Assembly (NCBI GenBank): GCA_030145275.1
Contig: JAQYVV010000013.1
Span: 1-64,000 of the forward strand
DNA length: 64,000 nucleotides
Direction: 5' to 3'
Origin: Desulfurivibrionaceae bacterium
Lineage (GTDB): Bacteria; Desulfobacterota; Desulfobulbia; Desulfobulbales; VMSU01
Shown: positions 1 through 64,000 of the stretch, one piece after another
Position numbering within the stretch: position 1 is the stretch's first letter
How the letters are laid out: the number at the start of each line of letters is the position of its first letter
The notes under the pieces: generated by a model
Told to the model about the DNA's origin: nothing
The model's input: the letters and a program-made list of their open reading frames with translations, nothing else
Databases searched by the model: none
Program-made: the position numbers and the translations under genes

Positions 1-72
1 TACAGGGGAGCCAGCCTCGGCCTGCTTCAGAATATTCAATATCTGACTGTCGCTATATCGTGATTTTTTCAT
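1..72 (-). CDS. IS3-family transposase OrfA, N-terminal fragment at the window edge
   Basis: The minus strand from the ATG at 70-72 reads MKKSRYSDSQILNILKQAEA and continues off the window. This is the typical opening of IS3-family OrfA proteins, the helix-turn-helix DNA-binding half of the transposase. A strong Shine-Dalgarno (GGAGGAG) lies about 7 bases upstream of the ATG. Only 24 codons are visible, so whether the element is intact cannot be judged. The family call rests on the conserved start motif alone. Confidence 0.75.
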   Translation of the reverse strand, partial: MKKSRYSDSQILNILKQAEAGSPV

Positions 73-149
73 CTAGAATCTCCTCCTATTTTATTACGAG
101 AAAATTCTACTTTTGAACACCACTATTTATTGGGGGGATTACCATACCA
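73..149 (-). mobile_element. Probable terminal region of the IS3-family element
   Basis: The stretch between the orfA start and position 149 is the expected leader and inverted-repeat end of the element. Read on the minus strand it begins TGGTATGGTAATCCCCCC, and IS3-family elements end in TG...CA. The exact boundary is inferred, because the opposite end is outside the window. Confidence 0.45.
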
Positions 150-603
150 CTCCATGTGCTCAATAAACTTATTTCTAATTCTGCTACTCATAAATACCTC
201 CGTGGTATTAAGTGAATAAAAATGAAAATACTAATTCTTATCGACCAAAAAGGTGTATTTATTAGAGTAATTTGAAAAGTCAGTTCTTAACGGATAATTG
301 AGAGAAATAAATATGGAAAGGTGAACTCCAGAAGTTGTCCGCGCAGCGGTTAAGTTCCCCCAAACAATATTTCAGGTTGTAGCCAACTTATCTATGCTGA
401 TCTTGTTAAAATCGGTTACCCTTGGCTTGGAGGTGAGGGTGTTTCCTAAAGAGTTCGCCTCTGATTCAGATAAACAAAATAAAGACTGCCAGTTTTCAAA
501 TCACAGGAATTTCCCAATTCACCCCAGGTTGAGGTTGTCTTACGCTTATCTGTTTTTTGTGACAGGATCAGGATTCCCGGTATAAGGCACCAAAAAGATT
601 ATG
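150..603. other. Intergenic stretch with no supported gene
   Basis: This 450-base stretch lies between the IS end and hipA. A 63-codon open frame at 394-585 has no recognisable domain and no good ribosome binding site. I see no RNA gene here. It is probably inactive flanking DNA of the mobile element. Confidence 0.5.
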
Positions 604-1857
604 TTACAGCCCTTCAAAAACATAGGGATTCAAGAATTGCCTGCCCCAAAATAGGTTGCGATCTGTCTTGCTTAATTGGGCCTCGTCACAAACGGAATCC
701 CATTTCACTTCAATAACTTGTTTTTGATTTTCGATAATCGCAAGCGCTTCTTCTCGTGACAATAAAAAAATATGGGCCGCATCAATGCAGCTTGAGATTT
801 TGCTCATACGATTATTTCCGGAAATTAGCATAGCCTGAGAGGCCTCGTTACCCGCTCTACTTTGTGGGCATATATCATAAGCCGGGGTAAGAGAAAGCAT
901 TTTCCCGTCCCCAAAAGCTGCATGGTTCCGGGCATGATCATCATTGTTGCCACTCAATATATTGAAGACAAGTCGAGAAAACAGTTCCCTAAGTGTTGAG
1001 GAAGCATGGTTAAATTTGTGCCGGATAATCTCAGCCAGATCTTCATAGCTGGCATAACGTGCCATCAACTCATCCAGACCAAAAAGCGTTAGTGCCGAAA
1101 GCATGCTTTTGCGTTGCCAACCTTGAGACGTGTATTTGCGATCAAACCGCTCAATTAACAAAACATCCTTGTGAGAGGATTGTGTAAGGGACACGGGTGC
1201 AACATTCAAGCCCACCAGTTGAGCCAAGCGCATAGCGACATACTCAGCTTTTACAATACTGTACAGATCAGAGCTTAGCGAAAATTTAGCGATATATTTT
1301 TTATTGTCATTTTCAATCAAAGCTTTTGGGCGTGCTCCCCCAATAGAACTACCATGGTGAAGTGCCTGATCTAATTCTGGAGTTAGCGGAATACCTTCGA
1401 TAACACGTTCGGCAGATTCCAATAGTTCGTCCAAAGTCACATTCACCGACAATCGTGGTACGTATTCAGTTGCTGATAGCTGAAAATCCAAAGCCCCGAT
1501 ACGATCAGATCCGGATTCCAACAGATACGTCAGCTCATTGAGTTGAGCAGTATCTGCGTCAATACCTTTACTGCCGAGTTTTGTGTTGATCAAAACACGC
1601 CGACCCCACGCATCTGGTGCGGCGTCCCTGATACAACTTGGCATACTTAAACCACTTAACAACGGTAGTGCACCGGAACGTAATGGTAGTTCAACTTCAT
1701 AAAGAGAGATAGCGTTACTACGTTCCAGATAGCTTTTTCCGTAATTGAAAATCAAATAATTATCCTCAGCGGTTAGCTTTCCAGCAACAACGGGCTCTGT
1801 CTCATTGGGGAGCCAGATCCAAACAAAGGCTTCAGTATATTCTTTGTTAGAAGTCAT
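604..1857 (-). CDS. hipA: HipA-family serine/threonine kinase toxin
   Basis: HipA kinases are the toxins of type II hipBA modules. In E. coli the target is glutamyl-tRNA synthetase, and phosphorylation causes growth arrest and persistence. This 417-residue protein has the HipA N-terminal domain, then the glycine-rich GSSIGGARPKAL motif (residues 169-180) with the autophosphorylated serine. The catalytic NNDDHARNH loop is at 304-312 and the metal-binding YDIC motif at about 327-330. Length matches the family (about 440 in E. coli). It overlaps hipB by 11 bases, so the two are translationally coupled with the antitoxin first. No key residue is missing, so the toxin is probably active. The target in this organism is unknown. 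Confidence 0.93.
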   Translation of the reverse strand: MTSNKEYTEAFVWIWLPNETEPVVAGKLTAEDNYLIFNYGKSYLERSNAISLYEVELPLRSGALPLLSGLSMPSCIRDAAPDAWGRRVLINTKLGSKGIDADTAQLNELTYLLESGSDRIGALDFQLSATEYVPRLSVNVTLDELLESAERVIEGIPLTPELDQALHHGSSIGGARPKALIENDNKKYIAKFSLSSDLYSIVKAEYVAMRLAQLVGLNVAPVSLTQSSHKDVLLIERFDRKYTSQGWQRKSMLSALTLFGLDELMARYASYEDLAEIIRHKFNHASSTLRELFSRLVFNILSGNNDDHARNHAAFGDGKMLSLTPAYDICPQSRAGNEASQAMLISGNNRMSKISSCIDAAHIFLLSREEALAIIENQKQVIEVKWDSVCDEAQLSKTDRNLFWGRQFLNPYVFEGL

Positions 1858-2179
1858 CGTCTACCACCTTCCTCCTTTTGCGAATAGCCTTGGGAAGTAA
1901 GGCAATTTTGTCACTGGTCATATCAAGGTGCATTGCCAATGATGCTTTTTCGGTATCAAATAACTTTACACCAGCAAGCATGGCTACCTCGAAAACAAGC
2001 CCAATAGCGCAAGTCAAATTACCTTTTTCAATTTTCTGAAGTGTCGCCCTTGATATACCTGCACGGTCTGCCAGTTCATGCTCAGTCCATTTCCGCTGTT
2101 TGCGCCCAAGCTTTATTTGCTTACCAAGCAAAATAGTTGCTTCGATGCTGTATCTGGAATAAGTTCTTGCTTTAGTCAT
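1847..2179 (-). CDS. hipB: HipB-like antitoxin, XRE-family repressor
   Basis: This is the antitoxin and autorepressor partner of HipA. It is 110 residues long with one XRE helix-turn-helix at about residues 18-75 (LADRAGISRATLQKIEKG) and a basic C-terminal tail (KAIRKRRK). HipB dimers normally bind operator palindromes at their own promoter and bind HipA, which neutralises it. The gene comes first in the operon. A palindromic operator candidate lies 54-71 bases upstream of its ATG. Confidence 0.88.
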   Translation of the reverse strand: MTKARTYSRYSIEATILLGKQIKLGRKQRKWTEHELADRAGISRATLQKIEKGNLTCAIGLVFEVAMLAGVKLFDTEKASLAMHLDMTSDKIALLPKAIRKRRKVVDDDF

Positions 2180-2232
2180 TATTACCGCTCACCCTTGTAA
2201 ATGATTGCCACAGTAGTCATTTTGCTGCAATA

Positions 2233-2279
2233 TGACTATTATAATGGTCAATATACCTAGGGGTGATCGTATTTGTCAA
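2233..2279 (-). promoter_or_regulatory. hipBA promoter with palindromic operator
   Basis: Read on the minus strand, a -35 box TTGACA (2274-2279) and a -10 like TATATT (2250-2255) are separated by 18 bases. Directly downstream is an 18-base near-palindrome at 2233-2250 (TGACTATTATAATGGTCA, one mismatched pair). It overlaps the expected start of transcription. A second inverted pair, AGTCAT and ATGACT, flanks it on the hipB side. This is the expected layout for HipB autorepression. It is inferred from sequence only. Confidence 0.6.
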
Positions 2280-2414
2280 GAAAAAGTAACTCAGAGAGTT
2301 GAAACTTGTGTGGCAGGCCATTCAAAAGCATACGACTTAATTTCAGTAGCAAGAAAAGAATTAAGGGATTATTTTGATTTCTAGTCTGTTTAGTAGCACC
2401 TACTTTTAGCCATT

Positions 2415-2489
2415 TTCGGAGTCTTCGTTTGCCTGGCTTTCTCGAATAGCATTAGTATGCTGAAGTCCCCGGTAAGCGAAGACTTCGAA
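2415..2489. repeat. Dispersed palindromic repeat, also found at 36637-36720
   Basis: An imperfect hairpin: TCGGAGTCTTCGTTTGCC on the left pairs with GGTAAGCGAAGACTTCGA on the right, around a centre containing AGCATTAGTATGCT. The same centre and right arm recur in reverse orientation upstream of ligA. It lies in the 350-base space between hipB and the receiver-kinase gene, which holds nothing else recognisable apart from the hip promoter. Confidence 0.7.
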
Positions 2490-2530
2490 TGTAAAAATAA
2501 GCTCGACCACCGCTGGAGGATCCACCCACT

Positions 2531-3667
2531 TTGAAAACAATCGAGAGTAAAAAAAATTTTAAGATCCTTGTTGTTGATGATGATGATGCGCTTCGTGGGC
2601 TGATTGCAAACTGGGTGACCTCAATGGGGCATCACTGTGAAACTGTTGAAGACGGCCAAAAGGCAGTTGACTATCTCAGTAATACATCCTGTGATCTGGT
2701 GCTTACTGACATGATTATGCCCAATATGGATGGTATGCAGTTATTGAAGCACATCAAGGAAAAACACACGGACATAAGTGTTATTGTACTTACTGGATAT
2801 AGCAACGAGTATTCATATGTTGATGTTGTTCAAGCTGGGGCTGCAGATTTTATTACAAAACCTTTCATGAGAGACGAGTTTTCAGCAAAACTTGATCGTG
2901 TGCTCAAGGAAAGACGTCTTCTGGAAGAACTGAGAGAATCAAAAAATAAAGCTGAAGCTAGCAGCAAAGCCAAGACAGCCTTTTTGAATGTGATCAGCCA
3001 CGAGCTCAAGACCCCGATGAACGGCATTATAGGATTCACCCAGCTATTAAGTGAGGCTGAATTGCCGCCTGACAAAAAAAAATACGTCAAAATGGTGTCA
3101 ATTTCAGCGGACCGTCTTATGAAATTTATCAGCCAGATTCTTGATTTTTCTACCATAGAATCAGGCAAGAACGACATGAAAATCTGCCACTTTCATTTGG
3201 GTAATGTATTTGAGGAAATTTTTATCACAGCTAAGCCAAAATCAGAAAAAAAAGGGATAGTATTGAATCTTGAGATAGCTGAGGTGTTATCGGGAAAACT
3301 ACTGTTCGGGGACCAGTTGGTCTTGGTACAAATCCTTTATAACCTGATCGATAACGCAATAAAGTTCACCGATTACGGCTCAATAGAAATAAAAGTAAAG
3401 AAAGTAAAAGAGCTTTGTAAGGATACTATTGAGTTGCAATTTTCAATTAAAGACTCGGGCTGCGGTATAGATCCAGAAAAACAGGGCGCTATTTTCGACC
3501 CCTTCACCCAGGCTGAAGAATACATGACCAGAAAACATGAAGGCGCTGGGCTTGGATTGGCAATTTGTGCAAAGCTGGTGAGTATGGTGAGCGGTAAAAT
3601 CTGGTTGGAAAGCAGCTTGGGTGAAGGATCAACTTTTTACTTTACCGCAAAAATGAAGGTGGCTTAA
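2531..3667 (+). CDS. Hybrid response regulator/histidine kinase (REC-HisKA-HATPase)
   Basis: This is a cytoplasmic signalling protein of 378 residues with an inverted hybrid layout. An N-terminal receiver domain (residues 11-125, phospho-acceptor D60, switch lysine K110) is followed by a short coiled linker. Then come a HisKA dimerisation domain with the H-box SHELKTP (H157) and a HATPase domain with the N-box DNAIKF (N275), DSGCGI and GAGLGLAI. There is no membrane segment, so it probably receives phosphate from another kinase. The start is a TTG with a GGAGGA site about 11 bases upstream. No partner regulator is adjacent, and its signal is unknown. Confidence 0.9.
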   Translation: MKTIESKKNFKILVVDDDDALRGLIANWVTSMGHHCETVEDGQKAVDYLSNTSCDLVLTDMIMPNMDGMQLLKHIKEKHTDISVIVLTGYSNEYSYVDVVQAGAADFITKPFMRDEFSAKLDRVLKERRLLEELRESKNKAEASSKAKTAFLNVISHELKTPMNGIIGFTQLLSEAELPPDKKKYVKMVSISADRLMKFISQILDFSTIESGKNDMKICHFHLGNVFEEIFITAKPKSEKKGIVLNLEIAEVLSGKLLFGDQLVLVQILYNLIDNAIKFTDYGSIEIKVKKVKELCKDTIELQFSIKDSGCGIDPEKQGAIFDPFTQAEEYMTRKHEGAGLGLAICAKLVSMVSGKIWLESSLGEGSTFYFTAKMKVA

Positions 3668-3701
3668 CGAAAAATGAAAAAGGGCCTCCTTAGACAGTTC
3701 T

Positions 3702-3720
3702 CCCCCCCCCAAAAAAAAAA
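3702..3720. repeat. C9-A10 homopolymer pair
   Basis: Nine C are followed by ten A in the space after the hybrid kinase. An almost identical C9-A9 tract occurs at 45211-45228 in another intergenic space. Such tracts are prone to slippage. They are outside coding sequence, so no phase-variable gene is implied. Confidence 0.6.
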
Positions 3721-3823
3721 GAAACAAGGTAATGGGAAGTTAGTCAATCCCAGCCTGGAGTCTTTTGGCCTGCGCAATGGTATCAGGCAAAAGCACAAAA
3801 AAATTGGCACGTTACTTAAGTAA

Positions 3824-6028
3824 TCAACCTATGATCTGACCGATTACCTTGGAGAGGTCATTTAACCGATACGGTTTCCCAATTGCTGTGCAGAAACCAT
3901 AATCTTTGGGGTTCGCCATGATTGGGTCATTAGAATAACCACTGGAGACAATGACTTTTGCCTTTGGATCTATGTTGATAATTTCTTGTACCGCTTCTTT
4001 TCCGCCCATCCCCCCTGGTATAGTTAAATCCATGAGAACTAGGTCAAACTTTCTATTGGTGATGGATTCCTGGTAAAGTTTTATGGCTTCTTCTCCATTC
4101 GCTGAAAGCTCAACCTCATGCCCTAAGAGTGTCAGCATCTCTTTGGTTATGGTTCTCACCATTTCCTCGTCATCCATTATTAGAATTTTAGCTTGAGAGG
4201 GGGACTTGTTTTCGGCTAATGATTCCTTTGATTCCTCTTGCGTCTGCTTTGTTGATGCCGGGAGATAAATAGTAAAAGTGGTGCCGACACCCAGAGTAGA
4301 TTTTACCGAGATGGAGCCACCATGCTTATGGATTATAGATTGAGATATTGCCAGGCCAAGGCCGCTCCCTCCCTGTTTTGTAGAGAAGTATGGGTCGAAA
4401 ATCTTTTCGATTACTTTGGGTGGGATACCTACGCCGTTGTCTTCAATACATATTTTTAGGCCACTCCCTTTTGCCTGTAAAGGAAAATGCTGTTTTGTAA
4501 CAGTGGGCAAATTCTCACAACTCACTTTGATAATGCCGCCTTCAGGCATAGCCTGGTTGGCATTCATAACAATATTTTGGATGACCTGGCTTATTTGTCC
4601 TTTGTCAATATTGGCGGGCCATAAATCATCAGGGATATCAAATCTGCAGGCAACGGTATCACCGTGAAGAACAAAATTAGCTGAGTCTCTGATTACAATC
4701 TCAAGGGAAGATACTTGTTTGACAGGTTCACCACCCTTGGCAAAGGTTAGCAATTGTTGAGTGAGATCTTTGGCCCTCACCGAAGCCTTTTCAGCCTCTG
4801 TTAACAGACTTTTCGTTCTATCTTTCAAGTCTGCATCAAACAAGGCCAGGTTAATGTTTCCTAATATTGCTGCCAAGATATTGTTGAAATCATGGGCAAT
4901 CCCCCCAGCAAGGACACCTACTGACTCCAGTTTTCTCGCCTTGATAAGTTCTTTTTCGGTGCGCTGTTGCTCTGTTATATCTCTAAACACAAGAACAACG
5001 CCAATAACAACGCTATCTTTGTCCCTTATGGGGGCAGCACTGTCAGCTATAGCCAATTCTTGGCCATCTCTGGATATTAATAACGTATGATTTATCAAAC
5101 CAACAATTTGACCGGATTTAATCACCTTTTCAACCGGGCTTTCACAAATATCTCTGCTCAATTCGTTGATAACATGAAAAACTTCTTGAAGAGGCTGGCC
5201 GATAGCCTCTTTCTGACTCCATCCGGTTAAAGTTTCAGATGCTTGATTCATAAGCACAACTGAACCGGCAACGTCTGTGGTGATGACACCGTCTCCAATG
5301 GAGCGAAGGGTAACCGTGAGTAGTTCTTTCTCCGCGGCAAGAAGATTCTCAGTGGCTTCTCGTTGTATAATCTCTTCGCTTAGGGACAGATTTTTTTCAT
5401 AGAGCTCCTGGGTTCGCTGCTTGACTTTATCGTCTAAAAATTGGTTAGCTCTTTCCAGGTTATGTTCAGCTTGATATCGTTTGGAAATTTCTTCCTCCAA
5501 AGGTTTAATTGCCAGCCGGCGAAAAACGATCCAGAGAGCAAATCCCAGAAAAAATACAATAAGAATAGAGGTAACTATTAGAATATTTCGTGTTTTTGAT
5601 AAAATTTTCTCGACTTCAGAATAATCCTTGCTCATGGATAAGGTGAGTAAGTGTTGGTTTTGGTGGGAGACTTTTTTTTCTATTGAAATTTGAAAAGGAT
5701 TTGCTGGTTCACGCTGAAAACTACTGAGGCTGTGACCTTTGGGAGTTGTTGCCTCAAGCTTGATGACGTTTTGGTGAGTGCTCGCCCATGTTTGGATAAA
5801 CTGATGAACATCTGCGAACTGATATTTCAATAATGGCTCCACCATAAATGCAGCCGCTTCTTCCAACTCATAAACAGAGTTGGCCTCAAAATTTTTGAGA
5901 TATTCTGTGCGTTGGAATTTAAGCAGAAGAACATTGGTGAGAGCAAGAAAAATGAGGAGCAGGGCTGCCATGCCGACGATGGCCTTTCTATATCCTGAAA
6001 TATTTTTAGAATTGCCGGAGCCTTTCAT
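3824..6028 (-). CDS. Membrane hybrid histidine kinase (PAS-HisKA-HATPase-REC)
   Basis: A 734-residue inner-membrane sensor kinase. It has two predicted membrane helices (about 14-36 and 148-170) bounding a ~110-residue periplasmic domain, then a coiled coil and a PAS domain (about 235-355). The HisKA H-box is GGIAHDFNN (H379). The HATPase domain has an N-box around N489, DNGVGI and GSGLGLAI. A C-terminal receiver has phospho-acceptor D667 and lysine K718. Its ATG overlaps the stop of the upstream PhnD-type gene (ATGA), so the two are translationally coupled. Related sensor systems use a periplasmic binding protein as ligand detector, so the kinase probably reads out that protein. That pairing is an inference from context. 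Confidence 0.9.
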   Translation of the reverse strand: MKGSGNSKNISGYRKAIVGMAALLLIFLALTNVLLLKFQRTEYLKNFEANSVYELEEAAAFMVEPLLKYQFADVHQFIQTWASTHQNVIKLEATTPKGHSLSSFQREPANPFQISIEKKVSHQNQHLLTLSMSKDYSEVEKILSKTRNILIVTSILIVFFLGFALWIVFRRLAIKPLEEEISKRYQAEHNLERANQFLDDKVKQRTQELYEKNLSLSEEIIQREATENLLAAEKELLTVTLRSIGDGVITTDVAGSVVLMNQASETLTGWSQKEAIGQPLQEVFHVINELSRDICESPVEKVIKSGQIVGLINHTLLISRDGQELAIADSAAPIRDKDSVVIGVVLVFRDITEQQRTEKELIKARKLESVGVLAGGIAHDFNNILAAILGNINLALFDADLKDRTKSLLTEAEKASVRAKDLTQQLLTFAKGGEPVKQVSSLEIVIRDSANFVLHGDTVACRFDIPDDLWPANIDKGQISQVIQNIVMNANQAMPEGGIIKVSCENLPTVTKQHFPLQAKGSGLKICIEDNGVGIPPKVIEKIFDPYFSTKQGGSGLGLAISQSIIHKHGGSISVKSTLGVGTTFTIYLPASTKQTQEESKESLAENKSPSQAKILIMDDEEMVRTITKEMLTLLGHEVELSANGEEAIKLYQESITNRKFDLVLMDLTIPGGMGGKEAVQEIINIDPKAKVIVSSGYSNDPIMANPKDYGFCTAIGKPYRLNDLSKVIGQIIG

Positions 6029-6858
6029 ATATCAAGAGATTTTATAACGTCTCGAAGCGTATCATAGTCTTTATCGGCGGCCGGCAAAAGATTAGTGACG
6101 CCTGCTTTTATAGATTTTAAAATGGTTTCTTTGTTAGGGCTTTTTTCGATACCGACAAGGTGGGAGCGTATTTGCGCGATAAGCTCAAGGGGGAGGTTGG
6201 AGCGGGTCACAAATAAATGTTCCGGGACCGGTTGACTTTTGGCAACCATTGTAAGTCCTTTATCTTCAAACTCATGGAAAATTTCTTCTTTAACGGCACC
6301 TGCGTCAAAGTAGCCTCCTAGCACGGCAAGGGCAACGTTTTGGTGAGAATTTAAAAAATCGTGCCTTTGTAGTGAGGTGAGGGTGATACCAGCATTTAAC
6401 AACATCCCTCGTGGCACAATATGACTCATGGTTGAACTTGGGTCGCCAAACGCAAAGCTTTTACCGGCTAGATCCCCTATTACATTAATGCCTGAATCTT
6501 TGCGGGCAATGATCATTCCATAGAAAAATGGGCTTCCCTTCACCTCCAGTTTTGCAAGCAGAGGCTTGGGGCCGTATTGATTCTTCATGCGAATATAAGG
6601 AATTGGCCCTAAATAGGCTATGTCGGCCTGATCCCGACCGATGAAATCTAAATGGGCCTGGTAGTTTGGCTGAATTCGGATGTATACGGTACGGTTAAGC
6701 TTTTCACTGAGATATGCCGTCAACGGCGCGAATCGTTTGGTAAGTTCAGTTGCAGGAAGGTACGGATGTATCCATAAGGTGAGATTTTCTGAGGCCGAAG
6801 ATCCAATGGGGCGTATGAGAAAGAGGGTGAAAAATATTAGGTAAAAAATTATTCTCAT
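6025..6858 (-). CDS. PhnD-type periplasmic substrate-binding protein
   Basis: A 277-residue exported protein with a hydrophobic N-terminal signal (FYLIFFTLFLI). It has the phosphate/phosphite/phosphonate-binding (PhnD/SsuA-like) fold, recognisable from LTLWIHPYLPATEL near the N-terminus, DIAYLGPIPYI, and GKSFAFGDPSSTMSH in the middle. Members bind small oxyanions or organophosphonates in the periplasm. No ABC permease or ATPase gene is next to it. Instead its stop overlaps the start of a membrane hybrid kinase. This suggests a role in signalling, with the protein delivering a ligand state to the kinase, and not in transport. The ligand cannot be told from sequence. Confidence 0.82.
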   Translation of the reverse strand: MRIIFYLIFFTLFLIRPIGSSASENLTLWIHPYLPATELTKRFAPLTAYLSEKLNRTVYIRIQPNYQAHLDFIGRDQADIAYLGPIPYIRMKNQYGPKPLLAKLEVKGSPFFYGMIIARKDSGINVIGDLAGKSFAFGDPSSTMSHIVPRGMLLNAGITLTSLQRHDFLNSHQNVALAVLGGYFDAGAVKEEIFHEFEDKGLTMVAKSQPVPEHLFVTRSNLPLELIAQIRSHLVGIEKSPNKETILKSIKAGVTNLLPAADKDYDTLRDVIKSLDI

Positions 6859-7012
6859 TTAGATCATCCAGTGATACGCATACTTAATAGTTTACATGTG
6901 AACATGGAAATAATGCTTTAATATAGAACTTTTTACACAAAATCGGCAAAAAAGTCAATTTGTGATGGCGTCATAATATGATTTGTCCTGGCTCTTTCCT
7001 GGTAGTGTAGGG

Positions 7013-7166
7013 TTGATGGCGTCGTAAAAAGTCCGATCTACTGCGTTGGAGCAATTTTTCAGGCACTCGGCATACCACATGTATGGCCTTGCACCTGAAA
7101 AATCACTACGCCTTGTATATCAAACTTTTTACTTAGCCATCTCGATACTTTTTACGAGTACATTAA
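7013..7166. repeat. 154-bp palindromic element with terminal inverted repeats (MITE/REP-like)
   Basis: The ends are inverted copies of one another: GATGGCGTCGTAAAAAGT at 7015-7032 against the complement of ACTTTTTACGAGTACATT at 7147-7164. The whole element folds as an imperfect hairpin. Inner arms are TTTTTCAGG and CCTGAAAAA, and the centre is GGCATACCACATGTATGGCC. It occupies much of the 500-base space between the PhnD-type gene and the gene at 7364. I believe similar elements are common in Desulfobacterota genomes, but I cannot search here. No coding capacity is present, so any movement would depend on a transposase supplied elsewhere. Confidence 0.75.
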
Positions 7167-7363
7167 GGTAATGTGTGGGCACTCTTCTCTATTGTCAAGA
7201 GTTGTGCTTGCATCAGTTTGAAAAATTCATCTTCTGGCAAATTCTTCCAATAATAACTTTACATTTAAGACTCCTTTTGTCATTTATGTTTAATTAAGCA
7301 GAATTTGCGCAAAAGAAACTATGCTTTTAATTCAGGCAAGAAATAAATTTGGAGGTAATTATT

Positions 7364-7921
7364 TTGGATAAAAATACATGTGAGCTTTTCAGTAGCGGTC
7401 TAAAGGGAGCAGAGTCTTTCTTTGGTGAAATGGCTGAAAAATTAGGGGTAAAGGAGACTGTTTTTACTTTTGATGGTCACAATATCGCCAGGAGTCAGGC
7501 CCAAAATGTTATTGTTCTCAGCGAAGAGGAGTTGAAACGCGGTGACATAAGTATGGAGATTATTTCCACAATGATGAACCGAACCTATTACGGGGCTAAA
7601 AAAATTAGAAAAGTTCTTCAGACTCTTTTTCATGTCGTCAACAAGGGGCATCAGGTCTTTGTTGTTGGGACAATATTGGATGATGCCACTGTAAAAGGTG
7701 GAACAGGGTGGGCGGCAGAGCTTGCTAAGCTGTTCAACCGACCTTTGAGTGTGTTTGATCAGGCGGAAGGAAAATGGTTTTCCTGGCAAGAGGGTGCTTG
7801 GCAGGAAAACAGCCCTAAAATTGAGTTTAATAGCTTTGTTGGTTCGGGAACCCGAAATCTAACGGATTCTGGCCGTAAGGCTATTGAAGACCTTATGAAT
7901 GAGGCGTTTTCCGTAAACTAG
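7364..7921 (+). CDS. Conserved hypothetical protein, SLOG/Rossmann-like
   Basis: The product is 185 residues long with no signal peptide or membrane helix. A GGAGGT ribosome site at 7351-7356 sits 7 bases before a TTG at 7364. That start is preferred to the upstream TTG at 7349, which the site would overlap. The C-terminal half contains GGTGWAAELAK, FDQ and W at spaced positions, then VGSGTRNL. This pattern resembles the nucleotide-binding SLOG superfamily (YpsA/lysine-decarboxylase-like Rossmann folds). The function is unknown and the fold assignment is tentative. The gene is followed by a weak terminator-like hairpin. Confidence 0.65.
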   Translation: MDKNTCELFSSGLKGAESFFGEMAEKLGVKETVFTFDGHNIARSQAQNVIVLSEEELKRGDISMEIISTMMNRTYYGAKKIRKVLQTLFHVVNKGHQVFVVGTILDDATVKGGTGWAAELAKLFNRPLSVFDQAEGKWFSWQEGAWQENSPKIEFNSFVGSGTRNLTDSGRKAIEDLMNEAFSVN

Positions 7922-8013
7922 GCTGGTTTACGGCAGTTTACGTTGCACCATACTGGCTCTTTTTTATTGACATAGTACAAAGCAGCATGTATATATCGCT
8001 GTTTTCAAGTTAT

Positions 8014-8047
8014 AAACGGTTCTCTTTGTTGCGGGCCGTTTTTTTTT
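8014..8047 (+). terminator. Weak rho-independent terminator candidate
   Basis: AAACGG at 8014-8019 pairs with CCGTTT at 8036-8041 around a 16-base loop, followed by a run of T. The stem is only 6 bp. The position after the 7364 gene and before the EF-G gene fits a terminator. Confidence 0.4.
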
Positions 8048-8130
8048 ATGTGCCTCTTGGTTGTATCTAATTGGAGGCAAAGATGAAGAACGCCTGATTT
8101 GGGCCCATTATTGTTGTAAGGATTGGAAAG

Positions 8131-10218
8131 ATGAAAAGAGATTTATTAAAAGTACGTAATATTGGCATTAGCGCTCACATTGATTCGGGAAAGACTACCC
8201 TGACCGAACGAATTCTTTTTTATACCGACAAGATTCATGCTATTCATGAGGTGCGAGGAAAAGATGGGGTTGGTGCGACCATGGATTCCATGGAGCTCGA
8301 AAAAGAGCGCGGCATTACTATCCAGTCTGCGGCTACTTACAGTAATTGGGATGATCATGATATCAATATAATTGATACGCCTGGCCATGTTGACTTTACC
8401 ATTGAAGTTGAAAGGGCTCTGCGGGTATTGGATGGCGCCGTACTTATTCTCTGTTCTGTTGGTGGGGTTCAATCCCAGAGTATAACAGTCAACAGGCAGA
8501 TGACCCGTTATAAAGTACCGAGAATCGTTTTTGTGAATAAATGTGATCGGACCGGGGCCAATCCTTACCGGGTTGCTGGCCAGGTTCGAGACAAGCTTAA
8601 GCTGAATGCCATCTTTTTGCAGATCCCAATCGGGCTTGAAGGAGATCTTGAAGGAGTTGTCGATCTGGTCAAGATGAAGGCCATTTATTTTGAAGGCGAA
8701 AATGGTGAGATCGTCCGCGAGGATGAGATACCTGCCCACCTTATTGATGAAGCTACAGAAAAACGCGAAGAGATGCTTGATGCGGCTTCCATGTTCTCTG
8801 ATGAATTGATGGAAACTATTCTTGAGGAGGGTGAGCCTTCTGAAGAGATGATTATGAAGGCGGTGAGAACAGGGACCTTGGCCCTTGAGCTTGTTCCAGT
8901 TTTTATCGGTTCTGCCTATAAAAATAAAGGGGTTCAGGCTCTTCTCGATGCTGTTGTCGCTTATCTACCAGCCCCTGAAAATATTGAAAATACTGCTCTT
9001 GATCTCGAAAATAATGAGGAAGAGCTGGTTCTGGGTAATGATCCAGAGGCCCCCATGGTCAGCCTGGCGTTCAAATTGGAAGACGGTCGTTATGGGCAGT
9101 TAACCTATATTCGAACCTATCAGGGCACGATGACTAAAGGTGACACCATCATCAATAGCCGGACCGGTAAAAAGGTCAAGGTCGGCCGTCTGGTGCGGAT
9201 GCACTCCAATGAGATGGAAGAGATCGATGTCGCAGGACCTGGTGATATTGTTGCCCTGTTTGGGGTTGACTGTGCCTCCGGCGATACTTTTACATCCAAT
9301 GATATCTCATACTCCATGAGTTCCATGCATGTGCCAAATCCGGTTATTTCCCTCTCTATTGTTCCGGTTGACAATAAGGCCCAGGGAAATATGTCAAAGG
9401 CTTTAAATCGTTTCACCAAAGAAGATCCGACCTTTCAGACCTTCGTTGACCACGAAACCAATGAAACCATTGTTTCTGGAATGGGTGAACTCCATCTTGA
9501 GGTCTACATCGAGAGGATGAAGCGTGAGTACGATGCCGAAGTTAAGGTTGGTGCTCCGCAGGTGGCTTACAGGGAAACAATTACCAAACAGGCCGAATTT
9601 AACTTTACCCACAAGAAACAGACAGGTGGTTCCGGTCAGTTTGGCCGGGTTGGTGGATATATGGAGCCCTTGGAAGAGGGTGAGTACGAATTTGTTGATA
9701 AGATTGTCGGTGGTGTAATTCCCCGTGAGTTTATCGGTTCTTGTGATAAAGGTTTTAAGGCGAGTCTTGTAAAAGGCAGCCTGGCAGGGTTCCCGGTTAC
9801 TGGAGTGCGTTGTTTGATCAATGATGGCGCTGCCCATTCGGTGGATTCTTCCGATGTCGCCTTCCAGATGGCGTCCAAAGGCGCCTTTAAGGAAGGGTAT
9901 AAAAAAGCAGGTCCAGTACTTATTGAGCCCATCATGAAGGTTGCAGTCGAAAGCCCCTCTGAGTTTCAGGGGGCGGTCATGGGCAGCCTGAATCAGAGGC
10001 GCGGGATGATAATTGGCACCTTTGAAGAGGCAGATTACACTGTGGTTGAATCAGAAGTGCCTCTAGCTGAGATGTTTGGCTATTCTACGATTCTCCGTTC
10101 ACTTACCCAGGGCAAGGCTGAATTTACCATGGAATTTGCTGCATACCGTCATGTTCCTAAAAGTGTAGCTGAAGAAGTTATGGCAGAAGCCAAGAAAAAA
10201 CGAGAAGAGAAAAAGTAG
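8131..10218 (+). CDS. fusA: Translation elongation factor G, mtEFG1/spdEFG1-like
   Basis: EF-G is the GTPase that drives tRNA-mRNA translocation on the ribosome. This 695-residue protein has the full domain set. The G domain has G1 HIDSGKTT, switch region [19 protein letters not shown] and NKCD. Domains II to V follow, including the [10 protein letters not shown] and GGSGQFG regions. The G1 motif [17 protein letters not shown] and the phrase [18 protein letters not shown] are characteristic of the mitochondrial EFG1 and bacterial spdEFG1 branch. Canonical bacterial EF-G has HIDAGKTT. It is not next to rpsL, rpsG or tuf, unlike the classical str-operon gene. A second, canonical or recycling EF-G probably exists elsewhere. 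The start ATG follows a GGAAAG site. Confidence 0.95.
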
Positions 10219-10284
10219 ACTGTCGTTGCTGGTGAGCGCATCAAGATAAATTATCCAAACTGTAACTGGAAAGAAGGTGTTGAT

Positions 10285-11007
10285 ATGGTAACAAATGATC
10301 TGATTGGAAAAAATCCATTAGGCGCATTTAAAGTAGATTCTAAAGGAAACGAGGTTGCTCAGCGTATGGGCTTGGTTATGGCAAGAGCGGGGGTAGGCAA
10401 GACCGCTATTCTTGTGCAGATTGCCTTAGATAATATGTTGAGAGGGCAGCAGGTACTGCATGTCAGCATCGACCAGAACATTGAAAAAACAAAAACCTGG
10501 TATGATGATATTCTCAGAGACATTTCTTCTGCCTCGGAGCCGGAGAGTTATGCAAGCCTTCAGTATGAAGTGATGCGAAATCGGATGATCATGACTTTTA
10601 ATGAATCCACCTTCAGCCGTCCGAAGCTTGAGGAACGATTGAACGATCTTATTTATCAGGATATCTTCAGGCCAAGTTGTATCGTTATCGATGGTTTTGA
10701 TTTTGCCAATGCTGACAGGCAGACCATTGAAGATATGCAGGAGTTGCAAAAAGAAGCAAATCTCAATATTTGGTTTTCAGCGGTTTCACCTCGTTCTGGT
10801 CAAGAGGAGATGAGCAAAGAGGGAATTCCGGCTCCTTGTAATGAGATTGCCGATCTTTTTGATACTGTTATTTTATTGCAGGCCGAGTCAAATGGTCAGA
10901 GCAAGATTTTCTTAAACATTGTTAAAGATGAGACCGGCTGCGTAGAGCCTGGTAAATCACTCAGATTAGATCCCACTAGTTTGTTGGTCTGGGGATCAAC
11001 ATTTTGA
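10285..11007 (+). CDS. P-loop ATPase of unknown function
   Basis: A 240-residue soluble protein with a Walker A motif ARAGVGKTA (about residues 33-41) and a Walker B strand CIVIDGFD (about 132-139). The RecA/KaiC-like order of elements is seen. The lines between ([19 protein letters not shown]) resemble DnaB/RecA-type ATPases. I do not recognise the specific family. The start has a good AAGGTG site. The stop is one base from the hisA start at 11009, so the two genes are probably co-transcribed, yet nothing links the ATPase to histidine synthesis directly. Confidence 0.75.
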
Positions 11008-11008
11008 G

Positions 11009-11776
11009 ATGAATTTCCGACCATGCATTGATATTCATAACGGCCAGGTAAAACAGATAGTTGGTTCTACCTTGTCGGATGAGTCCCCCGAAGGCCTGTC
11101 GACCAATTTTGCGTCTGACAGGCCTTCTTCGTATTATGCCAAGCTCTACAAAGATGATGGTCTTACTGGAGGTCACGTTATCAAGCTTGGTCCAGGTTGT
11201 GATGCGGCAGCAGTAGAAGCCCTTCAGGCCTACCCCGGCGGCTTGCAGATTGGGGGTGGGATTACGGTTGATAATGCATCTTACTGGCTCGACCAGGGTG
11301 CCAGTGCTGTTATTGTTACCTCCTATGTCTTCAAAGACGGGAAAATATTTAAGGACAGATTAGCCGATCTTGTCGAGCTGGTTGGTAGAGATAGACTGGT
11401 TTTAGATTTAAGCTGCCGAAAAAAAGAGGGCCGCTATTATGTGGTTACGGACCGCTGGCAGAAGTTTACCGATGTTGTTCTAAGCCGTGAAAGCATTGAT
11501 TATTTCAGTCAGTATTGTGCCGAGTTTCTTATCCATGCAGCCGACGTGGAAGGAAAATGCGCGGGAATTGCCGAAGATCTTGTGGTAGACCTGGCCAAAT
11601 GGGTCTCAATTCCAACAACCTATGCTGGCGGCGTGCATAATCTTGATGATCTCAGGAAAATTAACGATTATGGCAGTGGGCGTCTTGATGTTACTGTTGG
11701 CAGTGCCCTTGATATTTTTGGTGGTAGTGGCATGACCTACAGGGAGGCGGTTGAGTTTTGTCAATCAATGGAGTGA
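11009..11776 (+). CDS. hisA: ProFAR isomerase, eukaryotic-type HisA
   Basis: HisA catalyses the Amadori isomerisation of ProFAR to PRFAR in histidine synthesis. This 255-residue TIM-barrel protein is strikingly like the plant and fungal form (HISN3/His6). It opens [20 protein letters not shown], and contains [46 protein letters not shown] and [13 protein letters not shown]. These are signatures of the eukaryotic HisA branch and not of the usual bacterial HisA. The catalytic aspartates in CIDIH and in the ADVEGK strand are in place. hisI and hisG lie 6 kb away, so the pathway genes are dispersed. Enzymatic identity is well supported. Confidence 0.92.
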
Positions 11777-11874
11777 GGGGGTAGGGCTGAAATTCATTCC
11801 AAGTTTTTTCTCCATGCTTGTTCTCATTTTTAATGATTTTCTAAAGCAATAAACTTTTGCAATTATTTCTATAA

Positions 11875-12765
11875 ATGATATGTTTGCTCATGGATAATCA
11901 GGAGCCACAGTTTAAACGCATTCAAGATTATATTGACAGAATGCCAAGCCTATCCACGACCGTCACCAAGGTTATGGAGGTGTGCAATACCCCAAATACT
12001 GCAGCAAACGATCTTAATAAAGTCATAATGCTTGACCCGGTGCTCACCGGTCAGGTTCTCAAGCTGATTAACTCAGCCTATTACTCTCTCCCAAATCAAA
12101 TAACCTCATTGGCCCGGGCAATTATCATGCTTGGACTTAATACTGTGAAGAATCTTGCCTTGAGTACCGCAGTTATAGGTACACTTGGTAAAAAAGACTC
12201 GTTTAAAAGTCTTTCCATGGATGCCTATTGGGCCCATTCCATCTGTGTAGGGGTTACGGCAAAGGCTTTGGCCGCTAAGCTTGGAGTACCCGTTGCTGCT
12301 AGAGAGGAGTATTTTGTCGCAGGAATGTTGCACGATTTGGGCAAGATACCTATGAACAACTGTTTTCCTGAGCAATATACCCAAGCCTTGCAATTGGCCG
12401 ATCTGGAGCAGGGCTCACTTATAAATACTGAGGGTTTGTTTCTTGGCTTTGATCATGGGGTTGCAGGCCAGATGATAGCTAAAAAGTGGCAGTTGAACAG
12501 TACCTTGGTTGAGGCCCTGTACCATCATCATGCCCCGGAAATGGCCTCTGAGGAGAATAGAAAACTGGTGACGGTTATTGCCTTGGCTAACGTTTTTGCC
12601 AATGTTTTTGAAATAGGCTCTGCGGGAGATCTGTTTCCAGATAATTCTTTTATTCTGAATAACTTAGAAGCCGTTGGCATGACTTGGAGCGATTTGGTAT
12701 CACTTTATGATACGGTGAACATTGAAATTGAAAAGGCCCAAGTTTTTCTCCAGGTTGCCAGGTGA
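11875..12765 (+). CDS. HDOD domain signalling protein
   Basis: HDOD proteins are HD-related helical proteins linked to signal transduction and regulation of motility or gene expression. Many lack phosphodiesterase activity. This 296-residue protein has the typical opening PSLSTTVTKVMEVCNTP and LDPVLTGQVLKLINSAYYS, the helix with ARAIIMLG, and MLHDLGKIP, where the HD pair survives. A second His-rich segment reads YHHHAPE. No output domain is fused. The start could be ATG 11875 or ATG 11890, and neither has a clear ribosome site. It lies just upstream of a metallo-beta-lactamase gene, 9 bases apart, and probably shares its transcript. Confidence 0.85.
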   Translation: MICLLMDNQEPQFKRIQDYIDRMPSLSTTVTKVMEVCNTPNTAANDLNKVIMLDPVLTGQVLKLINSAYYSLPNQITSLARAIIMLGLNTVKNLALSTAVIGTLGKKDSFKSLSMDAYWAHSICVGVTAKALAAKLGVPVAAREEYFVAGMLHDLGKIPMNNCFPEQYTQALQLADLEQGSLINTEGLFLGFDHGVAGQMIAKKWQLNSTLVEALYHHHAPEMASEENRKLVTVIALANVFANVFEIGSAGDLFPDNSFILNNLEAVGMTWSDLVSLYDTVNIEIEKAQVFLQVAR

Positions 12766-12774
12766 GGTAAGATT

Positions 12775-13695
12775 ATGATGAAGGTTAAGTTTTGGGGGGT
12801 GCGGGGGTCTATACCATGCCCTGGCGCAAACACGGTCAAGTATGGTGGCAATACCGCCTGTATTGAATTACGTTTTGAAGATATTGACCGTCTGATTATT
12901 ATTGATGCCGGATCTGGGATTCGTGAACTTGGCAATTTTCTTATGGCCAATGATTTCCCTAAAGGTCCTATTGATACAGATATTTTTCTCTCCCACACCC
13001 ATTGGGATCACATTATGGGATTTCCCTTCTTTGTTCCCAGCTACTTACCAACCACAAAACTGCGGGTGTATGGACCAGTTACCCATGAATCTGATACCTT
13101 GGAAAAAATAGTTGGAGGTCAGATGACCTATCGCTATTTTCCTATTCGCGGGGCTGAGTTGGCCGCGCAAATTGATTATATACAGCTAAAGGAAGAGCGA
13201 ATTGATCTGGGTGATGGTATTTCCCTGGTTACTAAATATTTGAACCACCCTATCTTATGTCTTGCATACCGTTTTGAGTATAAGGGGAGCGTGTTTTGTA
13301 CCGCTTATGATACGGAACCCTACACGAATATATTTTGTACGGATTCAAATGACCCTTCGTATGATGAAGCTTTGGCGGAAGAGGGTGAATTTGTTGCAAA
13401 GGAACAGAACGCTGTATTAGAACAGTTTTTTGCAGGGGTCGATTTTCTTGTTTACGACGCCCAGTACACTGAAGAAGAGTATGAGGGGTCTAAAGTCGGC
13501 TGGGGGCATACACCAGTCGAATATGCTATTAAGGCGTCAAAAAAAGCAGGGGTCAAAAAGCTTGCTTTGTTTCATCACGAACCCATGCGGACAGATGAGC
13601 AAATTAATGACTTGGCCAAGGTCCATTGTAGCACAGGTGAAGAGGGGGGCATGGAAGTTTTCTTTGCCCAGGAAGGTATGGAGATTGTGGTCTGA
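12775..13695 (+). CDS. Metallo-beta-lactamase fold hydrolase
   Basis: A 306-residue MBL-fold protein with the metal-binding motif HTHWDH (H74, H76, D78, H79). Further histidines lie in YLNHP and FHHEP, and an Asp in AYDTEP. The N-terminus (VKFWGVRGSIPCPG) is typical of a family often found beside two-component and cyclic-nucleotide signalling genes in Deltaproteobacteria, and related to phosphodiesterase-like MBL proteins. The substrate is unknown. It follows the HDOD gene by 9 bases. Confidence 0.85.
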   Translation: MMKVKFWGVRGSIPCPGANTVKYGGNTACIELRFEDIDRLIIIDAGSGIRELGNFLMANDFPKGPIDTDIFLSHTHWDHIMGFPFFVPSYLPTTKLRVYGPVTHESDTLEKIVGGQMTYRYFPIRGAELAAQIDYIQLKEERIDLGDGISLVTKYLNHPILCLAYRFEYKGSVFCTAYDTEPYTNIFCTDSNDPSYDEALAEEGEFVAKEQNAVLEQFFAGVDFLVYDAQYTEEEYEGSKVGWGHTPVEYAIKASKKAGVKKLALFHHEPMRTDEQINDLAKVHCSTGEEGGMEVFFAQEGMEIVV

Positions 13696-13787
13696 TTAGT
13701 TACGTCCTGTTTTCACTTTTCTCCCCATTGTGCCGATAAGTATTGTACTGAAGAGTTACCGAGTCTGGAGAACTTGAGGGGCATGCT

Positions 13788-14219
13788 ATGGCTATATATG
13801 AAGTGAAAGATACGAAACCTGTACCGGCGGTGGAAAGCGTTAAACCGAGGAGGCGTGACGTGAAGCCGGTAATGCCGCTTGGTGGGGCGCGGCCAGTCGA
13901 TTTTTTAAGGTTTGGCGAAGAAAGGGGGGGCGCAGAAGAGAGGCCTTGGCATGATCGGGAGGTAATGGAACCAGCCGAGATTGAAAAATCTGCAAAGACG
14001 CTTATCCGGCACATAAATCAGCATTTGGAGATGCTCAATATTCAGATTCATCTAACTCTTTTTAAAGATGCTGACGGCTACTCGCTCGATGTCCATGATT
14101 GCAGAGATGGAAAGGTCTGTAGTAAGGTGTCTGAGGTACCAATAAACATTGATGAGCTCCCCGATCTTTTACAGAGGCTCAAACAACATGCGGGGATTCT
14201 TCTTGATAAGAAGTTGTGA
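13788..14219 (+). CDS. FlaG-like hypothetical protein
   Basis: A 143-residue protein. Residues 1-60 are polar and low in complexity. The C-terminal half (about 65-143) resembles FlaG: a helix with HINQHLEMLNI, then a beta pair around HLTLFKDADGYSLDVHD and a final helix. FlaG proteins influence flagellar filament length. No flagellar gene is nearby, and the critical IPPEE-type motif of FlaG is replaced by VPINIDELPD. The call is therefore tentative. The sequence ends 19 bases before the convergent thiD stop. Confidence 0.45.
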   Translation: MAIYEVKDTKPVPAVESVKPRRRDVKPVMPLGGARPVDFLRFGEERGGAEERPWHDREVMEPAEIEKSAKTLIRHINQHLEMLNIQIHLTLFKDADGYSLDVHDCRDGKVCSKVSEVPINIDELPDLLQRLKQHAGILLDKKL

Positions 14220-14238
14220 ATCTTCAGGCTCAGAAATA

Positions 14239-15090
14239 TTACAAGTTGCGCTGCTCTTGTTCAAAAAGGTGGTGAACTAAACCTCCATGGCCACTGCCGA
14301 TATAATACAAAGAACTTTTGCGGAGTAACTGGTCCAGGAATTCAACAGTCTTGAGAAATGCCTTTTTGTGGTCACCATTTTTGAGATGGTAGGCAGTAAA
14401 TGCGGACGAAAAGGTGCACCCTGTGCCGTGGGTGTTTCGGGTGCTGATCCTTTGGTGGCTACTTTTTTCAATTTGTGGCCCACGTTTTGAATTGCTTTTG
14501 GGCTTAATAACAAGGAAATCAGTCAGCGCATTTGATTCTGTAGGGAAATGCCCTCCGGTAATCACGATTGCCTCTAGTGTCGGGAATTTTTCAAAAAGAT
14601 GGGAGGCTTGAGAGATTGCTTCTTGTGGGGTTTCACAGGAAGTATCGGTTAAAATTTGTAGTTCCGGCAGGTTTGGCGTAATTACAGTTGCTTTCGAAAG
14701 GACATGGTCCTGCAGTTGCTCTAAGGTGCCGGGCTGGATCAAAGAACTGCCATCAGAAGCCTTTAGTACAGGATCATAGATGATTTGACCTTTAAATCCT
14801 TGTAATGATTTTCCAATTGTTCTTGCCGCTTCCTTACTGCCGACCATCCCTATTTTAATATGGCTTATCGGTAGATCTTCAAGTACTAAGCAAATCTGCT
14901 CGTAGAGAAAATTCCCGTCAATGGCCTTGTACGACAGAACACCCTTGCTGTTTTGGGCGGTCAGGCAGGTGATGGCTGCGCATCCATAAACTTTTAGGGC
15001 TGTAAATGTCTTGAGGTCGGCTTGGATGCCGGCGCCTCCTGAAGGGTCAGAGCCGGCAATTGTCAGACATGCCTCAAGCGGTTTGTTCAT
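14239..15090 (-). CDS. thiD: Hydroxymethylpyrimidine/phosphomethylpyrimidine kinase ThiD
   Basis: ThiD phosphorylates HMP and HMP-phosphate to give HMP-pyrophosphate in thiamine synthesis. This 283-residue ribokinase-family protein has the N-terminal TIAGSDPSGGAGIQADLK motif and the C-terminal NTHGTGCTFSSA anion-hole motif with the catalytic Asp replaced in family fashion by the GTGC context. It overlaps the upstream FKBP gene by 17 bases and so is co-transcribed with it. No other thi gene and no TPP riboswitch is visible in the leader. Confidence 0.93.
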   Translation of the reverse strand: MNKPLEACLTIAGSDPSGGAGIQADLKTFTALKVYGCAAITCLTAQNSKGVLSYKAIDGNFLYEQICLVLEDLPISHIKIGMVGSKEAARTIGKSLQGFKGQIIYDPVLKASDGSSLIQPGTLEQLQDHVLSKATVITPNLPELQILTDTSCETPQEAISQASHLFEKFPTLEAIVITGGHFPTESNALTDFLVIKPKSNSKRGPQIEKSSHQRISTRNTHGTGCTFSSAFTAYHLKNGDHKKAFLKTVEFLDQLLRKSSLYYIGSGHGGLVHHLFEQEQRNL

Positions 15091-15526
15091 TTTTGATACT
15101 TTGCAGGGTCACGCTGTAAGTCAATGCTTGTCCCGCCAGCGGATGGTTGAAATCCACGCTGATGTGTTCATCTTCAACCTTAGTCACCATGGCTGGGACT
15201 TTGTGGGTCTGCCCGTCTTTCTCCATGTCCATACCCAAGACCATACCCGGTTTGATGTTCTCCGGGTCTTTTAGCCCTTTTTTGGCGATAGTATGGATTA
15301 AGTCTGGGTCGTGACTACCATGACCTGCTTCAGAAGGGATCGTGAAGTTTTTTGTTTCTCCTTCAGTCATCCCGATTATGTTTTTCTCGAATTCAAACAT
15401 TACCTGGCCTGTCCCAATTGTGAATTCGAGAGGCCCAGTTTCTTTTGATGACTCAAAAACTTCTTTGTTGTCCAGAGAGCCGTCATAAATAACAGAGACC
15501 AGGTCTCCCGGTTTTGCGCTTTTCAT
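15074..15526 (-). CDS. FKBP-type peptidyl-prolyl isomerase, SlyD-like
   Basis: A 150-residue cytosolic FKBP-type isomerase and chaperone. The FKBP core opens KPGDLVSVIYDGSLDNKEVFESS and has LEFTIGTGQV and ...FEKNIIGMTEGE. The inserted flap domain (residues about 65-125) of SlyD-type proteins carries SEAGHGSHD and the VTKVEDEHISVDFNHPLAG return strand. The C-terminal metal-binding His tail of E. coli SlyD is absent. It has a good ribosome site (GGAG) and overlaps thiD. A second FKBP of the same class is at 53612. Confidence 0.88.
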   Translation of the reverse strand: MKSAKPGDLVSVIYDGSLDNKEVFESSKETGPLEFTIGTGQVMFEFEKNIIGMTEGETKNFTIPSEAGHGSHDPDLIHTIAKKGLKDPENIKPGMVLGMDMEKDGQTHKVPAMVTKVEDEHISVDFNHPLAGQALTYSVTLQSIKNEQTA

Positions 15527-15586
15527 TCTTTTCTCCTATTTGTTGTGAAACTTTAATTTTATGTCTATGGGTGGAGTTTTATTTGC

Positions 15587-17014
15587 TTAAAGGCCTTTCA
15601 GCAGCTGGGTGAAATGTTGGTGGTTTTTACTAAGTTCTGTCGAAAGTTTACCTAGATTCACTGGAATAGGGGTTTCGGTAAGGGTGCGATATTTTTCGTC
15701 AATGGTATAATCTTGTACGTAGTTTTCCACTTGACTGCCATATTCAGCAATTGTCTTTTTGACCAGTGTAAACAGAGAGGTGTAAGGGAAAGGTCTAGCA
15801 TAATCTTGCAGAAGGTTGTCAATGAAAGCTTTTAATTTTTGTATGTCTGCAGCTGAATTACCATAAAATATCCTGCAAGTGCAAATGGCTTTTTCTAAAA
15901 TCTGTAGGAGTTCAATTTCATTAATAGCTTGTTTACCTTTTATGGACGAATACATCAACTTGATAGACCTGACCACTCCTTTTAGGCCAAAAAAGTAAGT
16001 TTTCGTTTTTTTGGCTGCGATAGTTTCTGGGTTGATGGCCGAGCCAAGTATCTTTGAATCAGCTTGAGCCTGGGCGATAAGGCTGTTTTTTAGCGATAAG
16101 TGAAAAACATTCAAATGTTCGTGTATTTTAGGGATCATGCACATGTGTTCATAAAGGGCATACTTGCCTGAAAGGCTTATGACCAATTTACAAAGTGAAT
16201 TTGCCGTGGTCTTGAACTCGGTTAGCGTCATGGATATAGATTCTTGATGTCCAAGTTGTTCCAGCTTTTCTTCAAGCCTTTTTTTCTGGTTATGCTCGGA
16301 GGTGAATCTTCGTTCAACTGCAGCGATAAAGTCATAGATTTGCTGTGTGGTCAACAAGCCAATATTGACCTGACGATGGACAATTTCCTCAGCCAAGTTG
16401 GGTAATGCGCAGAGCTCAAGACCTTGAAATCGAGCCGTTAATTTTTCTCCCATCTTTTTGTAGGAGGCCAAAGTTTTTTGGTTGCTCTTGCCATCGTCAT
16501 GCGGGAAAAAAAGGCGAAAGAGTGCCAATCCTTTTTCAAAAGCTCCTGTTTGTTTGGCAGCCAGAGACCAGGAAAATTTTAAAAGGTTTTGTATGGTCAG
16601 GCCTTCATTGAGCTTTTGCTTGGCTTTGCTTAAAAAATTGATTTGTTTATAAAGATGGGTGACCTCGCTTTCTAGTAGTTTATGTTTGCTAGCAAGTTTT
16701 TTGGCGGAGAGTGAGATGTCGTTAAGGTCTACCGAGCCCATAAGATCAGCCTGCAGATTCGCACCGGCATTCCCTAGGACTGCAATCTGAACGAGGATCT
16801 TTTTTGAGTCTTTTTTGCAGGAAATTATTGACGAGGATATTTGTTGAGCTGGCAGGCCGAGTGCTTTTAGCTCGACCATATGTTTCCCTATTTCCACCTT
16901 AAACCACGCGGAAACATCAGGTTTACTCATCCATCCTTTAATTTCGTTCTGATATTTTTTGAGGTTGTCGCTTAGTTCTGCAATGCCCTCTTTAATTTCT
17001 TTAAGCTTGTTCAT
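15587..17014 (-). CDS. Hypothetical helical protein, 475 residues
   Basis: I do not recognise this family. The product is soluble, strongly alpha-helical and rich in Lys, Leu and Gln, with coiled-coil stretches (for example around residues 90-140 and 235-265). It has no signal peptide or clear membrane segment, no cysteine motif and no nucleotide-binding loop. The gene is a single long open frame with normal codon use, starts with ATG, and lies 60 bases upstream of the FKBP gene on the same strand. It may form the first gene of a unit with FKBP and thiD. It could be a structural or scaffold protein. Confidence 0.7.
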   Translation of the reverse strand: MNKLKEIKEGIAELSDNLKKYQNEIKGWMSKPDVSAWFKVEIGKHMVELKALGLPAQQISSSIISCKKDSKKILVQIAVLGNAGANLQADLMGSVDLNDISLSAKKLASKHKLLESEVTHLYKQINFLSKAKQKLNEGLTIQNLLKFSWSLAAKQTGAFEKGLALFRLFFPHDDGKSNQKTLASYKKMGEKLTARFQGLELCALPNLAEEIVHRQVNIGLLTTQQIYDFIAAVERRFTSEHNQKKRLEEKLEQLGHQESISMTLTEFKTTANSLCKLVISLSGKYALYEHMCMIPKIHEHLNVFHLSLKNSLIAQAQADSKILGSAINPETIAAKKTKTYFFGLKGVVRSIKLMYSSIKGKQAINEIELLQILEKAICTCRIFYGNSAADIQKLKAFIDNLLQDYARPFPYTSLFTLVKKTIAEYGSQVENYVQDYTIDEKYRTLTETPIPVNLGKLSTELSKNHQHFTQLLKGL

Positions 17015-17293
17015 GGTGCTAAATTAAAATCTCATGCTTGACAAAAAGGCCAGTACCGCATAATTTACGGCGTTTAGCTTGTTGTGGGTGGAGAATGGAG
17101 TAATTGCTATATATCATGAAATGCAACTAAATCAAACGATGTAATTGCAGTGTGTGAAATATTCAGAAGACAATCTTCCTGAGGTGGCTGAATGCCGCCA
17201 TCCTGACAAATATTAATAATTTCTTACCTCATGCATGATTCAGTTTTGAGTAAAGATAGTAGGGAAAAGAAGGAAGAAAAGGGAAATGGTCAG

Positions 17294-17671
17294 ATGGAGA
17301 AATTAAATTTTTCTAAAGGTAACGGGTTACTTCCTGCCATTGCTCAAGATTATGAGAGCAATGAAGTGTTGATGATGGCCTATATTAGTGAAGAGTCCTG
17401 GCAGAAAACCTTAGAGACTGGCAAGGCTACCTATTGGAGTCGTTCTAGGAACCAATTGTGGATTAAAGGCGAGTCCTCAGGGCACTACCAGGTCATTAAG
17501 GATATTCTGGTGGATTGTGATGAAGATACGGTTATCTTCAAGGTTGAACAACTTGGTAAGGCGGCTTGCCACAAAGGTTATAAAAGTTGTTTTTTTCGCA
17601 GGGTTCAGGAGGGTTCCTTTGTCGTTACCCAAAAGCCGGTTTTTGAGCCCTCGGAAGTTTATAAAAAATAA
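17294..17671 (+). CDS. hisI: Phosphoribosyl-AMP cyclohydrolase HisI
   Basis: HisI opens the purine ring of phosphoribosyl-AMP, the third step of histidine synthesis. The Mg/Zn site motif DCDEDT followed by [12 protein letters not shown] is complete, and [10 protein letters not shown] is the typical substrate-side loop. The frame opens further upstream at 17231, but the preceding 21 residues are charged and unlike the family. The ATG at 17294 gives a 125-residue protein of normal length for stand-alone HisI. There is no fused HisE domain. hisG lies 110 bases downstream on the same strand. Confidence 0.93.
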
Positions 17672-17784
17672 TAACCATTCAGCGTGGTGCCGAAATTTAG
17701 CGAAAATGATGGTTTCGGTAAAGCTGGTATCGCCAAATATTAGAAATTTTACCTGAGCTCTTCAGAAACACTATAGAGAATATT

Positions 17785-18660
17785 ATGAACGAATTGAAAT
17801 TTGGTTTGCCAAAAGGCAGTCTGGAAAAAGCAACTATTGAACTTTTTGATAAATCCGGCTGGAAAATTAAATTATCTTCCCGCAACTATTTTCCGGAGAT
17901 TGATGATCAGGAGATGTCCTGCTCCATTTGCCGGCCCCAGGAAATGTCAAGATATGTTGAAGATGGGATCTTAGATGCCGGTATCACCGGAAAAGACTGG
18001 ATTCTGGAAAATGAATCAGATGTGATTGTCATAACTGATCTTGTTTATTCAAAGGTGAGTAGGAAGCCGACCAGATGGGTTCTTGCTGTTCCCGGAGATT
18101 CCCCGATAAACTGCCTGGAAGATCTGGAAGGGAAAAAGATTTCAACTGAGCTGGTTCAGTTTACCAAGAAGTATTTTGCCGAAAAAAAAATTAACGTTGA
18201 TATCGAGTTCTCCTGGGGAGCGACCGAGGCAAAAGTTGTTTCTAAACTGGCTGATGCCATTGTTGAAGTTACTGAAACAGAATCAACCATTCGGGCCCAT
18301 GGCCTGAAAGTTATTCATGAGCTTCTCAGCTCCAATACTCAACTCATTGCTAACAAGGCCGCCTGGAACGATCCTTGGAAGAGAGAAAAGATTGAAAATA
18401 TTGCCCTGCTTCTCCAGGGTGCCTTGAGGGCCGACAACATAGTTGGTCTGAAAATGAATGTTTCCAACGATAATCTCGGAAAAATTATTGATCTGTTGCC
18501 AAGCATGAATGCACCAACGGTTGCTAATCTTTATCAGATGGATTGGTGCTCGGTGGAGACGGTTATTTCAGAGCATGAAGTCCGTGATCTTATTCCAAAA
18601 TTAATCAAGGTTGGAGCTGAAGGTATCGTCGAGTATGCCTTGAACAAGGTGATTTTATGA
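17785..18660 (+). CDS. hisG: ATP phosphoribosyltransferase HisG, long form
   Basis: HisG condenses ATP and PRPP in the first, histidine-inhibited step of the pathway. At 291 residues this is the long form with a C-terminal ACT-like regulatory domain (residues about 220-291), so no HisZ subunit is needed. Motifs include [23 protein letters not shown], and the PRPP-binding [16 protein letters not shown]. Its stop overlaps the engB start by 4 bases (ATGA), so EngB is translationally coupled to it. Confidence 0.95.
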
Positions 18661-19244
18661 TCAATTACTCAAAAATTGAGTTTCTCATAAGTGCCTTTAG
18701 TCAGAAACAGTTGCCGGAAGCTCAGTATCCAGAAATTGCCTTTGCCGGCAGGTCGAATGTTGGCAAGTCCAGCTTGATGAACAAGCTGGTTAATAGGAGG
18801 AGTTTAGTCAAAGTAAGTTCAAGGCCCGGTAAGACCCAGAGCCTGAATTATTTTGAGGTTGATAATTCTCTGTACTTAGTGGATTTACCTGGTTATGGAT
18901 ATGCCAAGGTCCCAAAGGGAGTAAAAAATCTTTGGCAGGGTTTAATAGCTGCTTATATAGAGAACAGGGAGAATCTTTGCTGTGTGGTTGTTATTATCGA
19001 TATTCGCCATCCTCTGAAAGCCCAGGATTTTGATCTGGTGAGCTGGTTGCAAGATATTCAGGTTCCCTTTCTACTTGTTTATACAAAGCTTGATAAAATA
19101 ACCAGGAGTCAGCGCTTCAAACATGCTGCATTACTGGATGCCGGTTTAGGGATAAAAGCTGCTGACAGAGTTCTGTTTTCTGCCAAAACAGGAGAAGGCA
19201 AGGAGGAATTGACGGAGCGGCTGGAAAAATATATAAAAATGTGA
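18657..19244 (+). CDS. engB: Ribosome biogenesis GTPase EngB (YsxC/YihA)
   Basis: An essential GTPase for 50S subunit assembly. It is 195 residues long, with G1 [11 protein letters not shown]2 SSRPGKTQ, G3 [10 protein letters not shown]4 TKLDK and G5 SAKTG all present. It overlaps hisG by 4 bases, an unusual but not rare pairing. There is no sign of truncation. Confidence 0.95.
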
Positions 19245-19283
19245 AATGTTGTAACTGGTGAAATCTAAATAAGGAGAAAGTTT

Positions 19284-19547
19284 ATGCCATCCATAAAGGA
19301 TCTACCATGTTGGGAAATCATGAATTGCGGAAGCAGTAGGAGAAATTGTCCTGCCAGGAAAGATACAAAACAGGCCTGCTGGGAAATTGTCAAAGAGCTT
19401 TCTGACCATCGAACAGAATTTGATATCTGCCCTGATTGTATTGTGTATATGGTTAAAAATACAAACCTTTTCATGTCGACCCGTGAGATTAACCAGGCCA
19501 GAGAGAAGGTGCATGCCTCAAGTACCATAGAGGCGCAGATAGCGTAG
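19284..19547 (+). CDS. Small cysteine-rich protein (CWE-type Cys motif)
   Basis: An 87-residue protein with GGAGAAAG as ribosome site. The cysteines are patterned CWEIMNC, then NCPAR, ACWEI, and CPDC, for seven Cys in about 45 residues. This spacing is that of a small metal or redox-binding module seen alone or fused to signalling domains in sulfate reducers. The same module forms the C-terminal half of the HTH protein at 25454. The function is unknown. A cluster- or zinc-binding role is an inference from the Cys count. Confidence 0.7.
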   Translation: MPSIKDLPCWEIMNCGSSRRNCPARKDTKQACWEIVKELSDHRTEFDICPDCIVYMVKNTNLFMSTREINQAREKVHASSTIEAQIA

Positions 19548-19554
19548 ACTTCGG

Positions 19555-19612
19555 ATAGCGTAGTCTTCTAATCCGGATAAACCGGAAATAAGTGCCTTAA
19601 CAGTAGAGTGTA
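19555..19612. repeat. Dispersed intergenic repeat (CCGGATAAACCGGAAATAAG type)
   Basis: After the small Cys gene there is a run GTAGACTTCGGATAGCGTAG, then CTAATCCGGATAAACCGGAAA and TAAGTGCCTTAACAGTAG. The second half recurs reverse-complemented at 26331-26376 with one or two changes. Related CCGGAGATAAGC units are at 39157, 42641 and 56650. Confidence 0.65.
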
Positions 19613-19765
19613 ACATGTTTATTTCAAAATACTTTTAAGCATTTCGTGTTTTTTATGGCAGAAATTCAGCGCTAAGGCACTAAACTACTTAAAAAGTGTA
19701 GCAATCCAACATGCGCTACGGAAGGGCCTTTATGGTTAAGAGAAGGCAATAATTCAGGAGGGTTT

Positions 19766-20605
19766 ATGTCACGTTATTTTTTTATGGTTCTGCTCTTGGT
19801 GGGATTTGTTGTAGTTGCTCCCACTCCAGGCGGGGCTGCGGTTGAAAAAAATGTTGTAAATACGCTTTCGGTTCCAGGCGTTCCGGTTGACACTTCTCTT
19901 TCAGGGGACGGCAGCCTGTTTTTTGTCCTAACGGGAGAGGGGAATGTCTACATATACCAAAAAAATGGGGTATTGAAGGATGTTCTTAACGTTGACGGTT
20001 CTCCCGATATGGTCACTTCATCTCCTGATGGCAATCTTCTCTATCTAACAGACAAGGAGAGTGGTGCGGTTCAAATTGTATCCGTTGATTTTGTCCAGCA
20101 AATAGTTGTCGAAGGCAATGCTTTTAAGGGGGCAGCCGAGGCGCCGGTGGTTATTTCCGTTTTTAGTGATTTTCAATGACCTCACTGCGCAAAGGTTATG
20201 CCTTTACTTGAGCAGTTGCTCAAGCAGTATCCCCAAGAAGTTAAAGTGGTTTTTAAAAATTTCCCCCTGCGTAGTCATAAGCTTGCCAAGCCAGCGGCTG
20301 TAGCGGCCTGGGCTGCCGGGCAACAGGGGAAGTTCTGGGAGATGCACGATCTTGTTTTTGCAAACTACAATAAGCTGTCGAAGGCGAAGTTTCTGGAATT
20401 TGCAGGGCAGATTGGCTTGAATGTTGAGGAATTTAACAAGGATTTGCTCAACCCTGATGCTCTTGCCCTTATTCAGGCGGATCTGAGAAATGGTTTTGAG
20501 GCGGGGGTGCGGGGTACGCCCGCCATCTTTGTTAATGGACGACGTTTGAAAAATAGGAGTCTGCCCGGTTTTAAACAGCTGATCGATTCTGAGTTGGGGA
20601 AATAG
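19766..20605 (+). CDS. DsbA-like thioredoxin-fold selenoprotein with in-frame UGA (Sec138)
   Basis: Read through a TGA at 20177-20179, this is one 279-residue exported protein. It has a signal peptide (residues about 1-24), then a short beta-propeller-like domain (PVDTSLSGDGSLFFVL and PDMVTSSPDGNLLYLTD). The DsbA/DsbG-type thioredoxin domain starts at about 127. The UGA falls exactly on the first Cys of the active-site CxxC: FSDFQ-U-PHC, where family members have FSDFQCPHC or CPYC. The cis-proline motif GTPAIFVNG is intact. Frame and codon use continue cleanly on both sides, which argues against a random nonsense mutation. The ribosome site AGGAGGG precedes only the first ATG. No independent start serves the 3' part. 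The product is probably a periplasmic thiol oxidoreductase or isomerase. Selenocysteine decoding is an inference. Confidence 0.82.
20177..20224 (+). promoter_or_regulatory. Candidate bacterial SECIS element
   Basis: Two hairpins follow the UGA. The stronger is CTTGAGCA-GT-TGCTCAAG at 20207-20224, an 8-bp perfect stem with a G at the loop, about 36 bases after the UGA. A nearer one pairs TGACCT (20177-20182, including the UGA) with AGGTTA (20193-20198). Bacterial SECIS elements are stem-loops just downstream of the UGA with a G/U-containing apical loop that binds SelB. The spacing of the first is at the far edge of the usual range, so which hairpin acts is uncertain. Confidence 0.5.
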
Positions 20606-20620
20606 GGAAGGCGTAGTTGG

Positions 20621-21070
20621 TTATCCTGAGATGGTTCTGGTGGTTATCTGAGCTACCAAAGCATAACGGACCAATTTGCCAATAAAGACAAGCAGGGAAA
20701 AAATCCCAAAATGGAGGCGCAGCGCACCGCCAATAAGGCAGAGCGGGTCTCCTACTATTGGTATCCAAGACAAAAGAAGCGACCAGATCCCGTATTTTTT
20801 GTAGATATTTTCTGCTCTGTCCTGGGCAGACTGTTTGATTTTTAGCACTTTTCTTCTTAGAAATTCAGAACCCCAAAAGCCAATCATATAAGTGGTGCAT
20901 GCCCCGAGGTAATTGCCGGTAGTGGCCAGGAACACTAGCGTTTCAGGCGGCTGACCGTTTATTATCAACGCCACTAGAAGCCACTCTGAGCCAATTGGCA
21001 CGAGGGTTGCTGCCAGGAAGCTGAGCAGGAATAAGGCGGGGAATCCGAGCTCAATAAGAAAATTTTCCAC
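20621..21070 (-). CDS. YqaA-family membrane protein (VTT/SNARE-associated)
   Basis: A 149-residue inner-membrane protein of the DedA/VTT superfamily, YqaA type. It has several hydrophobic helices, LAATLVPIGSEWLLVALI near the N-terminus, the re-entrant G-rich turn GNYLGACTTYMIGFWG, and a conserved W-x-P-x-x-G-D-P (WIPIVGDP). DedA-type proteins act in membrane lipid homeostasis. It is 15 bases downstream of the convergent selenoprotein stop and 5 bases after the membrane protein gene 21076. Confidence 0.8.
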   Translation of the reverse strand: MENFLIELGFPALFLLSFLAATLVPIGSEWLLVALIINGQPPETLVFLATTGNYLGACTTYMIGFWGSEFLRRKVLKIKQSAQDRAENIYKKYGIWSLLLSWIPIVGDPLCLIGGALRLHFGIFSLLVFIGKLVRYALVAQITTRTISG

Positions 21071-21075
21071 TTTAT

Positions 21076-21444
21076 CTATTTAACTTTTGAGGATGAATCT
21101 ACCCAGGTTTTTCCAGCATGGAAGGCATGGGCTACGGCAAAGAGCCAGGAGCCTGCCAGGATTACCAGGCTGATTATTTCCCAAAGTGAACCTCCTCCCA
21201 CGCCAGCATACCGGACGCTAAGCTCTAAAAGTTGTTCAAAATTTAAGGGGGCTTTTTCAAGCTCCGGCTGAATTTTTTCCATAATAAGCGGAAGTCTCAG
21301 GACAAGGCCCAAAGCTATGCCTGCCAGGCCAAGATTTGTGGAAAGAATAAGGGCAAGACCAACGCCTTTCTTTCCTAAATATACCTGCCCAAATCCTGGG
21401 AAAATAAGTCCTGAAAGCAATGCTCCTATAATGGCTTTTTTCAT
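21076..21444 (-). CDS. Small membrane protein, TM2-like
   Basis: A 122-residue protein with three or four hydrophobic segments and an N-terminal IFPGFGQVYLGKKG motif. This resembles the PG-x-GQ-x-Y-x-GK signature of TM2-like and related small membrane proteins. I cannot name the exact family. It sits in a same-strand cluster between the serine hydrolase (15 bases upstream) and the YqaA-type gene, and is probably co-transcribed. Confidence 0.65.
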   Translation of the reverse strand: MKKAIIGALLSGLIFPGFGQVYLGKKGVGLALILSTNLGLAGIALGLVLRLPLIMEKIQPELEKAPLNFEQLLELSVRYAGVGGGSLWEIISLVILAGSWLFAVAHAFHAGKTWVDSSSKVK

Positions 21445-21459
21445 TTTTTTGTTTACTCC

Positions 21460-22608
21460 TTATTTTTGCATGTTTAGCCAATCCATAATTGTATTATGGA
21501 AGTGTGGCCGAAATGTTCTGATCAGTTCATTCTCCCGGCTTGGATGGACTCTGTTGCTGAGCAAAACCATGACCAAATCAACTTCAGGATCTATCCAGAA
21601 AGAGGTGCCAGTGAAACCCAAATGTCCAAAGCTTCTGCTTGACATGTTTTTTCCAGCACTGGAGCCGGATGGGGATGGAGTATCAAAGCCAAGGGCCCAG
21701 GTGGTTTCAGGGATATTCTGTCTTGTGGTCATTTTTTTAAGGCTGGCTGAAGTATAGTTTGGGTGTTCGCTCCGCCCCTTCCAAACATCAAGTAGATGCA
21801 AGGCCAGGGTGAGGACCCCATGGATATCGCCAAAGAGTCCTGCATGGCCTGATACTCCACCTAGAGTGTAGCAGTTGTCATCATGGACTTCTCCTGCCAG
21901 GGTCTTTTGGCGCCAAAGGCATTTTTCGGTTGGTGCATAAATTACCTTTTGTGTGGACAGAGGTTTATTGAAAAAAAGATGATTTTCCAGGCCAAGAGGG
22001 GCCATGATCTGGTTTTTAACATATTTGTCGAACTGGCAAGCTGTCTGCTGCTCAACGATCCAGCTAAGAAATATATAACCTAGATCTGAATAAATTGTTT
22101 TACTTCCGGGGGCGTAGATCTGTTTTTCCTGTAGCAGCCAAGTGTGCAGGGATTTCGCTCTTCTTTCCGGGGAAAGATCTCGCAGCTTTTCGTAGTATGG
22201 TCGATGGGCTGCAAGTCCGGAACAGTGCCCAAGAAGCTGGGCTATGGTTATCTCTGCCAGTGGAGAAGAGATATCAGTCTGGAGGACATTGGCCAAACGG
22301 TCAGAAAGCTGTATTTTCTTTGATTGGATGAGGCATAAGATCGAAAGCAGTGTTGCAAGAGGTTTTGTCAGTGAGGCCAGGTCAAAAACAACCTCCTTGT
22401 CCATCTTGTTCTTGTTTGTGGCAGCCGTAGTTGAGGCTCTTTCTGGTTGGTAATGATTCGCATGCAATGTTCCCCGGGCTAATAAAATTTTCTCCCTTCT
22501 CTTTGGGGAGCCAAAAGATATACCAGCAACTGCTCCCGGGAATACTTTTTCTTGGATAGCTTCATCCAAGAGAGCTGTCAGTTTTTCTGCAAGGGAGGGG
22601 GGATTCAT
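21460..22608 (-). CDS. Serine hydrolase, class C beta-lactamase-like
   Basis: A 382-residue protein of the serine beta-lactamase/D-Ala carboxypeptidase/esterase superfamily. It has the nucleophile motif SLTK (S79 to K82), the second motif YSDLG with Y at the expected site, and a late glycine-rich HLGFTGTSFW strand standing for the KTG motif. There is no signal peptide, so the enzyme is probably cytosolic, with esterase or peptidase-like activity instead of antibiotic hydrolysis. It leads the three-gene cluster on the minus strand. Confidence 0.8.
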   Translation of the reverse strand: MNPPSLAEKLTALLDEAIQEKVFPGAVAGISFGSPKRREKILLARGTLHANHYQPERASTTAATNKNKMDKEVVFDLASLTKPLATLLSILCLIQSKKIQLSDRLANVLQTDISSPLAEITIAQLLGHCSGLAAHRPYYEKLRDLSPERRAKSLHTWLLQEKQIYAPGSKTIYSDLGYIFLSWIVEQQTACQFDKYVKNQIMAPLGLENHLFFNKPLSTQKVIYAPTEKCLWRQKTLAGEVHDDNCYTLGGVSGHAGLFGDIHGVLTLALHLLDVWKGRSEHPNYTSASLKKMTTRQNIPETTWALGFDTPSPSGSSAGKNMSSRSFGHLGFTGTSFWIDPEVDLVMVLLSNRVHPSRENELIRTFRPHFHNTIMDWLNMQK

Positions 22609-22697
22609 TATTGGACCATGGATGAACTATTGACGGGGAATAACAGACAAATTACATTCAATTATTTGATTACTACTTATTTACAGCCTCTATCAAC

Positions 22698-22786
22698 CCG
22701 GGAGACAGATTCAGCTTTTTCTGCCGGGAAGCGAGGGGACTGATTTTTTTTCACAGGTTTTGGGTGAAAATTAATCTGTCTCCCGG
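22698..22786. repeat. 14-bp perfect inverted repeat flanking a 61-base spacer
   Basis: CCGGGAGACAGATT at 22698-22711 is perfectly complementary to AATCTGTCTCCCGG at 22773-22786. Between them lies GGGGACTGA followed by a T run. The element occupies the 305-base space between two divergent genes. Nothing else in this space is recognisable. It resembles the GGGACAGATT repeats seen near transposase-linked REP sequences, but this cannot be confirmed here. Confidence 0.65.
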
Positions 22787-22913
22787 ACTTACTCGCAGAG
22801 AGCTTAGCCATCATGTTTCATACACTTCAATTCTCAAGTGCTGAGTGTATATATTCGACTTGTCTGAAAAGTTTAAACAACCAGCCAATCCGTAAATATG
22901 GGGTACCATACCA

Positions 22914-23681
22914 TTGTCCCGAAAACAAAAAAAGTCAAAACCACTGCCCTCTTCTTATTCTAAGAGGTCCTATCGCTCTTTGGTAAACAGTGATGGTCTT
23001 ATCTCATTCCACGCCCAGATGCAGGAAACAGATCTGCATATATTGGCGGAGAGAGATCTGCAATCAGAAACGGTTCACCTGATTGCTCAGTACCGAAATC
23101 AACTTGAGAATTATATTGCAAGAAACCCCAATTTTTTAGAGGCACTTTTTCCTCTGGATTGTGACTCTTTTGCGCCGCCCTTAATTAAAGAGATGCAGAA
23201 AGCAGCCTTGGCTGCGGGAGTCGGGCCCATGGCTGCTGTAGCTGGTGGAGTGGCTCAGTACGTGGGGCAGGATTTGCTGCAGGGGTATTGTCGCGAAATT
23301 ATGGTGGAAAATGGAGGGGATGTTTTTCTACAGCGATCAGTTGATTGCCGAGTTGCAATTTTTGCGGGACAATCGCCCTTAAGCAACACAATTGGCATAG
23401 AAGTTAAAAAAGAAGATATGCCAATAGGGATCTGTACCTCATCGGCTACGGTAGGCCACTCCCTTAGTTTGGGTCAGGCAGACGCAGTGACAGTTGTGGC
23501 CCCGTCCGTTTGTCTTGCAGATGCTGCGGCCACAAGGCTAGGCAATGAGACTAGAGAGAATAGGCCTCTTGATGAGGTCCTTAGTATAGCTAGTCAAATT
23601 AAAGGGATCTGCGGGGTTGTTGTGGTGAGAGGTGAGGAGTTGGGTGCCTGGGGCAATGTTGCGTTGGCCAGTGTTGGTTAA
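22914..23681 (+). CDS. UPF0280 family protein (ApbE-like)
   Basis: A 255-residue protein of the UPF0280 family. It carries the GVGPMAAVAGGVAQYVG motif, VENGGDVFL, SSATVGHSLS and ADAVTVVAPSVCLADAAAT, all shared with this family and reminiscent of the flavin-transferase ApbE fold. Its biochemical role is not settled. The start is a TTG at 22914 with a GGGGT site 8-12 bases before it, and no ATG in the first 40 codons offers an alternative. Confidence 0.82.
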   Translation: MSRKQKKSKPLPSSYSKRSYRSLVNSDGLISFHAQMQETDLHILAERDLQSETVHLIAQYRNQLENYIARNPNFLEALFPLDCDSFAPPLIKEMQKAALAAGVGPMAAVAGGVAQYVGQDLLQGYCREIMVENGGDVFLQRSVDCRVAIFAGQSPLSNTIGIEVKKEDMPIGICTSSATVGHSLSLGQADAVTVVAPSVCLADAAATRLGNETRENRPLDEVLSIASQIKGICGVVVVRGEELGAWGNVALASVG

Positions 23682-23743
23682 TACCCGTGTAAGGGAGCCC
23701 TCCAATTATTACGGGAAAAAGTGATCTTGGTGAGTTTGTCAAG

Positions 23744-24286
23744 TTACACCCAGAGAGTATCTCCTTTTGGGGTGTCGTTTTTTAGTGCTTCCAGTTCCGC
23801 TTCTTTTTCCTTCAACTCTTTTTGCAGTCGGATAACCTCTTCATTTGTCACCCTCAGTCGGTCAGCCAGACATTCTGCAAAGAGGCGGAAAATTGTGTAG
23901 TGGAAGATGGTGCCGCGCATGGTTTTTTTCTCGTCCAATTGCGAACAGTCAACTCCCAGAAGCATAGTTTTTGTCTGAGCCCAGACGCTTGCTGATCTGG
24001 AAGTTTTGTCAATAACACCCATCTCGCCAAAAAGGTCGCCGCCGTGCTTGAGAATCGCAAATGTTTTTTCACCTTTAACGATTTTCACCTCACCTGAGAG
24101 AAGGAAATAGGCCCACTGATCCTTGTCACCCTTTTTTATAATAGTTTCTCCTGGTTCGTATTCACGGATTTTACCTACTTCCAGGAAGGAATGAAGGTCT
24201 TCTTCTTTGAAGGCTTGAAATTTCTCAATCCTCTGAAGCAGGGCCAGGGCGTTCTTGTTTTCTGTCAGGTAGTCTGTTTCACGCAT
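23744..24286 (-). CDS. Cyclic-nucleotide-binding domain protein
   Basis: A 180-residue stand-alone cNMP-binding domain. Residues 20-125 form the beta-roll: YEPGETIIKKGD, AYFLLSGEVKIV, and a phosphate-binding cassette with GDLFGEMGVIDKTSRSASV where E and R contact the nucleotide. Residues 145-175 form a coiled coil (EEVIRLQKELKEKEAELEALK). No DNA-binding domain is present, so it is not a CRP regulator. It may be an adaptor or sensor subunit. Confidence 0.85.
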   Translation of the reverse strand: MRETDYLTENKNALALLQRIEKFQAFKEEDLHSFLEVGKIREYEPGETIIKKGDKDQWAYFLLSGEVKIVKGEKTFAILKHGGDLFGEMGVIDKTSRSASVWAQTKTMLLGVDCSQLDEKKTMRGTIFHYTIFRLFAECLADRLRVTNEEVIRLQKELKEKEAELEALKNDTPKGDTLWV

Positions 24287-24637
24287 TGCTTAAAGCCTTT
24301 TCATCTTCTTGGTTATTTACGGTTGTAGTTATTTTTTCGGTATTACGCTGAATAATCACGTTGCAACTAGCAAAAGTATAAGTGCATGGGGACTTCTTGT
24401 CAAACTGTTTTGCTGTTTGAGGGGCTTCCTGCTTTTTGGGGGGGATTTTTTCTTTTTTGGGTTGATTTGTTTATCTTTTTTTTCTTTTTGTCGATATTAT
24501 ATTTAAATAAGCGTTGCCGAATATTTACATTTTGTTGGTTATTGTTGTTTTCCAGTGTTAGTCGAATATTTACATCGGTTTTCACTCATTTGTAATGATT
24601 TCATCGTGATGCTACTGACTTCTGGATAGATACGATT
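24287..24637. other. AT-rich spacer without a supported gene
   Basis: About 350 bases, T-rich on the plus strand, between the divergent cNMP-binding and PilZ-like genes. It contains ACGCTGAATAATCAC at 24347, a variant of a short motif (CGCTGAATAGTTAC) also at 25391 and 26013. Open frames here are low-complexity and unconvincing. Promoters for both genes are expected in it but none is clear enough to place. Confidence 0.5.
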
Positions 24638-25309
24638 ATGCGCAGAACATGGTCAAAAGACCCAAAGATTATATTGGAGACACTCAGCACCTTTATTGAC
24701 ACGGGGCTCCTAGTCACTCTTCCGCTAAGCAGTAATTATTCCTTGCGCACAAGAATTTTGCGGATCCATTACTACAGAAAATGGCCCTATCTTCTGATTT
24801 TGAGACCGAATGGTCTTGGAAGTTCACAAGATGTTCAATCCCTTCTTTTTAAGATGCAGGGGTTTCCTATCCTGGGGTTTACCTGTTGCATTGAAAGAGA
24901 ATCTAAAAGTATTCTCGCTGTTCGCTTACCAATGAAAATATTTGAGCTTGAACTTCGCAAAAACGCCAGGGTTGAACCCCTTCAAGGCTCCATGGCCACT
25001 TTTTTTATAAAGAATAAATCAAGAGTGAGTATTTGCAACTTGGAAAACATAAGCATGGGTGGTGGAAAGCTGGTGGGGCGACCGACTCACCACATCAAAG
25101 AAAAAGATATAATCGGCCCTTGTACATTTTCTTTGGCAGGAAGGAATGCGCTGATCTTACGTGAAGTGACTGTGAACAACTCTTCTGTAGTTCGAATAGC
25201 CGATGAGGCCGGCCATTCCGGTCAGTTTGGTTTGGGGCTTAACTTTGATTTGAGTGAAGATGAACGGGATCAACTTCAGGAGCATGTCCACTTTTTACTC
25301 AGTCATTAA
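24638..25309 (+). CDS. PilZ domain-like protein, probable c-di-GMP effector
   Basis: A 223-residue protein with a YcgR-like layout. An N-terminal beta domain (about 20-105) is followed by a PilZ-like barrel. The barrel shows LRKNARVEP, equivalent to the RxxxR c-di-GMP-binding motif, and NISMGGGKL, equivalent to the (D/N)xSxxG motif. c-di-GMP effectors of this kind modulate motility or surface behaviour. The family call is by motif only, with moderate divergence from typical PilZ. Confidence 0.7.
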   Translation: MRRTWSKDPKIILETLSTFIDTGLLVTLPLSSNYSLRTRILRIHYYRKWPYLLILRPNGLGSSQDVQSLLFKMQGFPILGFTCCIERESKSILAVRLPMKIFELELRKNARVEPLQGSMATFFIKNKSRVSICNLENISMGGGKLVGRPTHHIKEKDIIGPCTFSLAGRNALILREVTVNNSSVVRIADEAGHSGQFGLGLNFDLSEDERDQLQEHVHFLLSH

Positions 25310-25453
25310 AAGCAAGGAAGAAGACTTCGATGACGTCATAAACGGTTGGGTCGTCCCTGTTGCTGGTAAATAGAGGCAGAGCCGCCCGGTTAGTACGCTG
25401 AATAGTTACAAAATATGTTGGCATCACTTGAGAAGGTCAGGATTCTATGATTT

Positions 25454-25840
25454 CTACTCACCGTTACTTGTAAATGATAGAAAGGCCGCACACTCTCTGC
25501 ATACTTCCATTTTTTGGTGCCAGTCTTTTTTTGCTGCGCACTCACAAATGGTTCCATTTATAAACCAGCATAATTTCCCCGCTTGAAACTCCCAGGCCGG
25601 GCATTGTTTCTTACGGCTAGTGGGACAGTTCTTTACGGTCCAGCAGGGTTTGAGAGATGCGTTTTGGTCAGCAATGCGAGACAGTAAAAATAATACTTGC
25701 CTCTCCGCATGGGCTGGAATCCTTCTCCATCCCTGTTCATAACTGTGAAGTGTTTTAATTGAAACACCGAGAAGTTCTGCTAACGCCTTCTGAGTTTTCC
25801 CAAGCTTTTTTCTATACTTTACAAAAACTTCTTTATCCAA
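25454..25840 (-). CDS. XRE-type HTH regulator with C-terminal Cys-rich module
   Basis: A 128-residue protein. Residues 1-60 are a helix-turn-helix of the XRE/RelB-like type (LGKTQKALAELLGVSIKTLHSYEQGWRRIP). Residues 66-120 are a Cys-rich module: PCWTVKNC, QCPAW, LCWF, CEC, CREC, eight or more cysteines. The module is the same type as in the small protein at 19284. A redox or metal-responsive repressor is a natural inference. The signal and targets are unknown. Confidence 0.75.
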   Translation of the reverse strand: MDKEVFVKYRKKLGKTQKALAELLGVSIKTLHSYEQGWRRIPAHAERQVLFLLSRIADQNASLKPCWTVKNCPTSRKKQCPAWEFQAGKLCWFINGTICECAAKKDWHQKMEVCRECAAFLSFTSNGE

Positions 25841-26422
25841 TGTGTCACCCTGTTATTCTTTAGTTGCGGTTTCTTCTTCTAAGCCAAGAGAGGTATTTAG
25901 GCAAAAGGTTATATTAAGTCAAGATTAAAGCGATTTGTGAAAAATCAGGATTTGCTGTTTATGGCTTTTTTCCATCAGTTACGCTTGGGAGTTTACCCAT
26001 GTTATGCAATTCTCGCTGAATAGTTACATCATTTTTTGTGAAATTTTCGAAAGCCATAATAATTTAATTTTAGTACTTTAATGATTATTTTTTGGATGTC
26101 TAGTGCCTATTTTTTAGGCAAGAAGGTAATTTATAGAGTTATTTGTTCAGCATCGGAAGTGGTGCTATAAAGTTTGATTAAGCGGTTTTCTAAAAAGATA
26201 CCAGTACATTTTTGTACCTTAGAAATCATTTCGAAGTCTGCGCTTATCTCGTGTTTTTTATACCCCTCAAGGGGGTACTGAACTAAGTGGCAAGAAATGA
26301 AAAAAATAGATTCATTTAAAGGTGTTGCATCTACTGTTAAGGTACTTATTTCCGGTTTATCCGGATTAGATATCTAATTATGAACATGATACGTGATTTT
26401 ATCACGAAAAGCTAATGGGAAA
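25841..26422. repeat. Repeat-rich intergenic stretch with copies of two dispersed families
   Basis: No gene is supported in these 580 bases. It contains CGCTGAATAGTTAC at 26013. From 26213 there is ACCTTAGAAATCATTTCGAA and GTCTGCGCTTATCTCG, related to 54083-54123. At 26331-26376 lies ACTGTTAAGGTACTTATTTCCGG followed by TTTATCCGGATTAG, the inverted partner of the unit at 19570. The upstream candidate start for holA at 26393 lies next to this unit, which supports using the later ATG. Confidence 0.6.
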
Positions 26423-27631
26423 ATGGCTGAATATAAAAGAGAAGATGTAGCAAAGGTTGTTCGGGGAATAAAGCAGGGGCAGATCTCGCCAATCTACTTA
26501 GTTTTTGGAGATCGTTTCCTTGGTAGACAGGCGGCTGATGAGCTTGTCCAGGGTCTTATTCCTGAGCCCCAACAGCTCAAACAAAATCTGAAATTGGTTG
26601 ATGGGGATAAAGAGTTACCTTTGCAGACCTTGAACATGCTCAAGACTTATAGCCTTTTTCCTGGCTGCCAAGTGGTCAGGGTGGCAGACTCAAAGCTGTT
26701 TAACCCAAAGGAGGCGGCGAAGGCTGTTGGTGATGTTGAGGGTGAAGGACCTGGGACTGAGGAGAAGGATGTGTCCGAAATGTACATGGATACGTTTTCT
26801 GCTGGAATTCCAGAAAACAATGTCCTTATTTTATTGTCAGAAGTAGCAGATAAAAGAAAACGATTTTATAAATTTATCAAGAAAAATGGTGTTGTTCTCG
26901 ATCTCTCTGTTGCCACAGGCAGCTCCCAGGCAGCCAAAAAGGATCAAGAAAAGGTCTTGCGTGAACTCGTTGGCAAAACATTGGCTGAATTTGGCAAAAA
27001 AATGGAAACGCGGGCTCTCCCTGTTTTTTTTGAAAGAGTCGGCTTTCATCCCGTGGCGGTTGTCCGAGAAGCGGAAAAACTTGCTTTGTACACCGAAGAC
27101 TCAACGCTAGTCAGGTTAAACGATGTTGATGAGGTTGTGGGACGCACCCGGGAAGATGCTCTTTTTGAACTCACCGAGGCGTACAGTGATAAAAAATTGA
27201 CCCAAGCCCTGATAATCATTGCCCGAATGATGGATATGGGAGTGCATCCTCTGGTTGTGGTGGCTGGCTTGCGCAATCACTTGAGAAAGCTTCTGCTGGT
27301 TTGTTCTTTCAGGAAACAAGCGCATCCCGTTTTTGTTGAGGGTATGACTTTTACAGCTTTCCAAAAAGGGTACCTTGTGCAGCTGAAAGCTGAAAAAGGA
27401 GAGCAGCTGAAAGCACTGCCAAACCACCCCTATGCACTGTTTATGATGTTTGAAAAGGCGAAAAAATATTCGGTTGCTCAGATTATGCACGCTTTGAAAA
27501 AGCTTCTAGAGGCGGAATACCGTTTGAAAAGTTCCCAACTTCCAGGGCGTTTGGTTCTGGAAAATTTTATTCTTGAAATGCTTGTGCCACCATCTACAAA
27601 TGGCACCCTGGGCTCCAGGGGGTGTAGTTGA
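26423..27631 (+). CDS. holA: DNA polymerase III delta subunit
   Basis: HolA is the clamp-loader delta subunit that opens the beta sliding clamp. The product is 402 residues from the ATG at 26423. The frame extends to a GTG at 26393, but the ten extra residues are not family-like. The N-terminal domain shows the QISPIYLVFGDRF motif, then the delta core with the LFP-containing YSLFPGCQVVRV segment, and C-terminal helical domain (ARMMDMGVHPLVVVAGLRNHLRKLL). It is longer than E. coli HolA (343 residues) because of an acidic insertion around residues 105-130. Confidence 0.85.
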   Translation: MAEYKREDVAKVVRGIKQGQISPIYLVFGDRFLGRQAADELVQGLIPEPQQLKQNLKLVDGDKELPLQTLNMLKTYSLFPGCQVVRVADSKLFNPKEAAKAVGDVEGEGPGTEEKDVSEMYMDTFSAGIPENNVLILLSEVADKRKRFYKFIKKNGVVLDLSVATGSSQAAKKDQEKVLRELVGKTLAEFGKKMETRALPVFFERVGFHPVAVVREAEKLALYTEDSTLVRLNDVDEVVGRTREDALFELTEAYSDKKLTQALIIIARMMDMGVHPLVVVAGLRNHLRKLLLVCSFRKQAHPVFVEGMTFTAFQKGYLVQLKAEKGEQLKALPNHPYALFMMFEKAKKYSVAQIMHALKKLLEAEYRLKSSQLPGRLVLENFILEMLVPPSTNGTLGSRGCS

Positions 27632-27730
27632 TCTTTTCATAAATATGGGTTGTCCTCTTGTTTTTATGGGTGAGGACAAGATTATCAGAAAAAATGTGCA
27701 CACGAACGAAAAAGTGCTTAGGTTTGGGGT

Positions 27731-27778
27731 CAATCAAAAAGAAATGTATCAACGGCCTTCTCCATTTCTTTTTGATTG
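27731..27778. repeat. Perfect 16-bp inverted repeat, 16-base loop
   Basis: CAATCAAAAAGAAATG at 27731-27746 is perfectly complementary to CATTTCTTTTTGATTG at 27763-27778. It lies between holA and clpS. The stem is AT-rich, with A and T runs in the arms, so it could be a bidirectional terminator or a protein-binding site. No T tail follows it on the plus strand. Confidence 0.7.
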
Positions 27779-27900
27779 CATCGAGTAGGGAAATAAATAG
27801 TAACTGTATTTAGGAAGGCTGTAAGTAACCACTGGCTCTGAGATGGGGTAGATCCCGAATAATTACAATAAAAATATAGCAGAGATGTAGATTAATCCAT

Positions 27901-28221
27901 ATGAGTGAACAAGATAATAAATATGACCGCCAGGGAACTGTGGTTGCTGAAAAAAAGCAAAAAATTGAAGAACCGCCATTGTACAAAGTACTACTGCACA
28001 ACGATGATTATACAACGATGGAATTTGTAATTATGGTTTTACAGGCTGTTTTTAATAAAGATGCAATGGCTGCCACCGAGATCATGATGAACGTCCATAA
28101 AAAGGGCGTTGGGGTGGCCGGAATCTACACCCGCGAAATAGCGGAAACAAAAGTGGCCCTCGTTCTCGAACTTGCTAAGAAAAACCAACACCCTCTACGG
28201 TGTTCTATGGAAAAAGCGTAA
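27901..28221 (+). CDS. clpS: ATP-dependent protease adaptor ClpS
   Basis: ClpS delivers N-degron substrates to ClpAP. It is 106 residues long with the conserved core PPLYKVLLHNDDYTTMEFV, which forms the N-degron pocket, and MNVHKKGVGVAGIYTREIAETK. Its stop TAA shares one base with the ATG of clpA (TAATG), so the two are translationally coupled. This is the standard clpS-clpA arrangement. Confidence 0.95.
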   Translation: MSEQDNKYDRQGTVVAEKKQKIEEPPLYKVLLHNDDYTTMEFVIMVLQAVFNKDAMAATEIMMNVHKKGVGVAGIYTREIAETKVALVLELAKKNQHPLRCSMEKA

Positions 28222-30446
28222 TGATAAACACAAAACTGGAAATTGCCTTGGTGATGGCTATCAGGGAGGCCAAAAGCAGGAATCATGAACATGTTACAGT
28301 AGAGCATATTCTGTTTGGCCTTCTCCATGATGAATTTGCTGTTCAAATTATTCGGGGTTGTGGTGGTAGTACTACAAGCCTGAAGGAGAAGATGCAGGAG
28401 TTTTTCAGTAATACCCTGCAGTCAGTTAAGGTGCTTGAGGATGGAGAGCCCTCCCAAACTGTTGCTTTTAACCGGGTGTTGCAACGAGCCATCGCCCATG
28501 TGCAAAGTTGTGGGAAAAAAGAGGTGGACTCCGGCGATGTCCTTGCTGCCATATTTTCGGAGCGTGATTCTTATGCCGTTTATTTCCTTGAGTCTGAGGG
28601 GCTTGACCGGGTGGGGATTATTAATTTTATCTCGCATGAATTGCCTGACGCAGCTAAAGTTTCGGAAGAAGATGAAAACAAAAAGGATAAGAAAGAGAAA
28701 ACGGCCCTGGAGAAATATACCGTCAATTTTTCTAAAATGGCGCAGGAAGGAAAGATTGATCCACTGATTGGCAGAAAAGAAGAGCTGCAGAGAGTTATGC
28801 AGATACTCTGTAGGCGACGCAAGAACAACCCCTTGCTGGTGGGTGAGCCTGGGGTCGGGAAAACAGCGATTGCTGAGGGCTTGGCCTTGCGTGTTTATGA
28901 TGGTCAGGTTCCTGAGCTGTTAGAAGATGTTGAGTTACGATTGCTTGATATGGGGGCTTTGCTTTCTGGCTCAAAATATCGGGGCGATTTTGAGGAACGC
29001 TTGAAGGGCGTCATGTCAGAAGTGAAAAAAGCCGGGAACATCATCCTTGTGATTGATGAAATCCACACGATTGTTGGGGCTGGTGCCACTGGTGGTGGCA
29101 GTATGGATGCTTCTAATTTGCTGAAGCCGTCACTGCAGGACGGATCTCTCAGGTGCATTGGTTCAACAACATATGAAGAGTATAAAAATTACGTTGAAAA
29201 AGACCGAGCTCTTTCGAGACGTTTCCAAAAAGTCGAGATTGAGGAGCCTTCGGTTGCTGAGACCGTTGCCATATTAAAGGGTCTGAAAAAGAGCTATGAA
29301 GAGCATCATGGGGTTAAGTTTTCGGCCCCTTCTTTGGAAGCGACGGCTGAACTTGCCGGTCGTTACATAAATGATCGTTTTCTACCCGACAAAGCAATTG
29401 ACGTGATTGATGAAGTTGGGGCGGCATTCAGGCTGGAAGGGAAAAAGAAGAAACGAAAAGTTGTAACCGTGCGGGATGTTGAACGAGTTATCGCCAGAAT
29501 GGCGAAAATTCCAGCTCAAACCTCGTCCATATCCGACATTGCCTTGTTAAAAAATATGGGGGAAGTACTCCGAAAACATATTTTTGGGCAAGATGCAGCC
29601 ATTGAGGTTTTGACCACCGCAGTTAAAAGGTCCAGGGCTGGGATATCTGAGCCGGATAGTCCTACCGGGGCGTTTCTTTTTGCCGGGCCGACAGGGGTGG
29701 GGAAAACTGAAGTTGCCAAACAGCTGGCCGCCGCCTTGTCTGTTCGCTTTGAGCGTTTTGATATGAGTGAATATATGGAGAAACACGCAGTGGCTCGGTT
29801 GATTGGAGCACCTCCGGGATACGTTGGCTTTGACCAGGGAGGTTTGTTGACTGACGCAATCCGCAAGAGCCCATATTGTGTTCTTTTGCTAGATGAGATC
29901 GAAAAGGCCCACCCTGATGTGTTCAATATCCTGCTTCAGGTGATGGATAGCTCAACTCTTACTGATAATTCTGGACGGAAGGCCGATTTTCGCAATGTAA
30001 TCTTGATAATGACCACCAATGCCGGGGCCAGAGAGATGAGTTCCCAGCCCATTGGTTTTACTACGGAAAAGGGTGGGCGTGATAAAAAGGCAATTGAAGG
30101 TTTTTTTGCACCTGAATTTCGTAATCGGCTTGACGCAACAATTAGCTTTAATCAGTTGGAGCTAAGCATAATTGAAAAAATTGTCGATAAAATTGTGGCA
30201 GAACTGCAGGATCAGCTTACAGGGAAATCCATCGAGATTAAACTTTCTGAAAAAGCACGTGCATGGCTTGCCAGGAAAGGATATGACCCCGATTACGGGG
30301 CTCGGCCGCTGCGCCGTTTGATCATGAAGGAAATTGGTGATGTTCTCTCAGAGGAGATTCTTTTTGGCAAACTTCAGAAGGGGGGGCTTGCGCGTGTTGG
30401 CCTTCGCAGCAATAAATTGAATTTTTCTTTTTTAGAAAAAACATGA
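28221..30446 (+). CDS. clpA: ATP-dependent Clp protease ATP-binding subunit ClpA
   Basis: ClpA is the hexameric AAA+ unfoldase that feeds ClpP. The product is 741 residues from the ATG at 28221 (a reading start at 28200 would overlap clpS and add seven unlike residues). N-terminal double Clp_N repeats occupy 1-140. Ring D1 has Walker A GEPGVGKTA and Walker B IDEIHT. Ring D2 has GPTGVGKTE and LLLDEIEK, and the C-terminal D2-small domain has GYDPDYGARPLRR. Length and domain order are normal for ClpA. Confidence 0.96.
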   Translation: MINTKLEIALVMAIREAKSRNHEHVTVEHILFGLLHDEFAVQIIRGCGGSTTSLKEKMQEFFSNTLQSVKVLEDGEPSQTVAFNRVLQRAIAHVQSCGKKEVDSGDVLAAIFSERDSYAVYFLESEGLDRVGIINFISHELPDAAKVSEEDENKKDKKEKTALEKYTVNFSKMAQEGKIDPLIGRKEELQRVMQILCRRRKNNPLLVGEPGVGKTAIAEGLALRVYDGQVPELLEDVELRLLDMGALLSGSKYRGDFEERLKGVMSEVKKAGNIILVIDEIHTIVGAGATGGGSMDASNLLKPSLQDGSLRCIGSTTYEEYKNYVEKDRALSRRFQKVEIEEPSVAETVAILKGLKKSYEEHHGVKFSAPSLEATAELAGRYINDRFLPDKAIDVIDEVGAAFRLEGKKKKRKVVTVRDVERVIARMAKIPAQTSSISDIALLKNMGEVLRKHIFGQDAAIEVLTTAVKRSRAGISEPDSPTGAFLFAGPTGVGKTEVAKQLAAALSVRFERFDMSEYMEKHAVARLIGAPPGYVGFDQGGLLTDAIRKSPYCVLLLDEIEKAHPDVFNILLQVMDSSTLTDNSGRKADFRNVILIMTTNAGAREMSSQPIGFTTEKGGRDKKAIEGFFAPEFRNRLDATISFNQLELSIIEKIVDKIVAELQDQLTGKSIEIKLSEKARAWLARKGYDPDYGARPLRRLIMKEIGDVLSEEILFGKLQKGGLARVGLRSNKLNFSFLEKT

Positions 30447-30586
30447 AAAAAAAGGGTGTACATGGTATACAAACCAATTTTGGGTTGTGTTTTTTGACAA
30501 TGTGCAAATATAAATAATCACTTTGTAAGTGGGCTAGCTTGTTTACCCACTCCACTTGATAAGAATGGAAGGAGAATGTTAGGGAA

Positions 30587-31414
30587 ATGAAAAAAATTTA
30601 CTATTGTTTAGGTTGTGTTGCTTTGTCTGTTGCCCTTGTGGCATGTGGTGATGATCCTCAGAAATCTGCTGTCAGCGAACCTTCTACCCAGAGTGAGATG
30701 GTTGTTGGGGCCCCGGATATGACTACTTTAGAGCAGCCCGCACTGAGCGGCAAGGTTGTTGAGGTTATGGATGCCAGCGGTTACACCTATGTTGGCATTG
30801 ATGACGGTAGCGGCAGCACTCTCTGGGCGGCCATTCCGCAGACGGCATTGGAGGTAGGAGAAGAGGTTACTCTACAGGGCGGGAGTATAATGAGAGATTT
30901 TAACAGTAAAACTCTTGATCGTACTTTTGCAGAGATTATCTTCTCTTCAGGAGTTATTCGTGGAGGCAGCGATCAGCTTGTGGGGGGTGAAAGCTTTTCT
31001 GCAGCCTTGCAGGGAGAAGGTGCTATTGCCAGTGCCGCTGACTTAGCATCTTCAGGAGGAAGTGCTGGTGCAGTTGTTCCTTTTGCTGATCTGAAAATTG
31101 AAAAAGCTGCGGGTGAAAATTCACGCTCAGTTGCTGAGGTGTTTGCCCAGGCTAGCGATCTTGATCAACAAAAGATTGCTGTTAAAGCCCAGGTGGTAAA
31201 GATATCCAGAAACATTATGGGTAAAAACTGGATCCACATCCAGGATGGAACAGGAGATCCCCAGAGTAATACCCATGATCTGGTTGTTACAACTAATGGT
31301 GAAGCTGAACAGGGAGCCATTGTGACCATTGAAGGTATTGTCGCAGCAAATAAAGATTTTGGATCGGGATACAAATACGAAGTTATAATTGAAGAAGCAG
31401 TTGTTACCCAGTAG
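30587..31414 (+). CDS. Lipoprotein with OB-fold-like repeats
   Basis: A 275-residue exported lipoprotein: lipobox LVAC with the lipidated Cys at about residue 20. Residues 52-125 (SGKVVEVMDASGYTYVGIDDG then TLWAAIP) and 190-275 (VVKISRNIMGKNWIHIQDG) look like two related OB-fold-type domains of the kind in NrfJ-like proteins. The linker is rich in Gly, Ala and Ser. NrfJ-like proteins occur with periplasmic cytochrome systems, but no such gene is adjacent here. Role unknown. Confidence 0.7.
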   Translation: MKKIYYCLGCVALSVALVACGDDPQKSAVSEPSTQSEMVVGAPDMTTLEQPALSGKVVEVMDASGYTYVGIDDGSGSTLWAAIPQTALEVGEEVTLQGGSIMRDFNSKTLDRTFAEIIFSSGVIRGGSDQLVGGESFSAALQGEGAIASAADLASSGGSAGAVVPFADLKIEKAAGENSRSVAEVFAQASDLDQQKIAVKAQVVKISRNIMGKNWIHIQDGTGDPQSNTHDLVVTTNGEAEQGAIVTIEGIVAANKDFGSGYKYEVIIEEAVVTQ

Positions 31415-31433
31415 TTTTGGATTGATTAACAGA

Positions 31434-31470
31434 ATACGGCTCCTTGAGAAATAGGAGCCGTATTTTTTTT
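31434..31470 (+). terminator. Rho-independent terminator
   Basis: ATACGGCTCC and GGAGCCGTAT form a perfect 10-bp stem around a 10-base loop, followed by a long T run. It terminates the lipoprotein gene and precedes panE by a few bases. Confidence 0.92.
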
Positions 31471-31496
31471 TGTTTTCTCCTCCTGTGGGGGCTGAC

Positions 31497-32420
31497 ATGC
31501 GTATTGCCATTGTTGGACCTGGGGCCTTGGGGTGCTTTTTTGCAGCCCGTATGGCCCAGCAGCAAGACCATGAAGTGTGGCTGCTGGATCATCTAAAGGA
31601 GAGGGCTGATCTTTTAGATTCAGCGGGCCTTAAACTTATAGAAAGAGAAAAGACATTCTCTGTAAAAGTTCGGGCTGCCTTATGTCCCGAGGAAATAGGT
31701 CGGGCCGATCTCATAATTTTCTGCGTAAAGTCACACGATGTGTCTTCTGCCATCGAGCGGGTAAGGCCTTTGGCTGCAGATGACAATCTGCTTATTGCCT
31801 TTCAGAACGGTATTGCCCATCATCGTGTTTTGCAGGAAGAATATCCCGGCCCCTGGGCTTTAGGAGTTACTGCGCAAGGGGCGGCACTTGAGGGGCCAGG
31901 TATCGTTCGACATGGTGGTGACGGCGCCACGATAATCGGCTTTGCTTCACCAGAAGAGCGCTTCTTTGCTTTGCTCGAAAAATCGGCCCAAATCTTTGAA
32001 GATGCGGGGATTAACACAGAAGTGAGCAGGAAAATTCGCATCCATGTTTGGCGAAAATTTGTTGTGAATGTTGGAATAAATGCCCTTAGCGTAATTCTCA
32101 ATTGTCCAAATGGCAAAATTTGCGATTCGCCTCTGGGGCGGGAGAGGTTGGCAAAAGCGGTTGCAGAGGCTGTCTTGGTTGCTTCTGCAAAAGACATAGA
32201 GGTTGGTGCAGACCCGCTTGCTATGACTGAGAATGTCTGTAAATCGACTTCGATCAATATATCATCCATGCTGCAAGATGTGAGACTGAAAAAGAAAACG
32301 GAAATTGAAGCCATAAACGGCGCTCTTGTTCGGGAGGCCAGGATGCTCGGGATTTCGGTGCCAGAAAACGAGAAGTTGGTGCGCGAGGTCAAGGCCATTG
32401 AGGCTCAGTATCTTTTCTAG
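31497..32420 (+). CDS. panE: 2-dehydropantoate 2-reductase family protein
   Basis: PanE (KPR) reduces ketopantoate to pantoate with NADPH in pantothenate and CoA synthesis. The product is 307 residues, from the ATG at 31497 with a GGGGGC site. The frame continues upstream to 31470, but that start lies in the terminator. The dinucleotide-binding motif VGPGALGCF and the middle NP motif region FCVKSHDV are present. The C-terminal helical domain carries the conserved KFVVNVGINALS segment with the lysine. Adjacent genes give no extra pathway context. Confidence 0.85.
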   Translation: MRIAIVGPGALGCFFAARMAQQQDHEVWLLDHLKERADLLDSAGLKLIEREKTFSVKVRAALCPEEIGRADLIIFCVKSHDVSSAIERVRPLAADDNLLIAFQNGIAHHRVLQEEYPGPWALGVTAQGAALEGPGIVRHGGDGATIIGFASPEERFFALLEKSAQIFEDAGINTEVSRKIRIHVWRKFVVNVGINALSVILNCPNGKICDSPLGRERLAKAVAEAVLVASAKDIEVGADPLAMTENVCKSTSINISSMLQDVRLKKKTEIEAINGALVREARMLGISVPENEKLVREVKAIEAQYLF

Positions 32421-32579
32421 CTGATCAGGAGCCCCACTCTTAAACAGTTACACTAAGGAGTTAAGGGTAGTTAAAGTCCTGTTTGATAAGGACAAATATT
32501 AAAAATGCCCCATGTTTGGGGGTAAGAGCCTTCTCAGAATTAATTTCTAAGGGACTAAAAATATTTTAAGGGAGATGTT

Positions 32580-33743
32580 ATGAGTAGTTATCTATTTACT
32601 TCAGAGTCAGTTTCAGAAGGGCATCCGGATAAGGTTGCTGATCAGATATCAGATGCGGTGCTGGATGCTATCTTGACCCAGGATCCTGTCGCGCGTGTTG
32701 CCTGTGAGACTATGGTCACAACGGGCATGGCCATAATTGCTGGTGAAATAACCACTTCAGCCTGGGTTGATATGCCCCAGATTGTCAGGGATACTATTCA
32801 GGAGATTGGCTATAACTCTTCAGATATGGGCTTTGACTCACAATCATGTGCCGTTCTGACCTCGATTGACAAACAGTCCCCCGATATTGCCCAGGGTGTC
32901 GATGAGGGTAGTGGTGTTGATTTTGATCAGGGTGCTGGAGATCAGGGCCTGATGTTTGGCTATGCCACAGATGAAACCAGGGTTCTTATGCCCATGCCCA
33001 TCACTTACGCACATCGTCTTGTCAAGAGACAGGCTGAGGTCAGGAAAGCCGGTCGTCTTCTTTGGCTTCGTCCCGATGCCAAGAGCCAGGTAACTATTGA
33101 GTATGAAAATAAAAAGCCGAAAAGGGTTGAAGCCGTGGTTCTCTCCACCCAACACAGTCCCGATGTTGATTACGAAGAATTGAAGGAAGGTGTTATGGAA
33201 GAGATTATCAAGCCGATTCTTCCCGAGAACATGGTTGATAGCAATACCAAATATTTTATCAATCCAACCGGGCGTTTTGTCATTGGCGGACCGGTGGGAG
33301 ACTGCGGAGTTACGGGTCGTAAAATTATTGTTGATACCTACGGTGGCATGGGATCCCATGGTGGAGGCGCTTTTTCAGGCAAGGATCCGTCAAAAGTTGA
33401 TCGCTCCTCATCATATATGGGTCGTTATGTCGCCAAAAATATAGTTGCGGCTGGATTAGCTTCCGAGGTTGAAGTGCAGATTGCTTATGCGATTGGTATT
33501 TCCAAACCTGTCTCCATTAATATTAACTCTTTTGGTACAGGAAAGGTTAGTGATGCGAAAATGATAGAGCTTGTTGGAAGGCATTTTGATCTCCGACCCA
33601 AGGCGATCGTGCAGCACCTTGATCTCCTAAGGCCTATTTATAGAAAGACTGCCGCTTACGGACATTTTGGCCGTGAAAGAGAAGAGTTCACTTGGGAAAA
33701 GACGGACAAGGCTGAAGCACTTAAAGACGACGCTGGTCTGTAG
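32580..33743 (+). CDS. metK: S-adenosylmethionine synthetase
   Basis: MetK makes SAM from methionine and ATP. It is 387 residues with the ATP-binding motifs [14 protein letters not shown] and [16 protein letters not shown], and the K+-dependent [16 protein letters not shown]. Length and motifs are normal. A good GGGAG ribosome site precedes it. The 160-base leader has a short G/C hairpin, but I recognise no SAM riboswitch. ahcY follows 160 bases downstream, so SAM synthesis and S-adenosylhomocysteine removal are clustered. Confidence 0.97.
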
Positions 33744-33901
33744 TAGGGCGATACCAGGAGCGGCAGGAATCATATTTTAGGAAGCCTAAAGGCGGAAACT
33801 GCACGGCACCCCCTGTGAGGATGTAGTTTTCGAGACACTGCCATGGGCTTTGCGATTTTTGAGAAAATAAACGAGTTATTTAAAAATAAAAGGGAAACAA
33901 G

Positions 33902-35209
33902 ATGAGTAATTCTGTAATTGAAAGTGGTGATTATAAAGTAGCTAATTTGGATGATGCTGCCTGGGGTAAGAAAGAAGTGGCCATTGCCGAAACTGAGATG
34001 CCAGGTCTTATGGCGTTGCGCGAGGAGTATGGCAAGGAAAAACCTCTTCAAGGCGCTCGGATTGCTGGTTGCCTGCACATGACGATTCAGACGGCAGTTT
34101 TGATGGAAACTTTGGTTGAGTTGGGTGCTGAAGTGCGCTGGTCATCTTGTAATATATTTTCTACCCAGGACCATGCAGCTGCAGCCATGGTTGCTGCTGG
34201 CATTCCGACTTTCGCCTGGAAGGGAGAGAGTGAAGAGGAATTTATCTGGTGTATTGAGCAGACCATAGAAGGGCCTGACGGCTGGCGTCCAAATATGATC
34301 TTGGATGATGGTGGTGACCTCACCTTGATGATGCATGAGCGCTATCCTGAGTTGATGAAGGATATTCGCGGCATAAGTGAAGAAACAACCACTGGGGTGC
34401 ACCGGCTTAATGAGATGATGCGGGATGGTACTCTTTTGGCACCGGCTTTTAACGTTAACGATTCGGTTACCAAGTCAAAGTTTGACAATCTCTATGGTTG
34501 TCGAGAATCTCTTATTGATGGGATTAAGCGCGCCACAGATGTCATGATTGCCGGCAAGATTTCTGTTGTTGGCGGTTATGGTGATGTTGGTAAGGGCTGT
34601 GCCCAGGCTCTAAAAGCTATGGGATCTACAGTTCTTGTTACTGAAATTGATCCGATCTGTGCCCTGCAAGCGGCCATGGAAGGTTATCGAGTTGTGACCA
34701 TGGAAGAGGCTGCACCTCTCGGTGATATTTTTGTTACTTGTACCGGGAATTTACGTATCATTGATCGCAGCCACATGGAGAAGATGAAAGATCAGGCCAT
34801 TGTCTGCAATATTGGCCATTTTGATAGTGAAATTGACATTGCCTCTATTCGGGATCTTGAGTGGGAGAATATTAAACCACAGGTAGACCATGTCATCTTC
34901 CCGGATGGGAAACGCATAATCGTGCTTGCAGAAGGACGCCTGGTTAATCTAGGCTGTGCAACAGGGCACCCTAGCTTTGTTATGAGTAATTCATTCACCA
35001 ACCAGGTTATGGCTCAGCTGGAATTGTGGGACAATTCCGAGAAATATGAAAACAAGGTCTATTTCCTCCCCAAAATATTGGATGAGAAAGTTGCTATTCT
35101 TCACTTGAAAAAAATTGATGCGCACCTCACAGTTCTTTCAGATGAACAGGCCGAATATATTGGGGTTTCTAAACAAGGTCCATATAAACCAGAATATTAT
35201 CGATACTAA
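33902..35209 (+). CDS. ahcY: Adenosylhomocysteinase
   Basis: AhcY hydrolyses S-adenosylhomocysteine to adenosine and homocysteine, clearing the product of methyl transfer. The product is 435 residues with the catalytic core [13 protein letters not shown], the NAD-binding [14 protein letters not shown], and the C-terminal [10 protein letters not shown] tail. The typical SAHH insertions are present. Together with metK it supports active methyl metabolism. The intergenic space before it is 158 bases. I could not fit it to the SAH riboswitch consensus. Confidence 0.97.
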
Positions 35210-35213
35210 AAAC

Positions 35214-35370
35214 GTAAGCGCTCCATGAACACCCCGCTGCACGTGATCGAGCCCCGTGATATACAGGGGTATAATCGCGTGGCTCGATCACGCACATCGG
35301 GGTGCCCCTGAAACGCTTACGGACTCGGGGTTATGCAATCTTGGGTGTACTTAATTGATTTCTAACCTAA
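35214..35370. repeat. Palindromic repeat element, copy A (inverted partner at 42665-42825)
   Basis: GTAAGCGCTCCATGAACACC on the left folds against CGCTTAC on the right, with inner arms ACGTGATCGAGCC and GGCTCGATCACG. The core of ~110 bp differs from the reverse complement of the copy at 42.7 kb at only two positions. Homology extends another ~50 bases to the right (CGGACTCGG, CAATCTTGGGTGT, CTTAATT). The element lies between ahcY and the pentapeptide-repeat gene and has no coding potential. Confidence 0.88.
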
Positions 35371-35406
35371 AAAATAGTAATACCCATAAAAAAAAGTGCT
35401 GAATAT

Positions 35407-36378
35407 ATGAAAAATATTGTTTTATTTTTTACCGTTTTTATGTCGTTATGTGGTTTTCTGGCTCCTGCCTTGTCCTATAATCAGGATGATCTGGATCAGT
35501 TGCTAAAAACCAATAGCTGTCAGGACTGCGACCTTTCTGGAGCGCTACTGGTAGATGCAAATCTTGCCAAGGCCAATTTGAAAGGGGCGGATCTTAGCGG
35601 TGCAAATCTGCGTGGAGCTCTGTTGCGAATGGCTGACTTGGCAGGGGCCTCCCTGAAGAATGCTGATCTGCGGGATACGGTTTTTGAGGCTGCCGATCTA
35701 TTCCAGGCAGATCTCTCTGGGGCAAATCTTGGCAACGCTAATCTGGAAGGTGCTTGCCTTGTTGAAGCTTCGCTGCCGAAAGAAATACAACCTCCAACGG
35801 AAAACACTTTAGTCTCTCAAAAGGAGAAAGATGTTCAGCCAGGGGTTGTACCCGTGCAGCAAAAAGATATTCCTGCCCCAGTTACACCAATTCAAACTTC
35901 TTCTGCGCCCGCTCCTGTAAAGCAAACAGAAGAAGTTGTGAGTGAAAGTTCTCTGCCTCTTCAGCTTAGTAAAAAAGGGCCTGGGGCTTCTCCTGTGGAG
36001 GTGGATACGGTATCTGAAATAAAACTTATTTCCCAGGAGGAGCTTGTGGAGACTCTATTGGAAACTGGCATGTGTGTAGAGTGTGACCTGGCGGGGGTGA
36101 ATTTGTCCGGGGCCAAGTTGAAAGAGGCATATCTGGAACGGGTAAATCTTGCAGGGGCTGATTTGAGCAAGGCAAATCTGAAAGACGCAAACCTGAAAGG
36201 TGCTAATCTGCAGAATGCCAATCTGCAAGGAGCAAACCTTAGAGGTGTCGATTTATATATGGCAAATCTGGCAGGAGCCGATTTTACTGGGGCCAATTTA
36301 ACCGAAGCCTCAATCGATGGGGCCTATATGGCTGGTGCCCTTCTGGACGGTGCTGAAATGGACAAAGTTCAACAATAG
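35407..36378 (+). CDS. Exported pentapeptide-repeat protein
   Basis: A 323-residue protein with a signal peptide (about 1-23). Two blocks of A(D/N)LXX pentapeptides are present, roughly residues 40-120 and 225-315, which fold as right-handed quadrilateral beta helices. Each block is preceded by a small Cys cap: SCQDCDLSGA in the first and MCVECDLAGV in the second. The linker of about 90 residues is rich in Pro, Val and Gln. A role in binding or protecting a partner protein in the periplasm is plausible. The partner is unknown. Confidence 0.8.
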   Translation: MKNIVLFFTVFMSLCGFLAPALSYNQDDLDQLLKTNSCQDCDLSGALLVDANLAKANLKGADLSGANLRGALLRMADLAGASLKNADLRDTVFEAADLFQADLSGANLGNANLEGACLVEASLPKEIQPPTENTLVSQKEKDVQPGVVPVQQKDIPAPVTPIQTSSAPAPVKQTEEVVSESSLPLQLSKKGPGASPVEVDTVSEIKLISQEELVETLLETGMCVECDLAGVNLSGAKLKEAYLERVNLAGADLSKANLKDANLKGANLQNANLQGANLRGVDLYMANLAGADFTGANLTEASIDGAYMAGALLDGAEMDKVQQ

Positions 36379-36387
36379 GAGGACGTT

Positions 36388-36585
36388 ATGCCTTACGTAA
36401 ATATTAGGGTTGCTGGTCAATTAGATGCAGCGCAAAAGGAAGAAATATGCGCTGGTGTTACTGAGATCATATCCAAGGTGGCAGCTAAGCCGAAAGAGTC
36501 CGTGCTTATTTTTATTGATGAAGTTGAACATGGAAATATTTCACACGGCGGGAAACTACTCCAAAAACCTAATTGTTCAGCGTAG
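36388..36585 (+). CDS. 4-oxalocrotonate tautomerase family protein
   Basis: A 65-residue protein of the 4-OT family, with the catalytic Pro exposed after removal of the initiator Met (MPYVNIRVAGQ). Its length and the VTEIISKV helix fit. An IFIDEVEHGNISHGG C-terminus matches. It has a GGAGG site and lies 9 bases after the pentapeptide gene, so it may be co-transcribed. The substrate is not known, and many 4-OT paralogues have no assigned pathway. Confidence 0.85.
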   Translation: MPYVNIRVAGQLDAAQKEEICAGVTEIISKVAAKPKESVLIFIDEVEHGNISHGGKLLQKPNCSA

Positions 36586-36612
36586 GCTGGAAATTACCCT
36601 TAACTCCGGGCT

Positions 36613-38762
<2,150 letters not shown>

Positions 38763-38765
38763 GCA

Positions 38766-39044
38766 ATGTCCTTAGAGCGGGTTAATGTTGTGGTGCAAGG
38801 TAAGGTCCAAGGTGTTTTTTTTCGAGCCTATACAAAAGATGAAGCTGAGGCTTTTTGCTTGCGTGGATGGGTTAGGAATCGTCCTGATGGTTCGGTGGAG
38901 GCTGAAATAGAAGGAGAGGGGAGGGATGTTCGCAAAATGATCTCCTGGTTCCATAAAGGTTCGCCCCAGTCCCAGGTCCTAAAAGTGACTGTTTCTTCTT
39001 GCGAACTCGTAAGTAGTGAAAACAATTTTGTTATTAGATATTGA
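38766..39044 (+). CDS. acyP: Acylphosphatase
   Basis: Acylphosphatase hydrolyses acyl phosphates. The product is 92 residues with the active-site loop VQGKVQGVFFRAYT (catalytic Arg at the end of the loop) and the asparagine in RGWVRNRPDGSVEAEIEG. It directly follows ligA and probably shares its transcript. Confidence 0.93.
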   Translation: MSLERVNVVVQGKVQGVFFRAYTKDEAEAFCLRGWVRNRPDGSVEAEIEGEGRDVRKMISWFHKGSPQSQVLKVTVSSCELVSSENNFVIRY

Positions 39045-39144
39045 AAGACGCATTGAGGAGCTTAGGTCTGCTTTTTTCAATTCTGCTCCAGGTGGTGAAT
39101 TTCTGTTTTTCATCATTTAAATTTCGCAATTATATATTTGTGCT

Positions 39145-39186
39145 TTTGTAATATTACGCTTATCTCCGGCTTGGCCGGGTTATGGT
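39145..39186. repeat. Dispersed repeat fragment (TTACGCTTATCTCCGG type)
   Basis: TTACGCTTATCTCCGGCTTG and GCCGGGTTATG form a member of the CCGGAGATAAGC family in inverted orientation. Related units are at 19570, 42641 and 56650. It lies directly upstream of the zinc-ribbon gene. Confidence 0.55.
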
Positions 39187-39205
39187 CTTTTAAGGAAGAA
39201 GAAAA

Positions 39206-39439
39206 ATGTCTAAAAAATCCTGTGTGCTTATTGTTTGCCCTGAATGTGGCAATGATACAGATTTTGTAGAAGTGGCAGATGATGTCATTATTACAACACG
39301 ATATGTACAAAATAACGACAGTAGTTTTACTCAAGAGGATGATGAGTCTCAGGTTCTAGGTGAGATAAAATTCTATTGCGGTGAGTGCAACGCTGATCTG
39401 TCATCTTTTCATCAACGATTCCTGGCGATGCTTTTCTAA
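39206..39439 (+). CDS. Small zinc-ribbon-like protein
   Basis: A 77-residue protein with two Cys pairs, CPEC near residue 11 and CGEC near residue 58, which would form a zinc ribbon. An acidic middle segment (QEDDESQ) is exposed. The stop TAA shares a base with the ATG of the downstream ATP-grasp gene (TAATG), so the pair is translationally coupled. I do not recognise a named family. It could be a substrate or partner of the ATP-grasp enzyme. Confidence 0.7.
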   Translation: MSKKSCVLIVCPECGNDTDFVEVADDVIITTRYVQNNDSSFTQEDDESQVLGEIKFYCGECNADLSSFHQRFLAMLF

Positions 39440-40203
39440 TGACTAAAGATCCTGTTATTGTCTACGACAACAGTACCCTTCGGGAAACCTATCACGAGCT
39501 GCAATCGGGTGATCTTGTGGTGGGGCGGGTAAGTTGTCAGCCCGCCGAAGAGTATATCCTGTTTGACCTCGCAGACAGGGGAGTGCATATGGTGCCATCG
39601 GCTCTTTCTCAACTCGTCTGTCGTTCAAAGGTGTTCCAGACTACTCTCTTTTCTGCTTGGATGCTTCCTGGCACTGTGGCAGTGCATGATGTACATCAGT
39701 TGCAAAAAGTGATGCAGACTATGGGGGAGAATGAATCAGGGTTTATTACTAAACTTGATCGTAAAAATGCCGGCATGGGTGTCTTTCGCTGGCCTTCTTT
39801 GGAGGATATATTTAACCAGGTATCCTTGGGTGTACTGCCGTTCCCCTTTGTGATCCAGAAATTTGTTCCTGAATGTAGTGATATACGGGTTGTCGTTCTG
39901 GGCGATTTTGTCGAGTCGTATTGGCGAAAGAACGATACTAGTTTTCGTAATAATCTGCACTTCGGTGGTACTAGTAAGAGTTGTGAGCTGACCGCCAAGC
40001 AAAGGTCAATTTGTCAGGATGTTATGGCTCGGGGCAAATTCCCTTACGCGCACCTGGACCTTATGGTAACCAAGGAGGGGGAAACGTTTCTGACGGAGAT
40101 TAATCTCCGGGGAGGGATAAAAGGGGCCCAGATAGGGAGTGCTGACTATCGAAAGAAAATCGAGGCCATCCATGCAAACATGGTGGCTGAATACACTGCT
40201 TAG
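39439..40203 (+). CDS. ATP-grasp domain ligase-like protein
   Basis: A 254-residue protein of the ATP-grasp superfamily, RimK/glutathione-synthetase-like. Visible are the ATP-binding KLDRKNAGMGVF segment, QKFVPECSDIRVVVLGD, and the metal-binding YAHLDLMVTKEGETFLTEINLRGG, with the E and N of the ExN motif. The N-terminal pre-ATP-grasp region is short. ATP-grasp enzymes couple ATP cleavage to amide or ester formation. Its coupling to the zinc-ribbon gene suggests they act together. The substrate is unknown, and it ends at a strong terminator shared with dsrC. Confidence 0.78.
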   Translation: MTKDPVIVYDNSTLRETYHELQSGDLVVGRVSCQPAEEYILFDLADRGVHMVPSALSQLVCRSKVFQTTLFSAWMLPGTVAVHDVHQLQKVMQTMGENESGFITKLDRKNAGMGVFRWPSLEDIFNQVSLGVLPFPFVIQKFVPECSDIRVVVLGDFVESYWRKNDTSFRNNLHFGGTSKSCELTAKQRSICQDVMARGKFPYAHLDLMVTKEGETFLTEINLRGGIKGAQIGSADYRKKIEAIHANMVAEYTA

Positions 40204-40227
40204 TATATTTTATATTCAATAAGGCAT

Positions 40228-40262
40228 AAAAAAAACCGCTCAAAAAAGAGCGGTTTTTTTTA
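40228..40262. terminator. Bidirectional rho-independent terminator
   Basis: AAAACCGCTC and GAGCGGTTTT form a 10-bp stem around an A-rich loop, with A runs on the left and T runs on the right. It ends the ATP-grasp gene on the plus strand and dsrC on the minus strand. Confidence 0.93.
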
Positions 40263-40288
40263 TATCTGTAGATAATCTTAAAAAAAGA

Positions 40289-40609
40289 TTATACACAACC
40301 GGTTGGTTTTGGAAGACCAGCCATTTTACAAGCGCCTTTACCTGGTCCTGATGGGAATAATTCATATATTCTTTTCAGTGGGAAACCAGTGGTTTTGGAA
40401 AGAATACGAACCATAGGAGCGATACCGTTCTTTTTGTAGTACTCTTGAAGGGTGTCAATTACCTTGTTGTGCTCATCGGTAAGATCGCCAATTCCTTCTG
40501 AAGCTTTAACATACTCAACCCAACCTTGGTCCCATTCTTCCATGCCTTTGGTTAGAAAGCCGTCTTCATCTACGTTGTAGGTTTTGCCATTGTGATCGAT
40601 TGTGGCCAT
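40289..40609 (-). CDS. dsrC: Dissimilatory sulfite reductase-associated protein DsrC
   Basis: DsrC is the sulfur-carrier co-substrate of DsrAB. It takes up sulfite-derived sulfur as a trisulfide, which is then reduced by membrane DsrMKJOP. The 106-residue product starts at the ATG at 40609, preceded by GGAGGAG. The longer frame to 40663 lacks such a site. Both conserved C-terminal cysteines are present: C94 in GKGACKMAGLP and C105, next to last, in PTGCV. This makes it a full DsrC and not merely TusE-like. It is monocistronic, as usual in sulfate reducers. It is the strongest marker of the organism's metabolism. Confidence 0.96.
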   Translation of the reverse strand: MATIDHNGKTYNVDEDGFLTKGMEEWDQGWVEYVKASEGIGDLTDEHNKVIDTLQEYYKKNGIAPMVRILSKTTGFPLKRIYELFPSGPGKGACKMAGLPKPTGCV

Positions 40610-40678
40610 GATGTTCTCCTCCGAATTATTTTTAATATAAGGGTTTACTGAATTCTCATTCATTAATAGTAAAGAAAC

Positions 40679-40707
40679 TTGATACTATATGGTAATTTTT
40701 TTGTCAA
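40679..40707 (-). promoter_or_regulatory. dsrC promoter
   Basis: On the minus strand, TTGACA (40702-40707) and TATCAA (40679-40684) are spaced 17 bases apart, matching a sigma70-type promoter. The predicted 5' leader is about 60 bases. dsrC is usually very highly expressed, and the perfect -35 box agrees with that. Confidence 0.6.
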
Positions 40708-40936
40708 GTTTCAAAGGGGAAAAATAAAAAAATAATTGTATACTGTTTATGGGGCTTAATCTAAGGGTGTTGCAGTGGCTGGTGTTTTTTAGTGTTATAT
40801 CAATCCGTTATGTAAGTGCTACATTGTAGCATTGCCGTGATGTCTTTAACTTTTTGTTACAAAATTAGCTCCTTAAGGCCAGAGCATATATTTTCATAAA
40901 ACACTTTTCCAAACCCTCAATATAAAATCAGCGCAG

Positions 40937-42544
40937 TTATCTTTTTAGAAGAGTATCTCCTGTGTTGTTTTTGTCAAGCTGGGCCGGGTAGTCTGCAACA
41001 TAATGCAGGCCTCTTGATTCCTTACGCATGAGGGCTGATTTGACAATCAGTTGTGCTACTTGAACAATATTACGCAGTTCGATAAGATCAGAGGTGAGTA
41101 GGTAGTCGTGGTAGTGCTGCTCTACCTCTTTTATAATAGGGGCAAGCCGCTCTTGGACGAGGAGAAGGCGTTTTGTGCTCCGCACTATTCCCACATAGTT
41201 CCACATCAATCGCCTGACTTGATCCCAAGTGTGAGTGATAAGAATGCACTCCTCAAGTCTCTCGGCTTTGCCTGATGACCACGGTGGTAGCGAGGCTGCC
41301 TTTTCTGTTTTAAGTTTACGCCAATCTTCACGACACTGTAAAAATGCCTGATGTGCGAAAACTACCGCCTCAAGCAGTGAGTTGCTCGCAAGTCGGTTGC
41401 CGCCGTGAAGACCAGTACAGGCAGTTTCTCCAAAGGCATAAAGATTTGATATGGTGGTTCTGCCCGTCTTATCAGTTATTACGCCGCCGCACATATAATG
41501 GGCCGCCGGCACTACGGGTATTGGTTCCTTGGTTATATCGAGGCCGTAGGAAAGACAGGTCTTGTAGATATTTGGAAAGCGCTTCTTGATAAAGTCTGCG
41601 GGCTTGTGGCTGATGTCAAGGTAGACTGAGTCGTCACCGCTTGCTTTCATTTCCGTATCAATTGCCCTGGCGACCATGTCTCTGGTGGCAAGATCTCCTC
41701 TGGCATCATATTTGAGCATAAAGGCGTTGCCTTTTTCATCGATGAGGCGTCCTCCCTCTCCCCTTACGGCTTCCGAAATAAGAAAATTTTTAGCCTTGGG
41801 ATGATACAGGCAGGTGGGGTGAAACTGAACAAATTCCAGATTTCCGATAGTGGCTCCAGCTCGGTAGGCCATGGCAATGCCGTCACCTGTGGCAATATCA
41901 GGATTGGTGGTGTACAGGTACACTTTGCCAGCACCGCCAGAGCATAAAATGGTTGTTTTGGCCTGTACGGTATCAATTGAACCCGTGTTGCAGTCTAAAA
42001 CGTAAGCGCCAAGGCAGCTGTCTTTTTCTTCCTTTTTTACCTGTCGCTCAACTTTTGAGGCTATTAGGAGATCAACAGCCATATGGTCTTCAAGGATAGA
42101 GATATTAGGAGTGAGTGCTGCCTGGGTGAGCAGAGCGGTTTCAATTTCATGCCCGGTCAGATCGCAGGCATGTGCAATTCTTCTGGCCGAGTGCCCACCT
42201 TCTTTGCCTAGGTCAAGGTGGGTCGGGTCATTTTCTTGCTGGTTAAAAGAAACCCCAAGTGCAATGAGTTCCTTTATGCGTTCAGGGCCGTTGTTGACCA
42301 CCATGGAAACCACGTCTTTGTGGCATAACCCGGCGCCGGCGCTTAAGGTGTCTTCTATGTGCATTTCAAAGGAATCATTTTCGGCAAGAACAGCAGCAAT
42401 TCCTCCTTGGGCAAGGTTTGTCGCCGTGTCTATTTTTGATTTTTTGGTGATAAGAACAACATCTCCCAAAGTAGCAGCTTTGAGAGCGAAGGAAAGGCCC
42501 GCAATGCCGCTACCTATTATCAGAAAATCGGTTGATTTTTCCAT
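40937..42544 (-). CDS. nadB: L-aspartate oxidase
   Basis: NadB oxidises L-aspartate to iminoaspartate, the first step of bacterial NAD synthesis. It can use fumarate as electron acceptor under anaerobic conditions. The product is 535 residues. The FAD-binding motif GSGIAGLSFALKA is at the N-terminus. The succinate-dehydrogenase-like core has EGGHSARRI, HPTCL, and the active-site segment AAHYMCGGV. The C-terminal helical domain is complete. No other nad gene is adjacent. Confidence 0.95.
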   Translation of the reverse strand: MEKSTDFLIIGSGIAGLSFALKAATLGDVVLITKKSKIDTATNLAQGGIAAVLAENDSFEMHIEDTLSAGAGLCHKDVVSMVVNNGPERIKELIALGVSFNQQENDPTHLDLGKEGGHSARRIAHACDLTGHEIETALLTQAALTPNISILEDHMAVDLLIASKVERQVKKEEKDSCLGAYVLDCNTGSIDTVQAKTTILCSGGAGKVYLYTTNPDIATGDGIAMAYRAGATIGNLEFVQFHPTCLYHPKAKNFLISEAVRGEGGRLIDEKGNAFMLKYDARGDLATRDMVARAIDTEMKASGDDSVYLDISHKPADFIKKRFPNIYKTCLSYGLDITKEPIPVVPAAHYMCGGVITDKTGRTTISNLYAFGETACTGLHGGNRLASNSLLEAVVFAHQAFLQCREDWRKLKTEKAASLPPWSSGKAERLEECILITHTWDQVRRLMWNYVGIVRSTKRLLLVQERLAPIIKEVEQHYHDYLLTSDLIELRNIVQVAQLIVKSALMRKESRGLHYVADYPAQLDKNNTGDTLLKR

Positions 42545-42635
42545 GATATGATTTCCTTTGAAATTTTAATTATACCTTTTATACTACGGTTCTTGATTGT
42601 GCTTGAACTGGCCTGTCGCAATTGTTTTTCCTCTA

Positions 42636-42666
42636 CGCTTATCTCCGGTTCATCTGGGCTAGACTC
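42636..42666. repeat. Dispersed repeat fragment (CTTATCTCCGG type) next to palindrome copy B
   Basis: ACGCTTATCTCCGGTTCATC at 42637-42656 is another unit of the CCGGAGATAAGC family. It directly abuts the palindromic element that follows it. Confidence 0.55.
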
Positions 42667-42825
42667 TTGTTTGGTCAGCGATAAATTAAGGACACCCAAG
42701 ATTGCTACCTCCGAGTCCGTAAGCGTTTCAGGGGCACCCCGATGTGCGTGATCGAGCCACGCGATTACACCCCTGTATATCACGGGGTTCGATCACGTGC
42801 AGCGGGGTGTTCATGGAGCGCTTAC
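42665..42825. repeat. Palindromic repeat element, copy B (inverted relative to 35214-35370)
   Basis: It is the reverse complement of copy A with two base changes in the 110-bp core, plus diverged flanking homology on the left (CTTAATTTATCGCTGACC against copy A). The long open frame running upstream of the HAD gene passes through it and is not coding there. Confidence 0.88.
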
Positions 42826-42855
42826 CTTGTTTGTAAACTTTTTGGTACTATAAAT

Positions 42856-43476
42856 ATGGCTAAATTAAAACTTATTATTTTTGACTGTGACGGTGTCATG
42901 TTTGACTCAATTGAGGCAAACCGGAATTATTATAATCATATTCTTGCTGCCTTTGGGCATCCGAAAATGGATGAAGAGGAACTTCAATATGTCCATGTTC
43001 ATCACGTGTTTGATTCTGTTCGCTTTATTTTTCGGAAATATCCAGAAGATTACGAAAAAGCAGATCTCCATAGGCAAACAGTTGATTATACCCCGTACTT
43101 GAAATATATGCGCATTGAACCAGACCTGGTTGAGTTTCTTGAATATCTTAGGCCGACTTACAGAACCGCAATCAGCACCAACCGTTCAACAACAATGTCG
43201 GGTTTGTTGCGTATCTTCAAGCTTGATGATTATTTTGAGCAGGTGGTTACTTCAATGGATGTGGTAAACTCAAAACCCCACCCTGAGGCGCTGTATAAGA
43301 TATTGGATAACTTTCAAATGAAAGCTGATGAGGCTATCTATATTGGTGATTCTCATATTGATAGAGAACACTCGGCCTCGGCAGGCATGCGGTTTATTGC
43401 TTTTAAGAACCCTTCGTTAGATGCTGATTACCATGTGAGCAGTTTCATGGAAATCAACGGGTTGGGAATCTTCTGA
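42856..43476 (+). CDS. HAD-superfamily hydrolase (phosphoglycolate phosphatase-like)
   Basis: The product is 206 residues from the ATG at 42856. The upstream extension lies in a palindromic repeat. Motif I is FDCDGVMFDS with the nucleophile Asp. Motif II is ISTNRST. Motif III lysine is in SKPHPEAL. Motif IV is IGDSHIDRE. A cap domain sits between motifs I and II. These place it in the Gph/YjjG-like subclass of small-molecule phosphatases. The substrate is unknown. Confidence 0.85.
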   Translation: MAKLKLIIFDCDGVMFDSIEANRNYYNHILAAFGHPKMDEEELQYVHVHHVFDSVRFIFRKYPEDYEKADLHRQTVDYTPYLKYMRIEPDLVEFLEYLRPTYRTAISTNRSTTMSGLLRIFKLDDYFEQVVTSMDVVNSKPHPEALYKILDNFQMKADEAIYIGDSHIDREHSASAGMRFIAFKNPSLDADYHVSSFMEINGLGIF

Positions 43477-43640
43477 AATTCCTTTAAAAATAAGAATATA
43501 TCGTGTAGTACTGTCAATCATCTAGCAGAGTGAGACTATGTATCCACTGTAAATAATTTCTTTTTTTTATTATTTAATATCTCTGCATCAGTTCGATCGG
43601 TAAAGAAAACCATAAAACATATAAAGAGGAAATTAATGAT

Positions 43641-45122
43641 ATGAAAAAGGTTATCAGAAAATCAGCAGCTTTAATTACTTCTCTGGCAGTAAGCGTAGTT
43701 ATGGTGTCTACCTCTCATGGAGGTATTATTGAAGGATGGGATCAGACTAATGTTGAAACCGATGCCGAGCCTGGCGACGGCTATGTTGTTGCTGAAACAT
43801 ATTACAGTACTATAAATACCAGTGTTGCCGATGGCGCCTCAACAACAAACGGAGTTATCGCCTGGAAGCATGGAGATGTGCAACCTCCAGGGCTTAAGGT
43901 GGTCAATGGCGATGACGTGGATGGCACAAACTGTTTGATGACCACCGGTTATAATCCCACTGACTTATCGGACAAACAGTGTTCCGATCCTTTGCAGTCT
44001 AGCAAGCGTTTTAAGTTGAAAAGTACGGCCAATGCTCCTCTGGATCTAAGTTTTGATGTGTCGACTGGGGATACTACCTCTTACCGATTGTTTCAGAAAT
44101 GGACTAATGGCACACCTGATACCACCTGGAGCGGTTTTACTATTGAGCTTGGTTATATGCTAGGAGGTGTGTTTACACCTTCTGAAGATGGTGATGGACT
44201 TGGTTTCTCCGATACCAGGGGGAATTATTTTGACTCAACCACCTCTTATCAGCAAAAAGAGGATGCCCTGGCAGCCCTATTTGCCGATGGCCTGGCAGGG
44301 CCGATAGACAAGTACCATCCTGATCCTGGTTACTTCAATATTGATACACGAATGAGTTTTTCTCTGACCGCCACCGAAGATAAAATCTCCAGCGACGGGG
44401 TGTCTGCCAGTTATTCTGATGTCTTTGGTGAATGGATAAACGCCGCCGACGTACCTATTGCCATCTTCTATGACGACGATGGGGATCTGGGCACCGATAA
44501 TATCCTGATGGCCAACTGTGCCGAGTCTGCTGTTTATATGATCAGAACCGGTAGCCATAGTGGAATAGATGATATGACTGGTTTTACCTGTGACGGTCAG
44601 TGGGTAACCTTCCGATCTTATCCTGGTCTGGCTTGTGGTGATGCACCTTGTATCCCAGACGGAGTACCTATGGCAATTGAACTTGCCGATCTTACTGCCG
44701 GCGATGTCCATAAAAGTATTGAGTTAGCCGCCGACTCAAGCGATGCCAATCCGTTCTATATGGATTATGTTGAGGATGCCGCTAATCTTGGTTTTAACAT
44801 GTGGATCACTTTAGATGAGAATTTTGCTGAGAGCAGTTTCACTGTGCGCTACACCCCTGCTCCTTCAGTTACGACTACCCCGCCGGCTGATGATCCGCTG
44901 CCTGTAGAAGAGAATGAAATCTGCGATGACGGTATTGACAATGACGGCGACGGCCAGACTGACTGTGCTGATCCAGACTGTGCCGGAGTTGCTGTCGTTG
45001 ATGGAACCTGCGGCCCTGAAGGTAGGACTGATACCTGCTCCGACTTTTTCGATAATGACGGTGATGGTCAAGTTGACTGCACAGATTCCGGTTGCAATAA
45101 AAACAAATCCTGTCGTGACTAA
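43641..45122 (+). CDS. Secreted choice-of-anchor F-type protein with Ca-binding Cys repeats
   Basis: A 493-residue exported protein with a signal peptide (about 1-26). The mature N-terminus GGIIEGWDQTNVETDAEP and the following beta-rich domain fit the choice-of-anchor F family of surface proteins. The C-terminus has two copies of an acidic Cys repeat (ICDDGIDNDGDGQTDCADPDC and TCSDFFDNDGDGQVDCTDSGC, about 423-490). The DNDGDG loop looks calcium-binding. No sorting motif or transmembrane anchor follows the repeats. It is a candidate surface or secreted structural protein. Confidence 0.75.
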   Translation: MKKVIRKSAALITSLAVSVVMVSTSHGGIIEGWDQTNVETDAEPGDGYVVAETYYSTINTSVADGASTTNGVIAWKHGDVQPPGLKVVNGDDVDGTNCLMTTGYNPTDLSDKQCSDPLQSSKRFKLKSTANAPLDLSFDVSTGDTTSYRLFQKWTNGTPDTTWSGFTIELGYMLGGVFTPSEDGDGLGFSDTRGNYFDSTTSYQQKEDALAALFADGLAGPIDKYHPDPGYFNIDTRMSFSLTATEDKISSDGVSASYSDVFGEWINAADVPIAIFYDDDGDLGTDNILMANCAESAVYMIRTGSHSGIDDMTGFTCDGQWVTFRSYPGLACGDAPCIPDGVPMAIELADLTAGDVHKSIELAADSSDANPFYMDYVEDAANLGFNMWITLDENFAESSFTVRYTPAPSVTTTPPADDPLPVEENEICDDGIDNDGDGQTDCADPDCAGVAVVDGTCGPEGRTDTCSDFFDNDGDGQVDCTDSGCNKNKSCRD

Positions 45123-45145
45123 ATTCTTTTAATATCTTTTAAAAC

Positions 45146-45183
45146 AAAGGCCGGAACTCCATACTTGGGGTCTCGGCCTTTAT
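45146..45183 (+). terminator. Rho-independent terminator
   Basis: AAAGGCCG (45146-45153) pairs with CGGCCTTT (45174-45181). It follows the choice-of-anchor gene by 24 bases. The T run is short. Confidence 0.75.
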
Positions 45184-45811
45184 TAGTTTATTACGACACT
45201 TTTTCTTAATCCCCCCCCCAAAAAAAAATAGCCTAAAACATAATCACCATCCTGCTAGACAATTTTTTCCTCCCAGACAGAGCGCCGTGGCCGCAAGACC
45301 AAGATTGTCGATTTGGAATAAAAAAATGTGCATGCTTATCCATAAAAGTTCATGCATAAGATTAATCGCATAATAGCGATATCACTGCTGCTGATTGCTG
45401 GTAAAAGAATAGGCGTGGGAGTCAGGAAATCACCCCTGTAATTGTTGGCAGAAAATATCTTTACCGTGACCTATCTCCTTCCAAATCACCATTCAACTAA
45501 ATAATCACTACGCTTATCCCCATTAATTGCAGTTTCAAAATTAATCATTATTATCATTCGTGGTACCACAATGTAATATTCGTTTCGCGGCTATTTTTTT
45601 GTTGACATATCAAGTTTGCAGTGTAAATGTGTACCACAAGGTGGCACTTCTGGCGACCCGCTTTCGTTTGGACATAATTGGATGAAACATAATAACTTTC
45701 GTTGATTACAACCATTATGTTTAAACGACACGGTTCTTGAGAGTAGCTTACTTCATAAAATGTTCCATTTTTTATTAAAAACTGAAGTAAATTCAAACAA
45801 GGAGAGACTAG
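45184..45811. other. Long leader/spacer upstream of the split-Soret cytochrome gene
   Basis: About 630 bases without a supported gene. It holds C9-A9 at 45211-45228, CTACGCTTATCCCC near 45508, which is a truncated unit of the dispersed family, and a 10-base palindrome GTGGTACCAC at 45560-45569. GTACCAC recurs at 45631. A TTGACA box at 45602-45607 could be a -35 element for the cytochrome gene, but the matching -10 is weak. Confidence 0.5.
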
Positions 45812-46600
45812 ATGGGAAAGGATGAAAAAATCGAAAAAAAAGGTGTATCTCGGCGTCAAGTCATGGCTGGTGCAGGCATGTTTGCAGCAACTGCGGCTCT
45901 CGCCAACTTTGGCGGTCTGATTAAAAATGCTGAAGCCACAGGCGGTTCAACTGAAAACTGGCCATGGCCTTATAAAAAATTGGACCCTGCAAAAACCGCA
46001 GAGATTGCCTACAAGGAATGGTATCGTGTCTTCTGTGGGGCTGCTGTTATTAACAGCGTAGTCGGGCAGCTGCGAGAAAAGGTTGGCGAACCCTATACTT
46101 CTTTTCCTGCTGATGCCTTTGTTTTCCTGGAAGGCGGTCAGGTAGGTTGGGGCACAATCTGCGGCTCTTCTGCTGGTGCTAATATTGTTGCGAATCTGAT
46201 CATAGGCCCGCGTGTTGCCGGTGCCCATGAGGGGCATGAGATCTCCAAAGATCTTATGCAGTGGTACTCCGAAACAGCTTTACCGACTTTTACCCCCAAG
46301 AACCCGAAGATCACCGCTCATCTGCCCACTACCATTAGTGAGTCACCCCTCTGCCACATATCAGTCGGCAAATGGATGAAAGAAGCAAACAAACCTTTGA
46401 AGAGTCCGGAAAGAAAAGATCGTTGTGCTCGGGTTGCAGCCAGCACCGCTTATCGCTTGGTTGAACTGCTGAACGAATGGCATGATGGAGACTACGAGTC
46501 CAGCAGTGATTTCTCCGCCGCCAGTGAACACGGGATTACCGGTCAGTTTAACTGTATGGAATGCCACGGCGCTGACGTACCCGAGCCCCCCCAAGCGTAA
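45812..46600 (+). CDS. Split-Soret-type cytochrome c / C_GCAxxG_C_C family protein
   Basis: A 262-residue Tat substrate: VSRRQVMAGAGMFAATAALA at the N-terminus. The mature part shows the C_GCAxxG_C_C pattern (FCGAAVINSVV then TICGSSAGANIV, SPLCH, DRCARVA) and a single C-terminal CMECH haem c motif. Desulfovibrio split-Soret cytochrome is a dimer with two bis-His haems at the subunit interface, and this protein matches in layout. Its physiological partner is not established. It has a GGAGAG ribosome site. tatA lies 260 bases downstream, separated by a hairpin. Confidence 0.82.
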   Translation: MGKDEKIEKKGVSRRQVMAGAGMFAATAALANFGGLIKNAEATGGSTENWPWPYKKLDPAKTAEIAYKEWYRVFCGAAVINSVVGQLREKVGEPYTSFPADAFVFLEGGQVGWGTICGSSAGANIVANLIIGPRVAGAHEGHEISKDLMQWYSETALPTFTPKNPKITAHLPTTISESPLCHISVGKWMKEANKPLKSPERKDRCARVAASTAYRLVELLNEWHDGDYESSSDFSAASEHGITGQFNCMECHGADVPEPPQA

Positions 46601-46670
46601 TCCTCTTTGAATGGCAAATTGTAAAGGGGAGATAATCTTGTCAGAAAAAGGCAAAGCCGCATATAAACAG

Positions 46671-46703
46671 ATATTACGGGTCAGATAGTATGGCCCGTAA
46701 TAT
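46671..46703 (+). terminator. Hairpin terminator candidate
   Basis: ATATTACGGG and CCCGTAATAT form a perfect 10-bp stem with a 13-base loop. The following sequence is only moderately T-rich. Confidence 0.6.
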
Positions 46704-46862
46704 CATCTTTCCTTCCCAAAGAGAAAAATCTTTGCCCCTCTGCCCCTCACTCAGGTTTTGCATGGCATGATGGGCTCGCTGCGTCTTGCAGGATGAGTAT
46801 GGCAAGCCGATTGAACATGAGTTGCAGCATAAATTATTAAATATCTATAACGGAGAAGCCAT

Positions 46863-47069
46863 ATGTTTGGACTGGGAATGCAGGAACTGATTATCATTAT
46901 GGGAATTGCCTTTCTCTTCTTTGGCGGCAAGAAACTGCCAGAGATTGGTGCTGGACTAGGGCAGGGGATTGCATCCTTTAAAAATGGTCTCAACGAAAAA
47001 GAGTCCGGCCCTGAAAAAATTAAGGGTGGAGATCAGGTAGAGATGGAAAAAACAGGTGATTCCGCTTGA
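46863..47069 (+). CDS. tatA: Sec-independent translocase subunit TatA
   Basis: A 68-residue membrane protein with a single N-terminal membrane helix (MQELIIIMGIAFLFFGGKKLPEI) and the FGGKKLPE hinge and amphipathic helix that define TatA/TatE. It multimerises to form the transport pore for folded proteins. Its position next to a Tat substrate cytochrome suggests co-use, though the genes are separated by a hairpin. GGAGAAG precedes the ATG. tatB or tatC is not in the window. Confidence 0.88.
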   Translation: MFGLGMQELIIIMGIAFLFFGGKKLPEIGAGLGQGIASFKNGLNEKESGPEKIKGGDQVEMEKTGDSA

Positions 47070-47294
47070 TTACTTTGCCTGGGTAAATTTGTCTTGAGGC
47101 TTTTTCTCCCACCGACCATCAGTCGGTTTTTCACCGGTTATTCCAGCTCACTCATATTGGAGGTCACGACCGCCTCTTTCATCTGCAATTAAGATTAGGC
47201 TTGACTTATTGATATTTATTTCATGACACAAAATGTCAATAAAATCAAAATGTTAAGCCTGCTTCTCCCCCTCCCCTTAAAAGCTATCACATGT

Positions 47295-47723
47295 AATATG
47301 GCAATGCGGGCGGCTGAAGCCTCCAGTAATACGGCTGAGTTGATTGAGGGAATAGTAAGCCGAATTAAGGAGAGTGTGCAGCTGGTTGCAAAGACCAATA
47401 ACGATTTTGCCGAAGTGGCAGATTCCACCAGCAAAGTTTCGGTGTTGATGAAAGAGGTAAGCAATGCCACAGTTCAGCAGTCTGACGGAATTGCCCAGAT
47501 CAACAAGGCCCTGTTGGAGATGGATACAATGGTGCAGAATATCGCGGCCAGCGCTGAGGAGTCCGCCAGCGCTTCAGGGCAGATGAGTGCCCAGACCGAC
47601 CAGATGAAAGAAGTTGTTGATGACATGTCAATTATGATCTACGGGCAAACAGCTAGCAGCGACAGGCAGTCCCCGTCGGGCAATAGGCCTAAGAATAGAG
47701 ATCAGATGGCTCTGTTGCAATAG
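47295..47723 (+). pseudogene. Decayed methyl-accepting chemotaxis protein, C-terminal fragment
   Basis: Residues after position 25 of the frame read AMRAAEASSNTAELIEGIVS, then SDGIAQINKALLEMDTMVQN and SAEESASASGQMSAQ. These are the descending arm of the cytoplasmic hairpin of an MCP. The tip with the conserved NLLALNAAVEAARAG segment, the ascending arm, HAMP and sensor domains are missing. The frame start at 47223 is preceded by unrelated sequence. Function as a receptor is not possible. It is a remnant. Confidence 0.75.
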
Positions 47724-47752
47724 CTTTATTACAAGCCGTTTTTGGTTCTTAT

Positions 47753-47790
47753 AGGCAGGATGGAGGTTTTCTCCATCCTGCCTTTTTTTG
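47753..47790 (+). terminator. Rho-independent terminator
   Basis: AGGCAGGATGGAG and CTCCATCCTGCCT form a 13-bp stem with a T-rich loop of about 5, followed by seven T. It still follows the decayed MCP fragment, as for an intact gene. Confidence 0.92.
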
Positions 47791-48092
47791 TAACTACCCA
47801 GCGTTGCTTCTAAGTGAATGTGAAATTGTCTGCGAAAGCGAATGAATATTTTCTCTGGTTTTTGGTCTTTATGATGCCAAATTAAAAAGCTTTCTATTTA
47901 TGAAAACCGACAATCTGTTACCTGTTAGTTTGCTTGGCAGCTCGAAAAGGCGATCAGTTTGATCCAGAAATGAGCATGGCATTTTTAAAGTTTTGCTATC
48001 TTTTTTGTTAAAGTTAATCCATAGTTTACCGATGCTATAGTGAAATAAGAAAGCTAAGAAATTTTAAAAAAAATTTTAAATTAGGTGGTAAA

Positions 48093-49907
48093 ATGAAAAA
48101 TCTAGCCCTGCTGTTTTCTAGTATTTTATGTCTCCTTGTAGTTTCCTTGGCCTCGACCGCCCAATCTTCTGTCAATTCCATCTCCGGCAAACCCGCTCTG
48201 GTTCCGGATGAAATTGTGGTCATCTTCGACAAGTCTATGGGGGACAGTGAGAAGAAGGCGGTCAAAGATAAATATGGCATGCAGCTGAAAGCAAAGAGCG
48301 CAAAGGCCCGGGCCTTTTCAGTATATAAGCATAAAAGTCCAAAGGCGATCATAGAAAAACTTGAAAAGGAGAAAGGAGTCGTTTCGGCGCAGCAGAATGC
48401 TTATGCATATATGTTCGCAACCCCTGATGACCCCTATTATTCACCGTATCAATGGCACTTGACCAGAATAGGACTTGAAGGTGCCTGGGAGACTTCAATT
48501 GGTACAGGTGTAGTTGTTGCGATTATTGATACCGGTGTCAGACAGAGTCTTGAAGACCTTGCCGGGACGGCTTTTGAACTAGGTTATGACTTTGTCAATA
48601 ATGACAGTGATCCTAGCGATGACGAGGGTCATGGCTCTCATGTGGCCGGCACAGTTGCACAAACAACAAATAACCAAACTGGCTGCGCCGGTGTAGCTTA
48701 TGGCAGCACAATTATGCCAATAAAGGTTCTTGATAGTCGTGGAAGCGGCACCTATACCGCTATTGTAAACGGCATTAATTATGCGGTTGATAATGGTGCG
48801 GATGTGATAAATCTGAGTCTGGGTGGATCTGGATCTCTTGATATTTTGGAAAATGCGGTTAACTACGCCTGGGCCAACGGGGTTGTTGTCGTTTGTGCCG
48901 CTGGCAACGAGAGCTCAAGCGCTCCATTTTATCCGGCCGCCTATGAGAATGCAATTTCTGTTACAGCCACTGGCGGCAATGACGCTCTGGCATCATATTC
49001 AAATTACGGTTCTAGCGTCGATATTTCCGCCCCTGGTGGAGACTATGGCGATTATAACGGCGATACATATGATGATCTGATTCTGCAGAACACCTTTTCC
49101 GGAAGCACTGAGGGGTATTATTTCAATATGGGCACCTCCATGGCATCTCCGCATGTGGCAGGAGTTGCAGCTCTAGTAAAAGCGGCGAATGGGTCACTTT
49201 CAAACATCGATATCAGAAACTTACTAGAGACAACGGCTGAGGAACTCGGACCTGACGGATGGGATGACTCTTTCGGGCATGGTCTGGTTGATGCCTCTGC
49301 CGCTGTCCATGCAGCTGCTAGTATAGTTCCTGCAAATATACCGCCTGTTGCCAGCTTTACCTATACTGTAAACTATCCCATAGTTGATTTTATTGATAGC
49401 AGTGATGATGCGGATGGTTCAATAGCTTCATGGGCTTGGAATTTCGGTGATAATACTGCAACATCTATCTCAACTAATCCTAGCCACGAATATAGCGCCG
49501 CCGGTACTTATAGGGTTACCCTTACCGTTACAGATGATGAGGGTGCGTCTTCTGGCCTTGTCTCGCAGGATGTTACGGTAACTGATCCTGCCGATCTGGC
49601 TCTCATGCATGTTGATGATATAAGGATGCTTGTTTCCAGGTTGGGACGTAAATATCTCTGCACAGCAACTATCACGGTTGAAGATGCGAATGGAAATGCT
49701 GTGTCTGGCGCAACTGTGGCTGCTGATTGGTCCGGGGCTTTTACAGGTGCGGTTTCTGGCGATACAGGGGCTGACGGTACAGTGACATTTGTCTCTCCAA
49801 GAGTGAAATCAACCGATTCATTTACCCTTACAGTGACAGGAGTTTCTCATTCATCACTCCAGTATGATTCTAGCATTGGGGTGCCTACTGCTACTGCTTC
49901 TTATTAA
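48093..49907 (+). CDS. Secreted subtilisin-like serine protease with PKD domain
   Basis: A 604-residue S8 peptidase. A signal peptide (1-24) is followed by an I9-type propeptide (VPDEIVVIFDK to QQNAYAYM, about 35-105). The catalytic domain has Asp in IIDTGVRQ, His in GHGSHVAGT and Ser in GTSMASPHVAG. A PKD domain (about 415-500, with SWAWNFGD) and a C-terminal Ig-like domain (about 510-604) follow. The triad is complete, so it is likely an active extracellular protease. A strong terminator follows. Confidence 0.93.
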   Translation: MKNLALLFSSILCLLVVSLASTAQSSVNSISGKPALVPDEIVVIFDKSMGDSEKKAVKDKYGMQLKAKSAKARAFSVYKHKSPKAIIEKLEKEKGVVSAQQNAYAYMFATPDDPYYSPYQWHLTRIGLEGAWETSIGTGVVVAIIDTGVRQSLEDLAGTAFELGYDFVNNDSDPSDDEGHGSHVAGTVAQTTNNQTGCAGVAYGSTIMPIKVLDSRGSGTYTAIVNGINYAVDNGADVINLSLGGSGSLDILENAVNYAWANGVVVVCAAGNESSSAPFYPAAYENAISVTATGGNDALASYSNYGSSVDISAPGGDYGDYNGDTYDDLILQNTFSGSTEGYYFNMGTSMASPHVAGVAALVKAANGSLSNIDIRNLLETTAEELGPDGWDDSFGHGLVDASAAVHAAASIVPANIPPVASFTYTVNYPIVDFIDSSDDADGSIASWAWNFGDNTATSISTNPSHEYSAAGTYRVTLTVTDDEGASSGLVSQDVTVTDPADLALMHVDDIRMLVSRLGRKYLCTATITVEDANGNAVSGATVAADWSGAFTGAVSGDTGADGTVTFVSPRVKSTDSFTLTVTGVSHSSLQYDSSIGVPTATASY

Positions 49908-49929
49908 AAGCACTCCTAAAACTAAGAAA

Positions 49930-49984
49930 CAAAAAAAGGCGACTATTCGGCTGCTGCGGTGCAGTTGAATAGTTGCCTTTTTGT
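49930..49984 (+). terminator. Rho-independent terminator after the protease gene
   Basis: AAAAAGGCGACTATTC pairs with GAATAGTTGCCTTTTT around a loop that itself pairs partly. The T-rich tail follows. The next 290 bases to the convergent fadL gene hold nothing recognisable. Confidence 0.85.
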
Positions 49985-50277
49985 TAATCATGCATGACCC
50001 ATCCCGCGCAGTAGGGAAGGAAGGGGGACGTCTTTAATAAAGTAAATAACTCTATTCAAGCATATGAAAACTTAGTTTAACTGCTATCTGTTCACTCTTA
50101 CTGCCAGAAAGCTAACTCCCGGTGAACTTATCTCGACTTGTTCGTAAACACTTTTTCAAAGAAAATCCCAATTATTACAGCCCAGAGCGTAATAAACAGT
50201 GCGCTGCCATGAGCGCCCGAAGAAGATGAAGCAGCAGTTGATTTTCCAGTCTAAAGGAAGTCCGATTCTTGTTGTTC

Positions 50278-51537
50278 CTAAAACTTATACTGAACACCAG
50301 TGGAATAGAAAATAACTTCCTTTTCGTATCCATTTGTTAAACCTGTGGCGTCAAGATAAGAATCATCATCATAGGTGGCTATTCCAACCGCAATATTAAT
50401 TTCAAGATTGTCATTGAAAGCATAAGCAAATCCCGTCCCGAATGAAGTTGCATCGAGTTTTGGAGATTCCTTAATGGTGTCTTCGGCATCTATGCCTGTT
50501 TCGGTAAGCATATATCCAATACTTCCACGAAGTTTTTCGTTAAAGGCGTACTCAAAAGATATGCCAACATCATAGCCATTATCAACGTCATTCTCATCAC
50601 CAGCCCAATTTGCATCCTCTTGGAAATAGTATGTTAAATTGGTATCCACTTTTAAAGTAGGGGTCAGTTGGTAGGATGCACCCAAGCCAAGAAGAGCAGG
50701 TAAGTCACGTCGTTCTTTCATTGAATCGGTGATTTCCTGCCCAGCTAGAAGAGCCCCACCTATGATGTTCGTTGCTGAATTAATAGTATACTTATAATCA
50801 AGCCTAGTTTTCATCTCATAGCGGGCGGCCAAATTAAGTTCCTTAATCGGTCTGTAATTCAAGCCAAATATGCCAGCCCAACCACTTGCCTCAGCCTCAT
50901 AATCAACCACGACGGGAACAGGATTTACCCCGTTATGCGTAATGAAATTCATTTTATTACTCTTATCTGACTTTATATGCCTAGCTCCAACAGAAACAGA
51001 AACTTTTTCACATACTTGATAGGCAGCACCGACCGTGACACCGATAGCTACAGATTCAGCCTCAACCTTTGGAGATTGGACTGGAACAACCGCAGCCCCA
51101 AGTATTCTGTTGACAACCTGCACAGTCGCACTTCCTTGATCGAAAACTACCTCCCCTCCTCCTGAAGGGACCGTAAGCGCAGTATAAACAGACCACCTAT
51201 CTTTTTTATACAAACCGAAAAGACCTGGGATTATTGAAGGCTCATCCTGGGAAACAGTACCATCCTGACCATTTGCAGTCCCGCTGATCTTATTCTTATA
51301 GTCTTTGTCAAGATACTGCAATGACAGGTTGATATAAGACCCGTCTTCCATCTGCACAGTTCCCGCTGGGTTATAAACAACTGCATCGGCAGAATCAGTT
51401 GCAGCATTTCTGTTAAAAGTTCGAATATATTCAGCGCTGAAATTATGTAGATTATCCACGCCTCCAGCAAAAATAGGTCCGGCCCCGGTTAATTGCAAAA
51501 ATGCCACCCCAGATGCCACCAAAATTCGTTTTTTCAT
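50278..51537 (-). CDS. FadL/OmpP1-type outer membrane protein
   Basis: A 419-residue outer-membrane beta barrel of the FadL family. It has a signal peptide (about 1-24), the N-terminal NLHNFSAEYIRTFNRNAATDSADAVVYNPAGT segment typical of FadL hatch regions, and a C-terminal Phe (GVQYKF). FadL proteins carry long-chain fatty acids or other hydrophobic molecules across the outer membrane. It follows an acyl-CoA ligase gene on the same strand with 60 bases between, which supports a fatty acid uptake role. Confidence 0.88.
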   Translation of the reverse strand: MKKRILVASGVAFLQLTGAGPIFAGGVDNLHNFSAEYIRTFNRNAATDSADAVVYNPAGTVQMEDGSYINLSLQYLDKDYKNKISGTANGQDGTVSQDEPSIIPGLFGLYKKDRWSVYTALTVPSGGGEVVFDQGSATVQVVNRILGAAVVPVQSPKVEAESVAIGVTVGAAYQVCEKVSVSVGARHIKSDKSNKMNFITHNGVNPVPVVVDYEAEASGWAGIFGLNYRPIKELNLAARYEMKTRLDYKYTINSATNIIGGALLAGQEITDSMKERRDLPALLGLGASYQLTPTLKVDTNLTYYFQEDANWAGDENDVDNGYDVGISFEYAFNEKLRGSIGYMLTETGIDAEDTIKESPKLDATSFGTGFAYAFNDNLEINIAVGIATYDDDSYLDATGLTNGYEKEVIFYSTGVQYKF

Positions 51538-51598
51538 TTTGCTCCTCTTGTAATTTTGATTATTTATACATCACTTTTCAAGTTTCCAATTTAAAAGC

Positions 51599-53269
51599 TC
51601 AATTATACAAATACCTTTTAATCTTATGGGTTGCCGTTTTCACAAAAGGCTCCATCCGTTCAATAACTTCCTGGAGTTTTGAATAAGTTGGCAACTGTTC
51701 ATTAACCGTCTTCTTAATATCTTTGAGGATATGCTGGATATACTCTTTCTGTTTTTCCCGCTTATGGCCGGTCTCCTTGTCAACCAGGTCGTAATCAAGA
51801 TAGACCCTTGCTTCAAGCCTGCCGTTATTATCAACAACCAGTGAGTCTACTACCTGGACAAACGAGTTGATCTTCTCCTCAATTGCTTCAGGGTAAATAT
51901 TTTCTCCATGTGCCAGAACAATAACACTTTTTGAACGCCCTTTTATTTGCAAGTTGTTGTTCGTATCGAAACAGCCTAAATCGCCTGTCGCGAGCCATCC
52001 ATCAGGATCTATTGTCTCTTTGGTCGCTTCTTTATTATTATAATATCCCTTCATGATATTTGGGCCACGTGCCTGGATCTCTCCAATACCACTAACAGGG
52101 TCTGGGTCCACAATCTTTACTTCAACATTTGGTACTACTTTACCGACAGAACCTATATTGATTGTCGGGTCATTTTGGGGGCCGCCGGCAAGGATAGGAG
52201 ACGTTTCGGTGAGTCCATAGCCAATAAGATACGGAAAGTCTGCTTCTTTTAGAAAATTTTCCGCTTGACAGTTAATTGCTGCGCCACCAATCGCCAGGAC
52301 CTTGATATTGCCGCCGAAAAAGGTAAGCAGCTTGGCCCCTATCTTTTTCATTATTTTTTTTCTCATCCACGGTACTTTGACAGCATATTTTAGAGCAACA
52401 CTATCGTTTATGGCACCCATAACTCGTTTTTTATAGATTTTCTCCATGACCATGGGCACAACACACATTGCGGTAGGTTTTTCTTCCTTACATATTTTTT
52501 CAAGAATAGACGGTGTCGGCGGTTTGCCTGCAAAGACAATCCTGGCGCCGTTTGTTAAAGGCAGGATAAAGCCAACTGTAAACTCATAGGTGTGTGACAT
52601 TGGCAAAATGGAAAGAAAAGACCACTCTTTGGTTATCTCAATAAGGACCTGTGCTGAAACAACATTAGAACAAATGTTTTTATGGGTGAGCATTACCGCC
52701 TTGGAGTGCCCAGAGGTTCCGGATGTGTATATAATTGCAAGAAGATCTTCCTCTTTAACTTGTATTTGTTTGACCTCTTCGATCTTTTTATCAGGTAATT
52801 GCCCTGCTTTCTCAAAAAGCGTTGAAAATTTTTCATGATTATCTATATGTTTGAAGTCGCTGTCATCAAGAGAAAATACCCTTTCTATCTTATGCCCTTC
52901 CAACTCATATATTTTTTCGATATGTTTTTGGGTTGTGAAAAGAAACTTCACCTTTGCTTCAGCAATTATGTGCCGCACGTCAGCTTCCGGGAAATCTGGC
53001 AGAATCGGCACAACAATAGCTCCGCATCTGACGGCTGCTAGATAGGCAATTGCCCATGCAGGAGAATTTTCAGCAAGAATTGCAATTTTATCTTTCTTTT
53101 TGAGCCCGAAACTCTTCAAGAGGGCGGCCACTTGAAAGAGTTTCACCCCCAATTCGTTGAACGTAATGGGCTTTTCAAAGGCAAGGCTGAGTGCCGGACG
53201 ATCTCCGTACTTTTGGATACTCTTATCTATCGCAGCATTTATCGTTTGTTTCATTTTGTCATCAGACAT
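51599..53269 (-). CDS. Long-chain fatty acid-CoA ligase (AMP-binding)
   Basis: A 556-residue ANL-superfamily enzyme. The P-loop YTSGTSGHSKAVMLTHKN, GYGLTETSP and GWLATGDLGCFD motifs are present, with the catalytic lysine region near the C-terminus (VKTATHKIKRYLYN). It activates fatty acids to acyl-CoA via acyl-AMP. It is the first gene of a two-gene unit with the FadL-type gene, so uptake and activation are linked. Confidence 0.88.
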   Translation of the reverse strand: MSDDKMKQTINAAIDKSIQKYGDRPALSLAFEKPITFNELGVKLFQVAALLKSFGLKKKDKIAILAENSPAWAIAYLAAVRCGAIVVPILPDFPEADVRHIIAEAKVKFLFTTQKHIEKIYELEGHKIERVFSLDDSDFKHIDNHEKFSTLFEKAGQLPDKKIEEVKQIQVKEEDLLAIIYTSGTSGHSKAVMLTHKNICSNVVSAQVLIEITKEWSFLSILPMSHTYEFTVGFILPLTNGARIVFAGKPPTPSILEKICKEEKPTAMCVVPMVMEKIYKKRVMGAINDSVALKYAVKVPWMRKKIMKKIGAKLLTFFGGNIKVLAIGGAAINCQAENFLKEADFPYLIGYGLTETSPILAGGPQNDPTINIGSVGKVVPNVEVKIVDPDPVSGIGEIQARGPNIMKGYYNNKEATKETIDPDGWLATGDLGCFDTNNNLQIKGRSKSVIVLAHGENIYPEAIEEKINSFVQVVDSLVVDNNGRLEARVYLDYDLVDKETGHKREKQKEYIQHILKDIKKTVNEQLPTYSKLQEVIERMEPFVKTATHKIKRYLYN

Positions 53270-53611
53270 AAGAGAGTTCCGTTTAATAAAAAATTAGGGG
53301 ATAACACCGAGCATTTGCAAAATGGCCTAACACCGTTATTACGCCATGCTTTTAGGTGGAATCTATACTAGGAAATCGGTGGAAACACATGGATACCCGA
53401 CAAAAAAACTCGGAGATTACAGCATTTTGCAAGTGGTGCCATTGTCAATCAGAATACACCATCAAAAGAGCAGAGATAAAATTTTCAGCCTTTAGAGGTG
53501 CATTCAATTCAGAGTTTTTATGGTATTTAAAAAAGTGGTCAAAACTATTATTTTTACTAAATTAATTCAGGGTATTACTGGGTGACCCTTTGCTCCTATT
53601 TAGTCCAGACC
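53270..53611. other. Spacer with no supported gene
   Basis: About 340 bases between two minus-strand genes. An open frame at 53356-53565 shows no known domain and has poor start context. I see no RNA structure. A promoter for the acyl-CoA ligase operon is expected near 53280-53330. Confidence 0.5.
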
Positions 53612-54040
53612 TTAGGCTATCTCAACCAATTCTATATCAAATAAAAGGTCCTTGCCTGCAAGTGGAGGGTTTGCATCTAAGGTAACAATAGTGTCGTTCA
53701 TCTTGGTAACTGCTACAGTTACTTCCTGTCCATCTGGTTGGGTGAGCTGAATTTTTTGGCCAATTTCCGGAATAATCTCTGGAGGAAACTGCTCATGTCC
53801 AACTTCCATGAGCAGTTCTTTTTGATGGGGGCCATAGGCCTTCTCAGCAGGGATGGTGGTGGACTTTTTTTCACCAATGCTCATTCCAACAATAGCATCG
53901 TTAAACCCCTGGATAATCTCACCGCTGCCGAGTTTTATCTCAAGTGGAGCTTTTCCTTCCGATGAATCAAAGATTGTATCGTCCTCGAACTTACCGACAT
54001 AGTGGACCTGAACCGTATCGCCGTTTTTTGCCTTTGTCAT
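53612..54040 (-). CDS. FKBP-type peptidyl-prolyl isomerase, SlyD-like
   Basis: A 142-residue FKBP-type isomerase. The FKBP core has VQVHYVGKFEDDTIFDSS and GSGEIIQGFNDAIVGMSIGE. The SlyD-type insert (about 65-120) has AEKAYGPHQKE and LDANPPLAGKDLLFDIELVEI. There is no His-rich tail. It is the second SlyD-like gene in the window and is transcribed alone. It has a GGAG site close to the ATG. Confidence 0.9.
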   Translation of the reverse strand: MTKAKNGDTVQVHYVGKFEDDTIFDSSEGKAPLEIKLGSGEIIQGFNDAIVGMSIGEKKSTTIPAEKAYGPHQKELLMEVGHEQFPPEIIPEIGQKIQLTQPDGQEVTVAVTKMNDTIVTLDANPPLAGKDLLFDIELVEIA

Positions 54041-54082
54041 GTTTTATTCTCCTTTCGTTTCTACCCCAGATGAGGCTAGTTT

Positions 54083-54186
54083 AGTACCTTAGAAATTCTT
54101 TTCTCGGAGTTTTCACTTACCTGTTTTTTAAAAAGAATTTCGTGAAGGTATTTATACCCCCTCGGAGTCTGACGCTTACCTGTGGG
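54083..54186. repeat. Tandem-like copies of the dispersed GGAGTCT...CGCTTACCT repeat
   Basis: GTACCTTAGAAATTCTTT and CTCGGAGTTTTCACTTACCTG (54083-54123), then CTCGGAGTCTGACGCTTACCTG (54161-54182), resemble the units at 26213-26250 and 36637-36652. They lie in a 260-base gap upstream of the FKBP gene. Confidence 0.6.
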
Positions 54187-54300
54187 GTGTTAGATTTATA
54201 TAGTGGATTTAATTTTGTGTTATTTTGACAAGTCGTCAATAAAAAGCAGCCAGTCGCCAGGTGAACTTGTCCCTAATCCCACGAAGCTGAGTGATTTTTG

Positions 54301-56616
54301 TTAGATTCCTTTTATATATTGGGTGTTAGTTGAGGGGTGAATACTTTGTGTGAGTTCCTCTGCTGAACCTGGATTTCCATTGAGATGATTTTCAAAAAGC
54401 TTAACTATCTTTGATTTATCCATCTCGATTTTGGTGTCGGTTTTTATATTCCTTAAGTCAATGAAAAAACTGGAAAAGAGATTCGGTACATCTGTAACAA
54501 TATCAGTATTCAAAAAATTAGTCTCATTGTAAATACTATGATAGTTCCCCTTTGTTTTTTCAATAAGGAGAGTGACCTGTTTTAAATTTGTAATTGGTGC
54601 AGATTTTTCACATTGTTGAATGCATGTATGATCAATCTTGTTTTTTTCACATCCAGTGACCTGATGAAACAGACATTGTCTGCTCGTTAGAAGTGCCATA
54701 GGGTGATATATACTATAGTACAGCTTGAAATTCTCAGGCTTTTTAATACTCTTTATCTGCTTTTTATTGATCTCATTTGAAATAAATGCACCATAACAGT
54801 TAAAATTTTCCTTTAAACATAACAGACTAAAGGAATTAACAATATTCAGATAGGGTCCTGCTATCCAAGAGATTCCTTTTTTATAGGCTTCATAAGCTAC
54901 TCCGGTATTATTTGTCACAATACGTTTTGGTTGCACCTGCTGAAGTAATGCTAGTGCAGCACGGTAGTCTTCTCCTATTAAAACAGAGGGGAACCAAGGG
55001 ATTAATCTCTTGTCTTTTAAGAAAAGATCTATAAGCTCAGAACATTCATTTTTAAAACTATTAGGAAGTTGAAAATAGATATCTACTTCGGTCTCAGTGC
55101 GGCGCTGTGACTTGATCACATGGCGAAGGTGTAAATCTTTTTTAGAAGAGATTAACAGAGAAAGAGCCGGTTTGATTTTTAAATTACTCTGCTTTTTTAA
55201 GAGGGGAACATCAATTGCCTCAACGGTTTCTTTTAAACCGTTTAAAATGAATAAGATTCTCTTCTTTATTGAGGTGAGCTCTTTAAAAGGTATAAAAAGA
55301 TCACTTTGCAGATTTTCTAATTCTATATGCTTAATGAAATATTCCGTATCATTTAAAGCTTTAAGTCTTTTTAATAATACCTCGTAATTGAGGCCCTGCG
55401 CACAGCTTTGCTTGTTCTTTTTTGCAAGAGTATTGCTGGCCGGATATGTACCAGTATTCGCAAGATTACTATCTGAAAGTACAACAAATGAAGTGTCAGG
55501 AGTTTTTACAGATACTTTTAAAGGTGTACCCGATTCCCCTGACACAGTTATTTTCAACGGCGCTTTTGCGATACTTAATTGTTCAATTCTGTTTCTAACA
55601 GTAGTTATAATTTCTGTTTTCAGATCATAAAGTTCTCTTTTCGCTTTTGCTAAATTTTCATTAGTGGAACCACCACTCATTTCAGCAAGATGTATAGCTG
55701 AATTATCCCGGGGATTATCAATAAACATACTTTTATTAATATCTCCCCTCAAAAAGGAGTTTGAAAAATCTCGGTTAAATACCTTGTGAAGGTCACTGTT
55801 GTCATTATTTAACTTATCTTGGTTATAAAGACTCTGGAGTTGTTTCTTCCAAGAATTCACTACCGTATAGACGTAGTGGAATTTTTTTATTCTTCCTTCA
55901 ATCTTTATTGAGTCAACCCCTGCATCAGATAACTCCCTTAGGTCAGAATAGGCTGAATTATCTTTAAGATTGAGGGGGAAATCTTTACCTTCAGCAGTAG
56001 TTAGATATGGATCTCTACAGGGTTGACTACATCTGCCACGATTCCCCGAGTTTCCTCCATGAGCAGAACTTAAATAACAGAGGCCCGAAAAAGAGATACA
56101 GTAGGAACCATGCACAAATACTTCAGTTAAGACACTGTTTTCATGTGCCGTTAAAGTTAAAGCTTTTATCTCGTTAAGACTTAACTCTCTTGAAAGATTT
56201 ACTCGGTTAGCCTTAAGTTTACTTAAAAATTTTATCTGACCTTCATTATGAGTTGTAAGCTGAGTAGATGCATGAATTTTAAGACCTGCAAAATATTTAG
56301 ATAAAAGATAAAACATTCCCCAATCCTGAACAATTACTCCATCGATCTTTGTATTAATTAATTTGTTCAGTAAGCCTATAAGGGCGGGGATTTCACTCTC
56401 CACTATAATGATATTAAGGGTTAGGAAAACTTCACAATCATTTCTATGAGCAAGTCTTAAAATCCCATTTAAATCTTCAAAAGTTATATTTTCTGCCCGG
56501 TTTCTGGCATTAAATTTATCCAGACCACAATATATAGCATTCGCCCCGGCTATAATCGCAGCTTTTATGGAATCAATATCTCCACCTGGCGCCAGTAATT
56601 CAATTTTTCTTTTCAT
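54301..56616 (-). CDS. U32 family peptidase / RlhA-like protein
   Basis: A 771-residue U32-family protein. The N-terminal TIM-barrel part reads IELLAPGGDIDSIKAAIIAGANAIYCG, then GVIVQDWGMFYLL, HASTQLTTHN, HGSYCISFSGLCYLSSAHGGNSGNRGRCSQPCR, with the conserved Cys cluster. The second half is helical and poorly conserved. U32 proteins such as RlhA act in 23S rRNA hydroxylation, and others are collagenase-like. Base composition is clearly lower in G+C than most genes here, and the operon is monocistronic. Confidence 0.88.
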   Translation of the reverse strand: MKRKIELLAPGGDIDSIKAAIIAGANAIYCGLDKFNARNRAENITFEDLNGILRLAHRNDCEVFLTLNIIIVESEIPALIGLLNKLINTKIDGVIVQDWGMFYLLSKYFAGLKIHASTQLTTHNEGQIKFLSKLKANRVNLSRELSLNEIKALTLTAHENSVLTEVFVHGSYCISFSGLCYLSSAHGGNSGNRGRCSQPCRDPYLTTAEGKDFPLNLKDNSAYSDLRELSDAGVDSIKIEGRIKKFHYVYTVVNSWKKQLQSLYNQDKLNNDNSDLHKVFNRDFSNSFLRGDINKSMFIDNPRDNSAIHLAEMSGGSTNENLAKAKRELYDLKTEIITTVRNRIEQLSIAKAPLKITVSGESGTPLKVSVKTPDTSFVVLSDSNLANTGTYPASNTLAKKNKQSCAQGLNYEVLLKRLKALNDTEYFIKHIELENLQSDLFIPFKELTSIKKRILFILNGLKETVEAIDVPLLKKQSNLKIKPALSLLISSKKDLHLRHVIKSQRRTETEVDIYFQLPNSFKNECSELIDLFLKDKRLIPWFPSVLIGEDYRAALALLQQVQPKRIVTNNTGVAYEAYKKGISWIAGPYLNIVNSFSLLCLKENFNCYGAFISNEINKKQIKSIKKPENFKLYYSIYHPMALLTSRQCLFHQVTGCEKNKIDHTCIQQCEKSAPITNLKQVTLLIEKTKGNYHSIYNETNFLNTDIVTDVPNLFSSFFIDLRNIKTDTKIEMDKSKIVKLFENHLNGNPGSAEELTQSIHPSTNTQYIKGI

Positions 56617-56631
56617 AATATTAATTATAAC

Positions 56632-56672
56632 CTAACCCAGCTAAACCGGAGATAAGCTTAGACTTCGAAAGA
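56632..56672. repeat. Dispersed repeat fragment (CCGGAGATAAGC type)
   Basis: CTAACCCAGCTAAACCGGAG followed by ATAAGCTTAGACTTCG is the same family as the units at 19570, 39157 and 42641, in the plus orientation. Confidence 0.6.
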
Positions 56673-56883
56673 AGGGGTGTAGTAACTTGCTAGTAGGTGC
56701 AACGGTTTGATTTGAAAAGTGTTTTTAATGTTTTAGCGGGGGCTAGTGTTTTGCCAGCCCTTTTTAATCAGAAAATAATATTGACTCCAGTTTTGATCGG
56801 AAATATGGGGAAAGAAAGACCGTGATCTTGACGCTGACTTTTCTGAGAAAAAAATCATGTGGACCGGAGGAGGACCGGAGAAC

Positions 56884-56921
56884 AAAAAAAAGGGTTCCAG
56901 CTAAAATGCTAAAACCCTTTC
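56884..56921 (-). terminator. Terminator downstream of tRNA-Arg
   Basis: On the minus strand AAAGGGTT pairs with AACCCTTT and is followed by a T run. It ends the tRNA transcript. Confidence 0.85.
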
Positions 56922-56927
56922 TCTATC

Positions 56928-57004
<77 letters not shown>

Positions 57005-57582
57005 ATAGTCGTAAAATTTTCTGCTGTATACCATACTGCTTAGGGATTCGCAAGATACTTGTAGCCGATTTCCCTTACAATGATGTCTAAGTTGATTTAG
57101 GCCTAAAACAGCGACATGCCTGTTAGCTACAGGGATTACAGCATCTTCACGCTAACAAAGAGTTAAGACCCGGTTCTACAGATTTGAAACTGGTTTTGTC
57201 GGTGCTGTTCAGTAGTTCCACAAACAACCATAGGGCGACCATGGGATTTTTCTGGTATGGCTGTTCATTGGGTTGTTAAGGGAAGTCTTGACTTTGGTGT
57301 CGGTTAATGGTGATAGATAATTTCTTTACTTTTGGCATGACCTGAAAAATCAAAAACGGCAAGTGATATGTTAACTGGGTGCTGAAAACATGTTTGGGGC
57401 TATACGTAACAAATCCTATTACTTCTTTTACATTATCAGGAAGAAGGTTAAGTTTTTAATATCCGTCCTTGGTTGAGAGCGCCAATGGATACCTTTATCT
57501 CCTTCTTTCCACCTGATCTTCTGCCTGAATTTAAATTTCACATCCTTAATTTTTTGTGATAAGCTTTTTTTGAAAGTAGTTT

Positions 57583-57830
57583 TTGGGCTTGATAAGCAAT
57601 TTGGACTTATGCTGTCTGAGGCTTCATGGCGGTAATCTTTACCAGCACCTTCGCTGTAAAAAGCAACGACGGAAACATTCCGGATCCTCCAAATACCGAG
57701 GACGAATTGCACTTTTGGTATCGATTGACCAACGTCCTGTCATTGTTGATACTCGCTCCCGTATTGATGATTAAGAGCTTGATACGATTATAGGTAAAGG
57801 TCACAAAGCAGGCCTTTTTTTTCTTGGACT
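57583..57830 (+). pseudogene. Remnant of an IS30-family transposase
   Basis: The frame reads HGGNLYQHLRCKKQRRKHSG, then KYRGRIALLVSIDQRPVIV and DTRSRIDD, then a TAA where family members have Trp, then ELDTIIGKGHKAG. This is the start of the IS30 DDE domain (family pattern RSRIGDWEIDTIIGKGHK). Beyond this the frame breaks down in a T run. Both ends are missing. The preceding 580 bases from the tRNA contain no recognisable gene. Confidence 0.8.
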
Positions 57831-57940
57831 TTTCATTTTTCTAACACTAACCTTTTATGATTATAATTGGCCTACACTCACTCAACCGCACGACTATTAT
57901 TACTAATAGCTGAATAAATCTTTTATCTAGGATAAAAATC

Positions 57941-58570
57941 ATGATGGGCAGCGTTATGCAACCGCTTATTTCAGCCCTTCTCGAAGGGGAGAGAGTAGGG
58001 GCACTTACTGCTACCAAACGGCTGCGAGCAGAGGGGCTTTCACGGGAACGCATCATCACAGAAGGCATTGAAATCGCCATGGCGGCTCTGGATGAAAAAT
58101 GCACTCTGGAACAATTCAACCTGCTGGAAATAATGCTGGTCGGCCGTGCCCTAAGCGCAGTGGTCGATTTTCTTTATCCAGAAGGCTCCCAGCCGCCAAA
58201 GACCAAGGGGACAGTGGCTATTGCCTCCCTGCATGGAGATATCCATGACATTGGCAAAAAAATCGTTATCATGGTACTTGCGGCTAACGGTTATCGTATT
58301 ATCGATTGCGGCAAGGACTGTCCGGTAGACAAGCTTGTCAATACAGCCGTTAATGAAGGTGCCATGGCCGTGATGGTCAGTGGACTAATTACCTCAGTCA
58401 TCCCCCAGGTTCGGCAGATCAAGGCTGCCCTGGAAGAGAAAGGTCAAGGTAATGTCAAGGTTCTGGCAGGTGGTGCTGCCCTGAAGCAGGTCAGCGCCCA
58501 CGACCTGCAGGTCGACTATGTGGCACAGACCGCATTTGATGGATTTCATTTTCTCAAAGAAAAGCTATGA
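57941..58570 (+). CDS. Cobalamin-binding corrinoid protein
   Basis: A 209-residue corrinoid protein of the MtaC/MtbC type. A helical methylcobalamin cap domain (1-85) precedes a Rossmann B12-binding domain. The lower-ligand motif DIHDIG (D100, H102, G105) is intact and the C-terminal VLAGGAALKQV segment matches. It carries a methyl group between a substrate-specific methyltransferase and a second transferase. Its stop overlaps the next start by 4 bases (ATGA). Confidence 0.92.
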   Translation: MMGSVMQPLISALLEGERVGALTATKRLRAEGLSRERIITEGIEIAMAALDEKCTLEQFNLLEIMLVGRALSAVVDFLYPEGSQPPKTKGTVAIASLHGDIHDIGKKIVIMVLAANGYRIIDCGKDCPVDKLVNTAVNEGAMAVMVSGLITSVIPQVRQIKAALEEKGQGNVKVLAGGAALKQVSAHDLQVDYVAQTAFDGFHFLKEKL

Positions 58571-59580
58571 ACAGTCTTGACAGGATAGCGGCGGTTGTCA
58601 ATTTCAAGGAAACGGATCGAGCACCGGTCATTCCCCAGATCTTTGGTCATGCCGCCGTTTTCAACAGGGTTCCACTGGTCGATTACCTGCGCAACGGTGA
58701 AAAACTGGCAAGCTGTCAGCTTACTGCCCAAAAGTACTATGGACACGATGCCGTCTTTGTCTTTATGGATGCCTGTGTGGAAAGCGAAGCAGTGGGCTCC
58801 ACCCTGATCTATACCGCAGAGCAATACCCGGACGTAAACGTTTATGCACTAACCAGGGATAGTGATTTTCATTCCCTGGAGGTCCCTGATTCAAGCAGGG
58901 CAGGCCGCATGCCGGATTTTCTCAAGGCAGCATCAATTTTGCGGGAGCAGGCTCCAGACGGTCTTGCTGTTGTTGGTTGTGTGCTGGGGCCAATGAGCCT
59001 GGCCTGTCAGCTTCTTTCCCTGGAAACAGCCCTCTATCTGGCCATCGACGAGACCGATCGCTTTGAAGCCCTTCTCGATTTCTGTGCCGCCGTGGCCATC
59101 AACTTCGGCATCGCCCAGATCAGAGCCGGCGTTCATCTGCCCCTGATCTTTGAGCCCGTGGCAAGCCCGGAGGTCGTTCCTACCCAGTTTTTCAGGGAGT
59201 TGATTGCCCCCCGTATCAAGCAAATATTTACCGCATTAAAAGATGGGAACTCCATGGCAAACTGGCTCCATATTACTGGACAGATCAATGCTATTCTTCC
59301 CCTGTATCCGGATATCGGGGTGGAGATCGCCAACTTCGATTATTGTGTTGATCCCCAGTCTGCCCAGTCATTATTGCCCGATACATGTCTGGACGGCAAC
59401 CTCAAGCCCTATGACTTTGTCAAGGCAACACCAGAGACCATTGCCGCTGAGTCCAACTACCTACTGCAACAATTTAGTGATCGTGGAGGATTTATTCTCT
59501 CCTCTGGCTGTGAGATTCCCCCAGAGTCCAGGCCAGAGAACATTTCCGCTATGGTGCATAGCGTCAGGGCAAAGGGCTAA
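58567..59580 (+). CDS. Uroporphyrinogen decarboxylase-fold methyltransferase (MtaA/CmuA-like)
   Basis: A 337-residue protein of the UroD superfamily in its methyltransferase branch. It has the N-terminal DRAPVIPQIFGHAAVFNRVPL and the C-terminal region with GNLKPYDF and FILSSGCEIPPESRPENI that places the zinc-ligand Cys. MtaA-type proteins take the methyl group from the corrinoid protein to a thiol acceptor. In bacteria other acceptors such as tetrahydrofolate carriers are possible. It is coupled to the corrinoid protein gene upstream. Confidence 0.88.
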   Translation: MNSLDRIAAVVNFKETDRAPVIPQIFGHAAVFNRVPLVDYLRNGEKLASCQLTAQKYYGHDAVFVFMDACVESEAVGSTLIYTAEQYPDVNVYALTRDSDFHSLEVPDSSRAGRMPDFLKAASILREQAPDGLAVVGCVLGPMSLACQLLSLETALYLAIDETDRFEALLDFCAAVAINFGIAQIRAGVHLPLIFEPVASPEVVPTQFFRELIAPRIKQIFTALKDGNSMANWLHITGQINAILPLYPDIGVEIANFDYCVDPQSAQSLLPDTCLDGNLKPYDFVKATPETIAAESNYLLQQFSDRGGFILSSGCEIPPESRPENISAMVHSVRAKG

Positions 59581-59582
59581 CT

Positions 59583-61190
59583 ATGCCTCTGCTCACGGTA
59601 CAAGCCAACTCAGACGAATTATCCATTTCTTTTACGATCGGCCAATGCCTGCGCTCTATTCTCGACAGCACTACCATGCGGGTTCGCTCCGGCTGCCGTG
59701 GCACCGGGGCCTGCGGTCTCTGCCGTATTCTGATACGGCAAGGTTCCGGCAACCTGCCGACCCGCAACGAGCATATCCAGCTTTCCCGGGAACAGCTGGC
59801 GGCTGGAATCAGGCTTGCCTGTCAGTTTTTGCCCACAGAGGATGTCGTTGTGGAACTGCTCAACCCAGCGCCACCCTCCAACTGGAAAAGTCTGGGGCAG
59901 GAAATCATCCGGCCAGCTTCCCTCCAAAATCCCTCTCGCACCTTCCCGGTTAGCACTACAAGCCCTCTCGGCATTGCCGTTGATCTGGGAACGACCAATA
60001 TCTCCCTTGCCCTGTACGATCTTTTCACAGGCAAGCGTTTGACGGAAAGACACGGCATTAACCCCCAGGCTATTTTCGGGGCAGATGTCATGACTCGCCT
60101 GGTGGCTGCTGCCGAATCGGTTGATATTGCCAGAAAAATGAGCAGCGTAATATTTGCCGCCTTGGCTGAAGCCTTCCAGGATATTGGCAGCAGGGAAGGG
60201 TATGATCTTAGGCAGACAATCTACCTGGCCGTGGTCGGAAATACCGCTATGCTTAGCTTGTTGACCGGGAAAAACCATGGGCTATTGCTCAACCCTGAAA
60301 TGTGGGAAAAAATGATCCCCTGTGAGCCGGATCAATCTGCCGACCAGGCTGTACAGCTCGGCACCCATCCCGAGGTCAAGCTGGAGGTGATCCCTCCTTT
60401 GGCCGGCTTTGTCGGTTCGGATCTATTGGCGGGCGTCCTGGCCATGCATTTGGCGGAGCACAGTGATCCGGCCCTATTCATCGACTTTGGTACCAATACG
60501 GAAATCGCCCTCTGGGACGGCCATCAGCTCCTGGTCACCTCGGCAGCGGGCGGACCGGCCTTTGAAGGCTGTGGCATAAGCTGCGGCATGCCTGCCGAGC
60601 CGGGAGCAATTTACCGGATCACGGATCAAGACTCAGATGCCTTAACCTTTGCGGTTATCGACGAAATCTCGCCAGCCCGCGGACTTTGCGGCTCAGGTTT
60701 TGTCGATCTTGTTGCCTGCCTCTGCAATAATGGTACGATCAGTGCCACCGGCAAATTTCTGTCAGGGGCAGGTGTTACGGAGTATGTTCTCCCATTACCG
60801 GCAACCGCCTTGCGCCTCAATAAGCGGGACATCGATATGATGCAACGCGCCAAGGCCGCCGTGGCTACTGGGGTAACAGTTTTGCTGGAAAAGGCAGGTC
60901 TCCGGGCGCTTGACCTGCATCGTGTCTGCCTGGCTGGTGCCTTTGGTAAGTATATTCGCATCGCCAGTGCCAAGGCCATTGGCCTTGTGCCCAATATTGA
61001 CGAAAAACACTTTGAACTATGCGGTAATACCGCCCTGTCCGGCTGTGAAGATTTCTTGCTCTCGTCTGACGTTGCCAGTCGGCTTGAGAGTCTCAGGTCA
61101 GCAGCCCGACTCATCAACCTCTCAAAGATACCAGACTTTGATGAACTGTTTTTCGAAAATCTCTTTTTTAGACCAATGACAAATGGTTAA
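59583..61190 (+). CDS. Corrinoid reductive activator (RamA/RACo-like), 2Fe-2S and ASKHA domains
   Basis: A 535-residue protein. The N-terminal ferredoxin domain has C38, C44, C47 and C80 as ligands for a [2Fe-2S] cluster. A linker leads to an ASKHA ATPase domain opening GIAVDLGTTNISLALYDL. Proteins of this type reductively reactivate oxidised Co(II) corrinoids using ATP. It belongs to the operon, ends 3 bases before the kinase gene, and would keep the corrinoid protein active. Confidence 0.88.
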   Translation: MPLLTVQANSDELSISFTIGQCLRSILDSTTMRVRSGCRGTGACGLCRILIRQGSGNLPTRNEHIQLSREQLAAGIRLACQFLPTEDVVVELLNPAPPSNWKSLGQEIIRPASLQNPSRTFPVSTTSPLGIAVDLGTTNISLALYDLFTGKRLTERHGINPQAIFGADVMTRLVAAAESVDIARKMSSVIFAALAEAFQDIGSREGYDLRQTIYLAVVGNTAMLSLLTGKNHGLLLNPEMWEKMIPCEPDQSADQAVQLGTHPEVKLEVIPPLAGFVGSDLLAGVLAMHLAEHSDPALFIDFGTNTEIALWDGHQLLVTSAAGGPAFEGCGISCGMPAEPGAIYRITDQDSDALTFAVIDEISPARGLCGSGFVDLVACLCNNGTISATGKFLSGAGVTEYVLPLPATALRLNKRDIDMMQRAKAAVATGVTVLLEKAGLRALDLHRVCLAGAFGKYIRIASAKAIGLVPNIDEKHFELCGNTALSGCEDFLLSSDVASRLESLRSAARLINLSKIPDFDELFFENLFFRPMTNG

Positions 61191-61193
61191 ACA

Positions 61194-63557
61194 ATGGTAA
61201 CTGAACAGGGCACACCCCGAAATCTTCTCAATGGTTTTATCAAGATATCCCAATATCTGATAGGGCTTCCAGAGGATGCTGATATCTGGCAGGAGGCTCC
61301 AAAGGCTCTCCTTAATTTTTTTAAGGCTGACATCTCCTTTGTTGACGCTCGTCGCCATCAAAAGACAACCATGGAACCTTTCTGTTTTAGTCTGGAGCAG
61401 AACCACTGCCAGCATGCCGTGGCGGGCTCTCGACAGATTACCGATGAAGTTATGCGAAACGGTTTTCTGGCCTCGGAAATGCTCGATTTGCCGGAGCGTC
61501 ATGCCATGGCCTTTCTGCCTGTTAGCCATGCTCACCAAGTCGTTGCCGTGCTCGCCGTGGGCCATTGTCAGGATTCTCATCTTGGCAAGGAAGAGCTCGA
61601 TATCTACTTGGGTGTGGCTAGCCTGTTGGAAACAATACTTGCTAAAAAGATCTCCGAGCAACGCTTTCAACTGATGGCAGACAATGTACCGGAGATGCTG
61701 TTTCGCATTGCGATGCAACCCGACAATGCGAAAACCTTTGACTATGTCAGCAAGGGAGCATTTCACGTCTTGGGGTGTTCCCCGGAAGAGCTTAAATCCA
61801 CTCCTCTTCTTTTCTTCAGTAAGCTTGTTAAGGGAGATTCTTTATCTCTTGACCAGCAAATCATAGAGGCTGCCGCTAAAAGACAGCGCTTCATTCATAC
61901 GGTGTGTTGGCATACACCGGAAGGGCAAAAAAAATATATCGAATTCCATGCCCAGGCCTTACAGGAGGAGGATGGCACGATCTATCTCGACGGTGCTGCC
62001 CAGGATATCACTACACGGAAACAGGCTGAGGAGCAGATTCGTAAGGCAAAAGAAGAGTGGGAACGGACCTTTGACGCCATTGGCGACATCGTCACCCTGC
62101 AGGACACGGAAATGCGTATTTTGCGGGTCAATCAGGCGGCATGCAAGGCCCTAAAAGGCACGCCGGAGGAGTTGGTCGGCAAGTATTGTTATGAGCTGTT
62201 CGCCGCTGAAACCGATCCTTGTCCTGGTTGTCCGGCACTGGCAACTATCCAGGATGGCAAAATTAATTCTGCCGAAATTACCCATAAGTATCTCGCCTGC
62301 ACATTTCAGGTCTCCTCCTCCCCCTTAGTGGACGAGGCGGGCCGGCTCGCAGGGATTGTACACTTTGCAAAAGACATCTCCAAGCAAAAGAAGCTTGAAC
62401 AACAGTTGCTTCAGGCCCAGAAAATGGAGGCCATCGGCACTTTAGCCGGCGGCATTGCCCACGACTTTAACAATATCCTGGCATGCATTCTTGGTTACGC
62501 TGATTTGATTCTCGATGAACTTCCAGAAGGCGGAAAACTCTGGTTACAACAAGAGCAAGTTATCAAAGCCGGTGATCGTGCAAAAGATCTTGTGAAACAA
62601 ATTTTGGCTTTCAGCCGACAAGCCGAACAAGAACAGATACCTCTTGCGATTCATATTGTTGTCAAAGAAGCCATAAAGTTATTACGCTCCTCCATCCCAA
62701 CGACTATTGAAATAAAAGAAAATATTGATCCAAAGAGTGGTATGGTCCTCGCCGATCCTACTCAACTGCATCAGATTGTCATGAATCTCTGCACCAATGC
62801 CTATCAGGCCATGCGAGAAACCGGCGGGGTTTTAGCAATAACTTTATCTGCCTGCCAAATTGAAGACGATGATATCAAGGTAAGTGGCGCTGGCTTAACT
62901 CCCGGTTCCTATGTGAAGCTTGCGATTAGTGATACCGGTTGTGGCATGGACCAGAAAACAATGGAGAATATTTTTGATCCTTATTTCACGACTAAAAAAA
63001 TAGGAGAAGGTACAGGACTCGGCTTAGCAATGGTACATGGCATTGTGAAAACCTATAATGGACATATCACAGTACACAGCGAACCTGGCAAGGGCACGAC
63101 ATTTCATGTATATCTGCCACAAATCTTCCCAGCACAAGAAGTGGAAACCTTAAAAGCTGTGAAAATTCCATATCCCACTGGAACAGAAAAAATCTTAATT
63201 GTTGATGATGAAGAGGTCCTTGTGCAGATGGAAAGGCTAATGTTGGAAAGTTTAGGTTATAAAGTGTTTGCCCATACAAACAGCAAAGAATTGTTACAAA
63301 CATTCAAAAGTGCGCCTCAAGATTTCGATCTTGTTATAACCGATATGACGATGCCCGAAATGACTGGTGCCGATCTCAGTAGGCAGATCCTTGCCATCAG
63401 GCCTGATATGCCAATTATTCTTTGCACCGGTTTCAGTGCGTTGATAGACAAAGAAAAAGCTATAGCAGCCGGCATCAGTGAATACATAATGAAGCCTGTG
63501 GTCAAAAGAGATTTGGCTAAAGTAGTCCGAAAGGCATTGGATGAGAATAAATCATAA
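61194..63557 (+). CDS. Hybrid sensor histidine kinase with two PAS domains
   Basis: A 787-residue cytoplasmic kinase. An N-terminal GAF-like domain (about 25-150) is followed by two PAS domains (about 160-280 and 285-400). The second carries CPGCPALA, a Cys pair in a PAS loop. HisKA (H-box GGIAHDFNN) and HATPase (DTGCGM, GTGLGLAM) follow. A C-terminal receiver with VITDMTMPEM is last. It is the last gene in the corrinoid operon, 3 bases after the activator. It is likely to sense the substrate or redox state of the methyltransferase system, but this is an inference from operon position. Confidence 0.88.
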   Translation: MVTEQGTPRNLLNGFIKISQYLIGLPEDADIWQEAPKALLNFFKADISFVDARRHQKTTMEPFCFSLEQNHCQHAVAGSRQITDEVMRNGFLASEMLDLPERHAMAFLPVSHAHQVVAVLAVGHCQDSHLGKEELDIYLGVASLLETILAKKISEQRFQLMADNVPEMLFRIAMQPDNAKTFDYVSKGAFHVLGCSPEELKSTPLLFFSKLVKGDSLSLDQQIIEAAAKRQRFIHTVCWHTPEGQKKYIEFHAQALQEEDGTIYLDGAAQDITTRKQAEEQIRKAKEEWERTFDAIGDIVTLQDTEMRILRVNQAACKALKGTPEELVGKYCYELFAAETDPCPGCPALATIQDGKINSAEITHKYLACTFQVSSSPLVDEAGRLAGIVHFAKDISKQKKLEQQLLQAQKMEAIGTLAGGIAHDFNNILACILGYADLILDELPEGGKLWLQQEQVIKAGDRAKDLVKQILAFSRQAEQEQIPLAIHIVVKEAIKLLRSSIPTTIEIKENIDPKSGMVLADPTQLHQIVMNLCTNAYQAMRETGGVLAITLSACQIEDDDIKVSGAGLTPGSYVKLAISDTGCGMDQKTMENIFDPYFTTKKIGEGTGLGLAMVHGIVKTYNGHITVHSEPGKGTTFHVYLPQIFPAQEVETLKAVKIPYPTGTEKILIVDDEEVLVQMERLMLESLGYKVFAHTNSKELLQTFKSAPQDFDLVITDMTMPEMTGADLSRQILAIRPDMPIILCTGFSALIDKEKAIAAGISEYIMKPVVKRDLAKVVRKALDENKS

Positions 63558-63784
63558 GCTGCTTAAGCACTTTCTAAATTGAAGTATGCTTGCCAGAGGC
63601 TTCAATTTGCTGTTGTTCAAGATGGCCTTTGACATAATGAAGTAAGCTGTCAGATTAAGTCTTAACTGTTACAACTTATTCGTATATAGCTTGATATTGC
63701 CGAGTTACGAATCTCAAAAAAGTCAAACGGAGACCTAACCCCTTTTTTTTGTCTTGGCCCATTATGGCCATAAAATATCCTGAT

Positions 63785-64000
63785 TCAATTCCAGACTCCC
63801 TCAATCTTTTCATTGCAGGACTTGCATTTTCCGTCACGGAGGTTGTTTGCCATAATGCTAAAACCGCAGCGTTCTATGAGCAGTTCATTGCAGGATGGGC
63901 AATAGGTGTTTTCACCGCCTTCGCCGGGCACATTACCCTCATAAACAAAACGCAATCCTTCTGCTAAGCCGATCTCCCTGGCTTTACGCAAACTGGTCAC
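63785..64000 (-). CDS. amrS: AmmeMemoRadiSam radical SAM enzyme, C-terminal fragment
   Basis: The last 71 residues of a radical SAM protein whose start is outside the window. The segment LRFVYEGNVPGEGGENTYCP, then CNELLIERCGF and the C-terminal CKSCNEKIEGVW are typical of the AmmeMemoRadiSam system enzyme AmrS. Two CxxC pairs (CPSC and CKSC) suggest a zinc or cluster site at the C-terminus. The system's role is not known. The gene converges on the corrinoid operon from the right. Confidence 0.85.
   Translation of the reverse strand: MTSLRKAREIGLAEGLRFVYEGNVPGEGGENTYCPSCNELLIERCGFSIMANNLRDGKCKSCNEKIEGVWN

Follow-up and report, generated by a model that had tools for sequence, protein, structure and literature searches.

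A predicted DsbA-like selenoprotein with a propeller-like N-terminal domain in a Desulfurivibrionaceae bacterium

DsbA-like and DsbG-like selenoproteins with a UxxC active site have already been catalogued (PMC1794560, PMC9312934, PMC13188914), with the first counts for the DsbA-like family given in PMC1794560. The first-pass annotation of the locus described here, which referred it to the thioredoxin-fold selenoproteins as a known kind, agrees with these catalogues. DsbA-like selenoproteins of form 1 (PF01323, UxxC, NIP15863.1) share with it the DsbA fold, selenocysteine (Sec) as the first residue of UxxC, a SECIS element and occurrence in Deltaproteobacteria (PMC9312934, PMC13188914). The descriptions of form 1 give a DSBA domain only, and a propeller-like N-domain, an operon and a SECIS class are absent from them; the comparison is with these published descriptions of the form. 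Since large selenoproteomes have been predicted for the Desulfobulbia (PMC12013277), members of the present family may already be counted there.

Other relatives are known by family model or by structure. The best NCBIfam match (residues 114-275) is NF041057, the DsbG-like / Rcas_1661 thioredoxin-like (seleno)lipoproteins, which share the Thioredoxin_4 domain and an optional Sec. Membership was rejected: the score, 84.9 bits, falls short of the 190-bit cut-off, and the family does not share the N-terminal part. For the C-terminal domain the closest solved folds and sequences are BdbD (Bacillus) and ScsC (Proteus), both of which have Cys instead of Sec and N-terminal parts that differ from that of the protein studied. 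An eight-bladed propeller built of four two-bladed fragments (6r5x) is similar to the N-domain in size and fold (TM 0.67 by target length, E 0.008), although this is a weak match to a model of pLDDT 70, with about 21% identity, and 6r5x is a stand-alone fragment without a redox domain.

The first-pass annotation also stated that the fusion of an N-terminal propeller to a Sec-DsbA domain is not known to have been described. The fusion is absent from the published accounts of DsbA-like selenoproteins compared here, but the N-domain is two-bladed and a prior description is possible. In these published surveys there is no mention of a tandem-hairpin SECIS, of a propeller-like N-domain or of a DsbA-like family in which Sec and Cys are often exchanged. 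What appears new or little described is the two-bladed N-domain, a second hairpin ahead of the SECIS loop, and a history of at least 14 Sec/Cys switches.

The gene and its in-frame UGA

The window, i.e., the whole 64,000-nucleotide stretch that was analyzed, comes from an assembly of 3.09 Mb that is 84% complete. The features of the locus are the following.

19756-19762, + strand: AGGAGGG, Shine-Dalgarno-like, 5' of the ATG (sequence reading)
19766-20605, + strand: predicted selenoprotein gene, 279 amino acids plus stop TAG, UGA as Sec138 (frame open on both sides of the TGA)
19766-19840, + strand: probable signal peptide, residues 1-25 (hydrophobic N-terminus, translation read by eye)
19862-20083, + strand: N-domain of eight beta strands (residues 33-106), propeller-like, about two blades (AlphaFold2 and Foldseek)
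20120-20587, + strand: DsbA / Thioredoxin_4 domain, residues 119-274 (Pfam PF13462, PF01323)
20177-20179, + strand: UGA codon, putative Sec138, first position of UPHC (homologue codon counts)
20191-20205, + strand: first hairpin after the UGA, +12 to +26 (predicted fold; stability of +4 to +27 in Sec genes)
20207-20224, + strand: SECIS hairpin, +28 to +45, with a 7-bp stem and loop AGUU at 20214-20217 (pairing, compensatory changes, fit to the bSECIS model)

From the ATG at 19766 to the TAG ending at 20605 the only in-frame interruption is the TGA at 20177-20179, so that direct reading bears out the single broken and resuming frame first noted there. The active-site motif is FSDFQ-U-PHC, in which Sec takes the place of the first Cys of CPHC; apart from one with TCA, the distinct full-length homologues have TGA or Cys at this codon, in agreement with the original placement of the TGA at the leading Cys of a CxxC of DsbA type. 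That both halves belong to one protein is confirmed by the Pfam matches, Thioredoxin_4 over residues 119-274 (E 3.5e-26) and DSBA over residues 130-270 (E 5e-20), both of which span the TGA. Homologues can be aligned over residues 1 to 279, and the alignment to Cys homologues is continuous across the UGA.

Of the 128 full-architecture genes that were aligned, all from the phylum Desulfobacterota, 126 are distinct. At codon 138 the distinct genes have TGA in 73 cases, TGC or TGT in 52 and TCA in one, and the TGA-bearing members are drawn from many genera and classes. No other in-frame TGA was seen within the homologous region of the 126 (TGAs listed farther out lie past the gene ends, outside the homologous stretch). 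The second Cys of the motif is present in all 90 class homologues checked, and residue 138, C141 and P252 are invariant across 31 relatives. Within the class, a homologue at E<=1e-30 occurs in 240 of the 258 genomes. An even sampling of the phylum gave matches at E<=1e-25 in 86 of 395 genomes, and several of these matches, from other classes, are full-length. The same genome carries a second full-length paralogue with an in-frame TGA (contig C45, 44% identical) as well as a distant Cys protein.

With TGA at this position in 73 of the distinct full-length homologues and a Cys codon in 52, a chance TGA is excluded. The same counts dispose of a sequencing error at this codon, and also of the prospect that homologues would all have a stop or an unrelated residue here. 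It is thus very improbable that the TGA is a true stop, by error or recent decay, in a pseudogene. The interrupted frame does lie in a draft genome in which selB was not found, but error or decay would not fix a stop at one codon in many genera and classes, nor keep a hairpin downstream of it, and substitutions after the TGA fall mostly at third codon positions. Least probable of all is a pair of proteins, an N-domain ending at the UGA and a second product starting at ATG 20198. An ATG-initiated frame of 135 amino acids (20198-20605) would allow this, yet only 8 of the 128 aligned genes have Met at that position, and in 52 homologues the two halves form one continuous, Cys-bearing frame. The second protein would also lack a signal peptide, the first redox residue and some of the strands and helices that make up the DsbA fold.

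From these sequences we infer Sec insertion at residue 138 and export of the protein. The predicted product is, with high confidence, an exported and probably periplasmic thiol-disulfide oxidoreductase of DsbA fold in which selenocysteine is the attacking residue. Annotation that treats UGA as a stop would cut the gene into two fragments, although the family is nearly universal in the class.

Tandem hairpins and the selenocysteine machinery

In the bacterial SECIS model the loop is 3-9 nt with a G in its first two positions, and the stem is 4-16 bp, 16-37 nt from the UGA, with an MFE of <= -7.5 (PMC13188914). The hairpin at 20207-20224, with a 4-nt loop AGUU (G second), 7 bp, a distance of 34 nt past the UGA and -8.9 kcal/mol, lies within all four constraints. 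A hairpin with a loop G after the TGA had been noted at the outset; it is present at 20207-20224, where the loop G is conserved, but there are two hairpins here and not one.

The pairing is characteristic of the Sec genes, whose consensus at +28 to +45 is YUCGAGC-AGGU-GCUCGAR. In the 7-bp stem 94% of cells are paired in 72 Sec genes vs 52% in 52 Cys genes, and slid-register controls in Sec genes give 19-54%. Compensatory pair types occur at +30/+43 (U-A, C-G), +31/+42 (G-C, C-G, A-U) and +33/+40 (G-C, U-A, A-U). The loop is AGGU in 61 Sec genes and AGUU in 11. A six-pair stem with an NG[G/U]N loop is found in 69 of 72 TGA genes vs 4 of 53 others; in the Sec genes 99.1% of the cells of this stem are paired, compared with a maximum of 93.8% over 2000 column shuffles, a result that is supportive only because the shuffle ignores relatedness. 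Shuffles of synonymous codons, which keep the protein, show that +28 to +45 is unusually stable in Sec genes (mean z -3.35) vs Cys genes (-0.43), with z near 0 in control regions upstream and downstream.

The region at +4 to +27 is also unusually stable in Sec genes (z -2.01, 90% below -1; Cys genes -0.67), and the element therefore consists of two hairpins in tandem, of which the first varies in register. A first hairpin of fixed register was rejected, its position differing among subgroups, and only its stability could for this reason be tested. Together with the SECIS loop, the first hairpin (in the window, 20180-20206 ahead of the loop) is possibly a distinct, tandem-hairpin class of SECIS. 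Over the window Rfam matched a tRNA and nothing else. The loci L229-L241 encode Sec-containing DsbA-domain proteins without the N-domain, most of which have a SECIS loop nearer the UGA, e.g., GGUCCGACC, and mostly no AGGU loop at +35. These domain-only relatives were left out of the SECIS set because of their different geometry.

Three of the genes that the first-pass annotation suggested looking for, selA, selC and selD, are all in the genome: a canonical tRNA-Sec with UCA anticodon, SelA (621 bits) and SelD (341 bits, with its own in-frame TGA). The selenoprotein reading is thus supported by aligned Cys homologues, by a model-fitting SECIS under selection and by this machinery. Decoding of the UGA by a suppressor tRNA, with insertion of cysteine or some other amino acid, would suit the Cys aligned there in relatives, and bioinformatics is blind to the atom inserted; with a canonical tRNA-Sec, SelA and SelD present and a hairpin of the SelB-type SECIS kind, it is nevertheless very unlikely.

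SelB itself was not found in the 84%-complete assembly with the family model or with SelB of the same family or class, the searches matching only other GTPases (IF2, TypA), and no selB lies beside selA. SelB passes the cut-off in 215 of 258 class genomes. Of eight sister drafts that gave no strong match, four have a SelB truncated where a contig begins, at its first base. Being common in the class and cut at contig starts in four sister drafts, selB is likely absent here through an assembly gap. The gene is repeatedly missing or cut at a contig start (sister drafts G155, G156, G211 and G226 and the present genome), and the sequence beside it may break assemblies of the class.

In the proposed mechanism a ribosome would arrive at the UGA, the SECIS hairpin behind the shorter one would recruit SelB with Sec-tRNA(Sec), and after Sec insertion translation would continue to 20605. 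The exported selenolate would then swap disulfides with client proteins, Cys141 resolving the mixed selenenylsulfide.

Domain structure and possible redox role

The thioredoxin-fold domain of the original annotation is borne out by Pfam and by the AlphaFold2 fold. The full model (31 sequences) has a mean pLDDT of 89.7, with 82-94 in the N-domain block, and its fold matches in the PDB are led by BdbD 3eu3 (TM 0.82 by target length), followed by other DsbA-like proteins; in sequence, the PDB entries that match best are thioredoxin-like and ScsC/DsbA proteins. The PF01323 match passes its cut-off, and a thioredoxin fold with helical insertion, C/UxxC and a cis-Pro loop, the marks of a DsbA-like protein, are all present. 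Both the modelled fold and the active site of the C-domain point to an enzyme of thiol-disulfide exchange acting outside the cytoplasm.

Modelled alone, the N-domain has a pLDDT of 70 and its best Foldseek matches are beta-propellers, including 6r5x. The beta-propeller-like domain first described is thus real, propeller-like and family-wide, but with eight strands it makes about two blades and no whole propeller; a closed propeller domain of four or more blades per chain was rejected. The N-domain is probably an assembly or docking module. Since two blades cannot close a ring in a single chain, self-assembly into a hub is a reasonable conjecture, and the enzyme would then be an oligomer like those of the DsbC/ScsC kind. 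A fuller scheme is offered tentatively and is rather doubtful: the two-bladed N-domain would close the ring by oligomerization (e.g., four chains, eight blades) as a hub for Sec-DsbA domains, forming a selenium-dependent disulfide isomerase, and the first hairpin of the tandem SECIS would shorten the path from the UGA to the SelB loop.

As to redox direction, isomerase or reductase is slightly preferred over oxidase. Candidate electron partners are two CcdA/DsbD-type membrane proteins over cut-off in the genome, and another candidate redox partner is a VKOR-like membrane protein that falls below the Pfam cut-off and has CSHC in its C-terminal part (L244, C62:261182-261514). The latter could feed the selenoprotein in a rival reading, in which the same enzyme works chiefly as a net oxidant in the manner of DsbA/BdbD; the chances of this reading fall somewhat short of even. 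BdbD, the closest fold, is an oxidase, and the VKOR-like protein is encoded in the genome. Against this, Sec favors reducing or exchange chemistry, the CcdA/DsbD-type proteins would supply reductant, and a two-bladed N-domain would fit an isomerase that works as an oligomer, as ScsC and DsbC do.

Exchange of selenium and sulfur within the family

According to PMC13188914, change from Sec to Cys is rare and for the most part confined to FdhA and SelD; it has also been found in FrhD and HesB-like proteins (PMC1794560). A tree of the 126 proteins divides into group A, with 50 members including the window gene, and group B, whose 76 members include the C45 copy. The Sec, Cys and Ser states require 25 changes overall, and for Sec alone the well-supported branches force at least 14 switches, on what is a quick tree of a short protein. 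The tree by itself gives no direction of change. The SECIS hairpin is intact in the Cys-coding genes L160, L165, L168 and L198, of which L160 and L168 fall in clades that hold Sec genes, and partial hairpins are retained by the Cys genes L209, L211, L157, L158 and L170. This series from intact to partial hairpins suggests stages of decay after a Sec-to-Cys change, and such remnants point to loss of Sec in at least some lineages. Judged from these sequences, the family has exchanged selenium for sulfur, and probably back again, many times. In L226, tandem copies at about 3546 and 4501 have TGA in the first and TCA (Ser), with a degraded hairpin, in the second.

For a single thiol enzyme, the family offers a dense natural record of how Sec and Cys are exchanged. 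With at least 14 switches and Cys genes at varied stages of SECIS loss, it lends itself to testing the timing and causes of selenium loss, as well as the roles of the N-domain and the tandem-hairpin SECIS.

Gene neighborhoods differ between the groups. In group B the order is an Fe-S oxidoreductase, the selenoprotein-family gene, a PhoH-like gene and a YbeY-PdxJ fusion (names from sequence reading, not profiles), and this order is class-wide (L128 and 60 other loci). Conserved neighbors were not found in group A, the window gene included; the latter has hisI, hisG and an engB-like GTPase upstream and a VTT/DedA gene downstream. The window also encodes, at 19284-19547 and 25454-25840, two small Cys-rich proteins of the two-CW domain type, one over cut-off with an HTH part and the other a weak match.
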